A stretch of 64,000 bases of DNA. It comes from an uncultured Granulosicoccaceae bacterium (GTDB lineage Bacteria; Pseudomonadota; Gammaproteobacteria; Granulosicoccales; Granulosicoccaceae). Location: positions 1-64,000 of the forward strand of contig CALDUO010000070.1 in assembly GCA_937923745.1 (NCBI GenBank). Reading direction: 5' to 3'. Positions 1 to 64,000 of the stretch are shown piece after piece. Under the pieces are notes generated by a model. The model was not told the origin of the DNA. It did not search any database and was given only the letters and a program-made list of their open reading frames with translations. The number at the start of each line of letters is the position of its first letter. Position 1 is the first letter of the stretch. Made by a program: the position numbers and the translations under genes.

Positions 1-1
1 A

Positions 2-163
2 TTTGTACAACAGGCTCGCGGCACAGACCCCTTCGGTCATCACACTCACCGGCAGCGTACGACCACACGATTGTCTGCCGAGAGTATCGAATTTCGTGAT
101 CTTGCCAATAGCCGACTGCAGGACATATTCTATGCAGGCGCGACCAAAAAACGGAATTTCTGA
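2..163 (+). CDS. Possible 3' end of an unidentified gene, cut by the left edge
   Basis: The second reading frame is open from the first bases of the window to a TGA at 161-163, giving 53 codons with ordinary composition (it includes HHTHRQRTTTRLSAESIEF and ends ATKKRNF). No other frame in this stretch looks more protein-like; the overlapping frame starting at base 3 gives a Cys/Arg-rich sequence typical of an out-of-frame shadow. I do not recognise the family, so this is offered only as a probable truncated C-terminus. Confidence 0.3.
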   Translation, partial: FVQQARGTDPFGHHTHRQRTTTRLSAESIEFRDLANSRLQDIFYAGATKKRNF

Positions 164-464
164 CCTGGTCGACGCTCGATACACCCGATGGTTATGCTCC
201 GCCTTTGCTGTGGTACACCCAACTGCCGGGCAGTATTGAGCGAGTTACCTGCTCGGCGGATAAGAGCGGCCACTTATCTGGCGCTCTTATCTGGTGCTCT
301 TATCTGGTGCATTTATTTGGTGCATTTATTTGGGCATGAGCCGACTAATGCATACCCCAACGCCAAGCACATGGTCTAAATGCTATCCCCATACAAAATC
401 AGTGACAATATCAATGACCGCTACCGGCACGACATTGACTACGGGCTAACACCGGGTTTTAACT
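164..464. other. Non-coding stretch with a 13-bp tandem array
   Basis: No convincing gene lies between the possible truncated gene at the left edge and the dehydrogenase at 465. The only structure seen is the imperfect array at 273-335, listed separately. A promoter for the downstream gene is expected here but no clear -35/-10 pair stands out. Confidence 0.5.
273..335. repeat. 13-bp imperfect tandem array, about 5 units
   Basis: Units run cttatctggcg, ctcttatctggtg (twice), catttatttggtg, catttatttgggc. Neighbouring units are most alike and drift along the array, as expected from stepwise duplication. It is non-coding. Confidence 0.85.
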
Positions 465-1337
465 ATGAGCATAAATAACAGCACCGGCAGTAGCACCGGC
501 AACGGGATATCGCCACAGTCAGTCGTGGTCGCTGGCTGTGGGGCAATGGGCTACCCGATGGCGTTGCAGTTACTTGACCACGGGCATACAGTGTCCGGCT
601 TTGATGTGCGGCCCACTGCCACACTGCTGCCTGAAAACAGCTCGGCATCACCATTCCCGTTTTTAACCACGCTTGATGATCTGTCAGCCGAGCAGATTTT
701 ATGGGTGGTGGTACGTGACGAAGCAGAGATCACAGCGCTGTGTTTTGACGAGCAGGCTGTGTTTCGGCAAGCGCAGTATCCATCGACAGTGGTGATCTCA
801 TCGACCGTCTCACCCCGATACATTCACAGACTCAACGAACTGTTACCAACCAACGTCACCTTGATCGATGCGCCAATGTCCGGGGCACCTTATGCTGCAA
901 AAGCAGGCACGTTGACGTTTATGGTCGGCGGCTCAACAGATGCCATCGGGGCTATTCGTCCCTGTTTGGATGCAATGGGAAACCACGTACACCATGTCGG
1001 ACCGGTGGGCGCGGGTATGTTGATAAAGGTTATGAACAACTATGTCGCCGCGGCCAGTGTTGTTGCTGTACGTCGCAGTCTGGACCGCGCTGCAGCCAAT
1101 GGTGTTGACAGCGACCTGTTACTGACCATTATGTCGCAAAGCTCCGGCGCCACTTGGTACGGTGATCACGCGAATGAGATTGAATGGGCGCAGCAGCATT
1201 ATGACCCTGCCAACACCATTGGCATTTTGGAAAAAGACGTGCAGTGTTCGCTAGGCACAGACCTGGTGACCACCGACGCTTTTGACCAGGCATTGTTACT
1301 TGCATTAAAGCAGCTGCCACACTGGCCAAAACGTTAA
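465..1337 (+). CDS. NAD(P)-dependent beta-hydroxyacid dehydrogenase (3-hydroxyisobutyrate dehydrogenase family)
   Basis: A 290-residue cytoplasmic oxidoreductase that should oxidise a beta-hydroxyacid with NAD(P)+. After a Ser/Thr/Gly-rich leader of about 18 residues comes the Rossmann motif GCGAMGYPMA. The substrate-binding signature DAPMSGAPYAAKAGTLTFM follows near residue 137, and the catalytic lysine lies in GAGMLIKVMNN, the family's KxxxN motif. The length matches the family (about 290-300). The gene stands alone on the plus strand, converging on the aldolase-like gene at 1412. The exact substrate (3-hydroxyisobutyrate, tartronate semialdehyde, threonate or other) cannot be read from sequence. 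Family assignment is secure, specificity unknown. Confidence 0.85.
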   Translation: MSINNSTGSSTGNGISPQSVVVAGCGAMGYPMALQLLDHGHTVSGFDVRPTATLLPENSSASPFPFLTTLDDLSAEQILWVVVRDEAEITALCFDEQAVFRQAQYPSTVVISSTVSPRYIHRLNELLPTNVTLIDAPMSGAPYAAKAGTLTFMVGGSTDAIGAIRPCLDAMGNHVHHVGPVGAGMLIKVMNNYVAAASVVAVRRSLDRAAANGVDSDLLLTIMSQSSGATWYGDHANEIEWAQQHYDPANTIGILEKDVQCSLGTDLVTTDAFDQALLLALKQLPHWPKR

Positions 1338-1411
1338 TTTATTTGTAGTTATTTGGCCACGGCGCTCCTCAAACGCGCGCTAACTGACCACCGCGTTGAT
1401 GCAGCCAAGCA

Positions 1412-2392
1412 CTACCCGGCCAGTAACACAGGGTCGGTTACCTGACTGTCCTGCGCCATCGCAAGCAACGGTTTTTTACCGGTATCTTGTAAATGACGGT
1501 GGTAGTCAGTGACAGCGGCGTCCGGCAACAGCTTACCGACAATAACCGCTCGCATGAGACGCACCAGTTCAAGCGGGGCCTCTGCCTGATTGATTTTACG
1601 ACCAAACAATGCAACTCTGGCACCAGCGCTACTGGCTTGATGCAGGAGTTCGAAGGTGTCTCTGGTTGTACCTTTGGCACCACCAAGAATACCGGTGATA
1701 AGCCGGGTTGGATCATAGGCACATAATTCTGACATGGCCTTGTGCCCATTAAACTGAATTTTTAGAAACTGTGGTGCATCCTCCCGTGTGACGCCTGCAA
1801 CCGCCTTGATAATCATGTCATTGATATAATGGCCGAGGTCGCGCTCGTTTATACCAATATCAAATGCCGGATTAAACACCTCCAAAAAGTGATTAATACC
1901 GGTACGACGCACCGATTTGCGGAAGTGCTTATAGGCTTCAAGGCTGGCAAGGTCTGCTGCCAACTGATTGGAAAACGTCATGGAGTAGAGCCCCAGCGAG
2001 GCAAGCGGTGCAACAGCAGACAGGTGCGCACTGGCAAACGGCACAGATGGAGACTCGCGATACCGTCCACCTCGAGCCATCCAGATATCAGTCGTGTCAT
2101 TGAGCCGTACTGCCGGCGTCACCGCACTGTCGCTGAACAGTTTTTCTTCACTGAGAATATCAAGTGACGAGGCTGAGAGCAGCATAATGTCAACCAGCCC
2201 GGAGGTTGTCATCTCCCGTATGGCCTGCAAATGTTGCTCGCGGGTTTTGAGCGTTCCGTCAACGGTTGTACCCGGTGCTGTCACACCAAAGGCCATATCA
2301 CCGTCTTTGGCATCGGCTATAATAAAATCGTTAGGATCTTGACTACCGCTGCTGATACGCGCCAATCGCGAATCCAGAGTTTTATCAACCAT
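1412..2392 (-). CDS. Aldolase-like beta/alpha-barrel protein of unknown substrate
   Basis: About 326 residues without signal peptide or membrane segment. Features of class I aldolase-like TIM barrels are visible: a probable Schiff-base lysine in FLKIQFNGHKAM and a phosphate-loop-like GILGGAKGTTRDTFELLHQA followed by GARVALFGRKI, reminiscent of the DeoC/LacD superfamily. A GTG six bases upstream (2398) is in frame; I chose the ATG at 2392. The gene is divergent from the Gfo/Idh/MocA dehydrogenase at 2441, with under 50 bp between them, so both promoters must be compact or shared. Inference: the pair may act on the same sugar or polyol derivative. I do not recognise a named enzyme. Confidence 0.6.
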   Translation of the reverse strand: MVDKTLDSRLARISSGSQDPNDFIIADAKDGDMAFGVTAPGTTVDGTLKTREQHLQAIREMTTSGLVDIMLLSASSLDILSEEKLFSDSAVTPAVRLNDTTDIWMARGGRYRESPSVPFASAHLSAVAPLASLGLYSMTFSNQLAADLASLEAYKHFRKSVRRTGINHFLEVFNPAFDIGINERDLGHYINDMIIKAVAGVTREDAPQFLKIQFNGHKAMSELCAYDPTRLITGILGGAKGTTRDTFELLHQASSAGARVALFGRKINQAEAPLELVRLMRAVIVGKLLPDAAVTDYHRHLQDTGKKPLLAMAQDSQVTDPVLLAG

Positions 2393-2440
2393 ACTCACAC
2401 AGTCCTGACATTCAATGACAAAGGCTTACCCTGACACACA

Positions 2441-3505
2441 ATGAATAACGAATCCAGCATCAGCGTTGCGGTTATCGGTTTAGGTTATTTCAGTCAGTTT
2501 CACCTTAACGCCTGGCAAAACATCGACGGCTGCCGGATCACGGCAGTGTGCGACAGCAATGAGTCCACGCTAAACACGGTGGCTGCAGATATCGATGCAC
2601 AGGCCAGCAAACACACCGTTAAAACCTACACAAACGCCGTCACCCTGCTGAATGAACAGCACGCTGATATTGTAGACCTTGTCGTGCCACCACCAGCGCA
2701 TGCCAACCTGATAAGGGCGGCGCTAAAACCGGGCCGTCTGATCATTTGCCAAAAACCGTTTTGCGTCTCTTATGACGAGGCACGCCGTATTTGCGATGAA
2801 GCAACAGCCGCTGATACCACCGTTATTATTCATGAAAATTTCAGATTCCAGCCGTGGTACCGGCAAATCAAACACTGTGTCGATACAGGGTTGCTCGGGT
2901 CACTGTACCAATGTCGGTTTGCGTTACGACCGGGCGATGGCCAAGGTGCGGATGCCTATCTTGCCAGGCAACCTGTCTTTCAAACGATGCCACGATTGCT
3001 GATTCACGAAACCGGGGTACATTTTATTGATCTCTTTCGATGGTTACTCGGACCAGTGACGTCCGTGTATGCTGATTTGCGCCGTTTAAATCCGGTCATC
3101 CGTGGTGAAGACGATGGTCTGCTGATCCTGCAACACGCCAACGGCGTACGTTCGGTGTTCGACGGCAATCGTCTGGTCGATCATGTGGCAAGCAATACCC
3201 GCCTGACGATGGGCGAATTGACGGTCGAGGGTGAAAAAGGCGTCATTACCCTTAACGGTGAGGGCCAAATTATGTTTCGGGCGCTCGGTGCGCAGACGAC
3301 CGAGACTATCGCCATTGAATGGCCGGTCAATCAGGATGTCTTCGGGGGTGGTTGTGTCGAATGGCTGATTCAACATGCGGTTAATGCTTACCGGAGCCAA
3401 CAACCCTATGAAAATACCGCAGAAGATTACCTGGATGTTGTCAGAGCCACTGAGGCAGCTTATGAGTCTGCGCGACAGGCTAGACGTATCGATCTACTGG
3501 ACTAG
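2441..3505 (+). CDS. Gfo/Idh/MocA family NAD(P)-dependent oxidoreductase
   Basis: 354 residues with the typical two-domain layout. An N-terminal Rossmann fold starts at VAVIGLGYFSQFHLNAW. The family's EKP motif appears as QKP (IICQKPFCVSYDEA), which carries the conserved lysine but replaces the usual glutamate. The C-terminal alpha/beta domain includes LIHETGVHFIDLFRWLLG, the region that supplies the active-site histidine and aspartate. Family members oxidise or reduce sugars, inositols or sugar acids with NAD(P). It is divergent from the aldolase-like gene, which suggests a shared carbohydrate pathway; the substrate cannot be inferred. Confidence 0.85.
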   Translation: MNNESSISVAVIGLGYFSQFHLNAWQNIDGCRITAVCDSNESTLNTVAADIDAQASKHTVKTYTNAVTLLNEQHADIVDLVVPPPAHANLIRAALKPGRLIICQKPFCVSYDEARRICDEATAADTTVIIHENFRFQPWYRQIKHCVDTGLLGSLYQCRFALRPGDGQGADAYLARQPVFQTMPRLLIHETGVHFIDLFRWLLGPVTSVYADLRRLNPVIRGEDDGLLILQHANGVRSVFDGNRLVDHVASNTRLTMGELTVEGEKGVITLNGEGQIMFRALGAQTTETIAIEWPVNQDVFGGGCVEWLIQHAVNAYRSQQPYENTAEDYLDVVRATEAAYESARQARRIDLLD

Positions 3506-3696
3506 TCGATCTAGTAGACTTATCATCTGATCGATACCCAATGATGCGTGACAGTCCCGCAGCTAGGCTTCTCTCTGATTCAAGCATACACTCACCTCTC
3601 ACCTCTCTGACTTACGCCCCTGATCTCACGACCCTGATCTCGGCCTCTGGTCTCGTGTCCTTGGCTCAACCCCCGGGTAATCGGTAGAGAGCAGGC

Positions 3697-3730
3697 AAAA
3701 AAAAGCCCGGACAGCAAGGCTGCCCGGGCT
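3697..3730 (-). terminator. Rho-independent terminator of the binding-protein gene
   Basis: On the minus strand a G+C-rich stem (AGCCCGG with CCGGGCT, extended by GCTG/CAGC around one mismatch) is followed by a run of eight T. It lies about 50 bp past the stop codon of the gene at 3779-4747. Confidence 0.9.
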
Positions 3731-3778
3731 CTCTGTGCATGTCGCCGACCGACAGCGAGGTCGGTGTAGGCGTTATGC

Positions 3779-4747
3779 TTACTTCAGGAACGAAGTATCG
3801 ATGGTTGCTGAGTAATCGTCACGCGCCGGGTTTTCAGGTGTTGCGAATGCATTACCAACAACGCCGATTGCGACACTTGCAAGGCCACCTTCGTTGAAGT
3901 ATTCGTTGAGCTGCTGCTCTGCACTCGGCATAACGAAGTCACTCATCTGAGTCATGGTACCTTCTTCGGTCATACCCGATTCGGTTGCCAGAATACCGAT
4001 TTTGCCTTGGTCAGCTGCGAAAGCTGCGTTGGCTTCTTCGGTAACGTCAAGGAATGCCTTGATCATTTCAGGATTTTCCTGTGCGAATTTTTCAGAGACA
4101 GACACAACGTCAAAGCTGATGATACCAGCGTCAACCATCTCTTCGCTGCTCATCAGCTGGTCGCCAGATTCCAGCATGCTGGCGATAGCCAAACCACCAA
4201 AACCACAGGCCATGACAACACTGCCGTCTGCCAGTGATACAGCGGCGTCAGCCGGTACCTGATCTACGACGGTGATTTTTGAGACGTCGACGTCCAGTGC
4301 ACGCATTTGCATACGGAAGCTGTAGTCAGCCATGGTGGACAGCGGCACTGCAACGGTCTGGCCTTCGAGCTCAGATGCGTTGCTGCTGTCGATGCCAGCA
4401 CCGGTTTTGACCACACAGGGGTTAGCACTGTACTGGACGGCAATCGCGACCATTTTGATCGGAGTGTTTGAGTTAATAGCAGTGATGAACGGTGCGAGAC
4501 CCTGGCTGTATGAAATGTCGATGTCACCAGAGAGCATGGCTTCGGTCATTTGAGTACCTGCTTCGAACGCGGTCCAGTTGACCGGTACGCCCAGCGCGTC
4601 GTCATAAGCACCTTCATTTTTAGCGATCAGGTTGGGGGTTGCCCATTCCAGGAAGTACGCTACGTTGACTTCGTCGGCCGCCTGAACTGCGGTGCTCATG
4701 GAAACAGCAAGCGCCGCAGCTGACAGCGTATTGACTATTTTTTTCAT
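3779..4747 (-). CDS. Periplasmic ABC transporter substrate-binding protein, NMT1/TauA-like
   Basis: A 322-residue secreted binding protein. The start at 4747 gives a classical signal peptide (MKKIVNTLSAAALAVSMS... with cleavage after AVQA) and has GGAG upstream; the longer open frame adds only unlikely N-terminal sequence. The mature part has the NMT1/TauA layout: VNVAYFLEWATPNLIAKNEGA, the ligand-pocket stretch GDIDISYSQGLAPFITA, and the hinge segment LEGQTVAVPLSTMADY. These proteins bind taurine, nitrate, thiamine precursors or similar. No permease or ATPase gene is adjacent, so it is an orphan here. A strong terminator follows, and a perfect 16-bp palindrome lies about 105 nt upstream of the start. 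The ligand is unknown. Confidence 0.85.
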   Translation of the reverse strand: MKKIVNTLSAAALAVSMSTAVQAADEVNVAYFLEWATPNLIAKNEGAYDDALGVPVNWTAFEAGTQMTEAMLSGDIDISYSQGLAPFITAINSNTPIKMVAIAVQYSANPCVVKTGAGIDSSNASELEGQTVAVPLSTMADYSFRMQMRALDVDVSKITVVDQVPADAAVSLADGSVVMACGFGGLAIASMLESGDQLMSSEEMVDAGIISFDVVSVSEKFAQENPEMIKAFLDVTEEANAAFAADQGKIGILATESGMTEEGTMTQMSDFVMPSAEQQLNEYFNEGGLASVAIGVVGNAFATPENPARDDYSATIDTSFLK

Positions 4748-4844
4748 AGTAAGGTTGAAACTCCGGTAATGTTGGTATTTGAAAACACGGACGTGTTTAC
4801 ACCTCTTTGGATGCAACGACTCAGTATCGCAACTTAAGCCGACA

Positions 4845-4860
4845 TTTTCAATTTTGAAAA
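4845..4860 (-). promoter_or_regulatory. Perfect palindrome upstream of the binding-protein gene
   Basis: TTTTCAATTTTGAAAA is a perfect 7-2-7 inverted repeat centred about 105 nt upstream of the start at 4747. Its 12-base core TTCAATTTTGAA recurs at 59548-59559, about 105 nt upstream of the DUF481 gene, which argues for a regulator-binding site. The regulator is not identified. Confidence 0.5.
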
Positions 4861-5025
4861 CGTCTTTTGGTGATCTAAAAAACCGCACCGTTCACACTTT
4901 TTTCGGTATCACACACCTTTCTGCTCCGATTTAATGCGTGGCCTGTCGGTGACAGCGTGTCGGCGACTTCCGGCACCCTTGCAATCTGCTAATCTGTCAG
5001 GTCCTGTTACTGGATTCTGCGCCCC

Positions 5026-6027
5026 ATGCTCGCCCACGATCACCACAAACAGAGCCTGAATGGCCTCAGAGCGGCGCTGTATGACTGGCATACGCCAACC
5101 ATCAGACGGGTGCTCACCGATTTGTTCGCCCCTGACGCCACTGTGCAGCTGTGTCACCCGTTCGAAGCACTGGCAGGTCCGGTCGGGCTGTTGGAGCAAG
5201 CGCTGTTACCGCTACGACACGCAATACCCGATCTCGAGCGACGTGATTACATTGTCATCTCAGGTACCTCGGTCGATGGCGGTGACTGGGTCGGTTGTGC
5301 GGGCTATTACACCGGATTGTTTGCTCACCCGTGGCTCGGCATTCCACCCACTCACCGCCAGATCGGCATGCGGTTTCACGAGTTTTATCGGTTGGTTGAT
5401 CATCGGGTGGTTGAGATGCAGGCAATCTGGGATATTCCGGAGCTGATGATGCAGGCCGGTGTCTGGCCAATGGGGCCATCACTCGGGCGGGAATGGCAGG
5501 TGCCGGGCCCGGCCACTCAAGATGGCCTTGTGCAGGGACCTCGTGACGACACGATGACCGAGGCTGCATTACAACGGGTGCTGGCCATGTTGATTGACAT
5601 GGGTAAACATCCGCGGGAACCGGTTGAGGCGATGCGACTTGATACCCACTGGCACCCGTCTTTTAGCTGGTACGGACCAGCTGGTATCGGTACTTCGCGC
5701 GGTATCGACGGGTTCAGGCATTGCCACCAGATTCCGTTTTTGACGGCGATGCCTGATCGTCGCGGTGGCTACGATGGACAGGGCGCTTTTTTTGCCGAAA
5801 ACCGGTACGTGGCTGTGACCGGCTGGCCCGGCATGTCCATGACACTGACGGGCAGTGGCTGGCTGGGTATTGCTGCAACCCAACAGCCGTTGACCATGCG
5901 ATCCCTCGATTTCTGGCGCGTGGAGCACGACAGAATACGAGAGAACTGGGTACTCATTGATTTACTGAATATCTGGCAGCAGGTCGGGGTTGATGTGCTC
6001 GCGCGTATGGAATCAATGCAACACTAG
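5026..6027 (+). CDS. Tandem SnoaL-like (NTF2-fold) protein
   Basis: 333 residues that look like two NTF2/SnoaL-type domains in tandem, about 20-160 and 190-325. Each half contains the pattern of this fold: an acidic residue and histidine near a Trp/Tyr (VQLCHPFEALAGPVGLLEQ in the first, DTHWHPSFSWYGPAGIG in the second), then beta strands ending in a hydrophobic-Arg motif (FHEFYRLVDHRVVEMQAIWD and LDFWRVEHDRIRENWVLID). SnoaL-like ester cyclases and epoxide hydrolases use an Asp/His pair, but many members are uncharacterised. No signal peptide. It stands alone between the binding protein and the convergent kef genes. Function unknown. Confidence 0.7.
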   Translation: MLAHDHHKQSLNGLRAALYDWHTPTIRRVLTDLFAPDATVQLCHPFEALAGPVGLLEQALLPLRHAIPDLERRDYIVISGTSVDGGDWVGCAGYYTGLFAHPWLGIPPTHRQIGMRFHEFYRLVDHRVVEMQAIWDIPELMMQAGVWPMGPSLGREWQVPGPATQDGLVQGPRDDTMTEAALQRVLAMLIDMGKHPREPVEAMRLDTHWHPSFSWYGPAGIGTSRGIDGFRHCHQIPFLTAMPDRRGGYDGQGAFFAENRYVAVTGWPGMSMTLTGSGWLGIAATQQPLTMRSLDFWRVEHDRIRENWVLIDLLNIWQQVGVDVLARMESMQH

Positions 6028-6083
6028 CCCGTGACTGTCATCACTGCACCCGGTCGGTCTTAGGCCCGTCAGTCCTGCGACGG

Positions 6084-7973
6084 CTACTGGTTTTTCGGTA
6101 CATCTTTTTGCGTGGGCGGCACCCAACCCCGGGCGCTACGCGAACTCATCGAACCTTGTCGACCCAACATACGCTGACGTTGTATCGCACCAAGCTCTTT
6201 CACCTTGTCCACATACTCCGTGTTTTCACTCAACGGTACATCAGCGCGATATAACGGGGCCACCGTACGTAACATGTATTTATCATGCTCTACAAATTCC
6301 TGCGCTTTCAGTTCTGCATCGTACGGGTGATACCCTAACCCCTCGAGTGCCGATCGGCCCGCTCTGACAGCGCTGTCAAAATACTCCCGAATGATATCGT
6401 TGGCACCGGCTGCATACAGCTCATACACGTGGGTGCGATCGAATGCACGAGTGACAATATGAATGTGCGGGAAATTATGATGGACATACTGCACAAGCCC
6501 GGTGGTCTGCTCACGATCATCGATTGCGATAACTAACATAGCGGCTGACTCTATGCCCGCTGCGTGTAAGAGATCTGGCCGGGTGGCATCACCAAAAAAG
6601 ACTTTGACATCAAAGGTGCGCAGCAATTCCAGTTGTGCCGAGCTGTGATCCAACACCACAGTAGATACCCCGGCACCCAACAACAACCGGTTGATGATGC
6701 CACCAAACCGACCATGGCCTGCAACAATGACCGTGCCTGGTGTGTCTATGGTATCGGCCTCACGTGACTGAACCACGGCAGAGCGAGGCACGATGACACG
6801 GTCATACACGATAAAAAGCAATGGTGTCAGTAACATCGACAGTGCCACTACCAACAGTAATTGGTCAGCAAACGCCTGCGGTATCACAGCATTGGCCACC
6901 GTAAATGACAACAACACAAAACCAAATTCACCGGCTTGCGCAAGACTCAATGCCATCAGCCATCGGTTGGCGCCAGTGACTTTAAAAAAGCCACCGAGCA
7001 CCCACACCACAGTAAATTTAATGAGCATCAGACCCACAGTTAACCCAACGATAAAACCCACATTATCGAACAGCAACGCGAAGTTAATTCCGGCACCAAC
7101 CGTCATAAAGAAAAGACCAAGCAACAGCCCTTTAAACGGTTCGATATCGCTCTCCAACTCGTGTCGGTATTCACTGTTGGCCAGCACCACACCCGCCAAA
7201 AACGTACCGAGCGCAGGCGACAAACCCACAAAGGACATGAGTAGTGCAATACCAATGACCATGAGCAATGCCGTCGCCACGAAGAGCTCACGTAATTTAG
7301 CGACAGCAATAAACCGGAATACCGGTCGGGTCAGATAACTGCCACCGATAATAACCGCTGCAATTGCTGCCAACGTCAGTACCGTGCGTTGCCAGCCTGC
7401 CAGTGTCTCAATAAAGCCGTGTCCACCATGATCATCGCCGACCGCCACGTCGCTAAGTTCCGGAAGCGCCAGTAATGGTATTAACGCCAGCATGGGAATA
7501 ACGGCAATATCCTGAAACAGCAATATCGAAAATGCACCTTGGCCACCGTCACATTTGAGCAGACCTTTTTCGTTGAGTGTCTGCAACACAATTGCCGTCG
7601 AAGACAACGCCAACACCAAACCCGTAGCCAGCGCGACTGACCAGACCTGCCCAATCGCCAGCGCAGCACCCATCACCAAGGCTGTTGTGACAAGCACCTG
7701 CAAACCACCCAAGCCCAACAGCCGGGCCTTCATTTGCCACAATAGTCGGGGTTCCAATTCAAGACCGACCAGAAACAGCATCATCACCACACCGAATTCT
7801 GCGAAATGCTGAAGGCTGACAACATCGACCTGCAGCGTGACAAGTAAAGGACTAATCACAATGCCTGCTATCAAATAACCCAGCACCGAGCCCAGCCCTA
7901 ACTTTGATGCAATGGGCACGGCAATGACACCGGCGATCAAAAATACAAACGCAAGTAACAGGAAACTACCCAT
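6084..7973 (-). CDS. kefC: Glutathione-gated-type K+ efflux antiporter (KefB/KefC family)
   Basis: About 629 residues. The N-terminal 390 residues form a CPA2 monovalent cation:proton antiporter with about 12 membrane segments and the GLELEPRLLW loop typical of Kef proteins. The cytosolic RCK/TrkA-N domain begins at TVIVAGHGRFG, a dinucleotide-binding glycine motif, and is followed by a short tail. KefB/C exchange K+ for H+ and protect against electrophiles. I chose the ATG at 7973, which overlaps the upstream kefG-like stop by 8 bp and indicates translational coupling; an in-frame GTG at 7985 is possible. Whether glutathione adducts really gate it cannot be read from sequence. Confidence 0.88.
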   Translation of the reverse strand: MGSFLLLAFVFLIAGVIAVPIASKLGLGSVLGYLIAGIVISPLLVTLQVDVVSLQHFAEFGVVMMLFLVGLELEPRLLWQMKARLLGLGGLQVLVTTALVMGAALAIGQVWSVALATGLVLALSSTAIVLQTLNEKGLLKCDGGQGAFSILLFQDIAVIPMLALIPLLALPELSDVAVGDDHGGHGFIETLAGWQRTVLTLAAIAAVIIGGSYLTRPVFRFIAVAKLRELFVATALLMVIGIALLMSFVGLSPALGTFLAGVVLANSEYRHELESDIEPFKGLLLGLFFMTVGAGINFALLFDNVGFIVGLTVGLMLIKFTVVWVLGGFFKVTGANRWLMALSLAQAGEFGFVLLSFTVANAVIPQAFADQLLLVVALSMLLTPLLFIVYDRVIVPRSAVVQSREADTIDTPGTVIVAGHGRFGGIINRLLLGAGVSTVVLDHSSAQLELLRTFDVKVFFGDATRPDLLHAAGIESAAMLVIAIDDREQTTGLVQYVHHNFPHIHIVTRAFDRTHVYELYAAGANDIIREYFDSAVRAGRSALEGLGYHPYDAELKAQEFVEHDKYMLRTVAPLYRADVPLSENTEYVDKVKELGAIQRQRMLGRQGSMSSRSARGWVPPTQKDVPKNQ

Positions 7974-8625
7974 GCGTCTGATCACCTTTATTCGCAGCGG
8001 CTACTGACCGCAGGTGCTGCGCCTGCACGATGTGCGACGCGTCTTTATCGACGCTGTATTGATCATCACGCAACGCGGCCAATAGTCCGGTGAATCCGGC
8101 TATGTGGTTTGCCGATGTTGATGTTGGTTCAGCCTGCTCGTTGGCGGCGTCGTGCTGTTCGGTGTGTAGCGCACCATACAGTACATACGGGGGCGCAAAA
8201 CGCATATGACATAGCCTTGCTGTCTGCTGCAGTGGTGTCAGGAAAGTGAGTAACCCGTGACGCTGATAACCGATGTCGGTGTAGGCATCTTCGGGACCGG
8301 CAGCGGTGATTGCCAGTTGCAGGACCTTACCGGAGAGCGCTGTGCCGCCGGCACCATAGGCAAAACCGTGTTCGAAAACGAGGTCTATCCACTCTTTGAC
8401 AAGCGACGGTGTTGAATACCAGAACAACGGAAACTGCAGCACAATAACGTCATGATTTCGAAGTCGTTCCTGTTCGCGATCAATATTGATATCAAATCGC
8501 GGGTATTCAGCGTAGAGGTCAACAACCGTGATGTCGGTAAGCGCTGATGCCGCCTGAAACATGTGACGGTTAACCCGGGAATAACGCTGTCCGGGGTGCG
8601 CATAATAGAGGATTACAGATGCCAT
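7966..8625 (-). CDS. Kef ancillary NAD(P)H:quinone oxidoreductase (KefF/KefG-like)
   Basis: 219 residues of the flavodoxin-like NAD(P)H:quinone reductase family. It starts VILYYAHPGQRYSRVN, has the FMN-pocket motif FPLFWYSTPSLVKEWID and the following VFEHGFAYGAGGTALSGK. KefF and KefG are cytosolic partners required for full KefC/KefB activity, and the gene directly precedes and overlaps the kefC-like gene, so the assignment is supported by both motif and context. The C-terminal 40 residues are Ala/Gln/Ser-rich and longer than in the enteric proteins. KefF versus KefG cannot be decided. Confidence 0.85.
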   Translation of the reverse strand: MASVILYYAHPGQRYSRVNRHMFQAASALTDITVVDLYAEYPRFDINIDREQERLRNHDVIVLQFPLFWYSTPSLVKEWIDLVFEHGFAYGAGGTALSGKVLQLAITAAGPEDAYTDIGYQRHGLLTFLTPLQQTARLCHMRFAPPYVLYGALHTEQHDAANEQAEPTSTSANHIAGFTGLLAALRDDQYSVDKDASHIVQAQHLRSVAAANKGDQTHG

Positions 8626-8757
8626 CCATCATTGAAACACCCGCGACTTGTATCTGTCAATTGAGTCGAGTACGGTGCCAATATAACAACATCGCATCAC
8701 AACTTCGTATCACAACGTCGTAGCAAGTCGACGTATTAACTACAGGACACTACCGCC

Positions 8758-10269
8758 ATGACTGCAGACAGCAACAACACCGGGACACATCCGAATCCGG
8801 CAAGTCATGCCGTCGATGAGCTGATTCAACTCGGTGCCAGCGAGCTGCTGGTCTTGCTGCGTTCGGGCGCTGTCTCCCCGGTTGAATTGCTCGACGCACT
8901 CGAACAGCGCATCGCTGAGGTTAACCCGATTGTTAACGCCATACCGACACAGTGTTTTGATCGTGCGCGGAAGCAGGCGAAGGCACTGATGAAACTGCCG
9001 GTGGATCAGCGCGGGGTATTGTGTGGATTACCGGTGGCAATAAAAGATCTTGAACCCGTTGAAGGTGTTCGCTCGACGTGGGGGTCGCCAATTTTCAGTG
9101 ACTTCATACCCACCGGTTCAGATTGCATGGTCGAACAGATCGAACGCAGTGGCGGTGTGATCTATGCCAAAACCAACACGCCGGAATTTGGTGCCGGAGC
9201 GAACACATTTAACGATGTGTTTGGAAAAACCCTCAACCCTTTCGACACCCGCAAAAGTTGTGCGGGCTCATCTGGTGGTTCTGCCGTGGCACTGGCAACC
9301 GGGATGGCCTGGCTTGCCACCGGCTCTGACCTCGGTGGTTCACTGCGTAACCCGGCCAGTTTTTGTTCGGTCACAGGTTTTCGACCGAGCCCCGGTCGCA
9401 TTGCTCATGGCCCTGCCAGCGCAGGCGCTTATCCGGATGATCTTGGCGGTATACCTGATCAGGTGTTCGGCGTTGTCGGACCCATGGCCCGAAACGTCTC
9501 CGATCTTGCGCTACTGATGGACGCCATGTCCGGCCACCATCCCGCAAACCTGTTGTCCTATCCGTCACCGGCAGATGAATGTCGTGATGCACTGCTGCGC
9601 CCGACAAAACCACTGAGAATCGCGTACAGCCCCGACTTTGGTATCACACCAGTGGATCCTGAGGTCAAACGTATCACCGAAGCTGCAGCACGGCAGTTTG
9701 AGGCACTGGGTTGCACCGTTGAGTTGGCTCACCCCGATTTCACCGATGTGCAGGACATCTTTCAGGTTAATCGTGCGATGTCTTTCTATGTGTCGCAAAA
9801 ACAACTGCTGGCCAACCAGCGTGATTTGCTCAAGCCCGAAGTGATTTGGAATATAGAAAAAGCGCGGGAAGTCTCTATGGATGACATCGAACGCGTTGAG
9901 AATGCACGTGCCCGTTACCTGAAACGCGCCGTAACTTTTTTTGAACACTACGACTTATTGTTATCACCAGCGACGATTGTACCGCCCTACCCGATTGACC
10001 AACGGTACGTCGAATCCTGTGAGGGTGTAACGTTCAGTAATTACATTGAATGGTGCACCATCGCTTACGCGATCACCATTACCGGATTCCCGGCAATGAG
10101 TTTACCGGCAGGCTTTACAGACACGGGGTTACCGGTAGGACTGCAGATGGTAACCGGACCAAGGAGTGAGGCAGACCTGCTGCATGCAGCCTTACAGCTT
10201 GAGCAGTTATTGGGTCTGCGCCACCGTGTACCGATGACCCCGGTCGCCTATGCTGACTCAGCAACATGA
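8758..10269 (+). CDS. Amidase signature family hydrolase
   Basis: 503 residues with the complete amidase signature: the catalytic lysine in LPVAIKDLEPVEG, the Gly/Ser-rich stretch KSCAGSSGGSAVALATG containing the cis-serine, and the nucleophile serine in GSDLGGSLRNPASF (Ser-cisSer-Lys triad). The C-terminal substrate-pocket region TGFPAMSLPAGFTDTGLPVG is typical. Such enzymes hydrolyse carboxamides; substrates range from aliphatic amides to glutamyl-tRNA. It is not a GatA by context, since no gatB or gatC is adjacent. The stop codon lies inside the first unit of a 13-bp tandem array, so the extreme C-terminus is shaped by the repeat. Family certain, substrate unknown. Confidence 0.9.
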   Translation: MTADSNNTGTHPNPASHAVDELIQLGASELLVLLRSGAVSPVELLDALEQRIAEVNPIVNAIPTQCFDRARKQAKALMKLPVDQRGVLCGLPVAIKDLEPVEGVRSTWGSPIFSDFIPTGSDCMVEQIERSGGVIYAKTNTPEFGAGANTFNDVFGKTLNPFDTRKSCAGSSGGSAVALATGMAWLATGSDLGGSLRNPASFCSVTGFRPSPGRIAHGPASAGAYPDDLGGIPDQVFGVVGPMARNVSDLALLMDAMSGHHPANLLSYPSPADECRDALLRPTKPLRIAYSPDFGITPVDPEVKRITEAAARQFEALGCTVELAHPDFTDVQDIFQVNRAMSFYVSQKQLLANQRDLLKPEVIWNIEKAREVSMDDIERVENARARYLKRAVTFFEHYDLLLSPATIVPPYPIDQRYVESCEGVTFSNYIEWCTIAYAITITGFPAMSLPAGFTDTGLPVGLQMVTGPRSEADLLHAALQLEQLLGLRHRVPMTPVAYADSAT

Positions 10270-10377
10270 TTGAGGAACATCGCTCAGCGACACGACTGAG
10301 CTACATCACTCCGCACTATGCCGTAGCACTATGCCTTAGCACTTTGCCTTTGCAACATGCCTTGGCAACATGACTGG
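10261..10377. repeat. 13-bp tandem array, 9 units, starting at the amidase stop
   Basis: Units such as gcaacatgattga, ggaacatcgctca, gcgacacgactga, gcactatgccgta, gcactatgcctta, gcactttgccttt and gcaacatgccttg follow without gaps. The amidase TGA (10267-10269) lies in the first unit. Adjacent units resemble each other more than distant ones. Confidence 0.85.
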
Positions 10378-10615
10378 GCGGCAGTGGGTCAGTCACCGAG
10401 CACACCATTGCTTGACGGGTGTTTGGGTGTGCCCGGGGACAGGACGCTATCCAATCCATTGTGCCGGTGACTCGACCCGAGGCAGACAGTGATCGAGCGG
10501 CGCAGTTTACCGTGTCGGTAGCTGCGCCAGACAAAGCGCCGGGCAAAGCGCCAGACAAAGCGCCGGGAATGGCTCTACGCAGTATCCGTGCAGTCGGTCA
10601 GTGTTAGTGCCATGA
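10270..10615. other. Intergenic region between convergent amidase and pelB, two repeat arrays
   Basis: No gene is seen. The region consists largely of the 13-bp array continuing from the amidase stop and a second 12-bp array at 10525-10572. No clear terminator hairpin with a T-run was found for either convergent gene. Confidence 0.6.
10525..10572. repeat. 12-bp tandem array, 4 units
   Basis: Units gcgccagacaaa, gcgccgggcaaa, gcgccagacaaa, gcgccgggaatg. The alternation of two unit types suggests duplication of a 24-bp pair. It lies just beyond the 3' end of pelB. Confidence 0.8.
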
Positions 10616-13600
10616 TCAGAAATGATTGCGGTAGTTAAGCCCAACCATACTACCGGTCGTGCCAAAGCTGCCGAGCTCATCCTGATCCTGGTTATGACTG
10701 AATATCACACTCAACTCATCACCGCCCAAGACACGAATACCTGCACCCGTATCGACCGAGAACGATAGATCCTCGCGAGGCCAGTTATGCCCCAGCGTGA
10801 CATTGGCAAAATACCGCGGTGACCCGGACTGCGGATAGTTACCATAGACATTGCCACGATTGATACCGGCGATAATAGCCAGCTGACTGTTGTCGGTGTT
10901 TAGCACGTCCTCAAGGTTGAGTCCATTAGAGAATCGAAGCTCGGCCGGTAACGTGTCATCACGTTCATTGGTCTGATGGGTGGCCGCCAAACTTAATGAC
11001 CACGCATGACCTGCAAACGTACTGCGTCTGCCGACTTCTGCCCGAGACTCCATCCGTCGTGCAAATACGGCCTGTTCGACCCGCCCCATAATTTCGTCGG
11101 CGCCGAGCCCGAGTGCAATAAAGTCACGTGAACCCAGTGGCAGCTCAAGACGCGTGGACAGCGCATTTCTGATTGCGGCCAATCCCAGCGTTGAGTTATC
11201 GGTGTACGGGGCATTGAATCGGAAATCGGCCGAGAACAGACGCCGGCCCGAACGATCACGCCAATTGTAATTCCCCAACCCATAAAAAAGATCATGTGTG
11301 TCTGTCGATGAAAAACCGGCACTCAGGCTACCGGCATGACGCCGGTTGGCAAACCACGACGACAACTCTAAATCTGCACGACTGGCCAAATCTCCAGCCA
11401 GATCACTGAGAAAAAGCGTCTCTGTGCGATATTCATGTTGGGTATAGTCGATACTGAATCCGGTAACGCCCAAGCCCTGCAGCGTGCGCTTAACACCACC
11501 GGGATCATTGTTAAAGGCAAACGAGTGACGTAAGTTGATGCCGGTTGATGTCACGCTTAATGCGTCAGCTGATCGCTGAATAAAACGTCCGCCGTAGTAG
11601 TCCGGTCGGGCATCACGCAAAGTTCTGTACTGCAGGTCGGTGGCATGCCGTTCAGATGGCTGCAAGTAACTGTCGAGTGTGTCACTTGATAGTGCATAGG
11701 CTTCACTGACTCGTCCGAGTGAACGCAAAGCAACAATCTGTGAGGCACTGGTCATCGCGCCTGCGCCCAGCAGTGATTCAATTTCTTGCAGGTTGTTGTC
11801 GTTTAGCGCGAGTGATACCTGTTGCCATGCCGGTGTTTTGATTCGTGCCTGATGCAACCTTGCAAGATAAAGCCGCGCATGATCCATACGTTGCGTCGCC
11901 ATCAGCCATGACATAATGACCTCTTGTTGGCCCACCGATTTTGCAGTCAGGTCACCAGGCTGTGATGCCAACATCCAACGCACGACCCGCTCGTTTTCTT
12001 CCGCGGTGCCGAACTTTGTGATGAGTCGTGCGTACTGCGCCAGTAACGCATCCTGATCATCGCGTGTGCCGTTCACCAGTACCGGTCGCAACCGGGTCAG
12101 AGCATAATGACGCACAAGGTACGCCTGTTCGGCACGACCCACGACATCCAGTGCATCTGCATAGGTCAGTAACATGCCATAGTCGGAGTCCATGGTGTCG
12201 ATCAGTTTTTCAAACCAGCCAAGACTTCGCTCGACATCACCGGTTTGATATAAGCCGACGGCCACCGGTGCCCAGAGTCCCGGTCTGTTTTCGGCGATCG
12301 CGACCGCTTCATTGAGATAATGCGTGAGTGATTCGTCGCGATTGTCTGAGATATACAGCCATAACAAACCTTCCAGTGCCTGAGTGTTATCCGGATCGAG
12401 CGACAGTGTTTGTTGGTAGGCGCTTTCCGCCAAAAGGGAATCCCCTTCACGCTGATAATTTTCAGCCCTCAGCATCCAGTATTCTGGCGACGCATCGAGC
12501 GCTGCCGTGTGTTCGTCAAGTTCTGCATCATAGTGGGTGTTGCTGTCGGTATTTAACCGCATAGCGGACAATAAATACCGTGGCTCTCCAGTGCCCTGCC
12601 ACAACGACTCGGCATGTGCCACAGCGGCCCGTTTATCGCCCGACGCCTCCAGCGCCGACAGCAGCAGATCCGCGACCTTCTGGCGTTCAGCTTCACTGTC
12701 AATAATGGGTAATGCTGGCTGAATCGCAGCAAGCAGCCGTGGCCGCTCGTAACGCTCGGCAATTTTTAAGGCGATACGAAACTGCATGGGCGTGATGGTT
12801 TTTAAATGCTCGCCGGATTCCAGTTGCTGCGCAATAACCGCAGCTTCATCGGGTTGATCGACGCGCCAATTCAACTCCATGCGTTCCAGCACGACGCGAC
12901 CCTGTTCACCGTGACGATTGGCCAGTCGATTCCAGGTTGCCAAAGCCTCGTCATACAGTACGTGACGTTTGTAATGGTCTGCGAGCAACACAAGCCAGCT
13001 GCGGGTCTCTCCATACCGAGCCAGCAAACCGTTGATAACATCAGCTGCAACCTTGGGTTCACCATTGTGCTCATAGGCGCTAATCAGCCGCCTCAACAGG
13101 TTATTATCCGGTCGTTGTATCTGCGCCAGTTGCCCGAGCGATCGCGCCGTGACTGACGGATATCGATTCAGTTCTGACAATCGGGCCAATTCGTTGAGAG
13201 CGCGTATATCCGGCTGTTGTTCCACCAGCCATTGCCATTGAGTTTGCGCACCAACCGGGTCACCGGTCCACTCCGATAACTGCGCTAATCGCAACCGTAA
13301 CGGGCGGCTGTCGGGATAACGTGTGACGCCACGCTGTGCCCATTGCATGCCGGTCTCAAGATCACGCGTGGCCATCGCCAGATCAATACTGGTTTCAATG
13401 AGAGACTCATCTTCAGGCGCAAGCGTTGCCAGATGCGCATGCCAGGCTAAGGCCTGGTCATAGTCTTCGCGGGTGCGTGCCAATGAGACGCCTTGTTGCA
13501 GCAGGTCGATATTGTCCGGTGTCTCGGACAATGAGGCTACCAGGGTTTCCCACGCCTTTTCGTTGTCACCGGATGCTAACTGTAGTGATTGAATTTTGGT

Positions 13601-14605
13601 TCTGAGAGTCGCTTGCTCCTGCTCCGGTACGTCATCGAGCGTCTCGGACAAATACGCTGCCGCAAGATCCGGACGATTGGATGCCTCAGCCCACCGGGCG
13701 GCTACTGTTAACCAATGTTGACGCCGCGCCGTATCGGTATCAGCCAGCGCACGATATCGCGGATACGCAAATTGCGGTTTTCCGGTCTCCAGCAGTGCAC
13801 TGGCAATCGCTTCATTCTCGGTTTCACTGTAGTGGTCTGACAACAGCAATTGGTCAATGAGTGCCTGCTCGGCAGCACGTTGCTCGGTGAGATGAAAAAT
13901 GCGAAGCAACGCAAGCTGTGAATCCAACTTTGAGCCGGTGTCGTCTGCCCTGAGTGACGCTTGTGTAAAACAGGTTTCTGCCGGTGCCAACTGCTGATCT
14001 GCCATAAAGAGTCGGCCACACACCAAATACCAGCGGGCCGCCTCAGACTCATCATTGATAGCCAGTAGGTGATAAAGCTCCCCGGTGAGTGATTGATCGT
14101 CGAGGCGATAACTCAGCGATGCAGACCGTGCCAGCAACGGTGCCTGATGCAACGTCGGATCGTTGGTCACTGTGAACAATTGCGCACGTAATGCAGCTGC
14201 CAGTGTGCCGGACGGAGGCTCTGTGGTCGCTTCAACCTGTTGTGCCACCCGCTCAAGATTCAGGCGAAACTGATCGGTATCGGAGACTTCAATAGCCGGG
14301 TAACGTTCCAACAGTGACTCGGCCTCGAAAAACTGTTCTTCACGAATGAACCGGGCGAGCACCTGCTCAAGATTACCTGTGTCTTGTTGGTCAGTTTGTT
14401 TTAATGAGGCCTGCTGCGCCCTGAAATAAGCAATATCAAGTTCGTCCAGCGCGGATTCCTCAGCGCCTACCGCAGCACCCAACGACAGATCAAACGTGTC
14501 GCTGGAGGGTTTGAGAATAACAAAGCCCACCACAAACAGCACTGCAATACCGCAGAGCTCAGGCCAGGGTATCAGCTTCTCACGCATGACAGTCGAGTTT
14601 TGCAT
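10616..14605 (-). CDS. pelB: PelB: inner-membrane-anchored TPR scaffold and outer-membrane Pel export barrel
   Basis: 1329 residues, somewhat longer than the Pseudomonas protein of about 1190. A single membrane segment (about residues 13-32, GIAVLFVVGFVIL) is followed by a long region of tetratricopeptide-like helical repeats (about 40-950). Typical repeat fragments are YQREGDSLLAESAYQQTLSLDP and LARSLGQ-type helices. The last ~350 residues are rich in alternating aromatic and polar residues and end in Phe (GLNYRNHF), the signature of an outer-membrane beta-barrel. PelB exports Pel and positions PelA in the periplasm. It follows pelA with a 26-bp overlap; AGGA sits 9 nt before the ATG at 14605, so I prefer it over the internal ATG at 14587. 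Confidence 0.93.
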   Translation of the reverse strand: MQNSTVMREKLIPWPELCGIAVLFVVGFVILKPSSDTFDLSLGAAVGAEESALDELDIAYFRAQQASLKQTDQQDTGNLEQVLARFIREEQFFEAESLLERYPAIEVSDTDQFRLNLERVAQQVEATTEPPSGTLAAALRAQLFTVTNDPTLHQAPLLARSASLSYRLDDQSLTGELYHLLAINDESEAARWYLVCGRLFMADQQLAPAETCFTQASLRADDTGSKLDSQLALLRIFHLTEQRAAEQALIDQLLLSDHYSETENEAIASALLETGKPQFAYPRYRALADTDTARRQHWLTVAARWAEASNRPDLAAAYLSETLDDVPEQEQATLRTKIQSLQLASGDNEKAWETLVASLSETPDNIDLLQQGVSLARTREDYDQALAWHAHLATLAPEDESLIETSIDLAMATRDLETGMQWAQRGVTRYPDSRPLRLRLAQLSEWTGDPVGAQTQWQWLVEQQPDIRALNELARLSELNRYPSVTARSLGQLAQIQRPDNNLLRRLISAYEHNGEPKVAADVINGLLARYGETRSWLVLLADHYKRHVLYDEALATWNRLANRHGEQGRVVLERMELNWRVDQPDEAAVIAQQLESGEHLKTITPMQFRIALKIAERYERPRLLAAIQPALPIIDSEAERQKVADLLLSALEASGDKRAAVAHAESLWQGTGEPRYLLSAMRLNTDSNTHYDAELDEHTAALDASPEYWMLRAENYQREGDSLLAESAYQQTLSLDPDNTQALEGLLWLYISDNRDESLTHYLNEAVAIAENRPGLWAPVAVGLYQTGDVERSLGWFEKLIDTMDSDYGMLLTYADALDVVGRAEQAYLVRHYALTRLRPVLVNGTRDDQDALLAQYARLITKFGTAEENERVVRWMLASQPGDLTAKSVGQQEVIMSWLMATQRMDHARLYLARLHQARIKTPAWQQVSLALNDNNLQEIESLLGAGAMTSASQIVALRSLGRVSEAYALSSDTLDSYLQPSERHATDLQYRTLRDARPDYYGGRFIQRSADALSVTSTGINLRHSFAFNNDPGGVKRTLQGLGVTGFSIDYTQHEYRTETLFLSDLAGDLASRADLELSSWFANRRHAGSLSAGFSSTDTHDLFYGLGNYNWRDRSGRRLFSADFRFNAPYTDNSTLGLAAIRNALSTRLELPLGSRDFIALGLGADEIMGRVEQAVFARRMESRAEVGRRSTFAGHAWSLSLAATHQTNERDDTLPAELRFSNGLNLEDVLNTDNSQLAIIAGINRGNVYGNYPQSGSPRYFANVTLGHNWPREDLSFSVDTGAGIRVLGGDELSVIFSHNQDQDELGSFGTTGSMVGLNYRNHF

Positions 14606-17600
14606 GACCTGTATCCTGGGTTTTAAACTGATAACGCGTAACCGATTGACGCATCACACTGTGTCCATGTTGAGTTGCCTGAGGCACCTCAGTACCGCTG
14701 ACCGCACCACCTGCAAAGCTCACCGTGCACTGACCGCTCTTGACACCACCGATCTCCAGTACCACAGGGACATGACCCTGCACCCTGAACGTTAAGCCCT
14801 GCGATGTTTGAGCCCATTGCGTGACGACACCATTGGCTGACACCAGATAAGGATTCACAGGTTGCGTGGTTTGTGTGCTTAACGTCACCGTGTTGGAGCC
14901 GTCGGTGTGCAGATAACTGCCGTCATGTAACGCGGTACTGCCAATGACGCCCTGACTGTTCACAGTGTCTGCCCATGCGGTGGCACCTGCTACCCGGAAT
15001 GACCGAATGTTGCCAAGATTACTGAGTTTCCATCGACCATCAAGGTAACGTGCAACGCCAGCCTTGCGTGCATCGGGGACTTTGGCCGCGTAATAGCTGC
15101 CGTATACCGGATGTGCATCCTGTCGCATAGACCAGTGATAGACCTCACTCAACGCTACCATTGACGAACGTTTGGTACCGGCGTAAAAGTGATAATAGAT
15201 ATTAATCGGTTTTAACCGTCTTGGGTGTTCGGTCATCTCCAGCGTTTCGATAACACGTCTGAAGCCATCAAACGGACCCAACCAGTCATTGGTGTAAACA
15301 TTTTCGTTCAGGATGGGGGCATAGACCTGAATATGCTCACCGACAGGTCGTGCCATTGGGCCAACAGCTGCCACTGTGGGGTTTGCGCGACTCATCGTTG
15401 TAAACCCGCCATTCATATTCAGAAAACCCTGCTCTGCCGCGTATTGCAGTGCATTTTCTTCCGGTAGCGCAGCACCTGACCACAGCACCATGTTGGCCTG
15501 TTTGCCCTTGGGCGCCAGTTCCCTATTAATAAAATCCATTGACCCGCCCAGTTCACGCTCAATATTAAAACGGTAACCGTCAATCGGTAAGTTATACAGT
15601 CCGCTGGGCTCGTTCTCTTTGAGTGCCACCCAGTCGTACGGGTGACTGTAGGTATGAGAGGCCAGCTCTACATTTGGCAGACTAAAAATATCTTTGGCTA
15701 CCCGAAACATGCGATCCCGGCGATCAGCATGGTTGTCGATACCGACCATTTCGCCCTCGACCACTGAGATTGTGTGCGGTACCGGAAAACGTTCGAGTAT
15801 GTCAGTCTTGATGACCTCGGCACCGAGTCTTTTCGGACCGGGCATCTCTGCCCATGACGGTAACGCATCACCATCAATGTGCGATAACCATAACCGTCGG
15901 CCATTTTCGGTGGTCACATCAGGCATGGGCATCGGTGTGATAGCAAATGCGGTTTCGATCAGTTCAAAGGGGTTGAGGCGCCAGGAGGCGTTCAGTTCTA
16001 CGTCAATGTTAATTGCAGCTTCGATCGCCACATAACCACCCCATGGTCCGGTAACTGCGACATCGAGTGAGTCTCCCTGAGCGTCGGAGTACTGCACATG
16101 CACGGTGTTGTCAGCTCCGGTGTTTCGCACCGGGAATGTGACTGCGGTCAGACGTGGCAGCAACCGTTTTTCAAATTGTGTTATTGGGCCTGCAACAGTG
16201 AGTTTGGAAGATCGAAAATCAAAACCGCGCACAGGCTCCAACCCGATGGTCTGCAGGGTTGTTGCCGACAGATCAGCAGCCGGTTTACCAAACATCAACA
16301 ACGGCACGCCATCGTTGACTTGTGCATCGATCCACGTGCTAAGTTGTGGCTGATCGTATGCGTCATAACCATAGGTCACTATGCCTGCCAAACGATCACG
16401 CTGCATACGGTTGGGTAGTCCGTCCGTTGCAATGTCGTGATACACAGGCACGTAGCCGTAATATTCCAGCGGCATGGCCAATAGTTTATGGATTGGGCTA
16501 TCGGGCAGTGCTCCATCGACGGTGCTGTCAAACATCAACATGACCTGTCGGGGTTTGACATCGAGCGTGCCGACACCAACATAGTCAAGCCCGGGTGTTG
16601 CTACCCAGGGTATATAACCCTGTTGCGCAATACGTTGTGCTACGGCGACTGCGTCATCTCGCTCGGAGGGTGGCAGGTAATCAATGACGATAACGTCTAA
16701 CCCATAGGTTTGACTCGCAGTATCCAGCCAACCGGTTAACCACTCACGATCAGCCGCAGGCACATCCACATATCGCTGACGGGCATTGTTCCAGCCTTTG
16801 TACAGTGACTCTGCTGCAATCGCATCAAGGTGAGGTGCAATCGAGTCGAGCACTTCAAAGCCACGGTTAGCGATCAGTCGCAACGACGGATGCCGTTTTT
16901 TCATCGACGCGATAATGCCAGCCAACGCCTGTTGTTGATTTTGTCGAACAGTGTCGTCGGTGCTGATCAGCTGAAAGCTATCCATGGTATCGAGGAACAC
17001 GCCATCAAAACCCTGAGCGACGAGTTCGTCGATTCTGCGAATCACAAACTGTTGCCAACCGGCAGACGTTAGATCCATGACACGGCTGTTCCATGCGCTA
17101 TTGACTGAGGCTACCCACTGTTCATTGACAGGTTCGCTATAAACACGATCAGGTCCAACCTCACCGATACTAAAATAGGCGTAGGTCGTCGCACCGTTGG
17201 CGGTCAGTGCCTGCAGGTCGGTCGGTTTAATATTGGCCGATTCCAGAATCAGGCGGTCAAATTGCGACAGTATCTCGATGGGCGGATTCGCATCATAAAA
17301 GACCGCGACGCTCGTGTCCCTGATCGACGCAGGCAATAGACCGTCTGCGGTGGCTAAGCGGTATTCAGGGGTTGCCCCTGTATCGGTTGATCCGGTTCTG
17401 AGTGCACCCGAGACAGTCGAGTGGTTGCCACTTTGACCGAAGTCAGCCGTGAGCACCTGTTCAAGTAGGGCCTCATCGCTCAGGTGTGTATGGTCTTCAA
17501 CGTTCGCCAACTGAGAGGGTCCGGCAACCAATTGTGGTGTCGACACGAGTGGCATGCCTGCCAACATTCGACCTACCCCTCGATTGGCAGTCGCAACAAT

Positions 17601-18080
17601 CGTGGACCGCTCACGCCCGGCATCAGCAAAGGTGCCACTGTGGACAATTGTTTGGGTGTCGGTGTCAGTGACATCGAGACGTAGTCTGACTCTGGGTTTA
17701 CGGTTTAAACCCTTTACGTACTGCCATTCGTATACTGTCGTTTGAACCGCATACCGTGCCGTAGCTGGATCAATTAATGTTGCGTCTTGTGCATTCGCAG
17801 ACACTATCGAACGAATGCCTCGCGCGTTCAAATGCGCTTCGGTTAACGCCATTGCACTCTCTGCCGCTGTGGATGCAACAGCCCCGGCAGTCGTCGGTTG
17901 TGTGATCACTGGCAAGATCGCCCAGGTTGCGTCAATCGATGCACCGGTCGCGGCGCCGGAGATTGCACCCGCAGAATGCGCAACTGCTGCATCTTGCGCC
18001 GTGTTTCGTGTGTCGGTCGACGAAAAACTCAAGCAGCCCGCGATGACCGATAAAAGAAAACCGTAGAGTAACGCTTTCAT
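14580..18080 (-). CDS. pelA: PelA: Pel hydrolase/deacetylase, here a lipoprotein with an extra N-terminal PelC-like domain
   Basis: 1166 residues, about 220 longer than Pseudomonas PelA (about 950). Residues 1-16 form a lipoprotein signal with lipobox VIAGC (Cys16). Residues about 51-178 resemble PelC: the blocks TWAILPV, a helix with LNARGIRSI, and ARYAVQTTVYEWQYV match SWVLLPV, LRKRGVSNL and ARYGLTGTVHEWHYR of the separate PelC of this operon. Residues about 255-500 are the GH114-like alpha-1,4-N-acetylgalactosaminidase domain (FSIGEVG, FDGVFLDTMDSF). A Rossmann-like middle region follows. The polysaccharide deacetylase domain carries the metal site Asp738 (SHIDGD) and His809/His813 (SHTYSHP), with spacing as in known PelA. 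It starts with a 1-bp overlap of the pelG stop (TGATG). Confidence 0.93.
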   Translation of the reverse strand: MKALLYGFLLSVIAGCLSFSSTDTRNTAQDAAVAHSAGAISGAATGASIDATWAILPVITQPTTAGAVASTAAESAMALTEAHLNARGIRSIVSANAQDATLIDPATARYAVQTTVYEWQYVKGLNRKPRVRLRLDVTDTDTQTIVHSGTFADAGRERSTIVATANRGVGRMLAGMPLVSTPQLVAGPSQLANVEDHTHLSDEALLEQVLTADFGQSGNHSTVSGALRTGSTDTGATPEYRLATADGLLPASIRDTSVAVFYDANPPIEILSQFDRLILESANIKPTDLQALTANGATTYAYFSIGEVGPDRVYSEPVNEQWVASVNSAWNSRVMDLTSAGWQQFVIRRIDELVAQGFDGVFLDTMDSFQLISTDDTVRQNQQQALAGIIASMKKRHPSLRLIANRGFEVLDSIAPHLDAIAAESLYKGWNNARQRYVDVPAADREWLTGWLDTASQTYGLDVIVIDYLPPSERDDAVAVAQRIAQQGYIPWVATPGLDYVGVGTLDVKPRQVMLMFDSTVDGALPDSPIHKLLAMPLEYYGYVPVYHDIATDGLPNRMQRDRLAGIVTYGYDAYDQPQLSTWIDAQVNDGVPLLMFGKPAADLSATTLQTIGLEPVRGFDFRSSKLTVAGPITQFEKRLLPRLTAVTFPVRNTGADNTVHVQYSDAQGDSLDVAVTGPWGGYVAIEAAINIDVELNASWRLNPFELIETAFAITPMPMPDVTTENGRRLWLSHIDGDALPSWAEMPGPKRLGAEVIKTDILERFPVPHTISVVEGEMVGIDNHADRRDRMFRVAKDIFSLPNVELASHTYSHPYDWVALKENEPSGLYNLPIDGYRFNIERELGGSMDFINRELAPKGKQANMVLWSGAALPEENALQYAAEQGFLNMNGGFTTMSRANPTVAAVGPMARPVGEHIQVYAPILNENVYTNDWLGPFDGFRRVIETLEMTEHPRRLKPINIYYHFYAGTKRSSMVALSEVYHWSMRQDAHPVYGSYYAAKVPDARKAGVARYLDGRWKLSNLGNIRSFRVAGATAWADTVNSQGVIGSTALHDGSYLHTDGSNTVTLSTQTTQPVNPYLVSANGVVTQWAQTSQGLTFRVQGHVPVVLEIGGVKSGQCTVSFAGGAVSGTEVPQATQHGHSVMRQSVTRYQFKTQDTGHAKLDCHA

Positions 18081-19462
18081 CAGGCAGTTACCTCCCGATC
18101 CCGCATGAAGGTTCTGAATTCGATCTCATCCAATTCCCGTGACAACATGATGATGCCAAGCAGTGCCGTTAACGCCATCGAAACACCGAACCCATAACCG
18201 TAATACGCTGGGCCCAGCTTCAGGGTAACCAGACTGAAGACCGCATTGGTCACAAATAACATTACCGTCAGAATCAACGCATCTCGCAGCTTGTCGAGAT
18301 AAAAACACACGTTCAGTATCGCCAGCATCAATACCTGAGCCGCAACACCAACAAGGTCAATATAAAAAAGTGGCAAATACTTGGGTGAGATCCCTAGCCA
18401 GTGCACAAGAGTGGGGCCAAATGCATACAACAACAACACGGTGACACCCTGTACCCGAACAATCTGAAAAACACCCTGACGTACCGCGAGTACCATCTCG
18501 TTACCCAGCCGTTCAATTTCCTGCAGACTCGCGTTGCCACGCACAGCCGCGAAAAAACCGTCATAAGCCTCGGCAAAATCAGTTTCAATTCGAATGAGAA
18601 AAACCGCCATACCCGGAATAATTGACAGGTAAGCTAAAAATATCGGCAGGTCATAAATAACCGATGTGCGAAGCGGACCAATAATGGCTTCCGAGGTGGC
18701 AGGGTTCAGCCAGAAAATAAACTTGTCGACCCAAATACCGAAGTTGTAGAAAAACCCGATAAAAATCAGTGACGGAAATATCTGACGGCGGATCAGAAAA
18801 TCCATGCGCACCGTCTCTTTTACCGGGTAGTCCGGTATCACGACACCCAGCATCAAAAACAACAATAATGAGTGACCGACCAACAGACCGGTCAGCAATC
18901 CGTTTAAGCCGAATGACAGCAGCAAAATAGACAGTACGACGGTACAGCTATACCCGGCCGCAAACGCCCACAGTACCAGTTTGAACCGGCGCAACCCGGC
19001 AACAAAAATGACAACTATCCAGATATTGGACAGCACCACAAAATTAGCCAGCATCAAGAGCTCGTAGGAAAGTGGCTCATGAAACCAGAGTGTTAACACA
19101 AGCAACCCAAATGCTGCACTAACCAAAGTGGTTAACAGCACAGCACCGAGCAAATTGGCGTTAATCAGATGGTCTTTACCTTCGAACAGCCGGTCGGCTA
19201 TAAATCGGGTAAACACCAGCTGCAAGAGGCCCGACAGTATCAATGAGGTTCCCATCATCCACGTTGTGGATGTCGTGAACTGCTTGATTTCCACACCACC
19301 TACTTTCTGGGAAATAGCGACGATACCGATCAGCATCACACCCAAAATTGACAGTACCCATGGCCCGGCACTGATGAGTCCGGCAAAACCATACGCTTTT
19401 AATGTACCCGTGAACGTGTCGTCGTCAAGGTACTTACGCAGCTCAAATCCTATACCGGCCAT
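18080..19462 (-). CDS. pelG: PelG: polytopic inner-membrane Pel synthase/transport subunit
   Basis: 460 residues, close to the Pseudomonas length (456). The start at 19462 gives the conserved N-terminus MAGIGFELRKYL; the open frame extends 24 codons upstream into pelF but that part is not protein-like. About 12 hydrophobic membrane segments are visible, consistent with a polysaccharide-flippase-like (MOP) fold. PelG works with PelD, PelE and PelF in the inner-membrane synthase complex. It begins 4 bp after the pelF stop and ends with a 1-bp overlap of pelA, so all are translated from one message. Confidence 0.93.
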   Translation of the reverse strand: MAGIGFELRKYLDDDTFTGTLKAYGFAGLISAGPWVLSILGVMLIGIVAISQKVGGVEIKQFTTSTTWMMGTSLILSGLLQLVFTRFIADRLFEGKDHLINANLLGAVLLTTLVSAAFGLLVLTLWFHEPLSYELLMLANFVVLSNIWIVVIFVAGLRRFKLVLWAFAAGYSCTVVLSILLLSFGLNGLLTGLLVGHSLLLFLMLGVVIPDYPVKETVRMDFLIRRQIFPSLIFIGFFYNFGIWVDKFIFWLNPATSEAIIGPLRTSVIYDLPIFLAYLSIIPGMAVFLIRIETDFAEAYDGFFAAVRGNASLQEIERLGNEMVLAVRQGVFQIVRVQGVTVLLLYAFGPTLVHWLGISPKYLPLFYIDLVGVAAQVLMLAILNVCFYLDKLRDALILTVMLFVTNAVFSLVTLKLGPAYYGYGFGVSMALTALLGIIMLSRELDEIEFRTFMRDREVTA

Positions 19463-19466
19463 AGCG

Positions 19467-21029
19467 TCAGGAAGCCTTTGCTTGTGTGGAGGCAGATGCC
19501 CAATGACGCGCATACACCTGCGCATAGCGCTCAATCATATCGACGTCGTCATAGTAGCGCTCGACTCGCGCCACTGCGGCAGCACTGGCGTCTCGCCACG
19601 CTTGACGATCAGTCAACAGATGTATGACCGCTTCAGCGAATGCGGCAGGGTCAGCAATAGGCACCACTGCACCCGATGCGCCGAGCGCACGATCTGCTTC
19701 ATCGGTGCCAAACACCAATTCAGTGCAACTGCCAACGTTGGTCGTCACAGTCGGTATGCCTGCGGCATAACCTTCGAGAATAACCAGCGGCTGTCCCTCG
19801 GACACTGACGTCAGAACGTTCAGGCCCATTTGCGGCAACATCTCTTCCGGAGACTGAAATCCCTTAAATTTGATGCAGTCACCGAGGTCGAGGCTCTGCA
19901 CCAACTGTTTACATTCTTCGGTATAACCCGGATCCTCCGCTTGTGGACCGATCAGCCAGCCTTGTACATCAGGCAGTTGCGTGCGGATGATACGCATTGA
20001 CCGGATAAACAGCTTGATGTCTTTAATCGGCACCACCCGGCCAATGAGTCCGATAACCGGTGGCGGATTTTGATTCGGGTTGACCCGAACCTCGCTAAAT
20101 CGTTTTACGTTAATGCCGTTGGGAATAATCGTCAGTCGATCAGCAGGCGCGCCATCGCTGATCTGCCGTAGGCGATTACCCTCATACAATGTAAAAATGT
20201 CACTGGCTGTGGCATAGGACATTTTGCCAAGCGAACGAAAAAACCGAATCCACACCTGACGTAAATAACTCATGTTGTCGTTCAGGCCAACCTTAAACGG
20301 GTCGAGGTCTTCCGGAATCCAATCCACTTGTGCAAGGTCAAGCTCCCGCTCTTTGGTATAGATACCATGCTCTGAGATGATATAAGGCGTGCCGGTCTTT
20401 GACTGCAGCAACGCACCCAGAAAACCGGCATAGCCGGTTGACACTGAATGATAAAGTCGAGCCTGCGGCGCTTGACGTGCAATGCCCGCTAACGTAAACA
20501 AAGGATCATGCATAGAACGCACGGTCCAGAAATAGTGATTAAAATCGAGCCCCGCCGGTGCATCGTTATATTGATCTCGAATCGTGTTCCATGCGTCACG
20601 GCTGTGTGCGAGGTCATAACCGGACAGTGCACCTTCGTCTGTTAACAACCGGGTAAACGATTGCGCAAGGGCACATAGATCTTTTGGGTCAGGATCTTTC
20701 AGCGCATCATGCAGTGACGCGTTTTCGGCAAATCGGTCGCGTTGCCGACGTCTTCGCCACCAATTGCTTTTTACCCGCTCCTCTGACGAGCCATCGAGCA
20801 AGCCATGCACTTCCAGGTGTATGACATTAGGCGGTAATTCGTAGAGCGGCTCTTGATACTCGGATGCTTTGGCACCCAAAAAAATGATCGAAAAGCGCGT
20901 ATCCGGCATTCCCTCTATCACTTGTCGAACCCAGCTCGACACACCACCACGTATATACGGATAAGTCCCCTCCAGCAACAGGCAGACGTCGGCCGTTGCA
21001 GTCGGGTTGTGCGGTATTGCGCCGTTCAT
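19467..21029 (-). CDS. pelF: PelF: cytosolic GT4 family glycosyltransferase for Pel synthesis
   Basis: 520 residues from the ATG at 21029, which overlaps the pelE stop by 4 bp (ATGA); an in-frame TTG at 21035 is less likely. The N-terminal domain starts DVCLLLEGTYPYIRGGVSSWV, the PelF signature around the acceptor and nucleotide site. The C-terminal GT-B domain has IGRVVPIKDIKLFI and the EX7E-like SEGQPLVILEGYAAG motif of retaining GT4 enzymes. Known PelF uses UDP-activated sugar (UDP-GalNAc/GlcNAc). It acts with membrane proteins PelD, PelE and PelG, encoded on either side. Confidence 0.95.
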   Translation of the reverse strand: MNGAIPHNPTATADVCLLLEGTYPYIRGGVSSWVRQVIEGMPDTRFSIIFLGAKASEYQEPLYELPPNVIHLEVHGLLDGSSEERVKSNWWRRRRQRDRFAENASLHDALKDPDPKDLCALAQSFTRLLTDEGALSGYDLAHSRDAWNTIRDQYNDAPAGLDFNHYFWTVRSMHDPLFTLAGIARQAPQARLYHSVSTGYAGFLGALLQSKTGTPYIISEHGIYTKERELDLAQVDWIPEDLDPFKVGLNDNMSYLRQVWIRFFRSLGKMSYATASDIFTLYEGNRLRQISDGAPADRLTIIPNGINVKRFSEVRVNPNQNPPPVIGLIGRVVPIKDIKLFIRSMRIIRTQLPDVQGWLIGPQAEDPGYTEECKQLVQSLDLGDCIKFKGFQSPEEMLPQMGLNVLTSVSEGQPLVILEGYAAGIPTVTTNVGSCTELVFGTDEADRALGASGAVVPIADPAAFAEAVIHLLTDRQAWRDASAAAVARVERYYDDVDMIERYAQVYARHWASASTQAKAS

Positions 21030-22129
21030 AACCAAAACTCGGATAAATGTGACAGCGGCGGATACGCTCGAAACGCTGGATTGATGGATTTGATGATTTT
21101 ATACACTTGATTAAAATCACGCCGGGCAAAGGCTGCCTCAGCCAAAAACGGGGACACCTTGGCAGCTGGCATACCTAATCGCAGCGCTTTTATAAAGGCC
21201 ATTTCAGCTTGTTGGGCTTTGCCGCGTGCCAGTGAAATTCTGCCCAAGGTGAACCAGGCATTACGGTTGGTGCTCATAACCAGGGTTGCTTGAGTGGCGG
21301 CGTTAGACGCTTTTTTCAACAATTGCTCACGCGCGATCGGCTCATCTTTTTCAAGGGTCAGAAGCTCCCAGTAATTACTGGCTATCTGTAACCAGGTGTT
21401 TGATTTTTCTTCGCCCATTTGCTCGTTGGCTTGTTTTTCAAGCAACTGAATCTCGCCGTTAAGGCGCGATACTTTTCGATCCAGGGTCTGATAGGCAGTG
21501 AGGCGTATGCGCTCGACCGGGTGACGAACGGCGGCTTTCAGTGTTTCCACTGACAAAGCTGCCCGAATGTTGCCGGCAGCCAACACTTTTTTGTACAGTT
21601 TCTCCTCATCGGGTTCGTATAACACGGTCTCGACCAGACTGCGTCTGCCAATAGCAGCAGTGTCACGACCGATTGGTGCTGTAAACGGCAATTCGGTCGT
21701 TCGGGTGATTTGCCAGTACACCTCTTCCTGGTGACGATTGGCGGCAATATATCCACCGATCAACAAAGCGCCCGCAACTCCTGCCACGCCAGCAAACGGC
21801 ACCAACAACAACGTGCACAATACAAACGAAAACAGCGAAGATTTAACACCTTCATACCATTGAAAACTCAATGCGGTGATCGCGAAAGCCCCCACCACAC
21901 TCAGTACACAATGAACCACCAGCCACACAACAACTGACAACCACTCAAAGCCCTGCATCACATCAAACAGTAACAGCCCTTCCACTACCGTGCAGACGGC
22001 TATCGAGAGGTAGCACAAGCCGAGCAAAAGCGGTGATATCCCAGAGGTGTCCTCAGCCCATTCGATGTTGTCATCGTCAATCGGCAGTTCGGATTCTGGC
22101 GCCGACTCGTAGATTTCTTCTTGAGTCAT
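21026..22129 (-). CDS. pelE: PelE: inner-membrane protein with cytosolic TPR region
   Basis: 367 residues. After an acidic N-terminus of about 30 residues come hydrophobic membrane segments at about 30-55, 62-85 and 92-130, then a soluble helical domain. TPR-like helices are visible from about 250 onward (NRNAWFTLGRISLARGKAQQAEMAFIKALRL). Known PelE is a membrane protein of the Pel synthase complex that bridges PelD and PelF. Its ATG shares one base with the pelD stop. Identification rests on position, length and topology more than on a signature motif. Confidence 0.88.
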   Translation of the reverse strand: MTQEEIYESAPESELPIDDDNIEWAEDTSGISPLLLGLCYLSIAVCTVVEGLLLFDVMQGFEWLSVVVWLVVHCVLSVVGAFAITALSFQWYEGVKSSLFSFVLCTLLLVPFAGVAGVAGALLIGGYIAANRHQEEVYWQITRTTELPFTAPIGRDTAAIGRRSLVETVLYEPDEEKLYKKVLAAGNIRAALSVETLKAAVRHPVERIRLTAYQTLDRKVSRLNGEIQLLEKQANEQMGEEKSNTWLQIASNYWELLTLEKDEPIAREQLLKKASNAATQATLVMSTNRNAWFTLGRISLARGKAQQAEMAFIKALRLGMPAAKVSPFLAEAAFARRDFNQVYKIIKSINPAFRAYPPLSHLSEFWL

Positions 22130-23529
22130 CAGGCCACCTCAGTGTTACTGAGCGAACCATCGGTTACATCTGATTGCAGCCCCCCTGACTCGTCACTGAT
22201 AAACGCAAGACAGCTTGCGCGGGTGTCACCCCGACTGATTTGTTTCAGTCCGACGTGGGTGATAGCGTCATTAAATTCAAGCGAGAACTTCTCCAGTACC
22301 GCAACACCGACACGCCGTAAGTACGCATCGCACTGTGCTTCAGTGACCAATGGCAGCAAGACTACAATGGAGGTATGACCGTCCGTATTCGGGGTAACCC
22401 ATGCACTGTCGAGGCTACGGATATTGCGTGTCAGAAATTCGCTCAACGCTTCGGTCTGTGGAACCTCAGCCAGGTTTAACACCACCAGTGAAGATTGCAC
22501 ACTGTTTTCCCGTGCAAATCGCAAAGCATTATCAAGCTCTGCCATAAAGTTTGTGGTCTTGGACTGACCAACACCACCTGCCCGTGTCAACAAGTCACCG
22601 ATATGCCCACCGAGCAGCGAAAGCGTATTGAGGTTTTCCTGCTGAAACGCCATAAAGTGCATATCGCGCACAGCCAACACACCGTGGAGCTTACCGTGCG
22701 AGTCTACGATAGGCACAACCGCCAACAACCCTCCGGCGTGACGCTCCATGGCATGGGATTCAAGCTTAACGCTTACCAATTGCCGGGATTTGAGCGCCAT
22801 CTTTAAGATGGGATCGAACTGGGGTATTTCCTGCATGTTGCCGATGGTAGCAACAGCTTTAGTGTCAATTACCGAGTCATTTTTCATGGCATAAAGACCG
22901 GCGACCTGTACAGAACAAAATTGCCCGAAAATAGCCATGAGTTCCTGGCCCGCTTCGAGCCCGTCCGCGTGTGTGTTTAACAGAGGACGAATTTGCTGCA
23001 ACGCCTGGCGCAAACTCATGCGCTGGCCAGCCATATGTTCTTCCAGATGGCCATGCGAGACTTTCAGCACGTGATAGTCATTGGAAAATTCTTTGAGTCG
23101 ATGCCTTAGATAGGTATTCTCTGCATCAGACTGCCGACTTCGGGTGCGCCAGCCATTGGAGGTATCACCCACGACAACACACAAAGCCACCATACCTATC
23201 ATGGCCTGTGTCATTACCAATCCACTGAGTGCAGCGTTGGCCTCTATTGGCAACAGAAACACCGCTGACGCCACTAGCGCGCAGGCGGCACCCCATAGGC
23301 TACCGTAACGTGCCGCGAAGATAACTGGCAGAAACGCCAGCCACGCAAATCCGGTCCCTATCGCAAACGGATTTTGTTTAAAAAACAAAAGCCCAACAAC
23401 CGGTAGCGCTAATGCGAAAAAACACAATTCAATGGTCTTTTTGATAACACTGCCGCGTGAACCCTGGTACACGGCCAAACTGTCTGCCAGTGGCGTTTTA
23501 CTTAACAGGCGGAATAAATTGGAAGCCAT
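22129..23529 (-). CDS. pelD: PelD: cyclic-di-GMP receptor of the Pel synthase
   Basis: 466 residues, similar to the Pseudomonas protein (455). Four membrane segments occupy about 32-122, followed by a GAF domain (about 160-315) and a degenerate GGDEF domain (about 325-440). The RxxD cyclic-di-GMP inhibitory-site motif is present as RSLD at 371-374, in the same place as Arg367-Asp370 of Pseudomonas PelD. The GGDEF catalytic motif itself is absent, as expected for a receptor rather than a cyclase. Inference: Pel production here is activated by cyclic-di-GMP. It starts 65 bp after pelC. Confidence 0.95.
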   Translation of the reverse strand: MASNLFRLLSKTPLADSLAVYQGSRGSVIKKTIELCFFALALPVVGLLFFKQNPFAIGTGFAWLAFLPVIFAARYGSLWGAACALVASAVFLLPIEANAALSGLVMTQAMIGMVALCVVVGDTSNGWRTRSRQSDAENTYLRHRLKEFSNDYHVLKVSHGHLEEHMAGQRMSLRQALQQIRPLLNTHADGLEAGQELMAIFGQFCSVQVAGLYAMKNDSVIDTKAVATIGNMQEIPQFDPILKMALKSRQLVSVKLESHAMERHAGGLLAVVPIVDSHGKLHGVLAVRDMHFMAFQQENLNTLSLLGGHIGDLLTRAGGVGQSKTTNFMAELDNALRFARENSVQSSLVVLNLAEVPQTEALSEFLTRNIRSLDSAWVTPNTDGHTSIVVLLPLVTEAQCDAYLRRVGVAVLEKFSLEFNDAITHVGLKQISRGDTRASCLAFISDESGGLQSDVTDGSLSNTEVA

Positions 23530-23594
23530 CTGCGAATCAATACCCTGTTATGGTCATTAACATCCCTTACACCACATGGACCTTTTTAACCAAC

Positions 23595-24149
23595 TTAAAG
23601 AGAAGCGTTTATACTGCTGTCCAAAAATCGAATGCCATCGAGCAATTCATTTAATGTCTCACCGGCAATGCCAGACAGACTTGAGTAGCCCCAACCGGTG
23701 CGCGCATGTGTGGCTTGCCACAACACATCACCTGACTGCAGATCTATCATTTTTAAACTAACGCCAACTGCCGGCTCGCGCTCGGGGTCACTGCGGTAGT
23801 GCCACTCATGTACCGTTCCGGTGAGTCCGTATCGTGCACCCGCACGGGCACCCCACTCTGATGCTTTTGACACCTGAGCTGATGTATCAAGCAGTGCTTT
23901 TAGGGTCAGACTCTCTTCTTCCTGCCAGACGGTCAGGTTGGATACACCGCGTTTTCTTAGCGACGATTCGAGCATGATGGCGGCCTGTCTACCGGCCTGC
24001 GGCGTTTGCGACAGGTTCTCTACCGGTAACAACACCCAACTTTGATTGTCATAAACCTGTATTTTTGGCATTGCATTTTTTGTCGCGCAGCCCACCAAAA
24101 AGCCGGTTATGCACAACAGCACTGTGATCCGGTTAACAATATTTTTCAT
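23595..24149 (-). CDS. pelC: PelC: outer-membrane lipoprotein of Pel export
   Basis: 184 residues from the ATG at 24149 (Pseudomonas PelC is 172). The lipoprotein signal ends FLVGC with Cys21. The mature domain contains SWVLLPVENLSQTPQAG, a helix ESSLRKRGVSNL and ARYGLTGTVHEWHYR, with the conserved Trp in SGDVLWQ. PelC forms a dodecameric ring at the outer membrane that funnels Pel toward the PelB barrel. Here it is the first gene of the operon rather than the third. The same domain recurs at the N-terminus of PelA. The longer open frame upstream (to 24284) is not lipoprotein-like and is rejected. Confidence 0.9.
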   Translation of the reverse strand: MKNIVNRITVLLCITGFLVGCATKNAMPKIQVYDNQSWVLLPVENLSQTPQAGRQAAIMLESSLRKRGVSNLTVWQEEESLTLKALLDTSAQVSKASEWGARAGARYGLTGTVHEWHYRSDPEREPAVGVSLKMIDLQSGDVLWQATHARTGWGYSSLSGIAGETLNELLDGIRFLDSSINASL

Positions 24150-24484
24150 AAATTCAGTCAGTAATGGTCGTTCTCGACGAACTATCTGGCTGGTTCTGCA
24201 AGTGATATGCCGCATATGCGTAAATGACACCGAACACAAAATTGAAACCCATCCAGCGATGACAGGCGCTTCGGCGTACACCACGCCACCCGTGGATCAG
24301 CGTCTTCACAGACTCAACAGGCGCTGGCGTTAGCTGTCAGGGTGCAGCGTTTGGCTCGACACTAATCAGAGAGAAAAATCAGACAGTCACCCGAGAAATG
24401 CATCGGTAAGGACAACTGAGACAAGTACCTGGCAGAGTCGACAAGCCGGGCACCTGTCAATCAGGCGCTGCTACAGCGGCGGTG
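24150..24484 (-). other. Probable pel operon promoter region
   Basis: No gene is visible between phnZ and pelC. The region should hold the pel promoter. Noticed elements are a perfect 6-1-6 palindrome at 24205-24217, listed separately, and GTCAGTAA at about 24157, which matches the first half of the published FleQ site only; I do not claim a FleQ site. Confidence 0.45.
24205..24217. promoter_or_regulatory. Perfect palindrome upstream of pelC
   Basis: ATATGC-C-GCATAT is a perfect inverted repeat 56-68 nt upstream of the pelC start. It is a candidate operator, but a palindrome of this length can occur by chance and the binding protein is unknown. Confidence 0.3.
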
Positions 24485-25072
24485 TTAGGCGTGCAAGTGT
24501 GATTGGACGACTTGGCGTATCGTCGGCAGGTATTGTGTAAACGACCCGGCCTCAAGCGCTGGTATTTTGGCCTGATCATCCCAGCGTCGCACATTCAGTA
24601 TGGCGTTAAGGTGGGGGTGCTGCGCAAACTTCTTGACCTCTGCCGAAGACATTGGCCCGCCTTGCAAGGACAAGGAGTGTTTTGACGCGTCAGAAAGACT
24701 GTCGTAATACGCGGGCTCGGTTGCACACAGGTATCGTTTTGCATCCACGTGGTATCGAACACAGTCGACAACCAACGCAGGAAACCACGGGGACAGCACG
24801 GCTGCACCCGCCTCATCGTGATGACTGTCAATACCGAGCTCTGCTGCGTTTTCCGGAAATTCGTGTGTATAGTGACCCACATCGTGTAACAACGCCGCCA
24901 CGATCACCTCGTCGCTACTGTTGGCCTGCTTTGCCAGTAGCGCACTCTGCAGCATATGTTCGGACAACGTAAGCTCTTCACCCAAATAAGATTCCGCGCC
25001 ACGTCGATGAAAAATATCGGCAAGGAGTTCGGTGATGTCGTCAGCCCCGGTCATTGTGGTCGTGTCTGTCAT
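24485..25072 (-). CDS. phnZ: PhnZ-like HD-domain mixed-valent diiron oxygenase (phosphonate-associated)
   Basis: 195 residues, the length of PhnZ. It has the family layout: gatekeeper motif YLGE (Tyr29, Glu32), His39 in LSEHMLQ, the HD motif LLHDVGH (His63, Asp64, His67), His84, His108 in RYHVDAKRYLC, QGGPMS and Asp165 in RRWDDQAK. PhnZ cleaves (1-hydroxy-2-aminoethyl)phosphonate oxidatively to glycine and phosphate. Its usual partner PhnY*, a 2-oxoglutarate dioxygenase that makes this substrate, is not in the window. Instead the gene follows phnW-phnA-phnY, where related HDIG proteins are known to occur. A PhnZ-type fold and metal site are secure; the physiological substrate is less so. Confidence 0.8.
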   Translation of the reverse strand: MTDTTTMTGADDITELLADIFHRRGAESYLGEELTLSEHMLQSALLAKQANSSDEVIVAALLHDVGHYTHEFPENAAELGIDSHHDEAGAAVLSPWFPALVVDCVRYHVDAKRYLCATEPAYYDSLSDASKHSLSLQGGPMSSAEVKKFAQHPHLNAILNVRRWDDQAKIPALEAGSFTQYLPTIRQVVQSHLHA

Positions 25073-25226
25073 AGGCGCCCCGTTTCTTTCATGCCTTGGA
25101 TTAGCGTGTAGGCTCGCTTTCTGTGCATGCTGTCGATTTGTGCAAGACTTGATGTTTATCCGGGACCGCTTTTATTCGGGTCCCTTTTTGTAGTGATCCC
25201 TCTCATTACCGGGCCCGCACCCAGTC

Positions 25227-25365
25227 GGGACCAGATTCTCGCTGGGCCAGTTTCTGTCCGGGCCAGATTCTCGCTGTGCCAGTTTCTGTCTGAGCCAATG
25301 TCTATCTGGGCCAATGTCTATCTGGGCCAATGCCTATCTGGGCCAATGCCTATCTGGGCCAGGGC
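25227..25365. repeat. 16-17-bp tandem array, about 8 units, forming the phnY 3' end
   Basis: Units begin gccaatgtctatctgg (two copies) and gccaatgcctatctgg (two copies) at 25294-25357, preceded by more diverged units such as gccagtttctgtctga. The phnY stop (25350-25352) lies in the last full unit, so the final codons of PhnY are repeat-derived. Confidence 0.9.
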
Positions 25366-26804
25366 ATCGACCAGGTTTTGACATTGGTAAAAAATTTCAT
25401 CGCCTCCAGAACCCCCTCCTTGACGCCATTGCCCGAGTCTTTAATGCCGCCAAACGGTGACATCTCGATACGGTAGCCTGGCTGCTCCCAGATATTAACG
25501 GTGCCGACATTTAGCCCCTGAACAAACGCGGTAGCACGACGAAGGTCATTGGTGCAAACGCCTGATGACAAACCGAATTCGGTCGAATTGGAAATAGCCA
25601 TGACTGCTTCGTCGTCATCGGGGACCCGTACAATAGGAATGATAGGCCCAAAGGTCTCTTCCATCACCAATTCACTGTCATGCGGCACATGGTCTACCGT
25701 GATCGGCGGTAACAACGCACCTTGCCTACCCGGATTATACAAAATCTTTGCGCCAGCCTTCTCGGCATCCAGCACCCGTTGCTCAAACAACGCCGCTGCC
25801 TTATCGTGAATGACACAACCCAGTTGTGTTTCGGGATCCATGGGGTCGCCAAAGCGAATAGCCTTGGCGCGCTCCAGAATCTTCGGGATCAGTTGGTCTG
25901 CGACTGACTCCTGCACGAGTATTCTTTTGACGGCAGTACACCGCTGCCCTGAGTTACCGGTAGCGCCAGCCACTGCAAGCGCTGCGGCTTTTTCAAGATC
26001 GGCATCATCGAGATCATTTAATACAATGAGTGGATCGTTGCCACCGAGCTCCAGTGCCTGGCGTTTGTAACCGGCCTTCTCGGCGATCAGCTTACCAACA
26101 GGTACGCCACCGGTGAATGTGATCACCTCTATGTCATCGTTGGTGATCATTTCATCACCTATATCGCCGGGCAGCCCGGTGACTATCTGAAACATCTCAG
26201 GCGGCAAGCCCGCGTCATACAGGATGTCTGCCAGCGTAATGGCGGTAAGTGGTGTCAGCTCGGTCGGTTTACAGACGACGCAGTTGTTGGTTGCGATAGC
26301 CGGTGCAATTTTATGTGCGACCATATTCAGTGGGTGATTAAATGGCGTAATTGCAGAGATTGCCCGCACCGGTTCGCGTAAGGTGAATATTTTGCGATCT
26401 TTACCCTGGGGTGTTAAGTCACAGGAGAACACCTGCCCGTCATCCAGGATAGCCAGCTGACCTGCGAGCATAAAAACATCGTAGGAACGGCCCGCTTCAT
26501 ACAGGGCATGTTGTTGACAGATACCGAGTTCCAGTGTCAACCAGTGCGCAATGGTCTCGCGACGTTCCTGTATCAGCGCAGCCGCTCGAAACAAAATCTG
26601 TTGGCGTTCATACCGACTGAGTTTGGGTTGATAGGCAGCCGCGATACTGAATGCCTCTTTGGCATGCTCGGCGTTGCCTGCCGGGACCGTACCAATGACC
26701 TCATTGGTGTACGGATACAATACTTCAATACGATTCTCGGCATCAACGTGCCGCCCGCCGATACGCATGGGCTCATGTCGAACCGTCTCTACTGCGCGAC
26801 TCAT
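25350..26804 (-). CDS. phnY: Phosphonoacetaldehyde dehydrogenase PhnY
   Basis: 484 residues of the NAD(P)-dependent aldehyde dehydrogenase superfamily. It has the nucleotide-site [11 protein letters not shown], the general base Glu252 in ALELGGND and the nucleophile Cys289 in [10 protein letters not shown]. These positions are close to Glu254/Cys291 as recalled for the Sinorhizobium PhnY. It oxidises phosphonoacetaldehyde to phosphonoacetate between PhnW and PhnA. The start overlaps the phnA stop by 4 bp (ATGA). The name rests on context: without phnW and phnA beside it, the sequence alone would give only aldehyde dehydrogenase. The last residues (MPWPR) come from the tandem array into which the gene runs. 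Confidence 0.9.
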
Positions 26805-28045
26805 GACTGTGTCTCCATTGCCGCAGCGGCACAGGCCACTCGCAGTGCATCAAAATTTCGTAAACCGGGCGCCTCGCCGAGCGAGGGCATATCCCGATTG
26901 ACAATAAAAGGTACGACTTGCTCGGTCAGTCCGCCATGCGATCGCAACGGTTCATTTAACGCGGCCAAATCGTGTCGGTGTTCGCTGGTACCCACCGTCA
27001 TGTTCTCACCGCTAATGACTACGATATCGCCCATGCGATCTGCCGGTAATTCAAATTGCTCACACGCATCAGCACGGTTCATGACCGACAGAATGCCGTC
27101 GAGTTCCTGTAACTGCTTCACCACCGTGTCAGTGGTTGTTGCATCATTGAGGTACACGGTTGCAAATGATCCTAACGCACCGTGGTGCACTACATACGGA
27201 TCGGTAATCGGCAGTATGACACGACTGCTGTCCGCGCCTAACCATTGATCGAGGTGATCCTGCAGATACACGACCGCAGGCGATCCGTCAGTCAGATGTT
27301 TTGGTTTCATACCATGATCTGCGGTGACAACAATTGCGGCACCGGCATCATCGAGTTGGCCGAGATATCGATCAAACATTGCATAAAATGCGTTGGCGTC
27401 AGGATCACCGGGTGCGTATTTATGCTGCACGTAATCGGTCGTGGTCAAATACATCAGGTCGGGCTTAAAAGAGCTGAGTAATTTTACGCCGGCGGCAAAT
27501 ACAAACTCTGACAGTTCAGCGGAATACACTTCCGGCACAGGGAGTCCCAGCCATTGCGATGCGTTATCGATGCCATGCTGCGCTTTGGTGGTGGTGTCAG
27601 ATTTTTCAGATGAAAAACAGACCGCGCGGTCATCGTCAAAACCGAGACCGTGTCCGAGCAACGAGCGCAGCTTGTCTTTTGCGGTCACAATAGCAACCCG
27701 TTTACCGGCATCATAAAAAGCACTGAAGACGGTCTGCGCACGCAAAAATTTCGGGTCATTCATCATGACCTCATCACCGGTATCAGGATCGATAAGATAA
27801 TTACCGCAGATCCCGTGTACGGATGGAGGTCTGCCAGTGGCAATGGAGAGATTGTTCGGGTTGGTGAAGCTCGGAATCACGCTGTGCGCGAGCCGATCAC
27901 TGCCCTCTGCCCGTATCCGTTTTAATACTGGCATCAGTCCAGCATCAATAGCCCGTTCAAGATACTCAGGCTCGCAGCCGTCAAGACAGATAGCGATGGC
28001 GCAGGTGCCCGACGTTTTATAGTCCCGATTATTCACACTTATCAT
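26801..28045 (-). CDS. phnA: Phosphonoacetate hydrolase PhnA
   Basis: 414 residues of the alkaline-phosphatase superfamily. Metal-binding and nucleophile residues are visible: Asp22 in [11 protein letters not shown], the nucleophile Thr61 in [14 protein letters not shown], an Asp/His pair in [13 protein letters not shown], and ADHGM later on. PhnA hydrolyses the C-P bond of phosphonoacetate to acetate and phosphate with two zinc ions. It lies between phnW (43 bp upstream) and phnY (4-bp overlap), the order expected for the PhnW-PhnY-PhnA route. No signal peptide, so cytosolic. Confidence 0.93.
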
Positions 28046-28088
28046 AACGAGAGAGGTTTCCGTTACACGTTAAATCAAATAAATAGCG

Positions 28089-29246
28089 CTACGCAGAGGC
28101 ATCGAGCAGACGTTGACGCGCCTGAAGTGCAGATGATGGTGGCGACGCATCGGTCACCCCCATGTCGGCCAGTGTATCAGCGCACGCTTGCACCACCTGC
28201 GCCATCACACTGGAATCAATAGCGCCAATACAGCCTATTCTAAAGCTCTCTACTTCAGTGAGTTTACCCGGGTATACAATAAAGCCACGCGTTTTCATTC
28301 CGTCGTAGAACGACGCGAATTTAAATTGCTGATCAGCCGGACAGAAAAAGGTCACGATAATGGGCGACAGCCACTGGTCAGACAACAGCGTCTGAAATCC
28401 GAGCGCTTGCATGCCATTGACCAGCGTGGCGCGATTGGTCGCATAACGCTGACCACGAGCGGCAACACCGCCCTCCTGCTGATGTAACAACAGCGCCTGC
28501 GCAAACGCTGCAACCACGTGCGTCGGTGGCGTAAACCGCCACTGTCCGGTGTCACGCATGGTTTTCCATTGCGCATGCAGGTCGAGGCTCAGGGAGTGAC
28601 TTCGACCGGCACTTGCCTCCAGCACTGATCGTTTGACTATCACAAACCCGAATCCGGGTGCACCTTCAATACACTTGTTGGCAGACGACACCAACGCATC
28701 ACAGTGCAGACGCGTCAGGTCAACGGGTATTGCACCGAAAGCACTCATGCTGTCGATCAGCGTCCTGACACCAAAAGATGCAGCAACTGCGGCGATTTCG
28801 TTGATAGGGTTTAAAATACCGGAACTGGTCTCGCAGTGCACCATCACCACATGCGTGGTCTGCGGGTGTGTGTTGAGATACGTCAGAACCTCGCTGGGTT
28901 GTGGCGGCAGATAATCGCCTTTATCAATGCACCCGAACGAGCGGCCCAGATACTCCAGTGTCTGGGCGATCCGTTTTCCGTAAGCACCATTGATCAGCAC
29001 CAATGAATGGCTGTCGTGCGGCAACAGAGTACCGAGCATCGCCTCAACGACAAACGTGCCGCTGCCCTGCATCAACACGCACTCGTATGTGTCGTCGGTG
29101 TTGTCGATAAGCGCTAAAATGGACTCACGAATTGATCGGCTCAAACGACGAAAGTCGTCGTCCCAAGAACCGTGGTCCACCAACATAGCTTCGCGCACTG
29201 ACAGGTCAGTGGTAAGCGGCCCGGGTGTGAGAAGATACTGTGACAC
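28089..29246 (-). CDS. phnW: 2-aminoethylphosphonate:pyruvate aminotransferase PhnW
   Basis: 385 residues of the class V PLP aminotransferases. The N-terminus YLLTPGPLTTDLSVREAML is the PhnW signature. The probable PLP lysine is in DALVSSANKCIEGAPGFGF, preceded by DSMSAFGAIPVD. The enzyme transfers the amino group of 2-aminoethylphosphonate to pyruvate, giving phosphonoacetaldehyde and alanine. The start is a GTG at 29246, as an ATG is lacking and homologues begin here. It is the first gene of the phn run on the minus strand; a metallo-hydrolase gene ends 46 bp upstream. Confidence 0.93.
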   Translation of the reverse strand: MSQYLLTPGPLTTDLSVREAMLVDHGSWDDDFRRLSRSIRESILALIDNTDDTYECVLMQGSGTFVVEAMLGTLLPHDSHSLVLINGAYGKRIAQTLEYLGRSFGCIDKGDYLPPQPSEVLTYLNTHPQTTHVVMVHCETSSGILNPINEIAAVAASFGVRTLIDSMSAFGAIPVDLTRLHCDALVSSANKCIEGAPGFGFVIVKRSVLEASAGRSHSLSLDLHAQWKTMRDTGQWRFTPPTHVVAAFAQALLLHQQEGGVAARGQRYATNRATLVNGMQALGFQTLLSDQWLSPIIVTFFCPADQQFKFASFYDGMKTRGFIVYPGKLTEVESFRIGCIGAIDSSVMAQVVQACADTLADMGVTDASPPSSALQARQRLLDASA

Positions 29247-29292
29247 GTTAGCGGGTGCCTGTGATTGGTGTGGCTGCGCGCTTGATTAAAAA

Positions 29293-30198
29293 TCAGTTAA
29301 AGGCGTTAACGGGTATTTTAATCACCGGGTTACCGCTGGCGTCTTCGGGTACTTCACCTGCCCGCATGTTCACTTGCAACGACGGAATGATCAAGCGTGG
29401 CAGTGACAGCTTGCGGTCTTTCTCCTCCCTTAGCGCGACGAATTCATCTTCGGTCACGCCGTCATGTATATGCACATTGCTTCTGCGCTGTTCACCCACA
29501 GTAGACTCGTAAGCGACATCACGCGAATCATTACCGTAGTCGTGACACATAAACACCCGGGTCTCCTCGGGCAACGACAGGATACGCCGCATAGAGTGAT
29601 AGAGCGTTCGTGCATCCCCGCCCGGGAAATCAGCACGACCGGTACCGGTGTCGGGCATAAATAAAGTATCACCGACAAACGCTGAATCACCAAGAAGATG
29701 TGTCATGCAGGCAGGTGTGTGTCCCGGTGTGTGAATTGCGGTGGCAGTGATGGCGCCCAACTGCCATGTGTCACCGTCATTAAATAACTGATCAAACTGC
29801 GAACCGTCACGCTGAAAATCGGTGCCTTCATTAAACACCTTACCGAAGAGTTCCTGCACTTCACGGATACCGGCACCAATGCCTATCTTGCCGCCGAGTT
29901 TCTGTTGTATCCAGGGTGCTGCAGACAGATGATCTGCATGCACGTGTGTTTCGATGATCCACTCGAGCCGATAGGCGTGTGCGGTAATGTAATCAACCAT
30001 CGATTGGGCAAGATCAAATGCCAAACGCCCTGCCACAACGTCAAACTCCATCACGGCATCAATCACTGCGCAGGCATCGGTGGCGGGGTCTTTGACAATA
30101 TAGGAAATGGTGCCAGTGACCGGATCAAGGAAAGAGGTCACCTCAGGGGACACGGTCAAATCCACGTCAGGTAGTGGTTGTTTGGCAGGCTCTGTCAT
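29293..30198 (-). CDS. MBL-fold metallo-hydrolase, persulfide dioxygenase/Blh-like
   Basis: 301 residues from the ATG at 30198, which has GAGG upstream; the longer frame adds 41 unlikely residues. The metallo-beta-lactamase metal motif is ETHVHADHLSAAPW, with further ligands in HTPGHTPACM, GDTLFMPDTGTGRADFPGG and CHDYG. The single-iron ETHE1/Blh group of persulfide dioxygenases has this motif set, including the DTGTGRADF loop. They oxidise glutathione persulfide to sulfite. Glyoxalase II is an alternative but less likely given that loop. It lies between fur and phnW; a role in phosphonate use is not indicated. Confidence 0.8.
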   Translation of the reverse strand: MTEPAKQPLPDVDLTVSPEVTSFLDPVTGTISYIVKDPATDACAVIDAVMEFDVVAGRLAFDLAQSMVDYITAHAYRLEWIIETHVHADHLSAAPWIQQKLGGKIGIGAGIREVQELFGKVFNEGTDFQRDGSQFDQLFNDGDTWQLGAITATAIHTPGHTPACMTHLLGDSAFVGDTLFMPDTGTGRADFPGGDARTLYHSMRRILSLPEETRVFMCHDYGNDSRDVAYESTVGEQRRSNVHIHDGVTEDEFVALREEKDRKLSLPRLIIPSLQVNMRAGEVPEDASGNPVIKIPVNAFN

Positions 30199-30377
30199 CG
30201 CATACCTCATTGTGCTGTGGGCAACCGGCATCAGAATGACGCCAGCGCTAGGGTGGTGCTTTATCGCTGTATCTGTACCCGGGTCTTGTGGACCTTCGGT
30301 TTGATTGTCATCGACTGCCAATAATTCCGGGCCTTGTTTTAGCGCTTAGTTTTGGCGCTTGTTCAGGTGCTTCCTCT

Positions 30378-30441
30378 GGCACTACCTCTGGCGACTACCC
30401 TTGGCAACTTCCTTTGGCAACTTCCTTTGGCGCATGCCCGT
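30378..30441. repeat. 13-bp tandem array, 5 units, between fur and the MBL gene
   Basis: Units ggcactacctct, ggcgactaccctt, ggcaacttccttt (two identical copies) and ggcgcatgcccgt. It lies just past the 3' end of fur, in non-coding DNA; weaker units extend to about 30362. Confidence 0.8.
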
Positions 30442-30454
30442 GGCCTGAATGGCA

Positions 30455-30874
30455 TTAGTGCCCTCGATGCACTCCGTACAGTACTATCTGATGGTCTGTC
30501 ATATCGTAGCCCAGCTCTTCGGCGATGTCGCGCAGACGCTCCTCGAGCTTGGCATCTTTGAATTCATCGACTTTGCCACTTTTGACACACACAATATGAT
30601 TGTGCCCGTCACCCGGGTCAAGTTCAAAAATGGAGTGGTTACCATCAAACCGATGGCGGGTCACCAAGCCTGCCGTCTCAAACTGTGTCAGCACCCGATA
30701 CACTGTGGCCAGACTGATCTCCATACCGTCTGCGAGCAACGCCTTGTATACGTCCTCAGCACTCATGTGGTGCTGTTCCTGCGATTCAAGGATTTCCAGT
30801 ATCTTGATGCGCGGCAGTGTGACCTTCAATCCGGCTTTTTTGAGACCGGCCGTGGTGCTGTTGGCGTTTGTCAT
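30455..30874 (-). CDS. fur: Fur, ferric uptake regulator
   Basis: 139 residues from the ATG at 30874 (MTNANSTTAGLKKAG); the longer frame adds 23 non-conserved residues. The winged-helix domain contains LKVTLPRIKILEIL and the recognition helix region ISLATVYRVLTQFE. The metal-binding C-terminal half has HRFDGNHSIFEL and the HNHIVCVKSGKVDEF block. The usual second cysteine of CxxC is serine here, as in Fur proteins that lack the structural cysteine pair. Fur with Fe2+ represses iron-uptake genes. It is divergent from fbpA with a candidate Fur box between them, consistent with regulation of both. Confidence 0.93.
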   Translation of the reverse strand: MTNANSTTAGLKKAGLKVTLPRIKILEILESQEQHHMSAEDVYKALLADGMEISLATVYRVLTQFETAGLVTRHRFDGNHSIFELDPGDGHNHIVCVKSGKVDEFKDAKLEERLRDIAEELGYDMTDHQIVLYGVHRGH

Positions 30875-30963
30875 ACTTAATAAGTGCAGCAGTGGGACCG
30901 AAGAGTATATCGCATCAATCGGAGCAGTAAAAATATCGATCATAGTGAATATGGTATTGTAAA

Positions 30964-30978
30964 TGCGAATGATTCATA
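30964..30978 (+). promoter_or_regulatory. Candidate Fur box upstream of fbpA
   Basis: TGCGAATGATTCATA fits the 7-1-7 Fur consensus (TGATAAT-n-ATTATCA) at 10 of 14 positions, with the perfectly symmetric core GAAT-G-ATTC. It lies about 38-52 nt before the fbpA start, where it could cover the promoter, and in the divergent region of fur. Confidence 0.5.
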
Positions 30979-31015
30979 TTACCCTTAACACCTTCTTTGT
31001 TAACGTAGTTATTGC

Positions 31016-32041
31016 ATGAAAACACCCATACCACGGCAACTGGCCCTGGCTGCGTTGGCAGGCATGCTGACTGTACTCTGCGGCACGGTGTCGGCATCTG
31101 AGGTTAATGTCTACTCTTTCCGCCAGCCTGACCTGATCAACCCGGTGTTCAAGCGGTTCACCAGCGAGACCGGTATCAAGGTCAACACCGTGTTCGCCAA
31201 ACAAGGGCTCATCGAGCGGTTACGCACCGAGGGAATCAACAGCCCTGCTGATCTGGTGTTATCGACCGACAGCGGCCCACTCGAAGCAGCCATGCAAGCC
31301 GACCTGCTGGCACCGCTTGACAATACCACCCTCGAACAGCGCATTCCGGCTGCGTTACGCGACCCGGACGGTCGCTGGTTTGGCCTGACCAGTCGCGCCA
31401 GAATCGTAGTAACAGCCAAAGACCGCCCCCTGGTTAACCCGATCACCCGTTATGAAGACCTGACCAATCCGGCGTTTCGGGGCATGATTTGCACGCGAAG
31501 CGGTAAACACCCCTACATGATCGCACTCATTGCGTCGATGATTGCGCACTCAGGTGAAACAGCAGCTCGTGAGTGGCTGATCGGGGTTAAAAAGAATCTG
31601 AGTCGCAAACCGCAAGGCAACGACCGAGCGCAGGTCAAAGCGATCTGGCAAGGAGAATGTGATATCGCGTTGATTAACAGTTATTACATGGGGCAAATGC
31701 TGGCCGATGACGAGCAGCAGGCGTGGGCCAATGCGGTGAACATCACGTTTCCCAATCAGAGTGACCGCGGCACACATGTCAACATCAGCGGTGTATCACT
31801 GACGCAGGCATCGCCCAACCGTGATAACGCGATCAAACTGATGGAATTTTTGGTCAGTGAGAGTGCTCAGTCGATATACGCTGAAGAAAACTATGAGTAC
31901 CCGGTCAATCCGGCCGTTGCCAGTTCTGAGCTCGTGCAGTCTTGGGGTGAGTTTAAGGCCGATGAGCTGTCACTGACAGATATCGGTAAGCACCGCGCCA
32001 CAGCGGTCATACTGGTTGATGAGACGGGCTACGATAATTAA
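31016..32041 (+). CDS. fbpA: Ferric iron ABC transporter periplasmic binding protein (FbpA/FutA family)
   Basis: 341 residues with a Sec signal peptide (hydrophobic to about residue 22, cleavage near VSA-SEVNVYS). The mature N-terminus EVNVYSFRQPDLINPVFKRF and the later FGLTSRARIVV and LINSYYMGQM are typical of Fe(III)-binding proteins. The paired tyrosines (NSYYMG) and AEENYEYPVNP are the expected iron ligands and C-terminal signature. It captures ferric iron in the periplasm for the permease encoded about 110 bp downstream. The divergent fur and the candidate Fur box support iron-repressed expression. Confidence 0.92.
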   Translation: MKTPIPRQLALAALAGMLTVLCGTVSASEVNVYSFRQPDLINPVFKRFTSETGIKVNTVFAKQGLIERLRTEGINSPADLVLSTDSGPLEAAMQADLLAPLDNTTLEQRIPAALRDPDGRWFGLTSRARIVVTAKDRPLVNPITRYEDLTNPAFRGMICTRSGKHPYMIALIASMIAHSGETAAREWLIGVKKNLSRKPQGNDRAQVKAIWQGECDIALINSYYMGQMLADDEQQAWANAVNITFPNQSDRGTHVNISGVSLTQASPNRDNAIKLMEFLVSESAQSIYAEENYEYPVNPAVASSELVQSWGEFKADELSLTDIGKHRATAVILVDETGYDN

Positions 32042-32149
32042 ACACGCCTCCGACATCGACCAACGCCTCCCGGATTGGCGTGACAGCGGCGATAAGCTCA
32101 TTCGACCGTCAATTCCAATGCCGTTGTTCGTGCACGGAATAACCGTGCG

Positions 32150-33829
32150 ATGACCGCGCAAGTGTTAGCAGCGCCAACCACGTTCAAACCCCACAAACGC
32201 AAACCCCTTCTGTTTGTGATACCGGTGCTAATTGCGTTGACCGTGGCCCTGCCACTGTTCAGCGTGATGGTACTGGCGCTGTTTCCGTCAAACAATATCT
32301 GGCCGCATTTATTCAGTACCTCACTACCTGGGTACGTTAAAACCACACTGGTTCTGGCAGGGGGCGTTGCACTGGGTACTGCACTGATCGGTGTGCCTAC
32401 CGCATGGCTTGTCACCCACTACCGGTTTCCGATGCGACATTTTTTCCGTTGGGGAATGTTGTTACCGTTCGCGGTACCGGCTTATGTGTTGGCTTATGTT
32501 TACACTGACCTGCTTGATTACGCCGGCCCTGTGCAATCGTCATTACGATATGCTTTCGGTTGGACGTCGGCACGCGATTATTATTTCCCGTCGATTCGAA
32601 CTGTCGAAGGCGCCATGGTGATGTTGACGTTGGTGCTGTACCCCTATGTGTTTCTGTTGGCCAGAGCTGCTTTCCTCGAGCAGTCGGCCTCAGTGCTCGA
32701 GGCTGCGGTGCTTATGGGCAACAATGCACCATGGAAACGCTTCACCATTGCACTGTCAATGGCAAGACCCGCTATTGTCGTTGGCGTGTCGCTGGCGTTA
32801 ATGGAAACACTGAACGACTTCGGTACCGTTGATTTTTTTGCGGTCAGAACACTGACCGCTGGTATCTACGATGTGTGGCTCGGCATGAACAATCTCGGTG
32901 GCGGCGCACAAATAGCTTGCCTGTTGCTGGTGTTTGTCATTGTGTTGTTTACCGTCGAGCGGCTCGGGCGACAACAACAGCAACACTACCAATCGGTTGG
33001 CAGTCGCTACCGCACACTCAAGCCTACCCAACTGACCGGCGTCAAAGCATGGGCTGCCTTCACCGTGTGTTTTTTACCGGTGTTATTGGGCTTTATCATT
33101 CCGGCCTTGATACTCGCGCGCTACTCGATCAGTTATTTTGAGGAGTCTGTGGCTGATGGATTTGTGCAGGCTGCGATCAACAGCGTGACGCTGGCGGCCA
33201 TTACCGCTTGCGTTGCTGTCGCCGTGGGTCTGGCACTCGCCTACAGTCACCGACTGTTGCCAGGTGCCCTGCTCGATCGGCTGATCCGGTTTGCAACGCT
33301 CGGTTATGCAGTGCCTGGTGTTGTGTTGGCCATCGGCATCATGATCCCGTTTGGCTGGTTCGATAACACACTGGATGCTTTTATACGGCAGCACTTTGGC
33401 ATGTCGACCGGGCTACTGTTATCGGGCACCATTGTCGCGCTGATCTTCGCGTACACCGTGCGATTTCTGGCGGTTGCTCACGGCGCTATCGACAGTAGCC
33501 TGCGCAAAGTCGCCCCATCAATGGATGATGCAGCCCGCAGTCTCGGACACTCGCCACTCGGCATACTTCGACGTGTTCACCTGCCGCTAATCAAAGGTGG
33601 CTCGCTGACGGCGGCATTGGTGGTGTTTGTTGATGTCATGAAAGAGTTGCCTGCAACGTTGGTGATGCGACCCTTTAACGTCGAGACGCTGGCCACGCGA
33701 GTGTATCAGTATGCCTCCGATGAACTGTTGCAGCTCAGCGCCACCGCTGCGCTGTGCATTGTGTTGGCAGGGCTGATACCCGTCATTTTGCTTAGCGTCG
33801 CCATTGATCGGTCCCGACAGGACACGTAA
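32150..33829 (+). CDS. fbpB: Ferric iron ABC transporter permease (FbpB family)
   Basis: 559 residues containing two fused permease halves with about 12 membrane segments in total. Each half has a cytosolic EAA-type loop: EAAVLMGNNAPWKRFTIALS in the first and DAARSLGHSPLGILRRVHLP in the second. This fused form is typical of FbpB/AfuB-type Fe(III) permeases. It follows fbpA on the same strand. No ATPase gene (fbpC) follows, so the energising subunit must be encoded elsewhere or shared with another transporter. Confidence 0.92.
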   Translation: MTAQVLAAPTTFKPHKRKPLLFVIPVLIALTVALPLFSVMVLALFPSNNIWPHLFSTSLPGYVKTTLVLAGGVALGTALIGVPTAWLVTHYRFPMRHFFRWGMLLPFAVPAYVLAYVYTDLLDYAGPVQSSLRYAFGWTSARDYYFPSIRTVEGAMVMLTLVLYPYVFLLARAAFLEQSASVLEAAVLMGNNAPWKRFTIALSMARPAIVVGVSLALMETLNDFGTVDFFAVRTLTAGIYDVWLGMNNLGGGAQIACLLLVFVIVLFTVERLGRQQQQHYQSVGSRYRTLKPTQLTGVKAWAAFTVCFLPVLLGFIIPALILARYSISYFEESVADGFVQAAINSVTLAAITACVAVAVGLALAYSHRLLPGALLDRLIRFATLGYAVPGVVLAIGIMIPFGWFDNTLDAFIRQHFGMSTGLLLSGTIVALIFAYTVRFLAVAHGAIDSSLRKVAPSMDDAARSLGHSPLGILRRVHLPLIKGGSLTAALVVFVDVMKELPATLVMRPFNVETLATRVYQYASDELLQLSATAALCIVLAGLIPVILLSVAIDRSRQDT

Positions 33830-33868
33830 AACCGCAAACAAAAAGCCCGCCACCTCAGTCCCGGCTAC

Positions 33869-33913
33869 TTGCCAGTCTGCGGGTTGCCAGTCTGCAGTTT
33901 ACCAGTCTGCAGG
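33869..33913. repeat. 15-bp tandem array, 3 units, after fbpB
   Basis: Units ttgccagtctgcggg, ttgccagtctgcagt and ttaccagtctgcagg lie 40 bp past the fbpB stop in non-coding DNA. Confidence 0.85.
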
Positions 33914-34007
33914 TACCGAACCGCTGGCCCATGTCCCGGGATTTGACAAACATGGCGGTGCGCGAGACTATCGGTATTCCACTTAACGCCAGCCACTCAG
34001 GTCTCTC

Positions 34008-34571
34008 ATGAAACTTGTACTCATTCTTATTGTTGCTGTAATTATCTGGTTTCTTTACCGAAAATTTTTCCCGGGTGGTATGGGTGGCAGTGCGGATACC
34101 GCCGATTTTTCGGAAGCCTCAGACACTACCGACACGTCACCCGGTGGTGAGCCTGCATCGTCTTCGGGTGGCAGCGCAGGCAGTGAGGGTGACCATCACG
34201 ACGTCTCCGCCGCTGACTCGGCCCACGCGGCAGCCAACGCAGCAAACCAAAGTGCTACCACCAGCGACGCGGCGTCGGATATTAAGTCGGAAAGCCCTTC
34301 AGGCGTTCAATCCGGCACTAACGATGGCTCAATGTATCAAAGCGATGAGTTGGCCGATCTGGATGCAACCGCTATTTTTGAGCAATACGCCAGCGGTAAC
34401 CCACTAACCGATATCCCTGAATTGATGCGAGTGCTGAATTTGCGCGCCTCTGATGCGCCGAGGCTTGGTATCTCCGACGCCGATTTTGACAGTCTGAAGG
34501 CCGGTCAGCCGGGTTCGTTATCTGAAGACAGTGTGCAAGACGTTCTGAAAAAACTGACGGGCATGTTGTAG
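34008..34571 (+). CDS. Hypothetical membrane-anchored protein with low-complexity linker
   Basis: 187 residues, not recognised as a named family. An N-terminal membrane segment (MKLVLILIVAVIIWFLYRKF) is followed by a Ser/Gly/Asp/Ala-rich disordered linker (about 25-105). A conserved-looking C-terminal globular part (about 110-187) reads LADLDATAIFEQYASGNPLTDI and ends LKKLTGML. The reading frame has normal codon use and a start at a sensible distance from fbpB, so it is probably real. The topology (single N-terminal anchor) suggests a small inner-membrane protein; side and function unknown. Confidence 0.6.
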   Translation: MKLVLILIVAVIIWFLYRKFFPGGMGGSADTADFSEASDTTDTSPGGEPASSSGGSAGSEGDHHDVSAADSAHAAANAANQSATTSDAASDIKSESPSGVQSGTNDGSMYQSDELADLDATAIFEQYASGNPLTDIPELMRVLNLRASDAPRLGISDADFDSLKAGQPGSLSEDSVQDVLKKLTGML

Positions 34572-34632
34572 GGTTTGATAGCCGGTAAGTCGAATCACAT
34601 GCTGACTCATACCAATAAACCCGGTCGCCAAA

Positions 34633-34666
34633 GAATGTGATCGACGCGTGAATGTGATCGACGCGT
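34633..34666. repeat. 17-bp perfect direct repeat, 2 copies
   Basis: gaatgtgatcgacgcgt occurs twice without a gap in non-coding DNA. A recent duplication is likely because the copies are identical. Confidence 0.9.
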
Positions 34667-34865
34667 GGCTATTACCGGCCTCGTCAAGTCGCCAGCGCCG
34701 GTTATTACGTGTGATCGATTAACAGAAGCCTATCGCAGATTCCGTTCACTGACTTGAAGCCATCTTGCAGGATATTGAGATCACCGGCAGTGTTAAAACC
34801 CCGCAGGGTCGACCTGCCGTCTCGACAGTTAAGACCGTTATCGGAAAGACGTATCGAGAAGACAG

Positions 34866-34965
34866 GTTTATAAAAACAGGGTTATTAACCCAAGGTTTTT
34901 AACCCAAGGTTATTAACCCAGAGTTATTGACACAGGGCTGTAAAAAACGGGGTTGTTAAAACAGG
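34866..34965. repeat. 14-15-bp tandem array, 7 units, at the M42 peptidase 3' end
   Basis: Units include gtttataaaaacagg, gttattaacccaag, gtttttaacccaag, gttattaacccaga, gttattgacacagg and gttgttaaaacagg. It ends 20 bp before the stop codon of the M42 gene. The inverted-complementary TTAA segments do not form a usual terminator. Confidence 0.8.
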
Positions 34966-34985
34966 CCTGCATCTGGTGCGCGTTG

Positions 34986-36206
34986 TCAGGAATGCCTGAG
35001 CGTGGTGGCCTCGTCCAGACGCGGATGCTCGTTTTTGAAGTTTTTACCCAAGTCGTCTTCGGCGTCCATGGCCAATAGGGTGTTGGCGATAACGTGAATA
35101 GCAGCCAGTACATCACCGGTATGACCGGACTCTGAAATGGTGTGCATATTACGCGTCGGGAACCCGACTGATGTTGCTGCGCTATCAATGCTCGCGAGCA
35201 CACCTGCCATACCATCAGTACCGGTATCACGCCCGGACACACTCAACTGCATCGGAATCTCAGATGCCAGTGCGGCCTCTTTGATACGACGGTTGAGCGC
35301 CTCACTGACAATAGCGCCATTGGTGAGTGTAAAACCTTCGCCCATCGCAATCGGACTCATATTACGGTCACCAATATTGGGGGCTGCAACGTAATCGTGA
35401 TTCACATCAACAGCAATGATGGCATCAGGTTTGTGGACGCCGGCTAATACCCGGCTACCGAATCGGCCAATCTCCTCGTGCGAGGCCATGGCGAATAAAC
35501 AACGCACCTGCTTCGTGCCACCGGCCTCAGCGATCAGACGAGCCACTTCTGCCGTCACGAAACACCCGAGTCCGTTGTCAAGGTAAGCACCATAAAAGGT
35601 GTCGGGGCTAAAACCACGTTTAATCGGGCGGTTCAAAATGATGGGATCGCCTGGCTTAATACCGAGCCCTGCAATCTGCTCGCCCTTGTCTTGTCCATGC
35701 ACTTGCAGGTCAAGGTATAACTGCGTGGGTTTGATGCCTTTGTCGCCGGTGCGATGTCCGGCTTCCGAGAAATGGATAGCACCTAATGCCTCTACCGTGC
35801 CACCGTCAATGCGTCGGTACTGACCCGGTGTTTTGGGGTCTTCGCTAAACAGCGTGACCTCATGCCCAATCAAAGTACACGGCAAGAATGAATCGCTATT
35901 GATCCATACTTTTCCGTCGTCACCAATTTTTCTGACCTGCATTCTGATTTTGTCAGCATGTCCGATCACCATCACACTGAACATATCGTCTTGCCCGGGA
36001 TGCGAGTCCCACACCACCGAGGCGTTACCGGTATAACGGTGCATCGCCCAGGTGTCGGGCATGAACGAGTCGAACCGTGGTTTCAGCACACCTAACGACA
36101 TCGCAGACTCAAGCCCAACCGGACTCGGTGCTGCAATAACGTCACGCATAAAGGCGAAAAGATCGTCCGGCATGGCAGATTGCCACGGGTGTGCGTTTGG
36201 CTCCAT
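34986..36206 (-). CDS. M42 family metallo-aminopeptidase
   Basis: 406 residues of the M42 (glutamyl aminopeptidase/endoglucanase-annotated) family. Metal ligands and catalytic residues are visible in order: His/Asp in VMVIGHADKIRMQV, the bridging Asp in GAYLDNGLGCF, the catalytic Glu pair in MASHEEIGRFGSR, Asp in IIAVDVNHD and a final His in ISESGHTGDV. M42 enzymes form large tetrahedral dodecamers that trim peptides from the N-terminus. The protein is cytosolic, with no signal. It begins 45 bp after the GH16 gene on the same strand, but a functional link is not obvious. It is some 50 residues longer than classical M42 peptidases. Confidence 0.85.
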   Translation of the reverse strand: MEPNAHPWQSAMPDDLFAFMRDVIAAPSPVGLESAMSLGVLKPRFDSFMPDTWAMHRYTGNASVVWDSHPGQDDMFSVMVIGHADKIRMQVRKIGDDGKVWINSDSFLPCTLIGHEVTLFSEDPKTPGQYRRIDGGTVEALGAIHFSEAGHRTGDKGIKPTQLYLDLQVHGQDKGEQIAGLGIKPGDPIILNRPIKRGFSPDTFYGAYLDNGLGCFVTAEVARLIAEAGGTKQVRCLFAMASHEEIGRFGSRVLAGVHKPDAIIAVDVNHDYVAAPNIGDRNMSPIAMGEGFTLTNGAIVSEALNRRIKEAALASEIPMQLSVSGRDTGTDGMAGVLASIDSAATSVGFPTRNMHTISESGHTGDVLAAIHVIANTLLAMDAEDDLGKNFKNEHPRLDEATTLRHS

Positions 36207-36251
36207 TGAGTACCTTCTTTTAGAGTTTACAGTCTCTGACCCAGTTGCAAA

Positions 36252-38285
36252 TCAGGGGCCGAAAGACGCGGTGCTTTTGTATTCGTCACGCTGGTAGACA
36301 CGAATGTAGTCAACCTCAAACTGAATCGGAAAACTGCTTTCATCCGAGACGTCAGGAGTCGGTGCCCATGCACTGCCCGCCACCAGGTAGTTGACGATAT
36401 TCATCGGTTGCCGTGATACCTGAGGCCCGCTCAATCGTTTGATTTCGCGACCATCAATGTACCAAATAACCAACTGGGGTTCCCACAGCACGCTGTACAC
36501 GTGGTAGTCACCGCCGTAGATACCACCGTCGGGATTCTTCTGTGACATGGTAGGCGCTGATCGGATCTCGCCGGTGGTGGTGTCAGCGAAGTGATAGGTC
36601 TGAAACGCATCTTCGTCACCAAACGGATTCTCACCGAGGTATTCCACGATATCGATCTCAGGTGCGTGCAGATAGGCACCTGTACCGGGATAACGGTGGT
36701 AAAGATAGAAGCTCGACAACGCACCCGGTGTCGCACTGGTTCTCAGGCGTGCTTCAACGTAACCGTAGATAAAGCCGAATTTATCGTGTGTCGATAATGC
36801 ACCCGACAGGAATTCACAACGATCGAGACCGGTTGGATCTTCTTCGTCACACACTGGCGGCAAGCTGCTGCGCAGATCGTCCGGCACCGGAATCGCTTCA
36901 ATCACCAGCGAGTCCCCGGTAAATTTGAACGGGTCGTAACCGAAGTCTGTGTCGCGCTGAGTATTCACAAAGTACTGCTGCTCACCGTTGATGATACGCG
37001 TATCACCCCAGGTTAAACCGGTGTTCCACTTGGTATCATCAATACTCGATCCGTTAAATTCATCCGCAAAAACGAGATCGAAGTTGTCGCGCCAATACGG
37101 GACGGCAGACAGGTCGTTATCTGTTGCAAACGTATCGGTGTCGTCTTTGTACGGATCCTGATAACGCGGTACCGGTGCATTTTGCACGGCATGATAGACA
37201 ATCGTTAGCGGTTCTGAACGCGCCGATTCCTGCCCGTCATCATCCACTGCAGCCACTGTGTAGGTGTATTCATCACCAGGCGCCGGGCCGTTGTCGTTGC
37301 AGTTGTGTATGCGATCTGAAAAACGCGTGTAGTTACAGTCAATGAACGAGGTGGTTGACCAGAATTTGTCTAGCTCGGCCTGCGTTCCGCTGGACCGATC
37401 GGTCAGCTCGGGGCTGACGACATACACTACACCGTCGCTGCGATAGATATTGTACGCAACCACTTCACCGTCATCATTGGAGGGCGCCCAGTTAATTTCG
37501 GCCCAATCGTTAGACACGAGATCTGCGCGTAAGAACTTCGGTTGTGTGGGAGCACCACCGGCAACCGGTGCTTCTGAATCTATCTCTTGCAGCGCATTAA
37601 AGGGGTCAGCCAGTGTCGGTCCGGGTATCGACGGAATTGTGCGATCAACGACAGGCACTGACGGTGGTGGCAAAGGTCCGAAATCAGCTAGCGGGGAATC
37701 GCCTTGGTTGGCAGCGGCCTGTGCTTCGGCAGCGGCCTGTGCTTCAGCGGCAGCCTGTGCTTCAGCAGCAGCCTGAGCTTCAGCGGCAGCCTGTGCTTCG
37801 GCGGCAGCCTGAGCTTCAGCGGCAGCCTGTGCGGCGGCGGCAGCTTGTGCATCGGCAGCAGCTTGAGCCTCGCGGGCTGCCTGTTCTTCGGCGGCTGTTT
37901 GGGCATCGGCAGCAGCTTGTGCTGCAGCGGCGGCTTGTGCATCAGCAGCAGCCTGAGCGTCGGCTGCGGCTTGTGCGGCTGCAGCGGCTTGTGCTGCGGC
38001 TTGTGCAGCTTCAGCATCGGCGATGGCTTGTGCGTTATCAGCAGCCGCCGTATCCGACTGATCATTCACCGGTACATTGTTCACCGGTACATTGTTGACC
38101 GGCGTTGATGTTGCGGGTGTTGTGGTCGCGGGTGTGGTCGCGACCGGAGTGATGGGTTCATCCGATAAGGGACTTTGGGTCGCCGCGGGGACTACCACCG
38201 CTGGTGCCTGTGTTGTCGAATCAGATGAGCTATTGCAACCTGCGGCCAGCAGGACTGCCGAGCAGATCATCGCCTGTTTAAACAT
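36252..38285 (-). CDS. Lipoprotein GH16 glycoside hydrolase on an Ala-rich stalk with an FN3 domain
   Basis: 677 residues from the ATG at 38285, which gives a lipoprotein signal with lipobox LLAAGC (Cys17). Residues 20-80 are Thr/Pro-rich. Residues about 80-192 are repeats of AQAAAE, predicted to be a long helix or coiled-coil stalk. An FN3 domain follows at about 248-365. The GH16 domain is at about 400-677, with the catalytic signature PEIDIVEY (Glu543, Asp545, Glu548). GH16 enzymes cleave beta-1,3/1,4-glucans or galactans such as laminarin, agar or carrageenan. Probably surface- or outer-membrane-attached, degrading algal polysaccharide. The substrate cannot be set. Confidence 0.9.
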   Translation of the reverse strand: MFKQAMICSAVLLAAGCNSSSDSTTQAPAVVVPAATQSPLSDEPITPVATTPATTTPATSTPVNNVPVNNVPVNDQSDTAAADNAQAIADAEAAQAAAQAAAAAQAAADAQAAADAQAAAAAQAAADAQTAAEEQAAREAQAAADAQAAAAAQAAAEAQAAAEAQAAAEAQAAAEAQAAAEAQAAAEAQAAANQGDSPLADFGPLPPPSVPVVDRTIPSIPGPTLADPFNALQEIDSEAPVAGGAPTQPKFLRADLVSNDWAEINWAPSNDDGEVVAYNIYRSDGVVYVVSPELTDRSSGTQAELDKFWSTTSFIDCNYTRFSDRIHNCNDNGPAPGDEYTYTVAAVDDDGQESARSEPLTIVYHAVQNAPVPRYQDPYKDDTDTFATDNDLSAVPYWRDNFDLVFADEFNGSSIDDTKWNTGLTWGDTRIINGEQQYFVNTQRDTDFGYDPFKFTGDSLVIEAIPVPDDLRSSLPPVCDEEDPTGLDRCEFLSGALSTHDKFGFIYGYVEARLRTSATPGALSSFYLYHRYPGTGAYLHAPEIDIVEYLGENPFGDEDAFQTYHFADTTTGEIRSAPTMSQKNPDGGIYGGDYHVYSVLWEPQLVIWYIDGREIKRLSGPQVSRQPMNIVNYLVAGSAWAPTPDVSDESSFPIQFEVDYIRVYQRDEYKSTASFGP
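37711..38030. repeat. 18-bp coding repeat for the AQAAAE stalk
   Basis: Variants of gcagcggcctgtgcttcg are repeated about 17 times on the plus strand, encoding the Ala/Gln/Glu stalk of the GH16 lipoprotein on the minus strand. The 5'-most units (nearest the FN3 domain) are the most uniform. Confidence 0.85.
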
Positions 38286-38792
38286 GGTTTTCTCCCATGA
38301 TGTTTTTCGTGGTGCCGATGCCATGTCCTGGTGTACCCGTGGTTGTGTCGGGTCATGCAGGGATACTGACAGGCGTTCAGTTTTTCAGTGCCGTAGTGTA
38401 CCGGAACAGTGTCGCAAGTTCATCAAGGCTATCCAGTCCGACACATGATCTTTACGATTTCGTGACACTTCGGTTTGCCGATGCGCTCAACACTATCGTC
38501 AAAAGGACGCCATGCCTGAGTGTCAAACAGCGACAGGTTAGAGTCCGTTGTGGCGCTCATTGGCCTTTGTCGCACCGTCTTTATTGCATCGCAATGCTGG
38601 CTGCGTCGCAATTTAGGCTGGAGCACAATACCGTCACTGGCCGTCTGCAAGCCTTGTTGCCCGCCACTTTGCCAGCATTTCCTCGTGTCCGGGTTTACGA
38701 TGACCTGTTCGACAATACAGATCATTCGTCTGCTGATATCAAATTGTTAATCCTTGTAAAGACTCTTATATATGTCTCGTTTGGTTTGCCGG
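38286..38792. other. Gene-free region between GH16 and the beta-hydroxyacid dehydrogenase
   Basis: About 500 bp with no supported gene. An open plus-strand frame of 172 codons crosses it but begins inside the GH16 signal region and resembles nothing. No repeat or hairpin stands out. It presumably holds the GH16 promoter. Confidence 0.5.
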
Positions 38793-39743
38793 TTATGAAG
38801 TCTCGGGGCCGGTGATCACTGCTTTGGCAGTCGTTGCCAGCCGCGCGTTTACAATATCTTCAGAAATGCGCGTGACGCTCCAGTTGTCACCTTCGGGGTA
38901 TTTGGTAATACCAGCCTGAAAAAGTTGCATGGCAACAGCGGCAGTAAACAATGGCACACCCTGCTCTCGCGCCACGTCCATGGAAATAGTCAGGTCTTTG
39001 TACATGGTGCGAATATGACTACCGGTATTCTCAAACCGACGCTCAATGATATTTTCCAACGCTGTGTTAGCTACTACACACCCGGCACTCGACGTACTGA
39101 CAACCTCGTGTAAAACCTCACCGGAAACACCGGCTTTTGCCGCCAACACCGACGCCTCGAAGGTCGCACTAAAGATAGAGCCAATTAGCGACTGCAAACA
39201 GGCTTTGACGGTTTGTCCCATACCTGGTGTAACGCCCACGTGATGAATCGACTGGCTAACTGCTTCCATCACGGTTGTGGCCCGCTCCAGCACCTGTGTG
39301 GAACCCGCCGCCATCAGTGTCAGAGTGCCACCTTGCGCGCCGGGAAATCCCCCGCTGACCGGCGTGTCTATGAGGTCAACGCCGGTGCCGATCAGCGCGT
39401 CAGCTATTTGTTCGGCCTCGATGGGTTTGATGGTGGCCGACAACAAAATAATACTGCCAGGTGACAGCGTGGATACCAGCCCGCCCGCTTTGGCACGGTA
39501 GTCCGATGCACTCCCAAAAATAACCTCTTTGGCCTCATCGCCATTCATGACCATGACGAACACAGCCTCACTGTGACGACCAACCTCGGCAGATCCGGCA
39601 CAGGCAATGCCACCCATCGCCACAAACGCATCCATACGCGCTGATAACAAGTCGTATCCTGCCACTGAAAAACCCTGCTTGATCAGGTTTAAGGCAAGAC
39701 CAGAACCCATGTCGCCTATGCCCACTACACCAACGTTCTTCAT
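38793..39743 (-). CDS. NAD(P)-dependent beta-hydroxyacid dehydrogenase (threonate dehydrogenase-like)
   Basis: 316 residues. The Rossmann motif GVVGIGDMGSGLALNL is followed by the substrate signature DTPVSGGFPGAQGGTLTLM and the catalytic lysine in GMGQTVKACLQSLIG. There KxxxQ replaces the KxxxN of 3-hydroxyisobutyrate dehydrogenases, a substitution seen in the LtnD (L-threonate dehydrogenase) type. A strong Shine-Dalgarno (GGAGG) precedes the ATG. It is only a distant relative of the dehydrogenase at 465. No kinase or isomerase of the LtnD pathway is adjacent, so the substrate is open. Confidence 0.85.
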   Translation of the reverse strand: MKNVGVVGIGDMGSGLALNLIKQGFSVAGYDLLSARMDAFVAMGGIACAGSAEVGRHSEAVFVMVMNGDEAKEVIFGSASDYRAKAGGLVSTLSPGSIILLSATIKPIEAEQIADALIGTGVDLIDTPVSGGFPGAQGGTLTLMAAGSTQVLERATTVMEAVSQSIHHVGVTPGMGQTVKACLQSLIGSIFSATFEASVLAAKAGVSGEVLHEVVSTSSAGCVVANTALENIIERRFENTGSHIRTMYKDLTISMDVAREQGVPLFTAAVAMQLFQAGITKYPEGDNWSVTRISEDIVNARLATTAKAVITGPETS

Positions 39744-39836
39744 TGTCCCCTCCTGCAGTTAACTGTGTGTTGTTTGTATAAAAATACCGGTGCCCCAACC
39801 CGCACTTTAATAACAGCCAAGATCCTGCGCAACCAC

Positions 39837-39887
39837 CTGTTCTGTTCAGGTTACTGTTCTGTTCAGGTTACTGTGCTCTTCAGGCTG
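39837..39887. repeat. 17-bp tandem array, 3 units
   Basis: ctgttctgttcaggtta occurs twice identically, followed by ctgtgctcttcaggctg. It lies upstream of the dehydrogenase at 38793-39743 in the short gap before the regulator gene. Confidence 0.9.
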
Positions 39888-40025
39888 TTAACAGAACCGA
39901 AACCGAATTGCACGTGAATGGATGACACGATAAGCACCGCGCACGGCAAGCACCGCAATTGTATTTACCCCAGTACGCATTAACCAATGCACTTTCAAGC
40001 GCCCCGTAGCAGCATCAGGTTCAGT

Positions 40026-41585
40026 TCAGTGAGCGTCGCCCTGCAAACTCCCGGCAAAGGGTTGCTTCGTCACACCGTGACAGACCGGGCTTCGCGGACA
40101 CGTGCTACTGCGCGGACAGATATGGCGAACGTCTTTATCTATGGCGCGCTCTATCCAGCCAATATTCAGTATGCGCGCAATGCGGGTTAACTCGGGTTTT
40201 AACGCTTTGGGCATCGCCGCAGTGCCCCCTTTTGTCAGGCAGGCAGCTTTCAGATCCTCAGCCATTTGTACCGCATCACCACCTTGTGCGTTGACCGCCG
40301 GATTCAGATCAATACCCGCACACAACACATGCTTTAACCCGGTGACATCGGCAATGCGGATCGATTCGCAGGCATAGATGCGCGTGCCTGTGGGTGTCTC
40401 CAACAGTGACAGCTGTGCAGACGATTGGTCTGAGCGACTGTCGATCATTCTGAATACCGCCCAGTGCTGACAGGGGTCGTCGACCTGGGTCATGTTGCCC
40501 CAGGGGAGCGGTATGCCGTTACCGCGATAAACAGCATGCAAACGGCCGGGCGGATAGGCATCAAAATAATGCCAGTATTGATAAGACGAAACAGCCGTCA
40601 TCCGGCGCATAACCACCGAGGCTGATACACCGAGTTTTTCGGCAACGCTGATTTCGTGCGACTCTCTTTCGAGGATACGGCGAAACGGGACCTTCGGGCA
40701 TAACAGTGCACCGGCGAAAAAACTACATTCGAAATCGCGCCACGCACGCACGATTTCTTTGGAGTCAATGGCAACGTTTTCCTCGACCCGAAACCTGCCC
40801 TCACGCAAACCACCACCGGCAAGCCCCGGCCCATGCATAATGCTCCGCAGCCCCTCCGCGTTATGCAGCACCTTGTGTGCAATATACACCCCCAAATCAT
40901 ACTTAATTCTGGCGTGTTGATCGGTAAGCAATTTATTTAAATAGATGGTGCCGGGGGCTTCAAAAAAAGATCGTACAACAGCACCCTCGGGCAGGCTTAA
41001 CATGTCGCGATGTCTTTTGGTCACCCGATTAAACCACTTCACCTGCATGTTAAGCGACCGCACGATGTCCATCATTGCATCCAATGACAATGGCAGTTGT
41101 TTACCACCAACGGATTCGGCTGCCCGTTCCAGCTCCGGAAAATGATTTTGATTTTTCTCTTGGTGAGCGCGTATTAACAGATGCGCAAACTGCCTACCGG
41201 ATACACCGGCTTGCGACAGCATTTCGGGTATCGCAATTTGCAGGATCTCATTGGAAAACAAAAAACCGGGCTCCAGCGCCATACCACTGATACCACCGCG
41301 ATTGCCCTTGTCCGGTACGATCGATGGCGCATCGGGCACATCGTCATAAAAATAACTCACCTCCTGCTGAAACACTTGCGCAATGATATTGAGCACATCT
41401 TCGGACGGCACTCGTTTTCCCCGCTCGATCATTGACAGATAAGACACCGACGGTGCCGCCTCGGCGTTGAGCTTAATACAACGGGCAGACAGGTCTTCCA
41501 TGGTCATGTTGTTGCCTTTGCGCAGGTTTCGGACTTTCGTTCCCAAAAAATGTGCGTTACGTACCAATCCACTGCTTTTCTTCAT
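40026..41585 (-). CDS. RamB/ScfR-type transcriptional regulator of short-chain fatty acid/glyoxylate metabolism
   Basis: 519 residues from the ATG at 41585 (MKKSSGLVRN); the longer frame runs into the operator region. The N-terminal XRE-type helix-turn-helix (about 12-75) includes NMTMEDLSARC and YLSMIERGKRVPSEDVL. An ImmA/IrrE-like domain follows in the middle, including the HKVLHNAEG stretch. The C-terminal part is a DUF2083-like region with a cysteine cluster (CPRSSTCPRSPVC) that might bind metal. Relatives include RamB of Corynebacterium, which controls aceA/aceB. Here the gene is divergent from isocitrate lyase, fitting that role. An acyl-CoA or similar effector is likely but unproven. 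Confidence 0.82.
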   Translation of the reverse strand: MKKSSGLVRNAHFLGTKVRNLRKGNNMTMEDLSARCIKLNAEAAPSVSYLSMIERGKRVPSEDVLNIIAQVFQQEVSYFYDDVPDAPSIVPDKGNRGGISGMALEPGFLFSNEILQIAIPEMLSQAGVSGRQFAHLLIRAHQEKNQNHFPELERAAESVGGKQLPLSLDAMMDIVRSLNMQVKWFNRVTKRHRDMLSLPEGAVVRSFFEAPGTIYLNKLLTDQHARIKYDLGVYIAHKVLHNAEGLRSIMHGPGLAGGGLREGRFRVEENVAIDSKEIVRAWRDFECSFFAGALLCPKVPFRRILERESHEISVAEKLGVSASVVMRRMTAVSSYQYWHYFDAYPPGRLHAVYRGNGIPLPWGNMTQVDDPCQHWAVFRMIDSRSDQSSAQLSLLETPTGTRIYACESIRIADVTGLKHVLCAGIDLNPAVNAQGGDAVQMAEDLKAACLTKGGTAAMPKALKPELTRIARILNIGWIERAIDKDVRHICPRSSTCPRSPVCHGVTKQPFAGSLQGDAH

Positions 41586-41588
41586 TTT

Positions 41589-41639
41589 TGTAAAATTCAC
41601 GTTGTGTAATTTTATATGTGCAATTTTAGTGTAATTCTT
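41589..41639 (+). promoter_or_regulatory. Cluster of GTGTAATTTTA-like repeats between the regulator and isocitrate lyase genes
   Basis: Three direct copies occur: GTGTAATTTTA at 41604-41614, GTGCAATTTTA at 41618-41628 and GTGTAATTCTT at 41629-41639. An inverted copy (GTGAATTTTA read on the minus strand) is at 41591-41600. They lie immediately upstream of the regulator start and about 70-115 nt before aceA. This is the arrangement expected of operator sites for the divergently encoded regulator. Binding is inferred. Confidence 0.55.
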
Positions 41640-41706
41640 CTTAGACTGCACGCTAACTGCTACACCAGATCCGAATCAGCCTTAAGAACTGTGGAGTCTC
41701 TTACAC

Positions 41707-43305
41707 ATGCATCACTACAAATCCGAAACCGGCAATACCGCCGACACGTTGGCCCGCTACGGCGACACCTGGAATGCCATTAACCCTGAGAACGTTGCTC
41801 GCATGCGCTTGCAGAACCGGTTTAAAACCGGACTCGACATCGCGAAATACACCGCCGGTGTGATGCGCGCTGATATGGCGGCCTATGACAAAAACCCCGA
41901 AGCTTATACACGGTCACTCGGTTGCTGGCACGGCTTTATCGGTCAGCAGAAAATGATCTCAATCAAAAAGCACTTTGGCACCACCAAAGGCAGCTACCTG
42001 TATCTGTCGGGATGGATGATCGCAGCGCTACGGTCTGAATTCGGCCCGTTACCCGATCAATCCATTCACGAAAAAACCACAGTGCCGGAGTTGATCGCCG
42101 AGCTATACACGTATCTGAAGCAAGCAGATGCACGAGAGCTGCGTCATCTTTATACCGAACTCGATAATGCCAGAGCTGACGGTAACCAGGTGATGGAACA
42201 GGCGGCAATGGAAAAGATTGATAATTTTCAAACGCACGTGGTACCGATCATTGCCGACATCGATGCAGGCTTTGGAAATGAAGAGGCAACCTACCTGCTG
42301 GCGAAAAAAATGATCGAGGCCGGCGCGTGTTGTCTGCAAATTGAAAATCAGGTGTCAGATGTGAAACAGTGCGGACATCAAGACGGTAAAGTCACCGTGC
42401 CACACGTTGATTTCCTGGCGAAAATCAATGCGCTTCGTTACGCCTTTTTGGAAATGGGTGTTGATGACGGGGTTATCGTTGCACGCACCGACTCATTGGG
42501 TGCTGGCCTGACCCAAAAAATTCCCGTATCCACCGAGCCCGGTGATCTTGCCGAGCAGTACAACGCGTTTATCGATGGCCAACCGATCAGTTCTCTGGAT
42601 GATTTGGGTCCCGGTGATATGGCACTGCGCCAAGGCGACCAGGTGATTAAACCCGAGCGTCTACCCAATGGTTTAGTTCGTTTTCGTGAGGGTTCGGGTG
42701 AGGACCGGGTTATTCTGGATTGCGTCACCGCGCTGAGAAATGGCGCTGATCTCTTGTGGATCGAAACCGAGCGTCCACATGTCGGGCAAATTGCGGCTAT
42801 GGTCGACCGGGTTCGTGCAATTGTTCCCGATGCCAAGCTCGTCTACAACAACAGTCCGTCGTTTAACTGGACACTCAACTTTCGCCAACAAGTGTTTGAC
42901 GAGTGGACAGACGCCGGACGTGATGTCAGTGCGTATCAACGCGATGACCTGATGCAGGCACAGTACGATGACAGCGAACTCTCGGCAGAAGCGGACCAGC
43001 TCATACAAGAATTTCAGCGAGAAGCTGCACTCAAGGCCGGTGTGTTTCATCACCTGATCACACTGCCGACGTATCACACCGCAGCATTGTCCACCGACAC
43101 CTTGTCCAAGAATTACTTTGGTTTTGAGGGCATGCTGGCCTACGTACGCGATGTTCAGCGACGCGAAATTCGCGAGGGGCTGGCCTGTGTCAAACACCAG
43201 GACATGGCCGGGTCCAACATTGGTGATGATCATAAAGAGTACTTTTCCGGTAACCAGGCACTCAAAGCCTCCGGTAAAGACAACACAATGAATCAGTTCG
43301 GATAA
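41707..43305 (+). CDS. aceA: Isocitrate lyase, long Pseudomonas-type
   Basis: 532 residues, about 100 longer than the E. coli enzyme and close to the Pseudomonas aeruginosa AceA (531). The Mg2+/substrate region is PIIADIDAGFGNEEATY (Asp184, Asp186), and the catalytic cysteine is Cys222 in KQCGHQDGKVTVPH, where KQCGH replaces the more common KKCGH, as in the Pseudomonas subfamily. It splits isocitrate into glyoxylate and succinate, allowing growth on acetate and fatty acids. No malate synthase is adjacent. The gene is divergent from a probable dedicated regulator and ends in a strong terminator. Confidence 0.96.
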   Translation: MHHYKSETGNTADTLARYGDTWNAINPENVARMRLQNRFKTGLDIAKYTAGVMRADMAAYDKNPEAYTRSLGCWHGFIGQQKMISIKKHFGTTKGSYLYLSGWMIAALRSEFGPLPDQSIHEKTTVPELIAELYTYLKQADARELRHLYTELDNARADGNQVMEQAAMEKIDNFQTHVVPIIADIDAGFGNEEATYLLAKKMIEAGACCLQIENQVSDVKQCGHQDGKVTVPHVDFLAKINALRYAFLEMGVDDGVIVARTDSLGAGLTQKIPVSTEPGDLAEQYNAFIDGQPISSLDDLGPGDMALRQGDQVIKPERLPNGLVRFREGSGEDRVILDCVTALRNGADLLWIETERPHVGQIAAMVDRVRAIVPDAKLVYNNSPSFNWTLNFRQQVFDEWTDAGRDVSAYQRDDLMQAQYDDSELSAEADQLIQEFQREAALKAGVFHHLITLPTYHTAALSTDTLSKNYFGFEGMLAYVRDVQRREIREGLACVKHQDMAGSNIGDDHKEYFSGNQALKASGKDNTMNQFG

Positions 43306-43321
43306 CGCTGTTGTAGTGAGT

Positions 43322-43368
43322 AACGCGTGACCCTACTGCGGTAATGGGTGGGTCACGCGTTTTTTTTT
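43322..43368 (+). terminator. aceA: Rho-independent terminator of aceA
   Basis: A perfect 12-bp stem (AACGCGTGACCC with GGGTCACGCGTT) closes a loop of about 16 bases and runs into eight T. It lies 17 bp past the aceA stop. Confidence 0.95.
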
Positions 43369-43426
43369 AGCAACACGGTTTTGCCACGACTTTGTTCGAT
43401 ACGCTTAAATGAATAAGGGGAACACT

Positions 43427-43693
43427 ATGATGTTTATCAACGCGCGCAATGCAGAATGTCGGGATGGGATGGTCGCGGTGGAGACCGCACTGATCGAACG
43501 CGAACACACCAAACGCGTGCAGGCAGAGAAACAATGTCGCGCAGAGTCTGCACAGGCCAACCCACAATCACAGGCCAGTCAACAGAGGCCCAATCGTGCG
43601 GTGCCAACATTAGACAGCTATCGCTCGGAACCACAGCACGACTCTGCAAACACTGGCATAGCCACACCGGCTGTCGCTGGGCTGACAGGATAA
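43427..43693 (+). CDS. Small hypothetical protein
   Basis: 88 residues starting at the ATG at 43427, chosen because AAGGGG lies 6 nt before it. The protein is polar and Arg/Gln/Ala-rich (VETALIEREHTKRVQAEKQCRAES), probably helical in its first half and disordered in the second. It has no signal or membrane segment. No family recognised. It follows the aceA terminator, so it must have its own promoter. It may be real given the ribosome-binding site, but a spurious frame is possible. Confidence 0.4.
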   Translation: MMFINARNAECRDGMVAVETALIEREHTKRVQAEKQCRAESAQANPQSQASQQRPNRAVPTLDSYRSEPQHDSANTGIATPAVAGLTG

Positions 43694-43884
43694 CAAACGC
43701 ACAAACCGGCAAAATGTTGATCCGAAAACGTCTAAAGCTGTATCGGTGATCGCAACGATGACAGTGAGTCACAGGGTCAGAGAAATCACAGGTACCTTGA
43801 CGGCTGCCTGACGCAGCCGCCAAGGTTAGCTGAGTGACACAGTACAGACACTGAGCGTTTCTTGCTCTGTGTGGTATCTACCCG

Positions 43885-43918
43885 GAAGTGGAACGAGACC
43901 GGAGGTGAAACGAGACCG
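43885..43918. repeat. 17-bp tandem repeat, 2 units
   Basis: gaagtggaacgagaccg and gaggtgaaacgagaccg stand side by side in non-coding DNA. Confidence 0.8.
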
Positions 43919-43970
43919 GGGTGGCAGTTTAAGGCACCCACTGCTTAGCTCAGCGTTCAGTCACCCGTTT

Positions 43971-44027
43971 GAGCGATCTGGGTTGCAAAGAGCGATCTGG
44001 GTAGCAAAGAGCGATCTGGGCTGGAAA
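43971..44027. repeat. 19-bp tandem array, 3 units
   Basis: gagcgatctgggttgcaaa, gagcgatctgggtagcaaa and gagcgatctgggctggaaa follow directly upstream of the DUF2834 gene. Confidence 0.88.
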
Positions 44028-44121
44028 GCATGTTTACCACATAAAATGGACACAGATGCTATCGTTAAATGACTGCCAAGCAAGGCTGTCAGGTGTGAGC
44101 CGGGAAACATGGAACCCCCCG

Positions 44122-44457
44122 ATGAAAATTGTGTATTTTATGCTCTGTGTTGTCGGTACCGTTGTGCCATTGTCTCAGCTGGTCCCTTTTTTGTCTGAGC
44201 GTGGTGTGGATATTCCGCTGTTCATAGATCAGGCGTTTGCAAATCGCGTTTCAGCGTTCGCGTGGCTTGATGTGTTGGTCTCAGCTGTCGTTGTTCTTTC
44301 TTTCATTCTTTGGGAGGGCAACCGAATTAAGATGAAGCGGCTTTGGGTGCCAGTGGCAGGACTGCTGACAGTAGGCGTGTCTCTCGGTTTGCCGTTGTTT
44401 TTGTTGCTACGTGAGATTCATTTGTCGAAAGACGAGCGTGACATACTCCCCTCATGA
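44122..44457 (+). CDS. DUF2834-type small membrane protein
   Basis: 111 residues from the ATG at 44122 (MKIVYFMLCVVGTVVPLSQ). Three membrane segments are visible at about 1-22, 42-65 and 75-98, separated by a segment with FANRVSAFAWLDVLVSAVVVLSF. This pattern (start, SxFAWLDxxVSxxV) matches the DUF2834 family of three-helix membrane proteins, whose role is unknown. The longer frame upstream is rejected. Stands alone on the plus strand, next to the cell-wall recycling cluster. Confidence 0.7.
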   Translation: MKIVYFMLCVVGTVVPLSQLVPFLSERGVDIPLFIDQAFANRVSAFAWLDVLVSAVVVLSFILWEGNRIKMKRLWVPVAGLLTVGVSLGLPLFLLLREIHLSKDERDILPS

Positions 44458-44513
44458 ACCAAACTGGCCAGTGATCAAAATGACCAGTGATCGAGCAGGC
44501 CAGTGGGCACGCC

Positions 44514-45710
44514 TCATAACAAACGGCGCGCCAGCGCTGGTGTTTGGGTTTTACGAATGCGGTCATCAGGCAGCCGCCCCGATGCCACCAGTAAATCAGT
44601 TTTGAGTCCCATCAAAAACGGATACCATTCTCGCGCCAACGGCGTCTTCCAGCGCCACAACAAGTGTTCAAGTGCCGCTGCCTGCTCGGCATCAAATAGC
44701 ACAGCCTCAGCCGGGTCTGCCCTACCGGCGACAGCGCCAAACGGCGGTAACCACGCATAATGTTCCAACGCGGCAAAACACTCGGGCACACCATGGGCTG
44801 ATAAAACATGCCGTCGCGCGGCCTTACCGGCAGACGACGTTAACGCCAACAGCAAGCAATCAGTGTGAATCATACCGGTTGGATTCAACATGACATCACG
44901 CAACCCATCACGCCCCACCCACGGACCCGTAAACAATCGTCGTGGACAGTAGTCATTGGCGTATAGGTTGTCCCACGCGATAATGCGATGCAACGAAAAA
45001 TCGGCATAACGCGAAAAATCATCGGTCGTGATTGTTTGCGCGACAACGTCATGACCGCATAACGATACAGCGATGGACCGGTGCAGCGTATCTGCAAACC
45101 GACGCAGGTAATCCGGTGCTTCCGCCACCAGCGTATTGGCGTAAATACGCGGTACCACAATGAGCGGTGCAGTCAACACCGACGCCAATGCATTCGCAAG
45201 CTCTGCGTGTGCAACACCCTCGTCTGTAAATGCACCGCGACGACGATAGAAGTCGGCATCAATATCGTCGAGCAGCAGCGCTACCACTGTTGCACCGGCA
45301 GACTCCAGTGCGCGAGCCTTGGCAACAAGACTTGCAAAATCGTTGGGGCTGCCCTGAGATGTACTTGCTGATGCTGCATTGGCCGACGCTGTATTGGCAG
45401 ATGCTGCTTTAAGAGAATTGGCAGCTGAGCGATCGAGTGCCGAGAAATCAAAATCAAGACCGGGCGCTACACCGGCAATAACACTGACGCCATGACGCCT
45501 GCTGTGTTTGCAGAAGGTGGCAAATGCCGTTAGCCACGAGTCATCGTACGGTTGTCGCCATTGCACCCGGTGTAACGGATCTTCTTTGGGTGCGTACCAA
45601 TAATAGTGCTGGCCCACTGTCGCAAGGTTATCGACCAGTGTTAAGCGCTCTGACCAGCTGGGTAGCCGGCCATAGTAGCCCTCGATATAACCGGTATAGT
45701 GTTGCGTCAT
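44514..45710 (-). CDS. GH84 family beta-N-acetylglucosaminidase
   Basis: 398 residues from the ATG at 45710, which overlaps the anmK stop by 4 bp (ATGA). It opens with the GH84 signature YTGYIEGYYGRLPSW and contains YYWYAPKEDPLHRVQW and VALLLDDIDADFYRR, whose Asp-Asp pair is the catalytic couple of substrate-assisted GH84 enzymes. WDNLYANDY also fits the family. GH84 enzymes remove beta-linked GlcNAc (O-GlcNAcases, hyaluronidase-annotated). No signal peptide, so cytosolic. Translational coupling to AnmK suggests it acts on muropeptide-derived sugars, like NagZ; this is inference. A 15-bp repeat at 45370-45414 encodes an Ala/Ser insertion (ASANTASANAAS). Confidence 0.85.
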   Translation of the reverse strand: MTQHYTGYIEGYYGRLPSWSERLTLVDNLATVGQHYYWYAPKEDPLHRVQWRQPYDDSWLTAFATFCKHSRRHGVSVIAGVAPGLDFDFSALDRSAANSLKAASANTASANAASASTSQGSPNDFASLVAKARALESAGATVVALLLDDIDADFYRRRGAFTDEGVAHAELANALASVLTAPLIVVPRIYANTLVAEAPDYLRRFADTLHRSIAVSLCGHDVVAQTITTDDFSRYADFSLHRIIAWDNLYANDYCPRRLFTGPWVGRDGLRDVMLNPTGMIHTDCLLLALTSSAGKAARRHVLSAHGVPECFAALEHYAWLPPFGAVAGRADPAEAVLFDAEQAAALEHLLWRWKTPLAREWYPFLMGLKTDLLVASGRLPDDRIRKTQTPALARRLL

Positions 45711-46834
45711 CGCTGTGAGCTTGCCGTTATTAATTCGCCGCCAGACACCGGATGCGCACAACCGGTGGTGGATGGCCAACTGGTCGGTAACCCGGCAACA
45801 TGCCTTGCCGCCAAATACGCCATTAACTCAGCCTCTATCACATCGCCCGGCAACCCTATCTCGTTGGCAGGTACGATGTCGGTGGTGTTCAGCAAAGCTT
45901 CCATGCGCGACACCAAATGCGTGTTGTGCTGCCCACCGCCTGCAACAATCAGTGTGGCTGGCGGCGCTGAGCGCAGCTTAATCGCCAGTTGAACACTGCG
46001 CGCAGTGAATTCACACAGCGTGGCCATCGTATCGTTGAGGTCCATTGGTGCTGACTGCTGCAAGCAGCTACCCACCGCGTGTTTAAAATGCTGCCGATCC
46101 AGCGATTTCGGTGGCGATGCACTAAAAAAAGGATCCTGCAGCAACGATGACACCACCGTTTCATTAGGCGTACCTGTCGCTGCCATTCGTCCCTGATCAT
46201 CATACGGTAGCCCGGTTTGTTGATTCAGGTAGTCGTCCATTAATGCATTACCCGGCCCGCAATCAAAACCCATAAGCTGGTCGGTGTCAGTCCATGTGAT
46301 GTTACTGACACCGCCTATGTTCAGAAAGGCCGCAGGCATTGGCACGTCCACGGACGCGATGAGTGCCTGATGATAAACCGGAGCCAGTGGCGCACCCTGC
46401 CCGCCAGCTTTCATGTCAGCCCCGCGCACATCAAAGACTGTGTCGATGCCTGTCAGGTTGACGAACCTTGACGCATCACCCGCCTGATCGGTAAAGCCAG
46501 CTTCCGGATCATGAAACAGTGTCTGCCCATGGAACCCGGCCAGCGTGATGGTATCGGGTGACACTGAAAATGCAGTGCATAGCCCCTTCACTGCCAGCGC
46601 GTAGTCTTCGGCGATCAACACATCCAGCGCCACGCGAGCATCAGACCCGGGCGACGCCAACGCATAGTTGTGTAAGGCCTGATGCACGGCCTGCTGTGTC
46701 TGTGGACGATACGGGACCACCATCGCGGCATCGGTGCGCGTCAGCGAGCGTCCATCGGTGTGTACCAATGCCACGTCGATACCGTCACCGCTGGTGCCTG
46801 ACATCAACCCAACAACAGCGCTTGTGTTATTCAT
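45707..46834 (-). CDS. anmK: Anhydro-N-acetylmuramic acid kinase AnmK
   Basis: 375 residues from the ATG at 46834 (E. coli AnmK 369). The ATP/sugar motif GLMSGTSGDGIDVALV opens the protein; GFHGQTLFHDPEAG, DFDCGPGNALMDDYL-like GFDCGPGNALMDDYL and IVAGGGQHNTHL are the other family blocks. It hydrates and phosphorylates 1,6-anhydroMurNAc to MurNAc-6-phosphate during peptidoglycan recycling. The GH84 gene is translationally coupled downstream and ampG is divergent upstream, which together form a recycling island. An earlier in-frame start at 46885 is less likely. Confidence 0.95.
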   Translation of the reverse strand: MNNTSAVVGLMSGTSGDGIDVALVHTDGRSLTRTDAAMVVPYRPQTQQAVHQALHNYALASPGSDARVALDVLIAEDYALAVKGLCTAFSVSPDTITLAGFHGQTLFHDPEAGFTDQAGDASRFVNLTGIDTVFDVRGADMKAGGQGAPLAPVYHQALIASVDVPMPAAFLNIGGVSNITWTDTDQLMGFDCGPGNALMDDYLNQQTGLPYDDQGRMAATGTPNETVVSSLLQDPFFSASPPKSLDRQHFKHAVGSCLQQSAPMDLNDTMATLCEFTARSVQLAIKLRSAPPATLIVAGGGQHNTHLVSRMEALLNTTDIVPANEIGLPGDVIEAELMAYLAARHVAGLPTSWPSTTGCAHPVSGGELITASSQR

Positions 46835-46942
46835 CAATGGATCGTTTGGGCCGGGATGTGTGAGTCGGTTTAAAGTGAGTAGCATTGTAACGGTATTTGC
46901 TATGATGGCGACATCGCTCGGCCACGCTATTCCGGAGTACTC

Positions 46943-48334
46943 ATGACTGCAGCCACCGGCTTTCCTCTCGCAGCCTATAAAGATCGGCGCATGCTCAGAA
47001 TTTTTCTGCTGGGCATCATGAGTGGCTTCCCGTGGGTGTTAATTGGTACAGCGTTGACGCTGTGGCTCAAGGAAAACGCAGTGAGCCGCTCGGACATCGG
47101 TTGGGCGGGCCTTATTTTCAGCGTCTATGCATTTAACTATTTATGGGCGCCACTGATCGACAAAATCCGTATTCCATGGCTCACTGAACGCGTCGGCCAT
47201 CGGAAAGCCTGGATTTTGGTTTGTCAGCTTTTTATTGCAGTGGCCTTAACTTTATGGTGCCTGTTCGACCCGTCCAACCAGCTCAAGTTTGTGATCGCCG
47301 TCGGGCTCATCATCTCGGTCGCGTCTGCCTCCCAGGACATTACTATCGATGCACTCCGTATCGAGCAGGTCGATGCCAAAGAAACCGATTCAATGGCCGC
47401 AGGTGCCGCCATGGCAGTTATTGGCTGGTGGACTGGCTTTAAAGCCATGGGCGCGCTGATGTTGTTTGTCGCCGACAAATTTGAGGCAGCCGGTTATGCC
47501 GATGTCTGGCCAATGACCTTTGTCACGTTATGCGGTTTTATCGTGTTGTGCAGTTTGCTGTTATTACTGGTACCCGAAGCATCTTCTGCAGCGCGTATTG
47601 CGAGACAACAGGCCGATCAGGCAGCCATCGAAGCCAAACTGGGTGACGGCCACCCCCGATCACGTTTTGTCGCCTGGCTTGCCAGTGCTGTCACCGGTCC
47701 GTTAGCAAGCTTTTTTAAACAAAATGGCGTTGCCATCGCGTGGTCGATTCTGGGTTTTATCTTTTTGTTTAAAATTGGTGAAGCCTTCATGGGACGCATG
47801 TCCCTTGTCTTCTATCAGGAACTCGGTTTTTCCAGAACCGATATTGCCATATTCTCAAAAACCTTAGGATGGATTACTACCATCGTTTTTACGTTACTGG
47901 GCAGCTGGTTTGCCATCCGTGCCGGGGTCGTCAAGGCGTTGTTTATCTCCGGTATTGCCATGGCCTGCACAAATCTCATGTTTGCCCTGTTGGCGCAGAC
48001 CGGTAAAAACGAATGGTTATTTGCACTGGCGGTGGTGGTAGATGATATCGCCGCAGCGTTTGCCACGGTCGCGTTTGTGACGTTTATATCGTTGCTGGTG
48101 GACCGTACCTACACGGCGACTCAGTACGCCTTACTGGCATCACTCGGCACGCTCGGTAAAACATTGGTGTCGTCATCGTCGGGCCAAGCCGTCGATTATC
48201 TGGGTGGCAACTGGACGCTCTTTTTTATCATTACCACCCTCATGGTGATTCCGTCGCTGATTTTGCTGTGGATCATTCGTCATCGGCTCAATCTGCACGA
48301 ACCGGGTATTCGGATAGGCCGAAAATCAGCCTGA
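46943..48334 (+). CDS. ampG: AmpG-type muropeptide permease (MFS)
   Basis: 463 residues with about 12-14 membrane segments of the major facilitator fold. The start MTAATGFPLAAYKDRRMLRIFLLGIMSGFPWVLIG and the SASQDITIDALRIE motif are characteristic of AmpG. AmpG imports GlcNAc-anhydroMurNAc muropeptides into the cytosol, where a glucosaminidase and AnmK process them. It is divergent from anmK and converges on the NlpC/P60 gene, with which it overlaps by 9 bp at the 3' ends. Confidence 0.93.
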   Translation: MTAATGFPLAAYKDRRMLRIFLLGIMSGFPWVLIGTALTLWLKENAVSRSDIGWAGLIFSVYAFNYLWAPLIDKIRIPWLTERVGHRKAWILVCQLFIAVALTLWCLFDPSNQLKFVIAVGLIISVASASQDITIDALRIEQVDAKETDSMAAGAAMAVIGWWTGFKAMGALMLFVADKFEAAGYADVWPMTFVTLCGFIVLCSLLLLLVPEASSAARIARQQADQAAIEAKLGDGHPRSRFVAWLASAVTGPLASFFKQNGVAIAWSILGFIFLFKIGEAFMGRMSLVFYQELGFSRTDIAIFSKTLGWITTIVFTLLGSWFAIRAGVVKALFISGIAMACTNLMFALLAQTGKNEWLFALAVVVDDIAAAFATVAFVTFISLLVDRTYTATQYALLASLGTLGKTLVSSSSGQAVDYLGGNWTLFFIITTLMVIPSLILLWIIRHRLNLHEPGIRIGRKSA

Positions 48335-49354
48335 CGGTAACGGGCGCGACCAGCCAGTAATATCACCGCCTCCGTGCTCTTTGATCCTTCTGCGAGCTTC
48401 TTGCACAGGTTCGGTGGCAACACAGCGGTGGTGGGCATTGGCATGCAGCAGTTGTCCCGGGTCTTGCATAATGCCAATGTGCCCGGCCCAAAACACCAGA
48501 TCACCTCGCTGCAGACCACCTTGTCTTAGCCCACCTTGTCGCTGACCACCTTGTCGCTGACCGCCGGGGCGTGCGCCAGCAGACCCGAACCGCGCTGCCA
48601 GTTCTGCCGGGTCACGATGGTCAGCCGCCACCAGTGCCCGATACTGATCCGATGAATTACGCGGTAGCTGAACACCCGCGCGGCTCAATGCCAATTGCAC
48701 CAACGCCGAACAGTCAATGCCCGCAGCTGACCGGCCACCCCACAAATAAGGTCGGCCCATAAACTGCTCGGCAACACACACCCAGTCGTCAACGGTGTCC
48801 TGCCGGGCAGCTATCGCCTGATCGGGTAAAAATCCGTATTCACCATTAATCGTCACCCGTGCGCAACCGCTGTCATGCTCTAACACGGTGACACACGAGC
48901 CAAAAAAAAGGGAGGTAATCGCTCGGCTAGTGACACTCGGCGATGCCGTAACAATGGTTTGTGGCACAACAACCCGGTGGGTTGCCGAATGACTGTCGAC
49001 AGAGGTGTCGAGCGGGTTGCAGGGCTCGTATCGTGTTGTTGTCTGAGACATCGTGCGAGCTGCTGTCAGGCCGGTCTGATCGGCAACACCCGACAAGGCA
49101 GCGGTTGGCAGCACACCATGGTAGCCGTCAGTCATCAGCGTACCGGTGCTCAGGTCCCCGTCGCTGTGTGTCACGTCAAAAAGCTCACCAAACAGGCATT
49201 GTGTTTCAAGTTGTGACGACACGTCGTTAACCATTTTTTCTGATGTATTTTCAGGCGTAATGTACGTGGCGTAGTCAGACGCAGCCGCCGTTGGCGTTGT
49301 GGCTGTCGGAGCGATCAACGGCACCAACGGTTGGTTGATGGTGTGCAGGGTCAT
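48326..49354 (-). CDS. NlpC/P60 family peptidase with SH3-like domain
   Basis: 342 residues. An N-terminal Thr/Ala-rich region is followed by an SH3b-like domain (about 125-180). The NlpC/P60 domain carries the catalytic Cys215 in AAGIDCSALVQ, His292 in WAGHIGIM and a third residue near HANAHH. A 25-residue Gly/Gln/Arg insertion (about 260-283), encoded by the 15-bp array at 48512-48571, interrupts the domain just before the LVFWAGHIG strand. These enzymes cleave the gamma-D-Glu to diamino-acid bond in peptidoglycan peptides. No signal peptide is evident, which suggests cytosolic recycling of tripeptides. It follows the AmpD-like gene at 49361 with a 6-bp gap. Confidence 0.85.
   Translation of the reverse strand: MTLHTINQPLVPLIAPTATTPTAAASDYATYITPENTSEKMVNDVSSQLETQCLFGELFDVTHSDGDLSTGTLMTDGYHGVLPTAALSGVADQTGLTAARTMSQTTTRYEPCNPLDTSVDSHSATHRVVVPQTIVTASPSVTSRAITSLFFGSCVTVLEHDSGCARVTINGEYGFLPDQAIAARQDTVDDWVCVAEQFMGRPYLWGGRSAAGIDCSALVQLALSRAGVQLPRNSSDQYRALVAADHRDPAELAARFGSAGARPGGQRQGGQRQGGLRQGGLQRGDLVFWAGHIGIMQDPGQLLHANAHHRCVATEPVQEARRRIKEHGGGDITGWSRPLPSG
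48512..48571. repeat. 15-bp coding tandem array, 4 units, inside the NlpC/P60 gene
   Basis: cagaccaccttgtct, tagcccaccttgtcg, ctgaccaccttgtcg and ctgaccgccggggcg encode GGQRQ/GGLRQ units of the minus-strand protein. Being a multiple of three, the array keeps frame. Confidence 0.85.
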
Positions 49355-49360
49355 CAGTTG

Positions 49361-49798
49361 TCACACATTATGAGGGTGCGCTGAGTCCGCGCTGATGAGT
49401 CCGCGCTGAAGACACCAACTCGCGACATCAAAATTGGGACAGGTTTTTTCGGTGTAGGCAAAATCCCGGTGCCCACAAATAGTCGCCGACGGGTACAGTG
49501 CTTTCCACTCGCTGAGTACACCATGGAGTGCATCAAACTGCTCGGCGGTGAACTCATCACACCCAATCAGGCAGACACCCAAACTGATGTCGTTATGGCC
49601 ATAGACATGCGCGCCGACCCAGCAATCAGGACGACCATGTTCAACCCTGCCGTCTCTGCGGATCACACGATGATAACCGACGCCATGCCACCCGAACCCC
49701 AGGTGCATCTCGTGAATATCGCGTAGCGTCAGCGCCTCATTGTCCGGGGTTGCAGAGCAATGCACCACAAGGTATTGAATATTGTCAGGCTCTAACAT
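49361..49798 (-). CDS. Amidase_2 family N-acetylmuramoyl-L-alanine amidase (AmpD-like)
   Basis: 145 residues from the ATG at 49798 (MLEPDNIQYLVVHCSATP). Zinc ligands of the amidase_2 fold are His14 in VVHCSATP and the GHRDF histidine with the later Cys in KTCPNFD. GWHGVGYHRVIRRDG and VGAHVYGHNDISLGVCLIGCD are also typical. The protein lacks a signal peptide and is shorter than AmpD (183). It would remove the peptide from (anhydro)MurNAc. Together with AmpG, AnmK and the glycosidase it fits cytosolic muropeptide recycling. The last residues contain a 14-bp direct repeat (49383-49410). Confidence 0.87.
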   Translation of the reverse strand: MLEPDNIQYLVVHCSATPDNEALTLRDIHEMHLGFGWHGVGYHRVIRRDGRVEHGRPDCWVGAHVYGHNDISLGVCLIGCDEFTAEQFDALHGVLSEWKALYPSATICGHRDFAYTEKTCPNFDVASWCLQRGLISADSAHPHNV

Positions 49799-49871
49799 GG
49801 CGGAAGTTACCCAGGATTTGTGGACCACGGTATACTGCCCATCCACTAGTAAACAGGGCTGGGATCAGACC

Positions 49872-50492
49872 GTGGCAATCAACATAAGCACCATCATATT
49901 CGATCTCGGTGGTGTACTGGTAGAGCTCGGCGACTTTCCTGTCCAGGATGCGTGGTGGCCCGACAATGCCACGAGTCCGCTGCTGTCATCCGGCGCTATG
50001 TCGGCATGGCTTCAGTCCGATTTGGTACAGGCCTTTGAGACCGGCAAACTCAACGCACAAGACTTTGCTGATCAGTTTATTGACCGGTATCAGCTCAACG
50101 TAACGCGCGACACGTTCATCACTGCGCTACGCGCATGGCCTGTGGCCGCGTTTCCCGGCACCACAGACTTACTGGTCGCATTGCGCGAACACTACACGGT
50201 CGGCTTGTTTTCCAACATTAACGAGCTGCATTGGGGTCGCGTCATGCACGAGATGGGACTCGAGGGTCATTTTGATCACATGTATGCGTCACACTTGATT
50301 GGCCGCGCCAAACCCGCGATCAGTTCGTTCGACTACATCATCAGCGATCTTAACACCAAACCGGAGCACATCCTGTTTCTGGATGACAACAGCATCAATG
50401 TTGCCGCGGCGGCTCAAGCAGGTATTCACGCTGTGCAGGTCGCAGGCCCAACAGCGGTTCGTGCGACGCTGGCCGACTGGGGATTACTGTAG
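49872..50492 (+). CDS. HAD-superfamily hydrolase
   Basis: 206 residues from a GTG at 49872; the frame is open further to an ATG at 49797, but that would overlap the divergent amidase start and add non-conserved sequence. Motif I is IIFDLGGVLVEL with the nucleophile Asp; motif II Ser/Thr lies in VGLFSNINELHW; the motif III lysine in GRAKPAISSFDY; motif IV is ILFLDDNSINVAAA. This is a subfamily I HAD phosphatase (YihX/epoxide-hydrolase-like N-domain type). Substrate probably a small phosphorylated sugar or acid, unknown. Confidence 0.85.
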   Translation: MAINISTIIFDLGGVLVELGDFPVQDAWWPDNATSPLLSSGAMSAWLQSDLVQAFETGKLNAQDFADQFIDRYQLNVTRDTFITALRAWPVAAFPGTTDLLVALREHYTVGLFSNINELHWGRVMHEMGLEGHFDHMYASHLIGRAKPAISSFDYIISDLNTKPEHILFLDDNSINVAAAAQAGIHAVQVAGPTAVRATLADWGLL

Positions 50493-50597
50493 CGGAGTAC
50501 GGTAAGCCTGGCATCAACACAACACTGACACTCATGCAGCAGCGCATCACCAGCGCCCCTTCAACTTTCTGCCGTCAACACAGGATGTGAGACAGCT

Positions 50598-52916
50598 ATG
50601 ATTCTTTATATCGCCGAAAAACCCTCACTGGGACGCGCCATTGCGGCGGCGTTACCAAAACCGCATCGACAACGTGACGGTGCCATTGAAACACCGGCTG
50701 GCGTCGTCAGTTGGTGTGTTGGCCACCTGCTCGAACAGGCAGAGCCCGAAGCCTACGATGCGCGCTATAAACGCTGGCAACTTGACGATTTACCGATCAT
50801 TCCAGACGACTGGAAACTCAAACCGCGCCAAGAGACCAAAAGCCAACTGGCTGTCCTGAAAAAACTGGTGCGCGAGGCCGACCAACTGGTACATGCCGGT
50901 GACCCTGACCGTGAAGGGCAATTGTTAGTGGATGAAGTGCTGCATTATTTAAAAGTACCCGCTGCCAAACTCAAAAAAACACAACGCTGTCTGATCAACG
51001 ACATGACACCGGCAGCGGTTCGCACAGCACTGAATAACCTACGGCTGAACAGCGAGTTTCAGGCTTTGTCAACGTCAGCACTGGCGCGTTCACGCGCTGA
51101 CTGGCTGTACGGCATTAATCTCACGCGAGCCTTCACGCTGCGCGGACAATCGGCAGGCTATCGGGGCATGTTGTCAGTGGGTCGGGTTCAGACGCCGTTG
51201 CTCGGGCTTATTGTTCGGCGCGATAGTGCCATTCGCGACTTCGTACCGGTTGACTGGTATGACCTCATTGCCCATGTTGCCACCGACAACAACGACGTGT
51301 TCGACGTGCGTTGGCAGCCGTCGAAGGCCTGTGAGCCGTGGCTGGATGACCAAGGCAGGAATCTGTCGAGGCCACTGGCAGAGAATGTCAGTCAGCGAGT
51401 CACCGGAAAAACCGGCACGGTCACCGCGATCGATAAAAAAAGACGCAGTCTGTCACCACCCTTACCGCACTCGCTGTCGAGTTTACAAATTGATGCCAAC
51501 CGATTATTCGGGCTTTCGTCGCAACAGGTACTGACCGTGTGTCAGTCGCTGTACGAGACACATCAGTTAATAACTTACCCAAGATCTGACTGTCGATATT
51601 TGCCTGAACCCCAAGCCACCGAGTGCAGTAGTGTCACCAGCGCTGTACACACAACCTTGACCCACTGCACCGCCGACCGTCTGGCAAAAGGCGTTGCCGG
51701 CATAACAACCGATGTCTTTGACGCGCTGTTGCCAGACCGTCGCAGTCGTGCATGGAACAGCGCAAAAGTCACCGCTCACCATGCCATCATTCCGACGAGC
51801 GGGTCGAAAAAACACCTCATACCCGATGAACTTAAAGTCTATGCACTGGTGTGTCGCAACTACCTTGCGCAGTTTCTGCCGGATCATGTATTTTTTGAAA
51901 CCAAAGTTGTTGTCGACATAGAGGGAGGCCAGTTTCGTACCCATCAGCGACAACCTTCGGTCACGGGTTGGAAACGATTGTTTGGCCAATCCGTGACACC
52001 CCGCAACGCCGCAGACAGTCACACCGAAAAAGAGACGCCCGCCAATCCGGGAACAACCGACACACCGGGCAACACTGTCCCAAACGACGGCAGCCTACCC
52101 TCATCGGAGGGCCCGCTGTTACCGAAGGATTTGGTGAAAGGACAAACCGTGACCTGTCGTGACTGCACCATCACCGATAAACAAACACAACCACCCAAAC
52201 ATTTTACCGATGCCACACTGCTGACTGCGATGACCGGCATTGCACGTTACATCAGTGACCGGTCTTTGATAAAAAGCCTCAGTGACACCGATGGACTTGG
52301 CACTGAAGCGACACGCGCCGGCATGATCGAGCTACTGATCAGACGTGACTACATTACCCGTGAACGTCGCGAATTACGGGCAACCGCAACCGGTATCGCG
52401 TTTATTGAAGCACTGCCCGACGTCGTTACGCTGCCTGACAGAACAGCACAATGGGAGTCGTTGTTAACCGCTATTCGTGAGAGGCGCGCCAACTACGGCG
52501 CATTGATGGAACCGCTGATTCATGAACTGCATCGATTGATAGATGACAGCCGTGTTATGTCGCCAGCGGCATTGGCAGGGTTAGGATCGGGGCTACCCGG
52601 TCGCGCGACAAGAGCGAAACCTACGTTTAAAAAGCGTGGTAAGCGGCGTTTCAGTCGCTCAGGAGACAACGCATCGCAATCGTCAGCACCGTCCGCACAC
52701 AAGGCGGCTGGCAAAAAGGTGACACGCAAAAAGAATGTTGGCAAAAAGACGGCAGGAAAGTCAGGCCCTGACTCGGGCTCGGGCTCGGGCTCTGGCTCGG
52801 GCACTGGCTCGCGTCAACGCAAAACCGGCCGAGGTGAGCCCAAGCGTTCTGACCGCACCTCGGGCTCTACTGGTACGCATCGTTCTAGTCGGACACAACG
52901 CGGTACGAACCAGTGA
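50598..52916 (+). CDS. topB: DNA topoisomerase III
   Basis: 772 residues of type IA topoisomerase. The Toprim domain starts MILYIAEKPSLGRAIAAALP with Glu7, and HAGDPDREGQ carries the metal-binding Asp residues. The catalytic tyrosine is Tyr327 in LITYPRSDCRYLP, one residue from Tyr328 of E. coli TopB. A long Lys/Arg/Ser/Gly-rich tail (about 680-772) replaces zinc fingers and includes a GSGSGSGSGTGS run encoded by a hexanucleotide-like repeat at about 52777-52808. It decatenates single-stranded and replication intermediates. The 3' end overlaps the convergent small gene at 52885 by 32 bp. Confidence 0.95.
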   Translation: MILYIAEKPSLGRAIAAALPKPHRQRDGAIETPAGVVSWCVGHLLEQAEPEAYDARYKRWQLDDLPIIPDDWKLKPRQETKSQLAVLKKLVREADQLVHAGDPDREGQLLVDEVLHYLKVPAAKLKKTQRCLINDMTPAAVRTALNNLRLNSEFQALSTSALARSRADWLYGINLTRAFTLRGQSAGYRGMLSVGRVQTPLLGLIVRRDSAIRDFVPVDWYDLIAHVATDNNDVFDVRWQPSKACEPWLDDQGRNLSRPLAENVSQRVTGKTGTVTAIDKKRRSLSPPLPHSLSSLQIDANRLFGLSSQQVLTVCQSLYETHQLITYPRSDCRYLPEPQATECSSVTSAVHTTLTHCTADRLAKGVAGITTDVFDALLPDRRSRAWNSAKVTAHHAIIPTSGSKKHLIPDELKVYALVCRNYLAQFLPDHVFFETKVVVDIEGGQFRTHQRQPSVTGWKRLFGQSVTPRNAADSHTEKETPANPGTTDTPGNTVPNDGSLPSSEGPLLPKDLVKGQTVTCRDCTITDKQTQPPKHFTDATLLTAMTGIARYISDRSLIKSLSDTDGLGTEATRAGMIELLIRRDYITRERRELRATATGIAFIEALPDVVTLPDRTAQWESLLTAIRERRANYGALMEPLIHELHRLIDDSRVMSPAALAGLGSGLPGRATRAKPTFKKRGKRRFSRSGDNASQSSAPSAHKAAGKKVTRKKNVGKKTAGKSGPDSGSGSGSGSGTGSRQRKTGRGEPKRSDRTSGSTGTHRSSRTQRGTNQ

Positions 52917-53220
52917 TGGTGGCACCGGACGCACGTCGGGCAGAGACAGAACTACCCAAACTACCCAATGGCGTTTCTGACTGGCTTACCGATGTGCTGC
53001 CATATCGTTGGTTCTGCCCCGGGGCCGCATCGGCAACATGGGTAAACACGACGCCCTCTTTTTGCAACCGGCGTAGTTTGTACGCGAGCACTATAGAAGA
53101 GACACAAGCCATCAAAAAGACTACCGACACGACCCACAGTGTTAACGGCAACGTCACCAAAAACACAGCGCCTGCGGTCACAACTGCGGCTGCTCGATAC
53201 AGTACAGATTTTATGTTCAT
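52885..53220 (-). CDS. Small two-helix membrane protein
   Basis: 111 residues from the ATG at 53220, chosen because GGAG precedes it by 10 nt; the longer frame to 53562 is Pro/Arg-rich and unlikely. Two membrane segments are seen at about 8-25 and 28-50 (LTLWVVSVVFLMACVSSIV). A cytosolic-looking Ser-rich tail follows, beginning LRRLQKEGVVFTHVADAAP. No family recognised. The tail overlaps the 3' end of topB on the other strand, so codon choice there is constrained. Confidence 0.55.
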   Translation of the reverse strand: MNIKSVLYRAAAVVTAGAVFLVTLPLTLWVVSVVFLMACVSSIVLAYKLRRLQKEGVVFTHVADAAPGQNQRYGSTSVSQSETPLGSLGSSVSARRASGATITGSYRVVSD

Positions 53221-53333
53221 ATGTTTTTTCTCCGGGTTAAATGCACCTGAACACCTCAGGGATGTATCCATTATCGGACCTCGAAAATGAAAACGCATTG
53301 CACCGATGAAACAAACCGTAACAGGATGTAACA

Positions 53334-54248
53334 GTGAGTCCTGATTCGCGTTATCACCTCCGGGAAAACCGCCTGCAGCTGGCTGTCGGGCTGAATCTAA
53401 CCGCCTTTTTCCTGTTCGCAACCCTGGATGCCACGGCCAAGTGGTTGGTCGAAGCATCGGTGCCCGCGCTACAGGTTGCTTTCTTTCGGTACTTTTTTCA
53501 TTTTGTTTGGGTGCTGGTGTTGTTTCTGCCACGTCAGGGCAGCGCACTCTGGCGCTCGGCAATTCCGGCGCAGCAGATTTTTAGAGGTTCGTTGCTAATG
53601 ATCAGTACGATTTGCAATTTTACCGCGCTGATCTACCTGCCACTGACCGTGACCACCGCCATGTTTAATGGTGCACCGTTGGTTATCTGCTTACTCAGCA
53701 TGCCGGTGTTGGGTGAAAAGGTGGGCATACGTCGACTGGTCGCCGTGCTGGTGGGCTTTTGTGGGGTGTTGATCATTATCCAACCGTGGGGAACCAGCTT
53801 TGACTGGCATATTCTGTATGCTGTAGCCGCGCTGCTCGGTGCCTCAGGCTACTTTCTGATGAGTCGCATTACCGCAGGCATCGACAGTAATCCAGTCAGT
53901 CAGTTTTACGGATCAGGGGTCGGTGTGTTGGTGTTGGCGCCGATGATGGCAGTGGTGTTTGTATGGCCTGCCAATGCACAGCAATGGTTGATGCTGGTCA
54001 TGTTGGGTGCGTTGGGCATGCTCGGTCACTCACTGCTGACCATTGCACATCGGTTTGCCGAAGCGTCAACGCTGGCACCGGCTGTCTACAGTCAGCTGGT
54101 GTATATGTCGCTGTTTAGCTGGTATCTTTTCGACACGCCACCGACGCTCACCGTTATCGTCGGATCACTGATTATCGTGGCCAGTGGGCTATACATCTGG
54201 TTCAGAGAACAGCAGATCAGTGCGTCTGCTGTCACTCATACAAAATGA
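53334..54248 (+). CDS. DMT-superfamily (EamA) transporter
   Basis: 304 residues with ten membrane segments in two EamA repeats (about 20-150 and 165-295). The start is a GTG at 53334, with AGGA 9 nt upstream. The first repeat contains LFATLDATAKWLVE and YFFHFVWVLVLFLP, and the second begins ILYAVAALLGASGYFLMSR. Such carriers export amino acids, nucleotides or other metabolites; the substrate is not deducible. It stands alone between topB and the GH16-like operon. Confidence 0.85.
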   Translation: MSPDSRYHLRENRLQLAVGLNLTAFFLFATLDATAKWLVEASVPALQVAFFRYFFHFVWVLVLFLPRQGSALWRSAIPAQQIFRGSLLMISTICNFTALIYLPLTVTTAMFNGAPLVICLLSMPVLGEKVGIRRLVAVLVGFCGVLIIIQPWGTSFDWHILYAVAALLGASGYFLMSRITAGIDSNPVSQFYGSGVGVLVLAPMMAVVFVWPANAQQWLMLVMLGALGMLGHSLLTIAHRFAEASTLAPAVYSQLVYMSLFSWYLFDTPPTLTVIVGSLIIVASGLYIWFREQQISASAVTHTK

Positions 54249-54336
54249 CAGCACCGCTATGACAACACCCGGGAAGCGCGCAGGTGTTAATTGCACTAAA
54301 ATTCAGTCAGTGCAAACCAGTATATCGCAGGCACAA

Positions 54337-55365
54337 TCAGTTAACGGGTTGATAGACCCGCACATAATCAATGACGTACTCGCCCGGAAACTCAGTGGTC
54401 TCATCCGGTGCTTCCGGCAACCAACCACCGACTGTCTGATTCAGAATCAGGTACATATCCTGTGCAGGGATCTGAGTATCAACCAGCGTTTGCACAGCGT
54501 TGCCATCGACATACCAGGTGATCGCGTCTTCGGTCCATTGCACACCATAAGTGTGGAATTCGTTAATGAAGTCCTCGCCAGGTGTGCGATACAAATCGGA
54601 CGCAATAAATTCTCCATCAGCGTTGGTATAGTTGTATCGATGGTAAACCAGTGACCCGTTGTCGCCACGATTTTCCATCACATACAGCTGCGGTTTTAGG
54701 TCAACGAATTCTGTTCCAAGCATCCAGAAACCCGGCCAAAAGCCGCGACCGTCTGGCAGTTTTGCACGAATTTCGGCATAACCGCGCTGAAAATCAAACA
54801 AACCCTGACTCGTCATTGCGCCGGACAGATACGGTTGCCCATTGGCATCAGCAGACAGATCAGGTGGTGTCTGCACACTGGTGATCACCAGTTCATTACC
54901 GGTCATCATAAAAGGGTCATAACCAAAGTCAGGCTCTTCCTGTGTGTCGACGTAATACTGGAGCTCATCCATAATCACGACATCAGGGCCCCATTGGAAA
55001 GCGGTATTCCATTTGCCAGCGTCCAGAGTCGCCGCGTTAAATTCATCAGAGAACACCAGCGAGTGACTCTCCAACAACACATCCACATCAGATCGCACCG
55101 TCTCCGCTGGCGTGTCGGTATTGCTGTCACTGTCGACAGTACCATCTGTGGCAGCCAATGCTGTGTTGCCGTTGTTACTGCTGTTCACCGGGTTTATCGT
55201 GGCACCTTGTTGCTGTGCTGCCGCAAGCGCATCTGAACGGATATCCGCCAGATCACTTTCACCACAAGCGCCAAGCGCCATCAGGAGACAGGCAGGAATC
55301 AGCAGTCGGATCATTGGAGCGTTGGTCATGGTTGTCTCAGGGGAAACGGTCGTATTGGTCATCAT
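54337..55365 (-). CDS. GH16-like lipoprotein with degenerate active site
   Basis: 342 residues. An AGGAG ribosome site precedes the ATG at 55365 and overlaps the stop of the upstream gene. The lipobox is LMALGAC (Cys34), after a long n-region. A linker rich in Asn/Ser/Asp/Thr (about 50-95) precedes a GH16 fold from about 100: SLVFSDEFNAATLDAGKW, YAEIRAKLPDGRGFWPGFWML, VDYVRVYQ. The catalytic segment reads PQLYVMEN where active enzymes have PEIDIVEY (as in the gene at 36252). The nucleophile Glu is Gln226 and the middle Asp is Tyr228; only the acid/base Glu231 remains. Probably a glycan-binding protein rather than an active hydrolase, or one with altered chemistry. Confidence 0.85.
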   Translation of the reverse strand: MMTNTTVSPETTMTNAPMIRLLIPACLLMALGACGESDLADIRSDALAAAQQQGATINPVNSSNNGNTALAATDGTVDSDSNTDTPAETVRSDVDVLLESHSLVFSDEFNAATLDAGKWNTAFQWGPDVVIMDELQYYVDTQEEPDFGYDPFMMTGNELVITSVQTPPDLSADANGQPYLSGAMTSQGLFDFQRGYAEIRAKLPDGRGFWPGFWMLGTEFVDLKPQLYVMENRGDNGSLVYHRYNYTNADGEFIASDLYRTPGEDFINEFHTYGVQWTEDAITWYVDGNAVQTLVDTQIPAQDMYLILNQTVGGWLPEAPDETTEFPGEYVIDYVRVYQPVN

Positions 55366-55374
55366 GATCCGCTC

Positions 55375-57012
55375 CTAGTAATTGAACACAACGCCGACAC
55401 CGACGTTATCGTTATCGCCGAGCTCGGCTTGGCCGGTCAGCGACAGTGCACGACTGAGTCGCCAAGCCATCTGTCCGAACAAGGATGGATCACCCTCAAA
55501 GAATGTACTGATGTTAAGTCCTGCCGCACCGGTCAGCGCTGGACTGAACTGGTACCCCAGTGCGCCGCTGGCGAAGATTCCAGTGTCATCGAGCTCAGCA
55601 TCATCCCAGTCGAAGCGGCCGTATTCGACCCCGGCCGCCAACAACAGACTGAACGGTAAACTCGCCAGTTGTTGCTCGCGTTGTGCACCCACCCGAGCCT
55701 CGGTGTAGGTGTTGGCGGCGGCAGCCCTGGCGGTAAGCATCCATTGATCGATGACAGCAAAACCGCCACCGACGGCAAGGCCTGCCCCACCGAAGTTGTA
55801 GTTAATGGGCAGTAGCGAGACGTAGCCACCGTCACCGGTTGTTTGTAGCGGTGTGACCACGCGCGCTGCTGAAGGAGTTGCGTCAATGGGCGCTGACTCG
55901 TTTTGGTTATCGGTCACCACAGCCACGGCATCATCCGAGTCAGTGACCACACTGGCACTCTCATCGGCCTTTGTCTCGGCAGCCGCAACGTCTGTATTGT
56001 CCGGGGTTGCGTCTGGGTTAGCGTCTGGGTTTACGTCTGGGTTTACGTCTGGCGCAACGATAGCGGCAGTGGTTTTGGTTTGAGCATCGGTAATGGCAGG
56101 CGTTGAAGGCTCTGCCAACGCCGTTGTATCTTTAGGTTGTGTGACTGTCACCGCAGCTGGTTTGGTCTTCACCGATTTTAGCGGGGCTGGTGTTGCCGCC
56201 TTCAGCGGTCGCTCACTGACAACTGTGGCTAATGGCAGCGCTTCTATATCGGTATCTTTCACTGTATTGGACGATGTCTTTGCATCAGACTTCGGTGTCA
56301 GTGGCACGGTTTTGATAATCGTTGCCAGACGCGGCGGCTCGTCTTTAGTCACCGCGGCTACGTCGGACTGTTGTTTTTTGGGTTTGACTGTATCCGCGGT
56401 GGGAGCCTTTGCCACCGCCGCTGGCTGACTCTTTTTCTGATCGGTTGTGTTCGCCGCTGCTTTGTTGGCGTCGGTCTTCACGGCCGGTCGTGAGTAAGCT
56501 GCCACCAGATCCCAGGTCGGCCCTTTGCCTGCGCAATCGCTGGCATCCATCGAGATTTGGCCATCGCAGGTAGTGATATCGTTGGTCGAGGTTGGCAGTG
56601 TCGGTCCATGACCACACTGTGCATCGGTGTAAACCGGATGATTAAACGAGTCGTTGGTCAGCTTCAGTGTTGGTCCCTGCCCGATACGCTGACAAATCTG
56701 CGATACCGATTGACCGCCAACCGGCGTTGGCAATACCTTTCTGGCAAATCCGGCATCCAGCTGTGGCGCACAATAGCACTGTCCATCAGCGGCATAACTG
56801 TTTACCCAACCCGGTACTGACCCTGTATCAGCGAATGCCAATCCACCCTGCATCAGCAACAGCGTGCTGGCCAACGCTGACCCAACTGTGCCGGTTCTGT
56901 TCGTTGGGGACGCCGTGACCGGCATAACCGTGCGCTCACAGGAGCGTGGCGAAAAGCTGCCAACACGGAAAAGAGATGAACAACGGAGTCGATCTTTTAA
57001 GTCGGAATTCAT
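55375..57012 (-). CDS. Secreted outer-membrane barrel protein with Cys-rich N-terminus and long linker
   Basis: 545 residues from the ATG at 57012; starts at 57078 and 56925 are also open. A signal-like segment ends LAFADTGSVPGW. Residues about 75-185 (from this start) hold a Cys-rich region with three GxGPT motifs (IGQGPTLKL, CGHGPTLPT, AGKGPTWDL). A long Thr/Ala/Pro/Lys/Val linker follows, including DVNPDVNPDANPDATP coded by a 12-bp array. The final ~165 residues look like an outer-membrane barrel ending in Tyr (VGVGVVFNY). The GH16-like lipoprotein gene starts 9 bp after its stop, so the two are co-translated. I do not recognise the family; a glycan-binding or anchoring unit is a guess. 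Confidence 0.65.
   Translation of the reverse strand: MNSDLKDRLRCSSLFRVGSFSPRSCERTVMPVTASPTNRTGTVGSALASTLLLMQGGLAFADTGSVPGWVNSYAADGQCYCAPQLDAGFARKVLPTPVGGQSVSQICQRIGQGPTLKLTNDSFNHPVYTDAQCGHGPTLPTSTNDITTCDGQISMDASDCAGKGPTWDLVAAYSRPAVKTDANKAAANTTDQKKSQPAAVAKAPTADTVKPKKQQSDVAAVTKDEPPRLATIIKTVPLTPKSDAKTSSNTVKDTDIEALPLATVVSERPLKAATPAPLKSVKTKPAAVTVTQPKDTTALAEPSTPAITDAQTKTTAAIVAPDVNPDVNPDANPDATPDNTDVAAAETKADESASVVTDSDDAVAVVTDNQNESAPIDATPSAARVVTPLQTTGDGGYVSLLPINYNFGGAGLAVGGGFAVIDQWMLTARAAAANTYTEARVGAQREQQLASLPFSLLLAAGVEYGRFDWDDAELDDTGIFASGALGYQFSPALTGAAGLNISTFFEGDPSLFGQMAWRLSRALSLTGQAELGDNDNVGVGVVFNY
56009..56056. repeat. 12-bp coding tandem array, 4 units
   Basis: gcgtctgggtta, gcgtctgggttt, acgtctgggttt and acgtctggcgca encode DVNP-like units in the linker of the barrel protein. 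Confidence 0.88.
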
Positions 57013-57165
57013 GTACGCTTCTGACACACTGTGGCTGACAGGATAGATGCGCCATTTGCGCACCGACTTTCCATCCAACAGGTTTCATGCCACGAAAATC
57101 AACCCAAACACGATGTCACGTGGTTTTTGTGACCGTGTGCAAATACCGGCACGGGACACCAACCA

Positions 57166-57798
57166 CTAACTGACCTGATTTTCAAGCGCTTTGGTCATGG
57201 CTGCATAGGAGGTGATGCGGTAACCGCCCCGGCGCAGTTCGATCAAACCGTCTGTTTTCAGATCCTGCAGCACACGGTTTGTGTGTTCTCGGGTAATACC
57301 GCTGGCACTGGCCAGCGTTTGCTGGTTGGCTTTTACCCACGTGTTGTCGCGCTGCGTGTCGAGTAGCAGCACTTTGGACATCACCAGCGATTTGGACGAC
57401 AACAACGGGCTGTGCTCACTGTGGTCGTTAATCCAACGAATGCGCATTGCCAGCAGCTTCGACAGCGATTTCCACGCTTCGGCATCCGAACCAAACGCCG
57501 CACAGTATTGCGATTTGCTCAGCGAAACGAGCACCACATCAGTGACCGCGATCGCTTCAGCTGTACGCGGACCCTCGTCGATCATGGAGACCTCACCAAA
57601 AATATCGCCACGGGACAGCACGTTAAACGACAAGCGCCCGCCACTCTGTGTCGGTGAACCGATATTGACGGTACCGGACTCAATCAAGAGCATACGAGTG
57701 TCGGGTTGTCCTTCGTGAAAAATGATTTGCCCCGCCTTCACAAACAACCGCTCGCCCAACTGCCGCAGTTTTTCTATGGGGAGCTTTTGATGTGTCAT
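57166..57798 (-). CDS. Crp/Fnr family transcriptional regulator
   Basis: 210 residues from the ATG at 57798. A cyclic-nucleotide-binding-type beta-roll domain (about 15-115) includes GTVNIGSPTQSGGRLSFNVLSRGDIFGEVSMIDEGPRTA in two stretches. The GE-S motif with Arg-Thr-Ala (GEVSMIDEGPRTAEA) resembles the cAMP pocket of Crp. A C-terminal helix-turn-helix (about 160-200) reads LASASGITREHTNRVLQDLK. No cysteine cluster of the FNR type is visible. It might answer to cyclic nucleotide or other small effector. A small winged-helix-like gene lies upstream on the same strand. Confidence 0.88.
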   Translation of the reverse strand: MTHQKLPIEKLRQLGERLFVKAGQIIFHEGQPDTRMLLIESGTVNIGSPTQSGGRLSFNVLSRGDIFGEVSMIDEGPRTAEAIAVTDVVLVSLSKSQYCAAFGSDAEAWKSLSKLLAMRIRWINDHSEHSPLLSSKSLVMSKVLLLDTQRDNTWVKANQQTLASASGITREHTNRVLQDLKTDGLIELRRGGYRITSYAAMTKALENQVS

Positions 57799-57903
57799 AG
57801 GCCAGACGCTGATCACTGGAGAGTGGCACTACTGTAACAGCATCGACCCTATTGTGAGTATCCGGCAGCGTCGGCGACACCTGTCGTGACCTATGGCCCA
57901 AAA

Positions 57904-57933
57904 AGGTGGCCAGATGTGGCCAGAGGTGGCCAG
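57904..57933. repeat. 10-bp tandem repeat, 3 units
   Basis: aggtggccag, atgtggccag and aggtggccag lie between the Crp/Fnr gene and the small winged-helix-like gene. Confidence 0.75.
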
Positions 57934-57943
57934 CCGGTACCCG

Positions 57944-58303
57944 CTACCGGTGTCGACCTTTTTTGAGCGGCTTGACCTCGGTATAGATCCACGTGTCTTT
58001 GCCAAGGCGTCGCACTAATGGAAACGCCGGGTGCAGCGCATTCACAGTGGCAATCAATTTACGCAGTTTCTTCTCGGTGTCAGATCGTGTGCCGGATGCG
58101 CCTTCGACACCTGACAGCGTTTCCTGCAGTGACTCTGTTTGCAGCGCTTTTTCCGGAAAACTAAGCAGCTGCTCCAACAAACAATATTCTGCGTCGGACA
58201 AACGTTCAATACTTATCCCACTGCGGGCAGTGAGCTCTACGCTGTCGAGTACAATCATTTGTATTGATTGACGTGATGCGTTTTTATTGCTCGTGTCTGC
58301 CAT
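57944..58303 (-). CDS. Small winged-helix-like protein
   Basis: 119 residues from the ATG at 58303 (MADTSNKNASRQS). The middle part resembles the OmpR/PhoB effector domain: ISIERLSDAEYCLLEQLLSFPEKALQTESLQETL, then KKLRKLIATVNALHPAFPLVRRLGKDTWIY, which reads like the recognition helix and beta-hairpin wing. There is no receiver domain, so it may be a stand-alone DNA-binding protein. The assignment is from pattern only. It lies 145 bp upstream of the Crp/Fnr gene on the same strand and may be co-regulated. Confidence 0.5.
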   Translation of the reverse strand: MADTSNKNASRQSIQMIVLDSVELTARSGISIERLSDAEYCLLEQLLSFPEKALQTESLQETLSGVEGASGTRSDTEKKLRKLIATVNALHPAFPLVRRLGKDTWIYTEVKPLKKGRHR

Positions 58304-58460
58304 GATTACAGTGCTTGAAAACCAGGTTATTGTGAGTGCTAAGCAATGCTTGCGTAGACACAATAGTTTACAATAACAAAGTCAAAAGTCCGATGCACGA
58401 CGTATAATTTGCATGGTCAGCGTGGTAGTCAAAATTATGTAACACCGCGACTCAAGCGAT

Positions 58461-58532
58461 GCCCCGATCACGGCCCCGATCACTACCGAGATCACGGCCC
58501 CGATCACTGCCGAGATCACGGCCACGATGAAT
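58461..58532. repeat. 12-bp tandem array, 6 units
   Basis: gccccgatcacg, gccccgatcact, accgagatcacg, gccccgatcact, gccgagatcacg and gccacgatgaat follow without gaps in the gene-poor region. Confidence 0.85.
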
Positions 58533-59390
58533 GACAACGCAATGACGCGGCAATGTTCGGCAGCAGAGTCATAAAAACAGAAGGCCGTAACGTAACAGAG
58601 ATGGCAGTAACCGGGGTAGGCAGCAAACAGGTTTGGCAGCAAACAGGGTCGTAACAGGTAAAGGTTAAAACAACCAGAGGCATCACAACGACAGTGGCGA
58701 GTAATGTCATCGCAGACCAACAGCTGACTGTCACTGAAGCAATAGGCAACGGAAAAGTGCGAGACTGCCACCCGAGACCGCCACTGGTGAATAGCCAGTA
58801 AACGATTGGCCCTTACACCGCGAGGGAACAATGGGTGGACCACCGGTGAATGCCCGGCGATAGGCAGATCATGGTTACGCGGCAACACGAACGCGCGACA
58901 TCCGTTTATAAAGCGTCGTTGATAAAGCGTCACAGACAAGGAGCGTCGCAGCCCAAAAAAACATCGCAGTCTAAAAGCGCGGACCCATACAGCCGCGTGA
59001 CAGGCCTGAAGGGCGTGACTGACAACCAACACGCCTGCCATTTATATGACTTTCGATGGGTGTACTGATGGGTGTGCTGGTGTTACCGGGAGAATTGGTG
59101 AGCCATTGCAGACTGAATTTGTACGCCTCTGAACTCATGGAAGCAACAGGCCATCAACAAGCCAGTAAAAAAGCAGCATAAGGACAAACACAGCGTTACG
59201 GCGCAGAAGAAGATACACCTGAAAATAGCAAGGTAATGTCATAGTAATGTCATTTAACTAGTCTATCTTTACGTATGGCGGGCGACATAATGCTGAATGG
59301 CCTGCAACTGATCATGTACCGGGTGCGTACTGAACACACACGGTCCACCGAAAAGCACGCTGCAGTGTAAAGCGTAAAAGACCGGCCTGA

Positions 59391-59446
59391 ACGAACAGGA
59401 GTAGACGAACAGAAGTACACGAACAGGGCTATACGGACAGAGCTAC
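59391..59446. repeat. 14-bp tandem array, 4 units
   Basis: acgaacaggagtag, acgaacagaagtac, acgaacagggctat and acggacagagctac lie upstream of the DUF481 gene. Confidence 0.85.
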
Positions 59447-59546
59447 TGCAAACAAGGTGATGCTATACAGGCAAGACTGAATGGACCAGATCAAGCAGAA
59501 ACGTTAACGAGGAGAATAAAGCCTAAGGAAGAGCACGACAAAACAT

Positions 59547-59560
59547 GTTCAATTTTGAAC
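59547..59560 (+). promoter_or_regulatory. Palindrome upstream of the DUF481 gene, matching the site at 4845
   Basis: GTTCAATTTTGAAC is a perfect inverted repeat centred about 105 nt before the start at 59658. Its TTCAATTTTGAA core is identical to that at 4847-4858, at the same distance from its gene. A shared regulator is suspected. Confidence 0.5.
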
Positions 59561-59657
59561 GAAAAAACACATGACATACATGAGTTTGCACCACACTTAA
59601 GTTGTATCAGGCAAAAATCACGACACACAATCGATTTAATAACGTAAAGGAAGTATT

Positions 59658-60476
59658 ATGAAAAAACTCGCAATTGTATCTTCTGCGGCACTGCTGTTCG
59701 CAGGTTCTGCTGCCGCTCAGTCTCTGAGCGACACAGCCTCATCCCTGACTCAGGGTTGGAGCGGATCAGCTACGCTGGGTGCGTCTTCAGCAACCGGTAA
59801 TTCGGAATCATCCTCTATCTCAGGCTCTATCCGTCTGGGTAAAACCGTTGGTAAATGGGAACACCTTGTATTCGGTACGGTATTCAAAGGCAGTTCTTCT
59901 ATTGTTGTCGAAGAGCGTGATGAAACCGGCGCGGTTGTGATTGACGACAGCACAGGCTTTCCGGTCCGAAACATCGTAACCGGTGATGATTCTGACCGAA
60001 TCGCGTTGGGCTATCAGCCGAAGTACTACTGGCGTGAGCGTACCTACTTCTTCGGTATCCTCGATTGGGAAACAGATGAGCCAGCAAACATTGACTCTTC
60101 AACCCGCCAGGTTATCGGTATCGGTCACAAGTTCTACAACAACGAGACTGGTTTTTTCTCAGGTGAAGCAGGTTTCGGTAACAAGAACCTGGATCAGGTT
60201 TTCGGTGAGAGCATCGACGGTGGCATTGGTTACCTCGGCCTGAACTTCGTTCGCCGATTCAACGACACAGCAACCTTCAACGCAGATTTGCGTGCTGACT
60301 TTGGCGACAACACCTTCACCGAAATTGGTTTAGGTCTGGCGTTCAAAGTAGCTGAAGGCATGGCGCTGAAAATCAGCCACTTCACCCGTAACAACAGTGA
60401 TATTACCGATGCCGGTAACCCACTGAGCTCAAGCGGCGACAGCGTCACCTCGCTGAACCTCGTGTTCGACATCTAA
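59658..60476 (+). CDS. DUF481 family outer-membrane barrel protein
   Basis: 272 residues. A strong AAGGAAG site precedes the ATG. The Sec signal peptide ends GSAAAQ-SL. The mature protein has amphipathic beta strands (WSGSATLGASSATGNSESSSISGSIRLG, then KWEHLVFGTVFKG) and ends LNLVFDI, as in the DUF481/YdiY outer-membrane family. Function in the family is unknown; some members respond to acid or salt stress. Codon usage and the strong ribosome site suggest high expression. A hairpin follows at 60513-60538. Confidence 0.87.
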   Translation: MKKLAIVSSAALLFAGSAAAQSLSDTASSLTQGWSGSATLGASSATGNSESSSISGSIRLGKTVGKWEHLVFGTVFKGSSSIVVEERDETGAVVIDDSTGFPVRNIVTGDDSDRIALGYQPKYYWRERTYFFGILDWETDEPANIDSSTRQVIGIGHKFYNNETGFFSGEAGFGNKNLDQVFGESIDGGIGYLGLNFVRRFNDTATFNADLRADFGDNTFTEIGLGLAFKVAEGMALKISHFTRNNSDITDAGNPLSSSGDSVTSLNLVFDI

Positions 60477-60512
60477 GTCAGACGATACGCTATTGTTAGG
60501 TTAACTTAGACT

Positions 60513-60538
60513 GTACGGCTGGCAATCGCCAGCCGTAC
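60513..60538 (+). terminator. Probable terminator hairpin after the DUF481 gene
   Basis: A perfect 11-bp stem (GTACGGCTGGC with GCCAGCCGTAC) with loop AATC lies 36 bp past the stop. The following bases are pyrimidine-rich but lack an immediate T-run, so efficiency is uncertain. Confidence 0.65.
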
Positions 60539-60599
60539 TTCAACCAACCTTTTCCCCTTCCTTTTTTACACGCACGATTCCCAATCGTCAGTACACCTG

Positions 60600-61763
60600 C
60601 TATGAAGCAACTGCCATGCGTTCCGCCGGTGGTGTGTTTCTGGATCGGGTGCAACGCACCACACCGTCGATAATCACCATACTGATGCCCGGAAGATCGC
60701 CGAGTTGCACGCTCTCGAGTATGGTTTTCCCTGCCGTGTGCTGCGCACGATCCATGATGACAAAGTCAGCCACTCGACCGGGTTCGAGTAAACCGCAATT
60801 GAGCTTTCGCTCCCGCGCAGTGTTACCCGTCGCGAAACAAAACGCGATTTCCGCTGGCACGTCACCCATGCTCGACAATAAAGAAATCAGGCGCAAAATA
60901 CCGAGCGGCTGTACACCGGAACCTGCGGGCGAGTCAGTACCGAGAATAATGCGTTCGGGCTGGTTGAGTTCCATGCTGGTGCGCATCGCAAACAACGCGG
61001 CAACCTCATTCCCGTTATGGACAATTTCAACAGACCGGGTACAGCTCTCACACAGACAGCGAATTTGATCGAGTGGTAGCGCTGTGTGACCACCGTTGAT
61101 ATGGCCAATCACATCGGCATCGGCTTCGAGCACCACGTCAGCATCAATCAGCCCGGACCCCGGGATGGAAGGCCCCCCGGTGTGTATCGTGCTCTGAATA
61201 CCGTATTTTCGCGCCCATGCGACCATTTTTCTGGCCTCATCACCCTGTTTAACACCACCAAGACCCACCTCACCCAGTAGCGTTACACCCGCCTCGCTCA
61301 GTTCTTTAAAGTCTTCTTCGACCATACCCTGCTCCAACACCGGAGCACCTGCATGTATCTTAACGCCGCCCGGTCTGAAACTACTGAACGCCCGTTGTGC
61401 AGTGATGGCCATTGCTTTGAGCCCGACGACATCTTTGGGCCGACCCGGCAGATGCACTTCACCGGCAGAGATCATGGTTGTCACACCACCGTTCATATAA
61501 CTGTCAATCCAATTCAACTGATTTTGCCTCGGTGTCCAGTCACCGATCACAGGATGTACATGCGAATCGATCAAACCGGGACACAACGTGGTGCCGGCAG
61601 CATCAACAACGGTGTCAGCATTGTCACCATCAAGGTCAGCCAGTTTACCGATGGAGTCGATGACACCATCTCGAACCAAAATGGCGTCAGCATCCAACAC
61701 TGGATTTTCCAGCGCGCCGGACAGCATCAGACCAATATTTTTAACCAACAATACGGAAGACAT
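60600..61763 (-). CDS. Amidohydrolase related to enamidase
   Basis: 387 residues of the metal-dependent amidohydrolase superfamily. The ribosome site AGGAG precedes the ATG. Metal ligands are visible in PGLIDSHVHPVIGDW, a Glu/Lys-region GEVGLGGVKQGDE, HTGGPSIPGSG, HINGGHTALP and ILGTDSPAGSGVQP (catalytic Asp). The closest recognised type is enamidase (Ena) of Eubacterium barkeri, which opens the ring of 1,4,5,6-tetrahydro-6-oxonicotinate. The adjacent reductase-like gene fits the preceding step. Related annotations (imidazolonepropionase-like) are possible. It starts 9 bp after the DUF1185 gene, in the same operon. Confidence 0.75.
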   Translation of the reverse strand: MSSVLLVKNIGLMLSGALENPVLDADAILVRDGVIDSIGKLADLDGDNADTVVDAAGTTLCPGLIDSHVHPVIGDWTPRQNQLNWIDSYMNGGVTTMISAGEVHLPGRPKDVVGLKAMAITAQRAFSSFRPGGVKIHAGAPVLEQGMVEEDFKELSEAGVTLLGEVGLGGVKQGDEARKMVAWARKYGIQSTIHTGGPSIPGSGLIDADVVLEADADVIGHINGGHTALPLDQIRCLCESCTRSVEIVHNGNEVAALFAMRTSMELNQPERIILGTDSPAGSGVQPLGILRLISLLSSMGDVPAEIAFCFATGNTARERKLNCGLLEPGRVADFVIMDRAQHTAGKTILESVQLGDLPGISMVIIDGVVRCTRSRNTPPAERMAVAS

Positions 61764-61772
61764 TATTTTCTC

Positions 61773-62360
61773 CTAACGAAGCCCATCGTTACCGACAGCA
61801 GCATCATGCGTTAATCCACCGACGCGTGGTAACGGTCTGCCACTGTCGGCGACAGAGACACACACGACGAGTTCATCCGCTCGCGGCGCATCGGGCACCC
61901 GTACCTCCATGGCATCAAAATGACTGCGCACATAGGCTGCATCCTTGTGCCCTAACGGCACATCGATAGGCGTTCCCATACCGCCACGTTTTTTTGCGGA
62001 TGGCACGAGGGCGGCACCTTTCTCGACGGCCTGGCGAAGCGGTGCACCCAGTCGTGGATGCAATATAGCAGCAGCATGTTCCAACTCGCCGTTTTCGCCC
62101 ACAATCACCGCTTTGCCATAACTCTCTATTTGTTGCGGCGAGACGCCCAGTGCGTCCACGGCCTTTGTACCCAGTTGACCACCCAGGGTTTCTCCGATAG
62201 CCATCAATGCCTCAAGATCAGGTTCGTATTGACCGGCAAACGGGTTATTGATGACCGCCATCGCTGTCGCCTTGCGTGTCGCAGGCGACACACTTTCCGA
62301 GAGCTCACGATGTGTCTCTTCAATAACCACCAGCAACTTGCGGATCGTAATATCATTCAT
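61773..62360 (-). CDS. DUF1185 (amino acid synthesis family) protein
   Basis: 195 residues, cytosolic. Typical blocks are IRKLLVVIEETHRE, KATAMAVINNPFAGQYEPDLEAL and ESYGKAVIVGENGELEHAAAILHPRLGAPLR, with a final VSVADSGRPLPRVGGL. The family is named amino acid synthesis protein but its reaction is not established. It lies between the UPF0280 gene and the enamidase-like gene, with an AGGAG ribosome site. Its constant company with these genes points to a role in the same degradative pathway, by inference. Confidence 0.8.
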   Translation of the reverse strand: MNDITIRKLLVVIEETHRELSESVSPATRKATAMAVINNPFAGQYEPDLEALMAIGETLGGQLGTKAVDALGVSPQQIESYGKAVIVGENGELEHAAAILHPRLGAPLRQAVEKGAALVPSAKKRGGMGTPIDVPLGHKDAAYVRSHFDAMEVRVPDAPRADELVVCVSVADSGRPLPRVGGLTHDAAVGNDGLR

Positions 62361-62423
62361 AACAGGGCTCCTGTGACCAGAGAATCAAACCAACGCCCCC
62401 TGGTGGGTTACATAATTGTTGAA

Positions 62424-63548
62424 TCAACCTGCGACCGACTGCACCGACAAAGATGCCTCGGGCCCAATTGACTTGCACACGGTTGACTTGCACACGGTTG
62501 ACTTGCACACGGTTGACTTGCACACGGTTGACTTGCACACGGTTGACTTGCACAAGGTTGACTTGTTTTGGGACCGCTTGTTTAACGACGGCTTGTCCGA
62601 TGCGGAATGGGGCGCAGATAATTCGGGCTGTAAAACCAGTTCAACGTGATCATACAAACGAATAACGGCACCCTGTATCAATGATTGCGCACAGTAATGC
62701 TGCGCCAACATGACGCCTCCGCGAAGCGCTTTGACCCTGTCGTCCGTATCCAGCATCTCGGGCGCCACATCAGTGACAACCAACCGTTTACCGAGATCAT
62801 TGTCGGGGTCAAGCTCAGTGGCCGGTGTTCGTGTAATGCCCGCATGTCCAGGCAGATCGACAGCGTTGGCGATGAGTGTCGCAGCAACATCGGCAGTCGC
62901 CGCGTTGTGCGCAAGCACCGTTACCGCATCGGCAATGCCCAAAGAGAAACTGCGACCACCAGAAGTACCGCTATGTGCAGGTGCAGTATCAAGTGATTGC
63001 GACGACGCACGACCCGATGTTGCAATACCACCGATACCCATAGACGCATCCAGCTGAATGACGCCATCGGGTTGTCCGTTTGACGGATCGGCAATCATTC
63101 CGACCGACAGGGTAGCCTCCGGATTGAGCCACACCGCGATGTCGCCACCGTTGTTGATCCAAAGTTTGGTCGCTGTTGTTGCTGCGGTGAGGCAGGCAAG
63201 GCAATCATCTGCCACCGCGCCTGCCACCGCCGCCATTGGCGTTACGCGAGATGCAATAAACGGGTTGCACGCGTGCACCATTCGTCGTGCGATCGGCCCC
63301 TCAACGGTGGGTGCGCCCGGGCGGGCCAGCGTTTGTCTAAGCAGGGGTAATTCTTGCGCGAGTGTTGTGAGCACCGGGGCAAACCACTGTGTGGCCATGC
63401 CGAACAGCCGCTGTCGCTCTTGTGGTGATGCCTCACACTCGATGATGAGATCTATGGGACCAAAGTGCAGGTGTAGTGCCGGATGACGATCACGCCCGTT
63501 AGCACCGACCTTGTCAAAGGTTCTGGCAATCGGACCGTGTGACGTCAT
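62424..63548 (-). CDS. UPF0280 family protein (ApbE-like fold) with repeat-derived C-terminal tail
   Basis: 374 residues from the ATG at 63548, which overlaps the upstream stop by 4 bp (ATGA) and gives the usual N-terminus shortly before LHLHFGPIDLIIEC; the longer frame to 63611 is rejected. Family motifs include EGPIARRMVHACNPFIASRVTPMAAVAGAVAD (two stretches), KLWINNGGDIAVWL and GIATSGRASSQSL, reminiscent of ApbE flavin transferases. The last ~45 residues are not family sequence: they contain KSTVC units repeated from the 15-bp array at 62468-62572. Family length is usually under 300. Inference: it may attach flavin to, or mature, the reductase encoded upstream. Confidence 0.8.
   Translation of the reverse strand: MTSHGPIARTFDKVGANGRDRHPALHLHFGPIDLIIECEASPQERQRLFGMATQWFAPVLTTLAQELPLLRQTLARPGAPTVEGPIARRMVHACNPFIASRVTPMAAVAGAVADDCLACLTAATTATKLWINNGGDIAVWLNPEATLSVGMIADPSNGQPDGVIQLDASMGIGGIATSGRASSQSLDTAPAHSGTSGGRSFSLGIADAVTVLAHNAATADVAATLIANAVDLPGHAGITRTPATELDPDNDLGKRLVVTDVAPEMLDTDDRVKALRGGVMLAQHYCAQSLIQGAVIRLYDHVELVLQPELSAPHSASDKPSLNKRSQNKSTLCKSTVCKSTVCKSTVCKSTVCKSTVCKSIGPEASLSVQSVAG
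62468..62572. repeat. 15-bp tandem array, 6-7 units, coding the UPF0280 tail
   Basis: ttgacttgcacacgg occurs five times identically, then ttgacttgcacaagg and a degenerate unit. Identity of five copies indicates recent expansion. The length is a multiple of three, so the frame is kept. Confidence 0.97.
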
Positions 63549-64000
63549 GACGAACGTATCGTCCCACGGGACACCCCGGTGTCGAAGGGCCAGGGATTCG
63601 ACGGTAACCACGACTCCAGTCGTGAGTGCGGCCCCAGCTGCCGAATGACTTCGTCAACCGATACGATGTGATCGCGGTGACCGCCATTGTCGAGGTATAA
63701 CGATTGTGACAATGTAAATTCCAGCGGCGCGACCAGTGCCGGTGTCGGAACATAACCGAAGGATTGCAGCGGCATCGCCAGCACATCAGCCATCACCGTG
63801 ATGCCGCCACCTGGCATAACATACACCGGCGCGCCACCCATCGTGATGGTGACGTCACCGCGTGCTACTGCTTGTGTCAGGCGTACCGGATTTTCGGTCA
63901 CGCCAGCACGTAACGACCCGCCGGCACCGGCTGTAAAAATCACGGTGGCAAGGCTTGGCTCACAATTCTCGCCGATACGATCAATGGTCAGCTGCAATTC
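63545..64000 (-). CDS. C-terminal part of a 6-hydroxynicotinate reductase-like protein, cut by the right edge
   Basis: About 151 C-terminal residues of a longer protein; the frame is open to the window edge, and the TTG at 63997 is not a convincing start. The block GGGITVMADVLAMPLQSFGYVPTPALVAPLEFTL, seen here in pieces, and SLYLDNGGHRDHI are characteristic of Hnr-type 6-hydroxynicotinate reductases as I recall them. Those enzymes reduce 6-hydroxynicotinate with ferredoxin in anaerobic nicotinate fermentation. The expected N-terminal iron-sulfur region is outside the window. The stop overlaps the UPF0280 start (ATGA). Confidence 0.65.
   Translation of the reverse strand, partial: ELQLTIDRIGENCEPSLATVIFTAGAGGSLRAGVTENPVRLTQAVARGDVTITMGGAPVYVMPGGGITVMADVLAMPLQSFGYVPTPALVAPLEFTLSQSLYLDNGGHRDHIVSVDEVIRQLGPHSRLESWLPSNPWPFDTGVSRGTIRSS

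Follow-up and report, generated by a model that had tools for sequence, protein, structure and literature searches.

A PelC-like domain with a lipoprotein signal at the N terminus of PelA in some Granulosicoccaceae

Does PelA, the enzyme that modifies the Pel polysaccharide, work in contact with PelC, the lipoprotein ring of the Pel exporter? Two papers from 2025 are at odds on this point: in one structural model PelA and PelC do not interact (PMC12022489), whereas a second structural paper suggested that PelC helps to hold PelA (PMC12141448). In Pseudomonas aeruginosa, PelA reaches the outer membrane via TPRs 9-14 of PelB (PMC12022489). It is also an open question why Pel export needs a lipoprotein ring, unlike the export of cellulose or PNAG. 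A natural fusion of PelA and PelC would allow the disputed contact to be tested directly, and such a fusion had been proposed, from sequence, for the locus described here.

The pel operon and its PelA

The pel operon in the window, a 64,000-nucleotide stretch of DNA from an uncultured Granulosicoccaceae bacterium, is complete and lies on the minus strand. Its gene order is pelC-D-E-F-G-A-B, whereas that of Pseudomonas is pelABCDEFG. The genes pelB, pelD, pelE, pelF, and pelG were assigned from operon position and matches in related pel loci. The features are as follows.

23595..24149, minus strand: separate pelC, lipid Cys21 (9H80 PelC, E=3e-26; Glu at position 119 and Trp149 kept)
22129..23529, minus strand: pelD
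21026..22129, minus strand: pelE
19467..21035, minus strand: pelF
18080..19462, minus strand: pelG (start MAGIGFEL)
14580..18080, minus strand: pelA, 1166 aa (lipoprotein signal, PelC-like domain, linker, glycosidase/deacetylase PelA)
18036..18080, minus strand: lipoprotein signal peptide of PelA, residues 1-15 (from sequence; lipobox IAGC)
18033..18035, minus strand: Cys16, predicted lipidation site (+2 residue Leu; outer-membrane sorting predicted)
17541..17933, minus strand: PelC-like domain, residues 50-180 (sequence matches, profile, predicted fold)
17703..17705, minus strand: Asn126 at the position of PelC Asp119, followed by basic Arg127-Lys128 (alignment)
17613..17615, minus strand: Arg156 at the position of PelC Trp149, the membrane/anchor Trp (alignment)
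17340..17537, minus strand: disordered linker, residues 182-247 (pLDDT below 50 over 182-246)
16551..17315, minus strand: PelA glycoside hydrolase domain, residues 256-510 (PelA 5TCB, E=6e-66; D364 and E424 invariant)
14673..16550, minus strand: remaining PelA core including the deacetylase, residues 511-1136 (9CGY, E=1e-172; Foldseek TM 0.92)
10616..14605, minus strand: pelB, 1329 aa

The reading frame, strand, and coordinates originally given for pelA were right. Its ATG at 18080 overlaps the pelG stop codon as TGATG, and a ribosome-binding-like GGGAGG lies upstream. Its glycosidase domain begins near residue 256, which gives the protein about 210 more N-terminal residues than P. aeruginosa PelA, in agreement with the roughly 200 that had been claimed. 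In a phmmer search, residues 256-1131 aligned with the solved PelA 9CGY (E=1e-172), and a glycoside hydrolase, a mixed alpha/beta domain, a CE21 deacetylase, and a beta-rich domain follow one another in the four-domain order of PelA. Six residues of the hydrolase and deacetylase catalytic motifs (D364, E424, D736, D738, H809, and H813) are invariant across 22 PelAs.

The lipid Cys of the lipobox is invariant in the 14 fused PelAs that we aligned; the other PelAs that we inspected begin with ordinary signal peptides. By the general rule of Lol sorting, a lipoprotein without Asp at position +2 is expected to go to the outer membrane. Since no Asp follows Cys16, outer-membrane sorting is expected, and fused PelA is predicted to be an outer-membrane lipoprotein. 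The lipobox noted originally at Cys16 was confirmed, and a tether to the outer membrane, as suggested originally, is predicted.

The order pelC-D-E-F-G-A-B (window positions 10616-24149) was common to Granulosicoccaceae with and without the fusion and was also seen in two Methylococcales loci (L084 and L088). Rearrangements of pelA and pelB in pel operons were already known (PMC7112194). In two Nitrosomonas pel loci, L105 (9746-13657) and L107 (9974-13672), the PelA matches were spread over two separate reading frames, possibly a natural split, a duplication, or a frameshift. Adjoining the operon in the window, at 24485-26804, are genes for an HD-domain protein and a phosphonoacetaldehyde-dehydrogenase-like protein; their sequences, judged by eye, suggest a phosphonate-degradation cluster.

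Homology to PelC and distribution of the fusion

Residues 50-181 of PelA aligned with the PelC of the same operon by BLASTP (1e-8, 24% identity), and all three blocks of similarity that had been aligned by eye lie inside this alignment. With the whole PelA as query, PelC structures were matched (5T0Z, 4e-5; 9H80, 1e-3), and when the whole source genome was searched with the PelA extension, the only second match was pelC. We then used a profile built from 14 fused extensions alone, a limit by which circularity was avoided. Against solved PelCs it gave 4e-27 for 9H80 (P. aeruginosa), 3e-24 for 5T0Z, and 2e-22 for 5T11, and it recovered every other solved PelC sequence as well; beyond PelC, the only matches in the PDB were weak ones to signal peptides (E about 0.3). 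In Proteobacteria genomes the same profile found separate PelC genes with E values down to about 1e-30. Pfam weakly detected the fused domain, as LpoB or DUF4136.

AlphaFold2, given an alignment of fused sequences only, predicted a confident domain at about residues 45-180, the aligned blocks mostly having pLDDT values of 90 or more. When the predicted domain was compared with the PDB by Foldseek, ranks 1-19 were all PelC chains, with E values to 1e-11 and TM scores of 0.67-0.80 on PelC length. We rejected a generic lipoprotein fold of the LpoB/CsgG type: such folds ranked below all PelC chains, and in the PDB the sequence profiles matched PelC alone, apart from the weak signal-peptide matches. 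In the model of full-length PelA, residues 45-180 form one folded unit and residues from about 248 to 1136 another, and this second unit matched 9CGY with a Foldseek TM score of 0.92 on the target. Low-confidence tethers lie at 15-44 and 182-246, and linker length among fused PelAs was 55-80 residues. The homology between the two domains is far above chance and is confirmed. Both comparisons proposed at the outset, of profile and of predicted structure, came out in favor of PelC, and the claim of a second PelC-type domain at the N terminus of PelA proved genuine.

A survey of pelA genes, also proposed beforehand, found the same extension in other genomes. It covered 48 Granulosicoccaceae genomes, which were also all those examined of the order, and the fusion was present in at least 19 of them, one being a single contig of 7.78 Mb. 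In a 20th genome (G406), a PelC-like domain follows pelG in frame at the end of a contig. A separate PelC was present in 20/20 of these genomes. The fusions were confined to three genera (g1, g2, and g4); the fusion was absent from g3 (13 genomes with PelC) and from the single g5 genome, and the search gave no match in g6. The extension was also absent from about 55 intact PelAs of other families and from the PelAs in 370 genomes drawn from the class Gammaproteobacteria. In another family, an apparent fusion of a different kind (G590, with PelC inside a 1507-aa frame) was rejected as an out-of-frame read across pelB: the DNA is GC-rich and the real PelC start lies within the frame.

The fused domains formed a single clade (support, 99/100). 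In a tree of the PelA core, the fused genomes grouped together (SH-aLRT, 92) and the unfused clade was separate (100); the PelA of L076 groups with the fused proteins, its contig beginning inside the hydrolase, and its fusion state was left unscored. Both trees are compatible with one fusion event. The domain tree gave no sign that the fused domain descends from the present Granulosicoccaceae PelC: its long branch attaches elsewhere, possibly because of long-branch attraction.

The fusion had been put forward as undescribed, and we found no description of it among the open-access papers that we searched, a partial check of priority. The section covered of a survey of PelA homologues (96 and 177 homologues) does not mention a PelC fusion, and the passages covered of a pel operon survey discuss rearrangements and fission and no PelA-PelC fusion.

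Residues lost and kept in the fused domain

Two residues of PelC have been reported to be essential for its function. In P. aeruginosa, Asp119 in the D-loop of PelC docks onto arginines of PelB, and changing it abolishes biofilm; Trp149 reaches into the membrane next to the acyl chains and stabilizes the ring and its lipid anchor, and the W149A change breaks the PelBC complex, leaving PelB without PelC (PMC12141448). All 19 fused domains (14 aligned plus five further copies) lack both an acid at position 119 and Trp149. The separate PelCs of Granulosicoccaceae have Asp or Glu at 119 together with Trp149 in 21/21 cases (13 fusion genomes and 8 unfused), and nearly all other PelCs keep these features too. 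Glu121 is replaced by Arg or Lys in 10 of the 14 aligned fused domains, and at position 111 Glu has mostly given way to Arg or Gln. The docking face carries a mean charge of +2.5 in the fused domain versus 0 in the partner PelCs. The TP-x-AG motif is gone from most copies, and the loop-helix 70-98, which lines the pore and faces the periplasm, averages 11 residues (range, 4-32) versus about 30 in PelC, a few copies retaining its full length. The lipid Cys is kept in the fused domains, and so are the fold-core residues W36, P40, N43, G66, Y103, G107, W112, W140, and G148. Because the known ring contacts are lost and the fold core is kept, we regard the domain as a PelC paralogue and not as a spare ring subunit.

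Mean identity was 30% for the fused domain, 50% for PelC, and 54% for the PelA core, and the fused domain was the fastest-evolving of the three in 78/78 genome pairs; the linker evolved faster still. In the pairs for which it could be estimated, dN/dS of the fused domain was 0.14-0.35, rough values since dS was near saturation. A ratio below 1 means that the domain is not drifting freely and, judged from these sequences, is under purifying selection.

The separate PelC differs between the two groups of genomes at D-loop position 120, which is Arg or Lys in 13/13 fusion genomes, Asn in 8/8 relatives without the fusion, and Gly in almost every other PelC. It is possible that this position changed together with the fusion, but the alignment confounds the change with clade.

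Possible roles of the fused domain

We propose that the fused domain is a repurposed copy of PelC that serves as a tether and docking module, holding PelA near PelBC; we give this reading an even chance of being right. Its basis (the fusion, the homology, the fold, the lipobox, the lost ring residues, the restriction to one clade, and the selection) is sequence and prediction, from which we infer the lipidation, localization, docking partner, and effect on export of fused PelA. A whole copy of pelC, with lipid signal and domain, would have been joined in frame to pelA in the forebear of some Granulosicoccaceae, the original pelC being retained for the ring. The product would run from an acylated Cys16 through a short spacer, the PelC-derived domain, and a flexible linker of 55-80 residues to a normal PelA hydrolase/deacetylase. 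The fused copy would have shed its PelB-docking and ring-stabilizing features, kept the lipid anchor and fold core, and acquired a basic face. It may replace or strengthen the TPR-only recruitment known for P. aeruginosa PelA, and the linker would keep the enzyme within reach of PelBC. With PelA held beside PelBC at the outer membrane, the Pel polymer would be deacetylated near its exit, and deacetylation might be directly coupled to export, as originally suggested. Because a separate pelC is retained in all 20 fusion genomes, the ring has no need of the fused copy. On the tether-and-docking reading, the fusion uncouples anchoring from ring building, and PelA is expected to act at the outer-membrane pore.

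A bolder reading, which we hold only tentatively and think less probable, makes the domain an integral part of the PelBC gate, bound in or on the PelC ring. It would set a single PelA at each pore and let only deacetylated Pel into the channel. If true, it would describe a covalent modification-export machine and give PelC a new, enzyme-recruiting role.

The domain might instead cap or bind the periplasmic face or pore of a 12-membered PelC ring by its basic face, placing PelA above the pore. The basic D-loop face would lie opposite acidic PelC residues (Glu52, Glu55, Asp79, and Asp84 in P. aeruginosa numbering), and the lipid anchor and long linker permit such a position; however, Glu52 and Glu55 are poorly conserved among the partner PelCs, and a basic face could equally well bind phospholipid head groups, or it may bind PelB. 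We consider capping rather unlikely, although the tether-and-docking reading overlaps with it if the docking partner is the PelC ring.

That the domain is a mere spacer, the lipid anchor being the sole useful part of the fusion, would fit its rapid evolution relative to PelC and the PelA core and the absence of the known functional PelC residues. We rate this possibility low as well, since the fold core is conserved, dN/dS is well below 1, the domain is confidently folded in the prediction, and the rate of evolution is higher in the linker than in the domain.

Insertion into the PelC ring as a normal subunit, the other arrangement suggested originally, found no support: Asp119 and Trp149 are lost in every copy, and most copies have a reversed D-loop charge and lack TP-x-AG and much of the 70-98 loop-helix. 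A fused domain filling one ring position (e.g., 11 PelC plus 1 PelA), with one PelA per pore in a fixed place, is therefore improbable. The PelC fold is still present, the lipid anchor of PelA would adjoin those of PelC, Benedens et al. suggested that PelA may contact PelC subunit K, and PelC residue 120 is basic in all 13 fusion genomes. Against this stand the residue losses, the clade confounding of the residue-120 signal, and the observation of solely 1:12 PelB:PelC classes in P. aeruginosa (PMC12141448).

An assembly, frameshift, or start-codon artifact, conceivable because the window comes from a MAG of 85% completeness, is refuted by the same in-frame arrangement in no fewer than 19 independent genomes, the 7.78-Mb single contig among them, and by the conserved lipobox and ribosome-binding-like site.

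With a PelC-derived domain in PelA that has lost the PelB-docking residues and kept the anchor, the question of PelA-PelC contact becomes testable. Compared with PelC, a dodecameric outer-membrane lipoprotein (5T0Z, 5T10, 5T11, and 9H80), the fused copy is alike in lipobox Cys, fold, and core residues; it differs in lacking Asp119 and Trp149 and mostly also Glu111, Glu121, TP-x-AG, and much of 70-98, and in being covalently joined to PelA. Its enzyme portion, from residue 256 on, is like the PelAs of P. aeruginosa and P. thermotolerans (5TCB and 9CGY), catalytic-motif residues included, whereas known PelA, with its cleaved Sec signal, is soluble and has neither lipid nor PelC domain (PMC12022489). 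Among other systems, the nearest parallel in function is PgaB of the E. coli PNAG system, an outer-membrane lipoprotein polysaccharide deacetylase (PMC4432689), as is predicted for fused PelA, but PgaB carries its lipid directly and lacks an export-ring domain; by analogy, fused PelA may have converged on the PgaB layout. A BcsZ-BcsC fusion in the cellulose operons of Zymomonas (PMC7112194) joins a modification enzyme to an export component as here. It differs in polymer and partners, and fused PelA carries a duplicated and diverged ring component.
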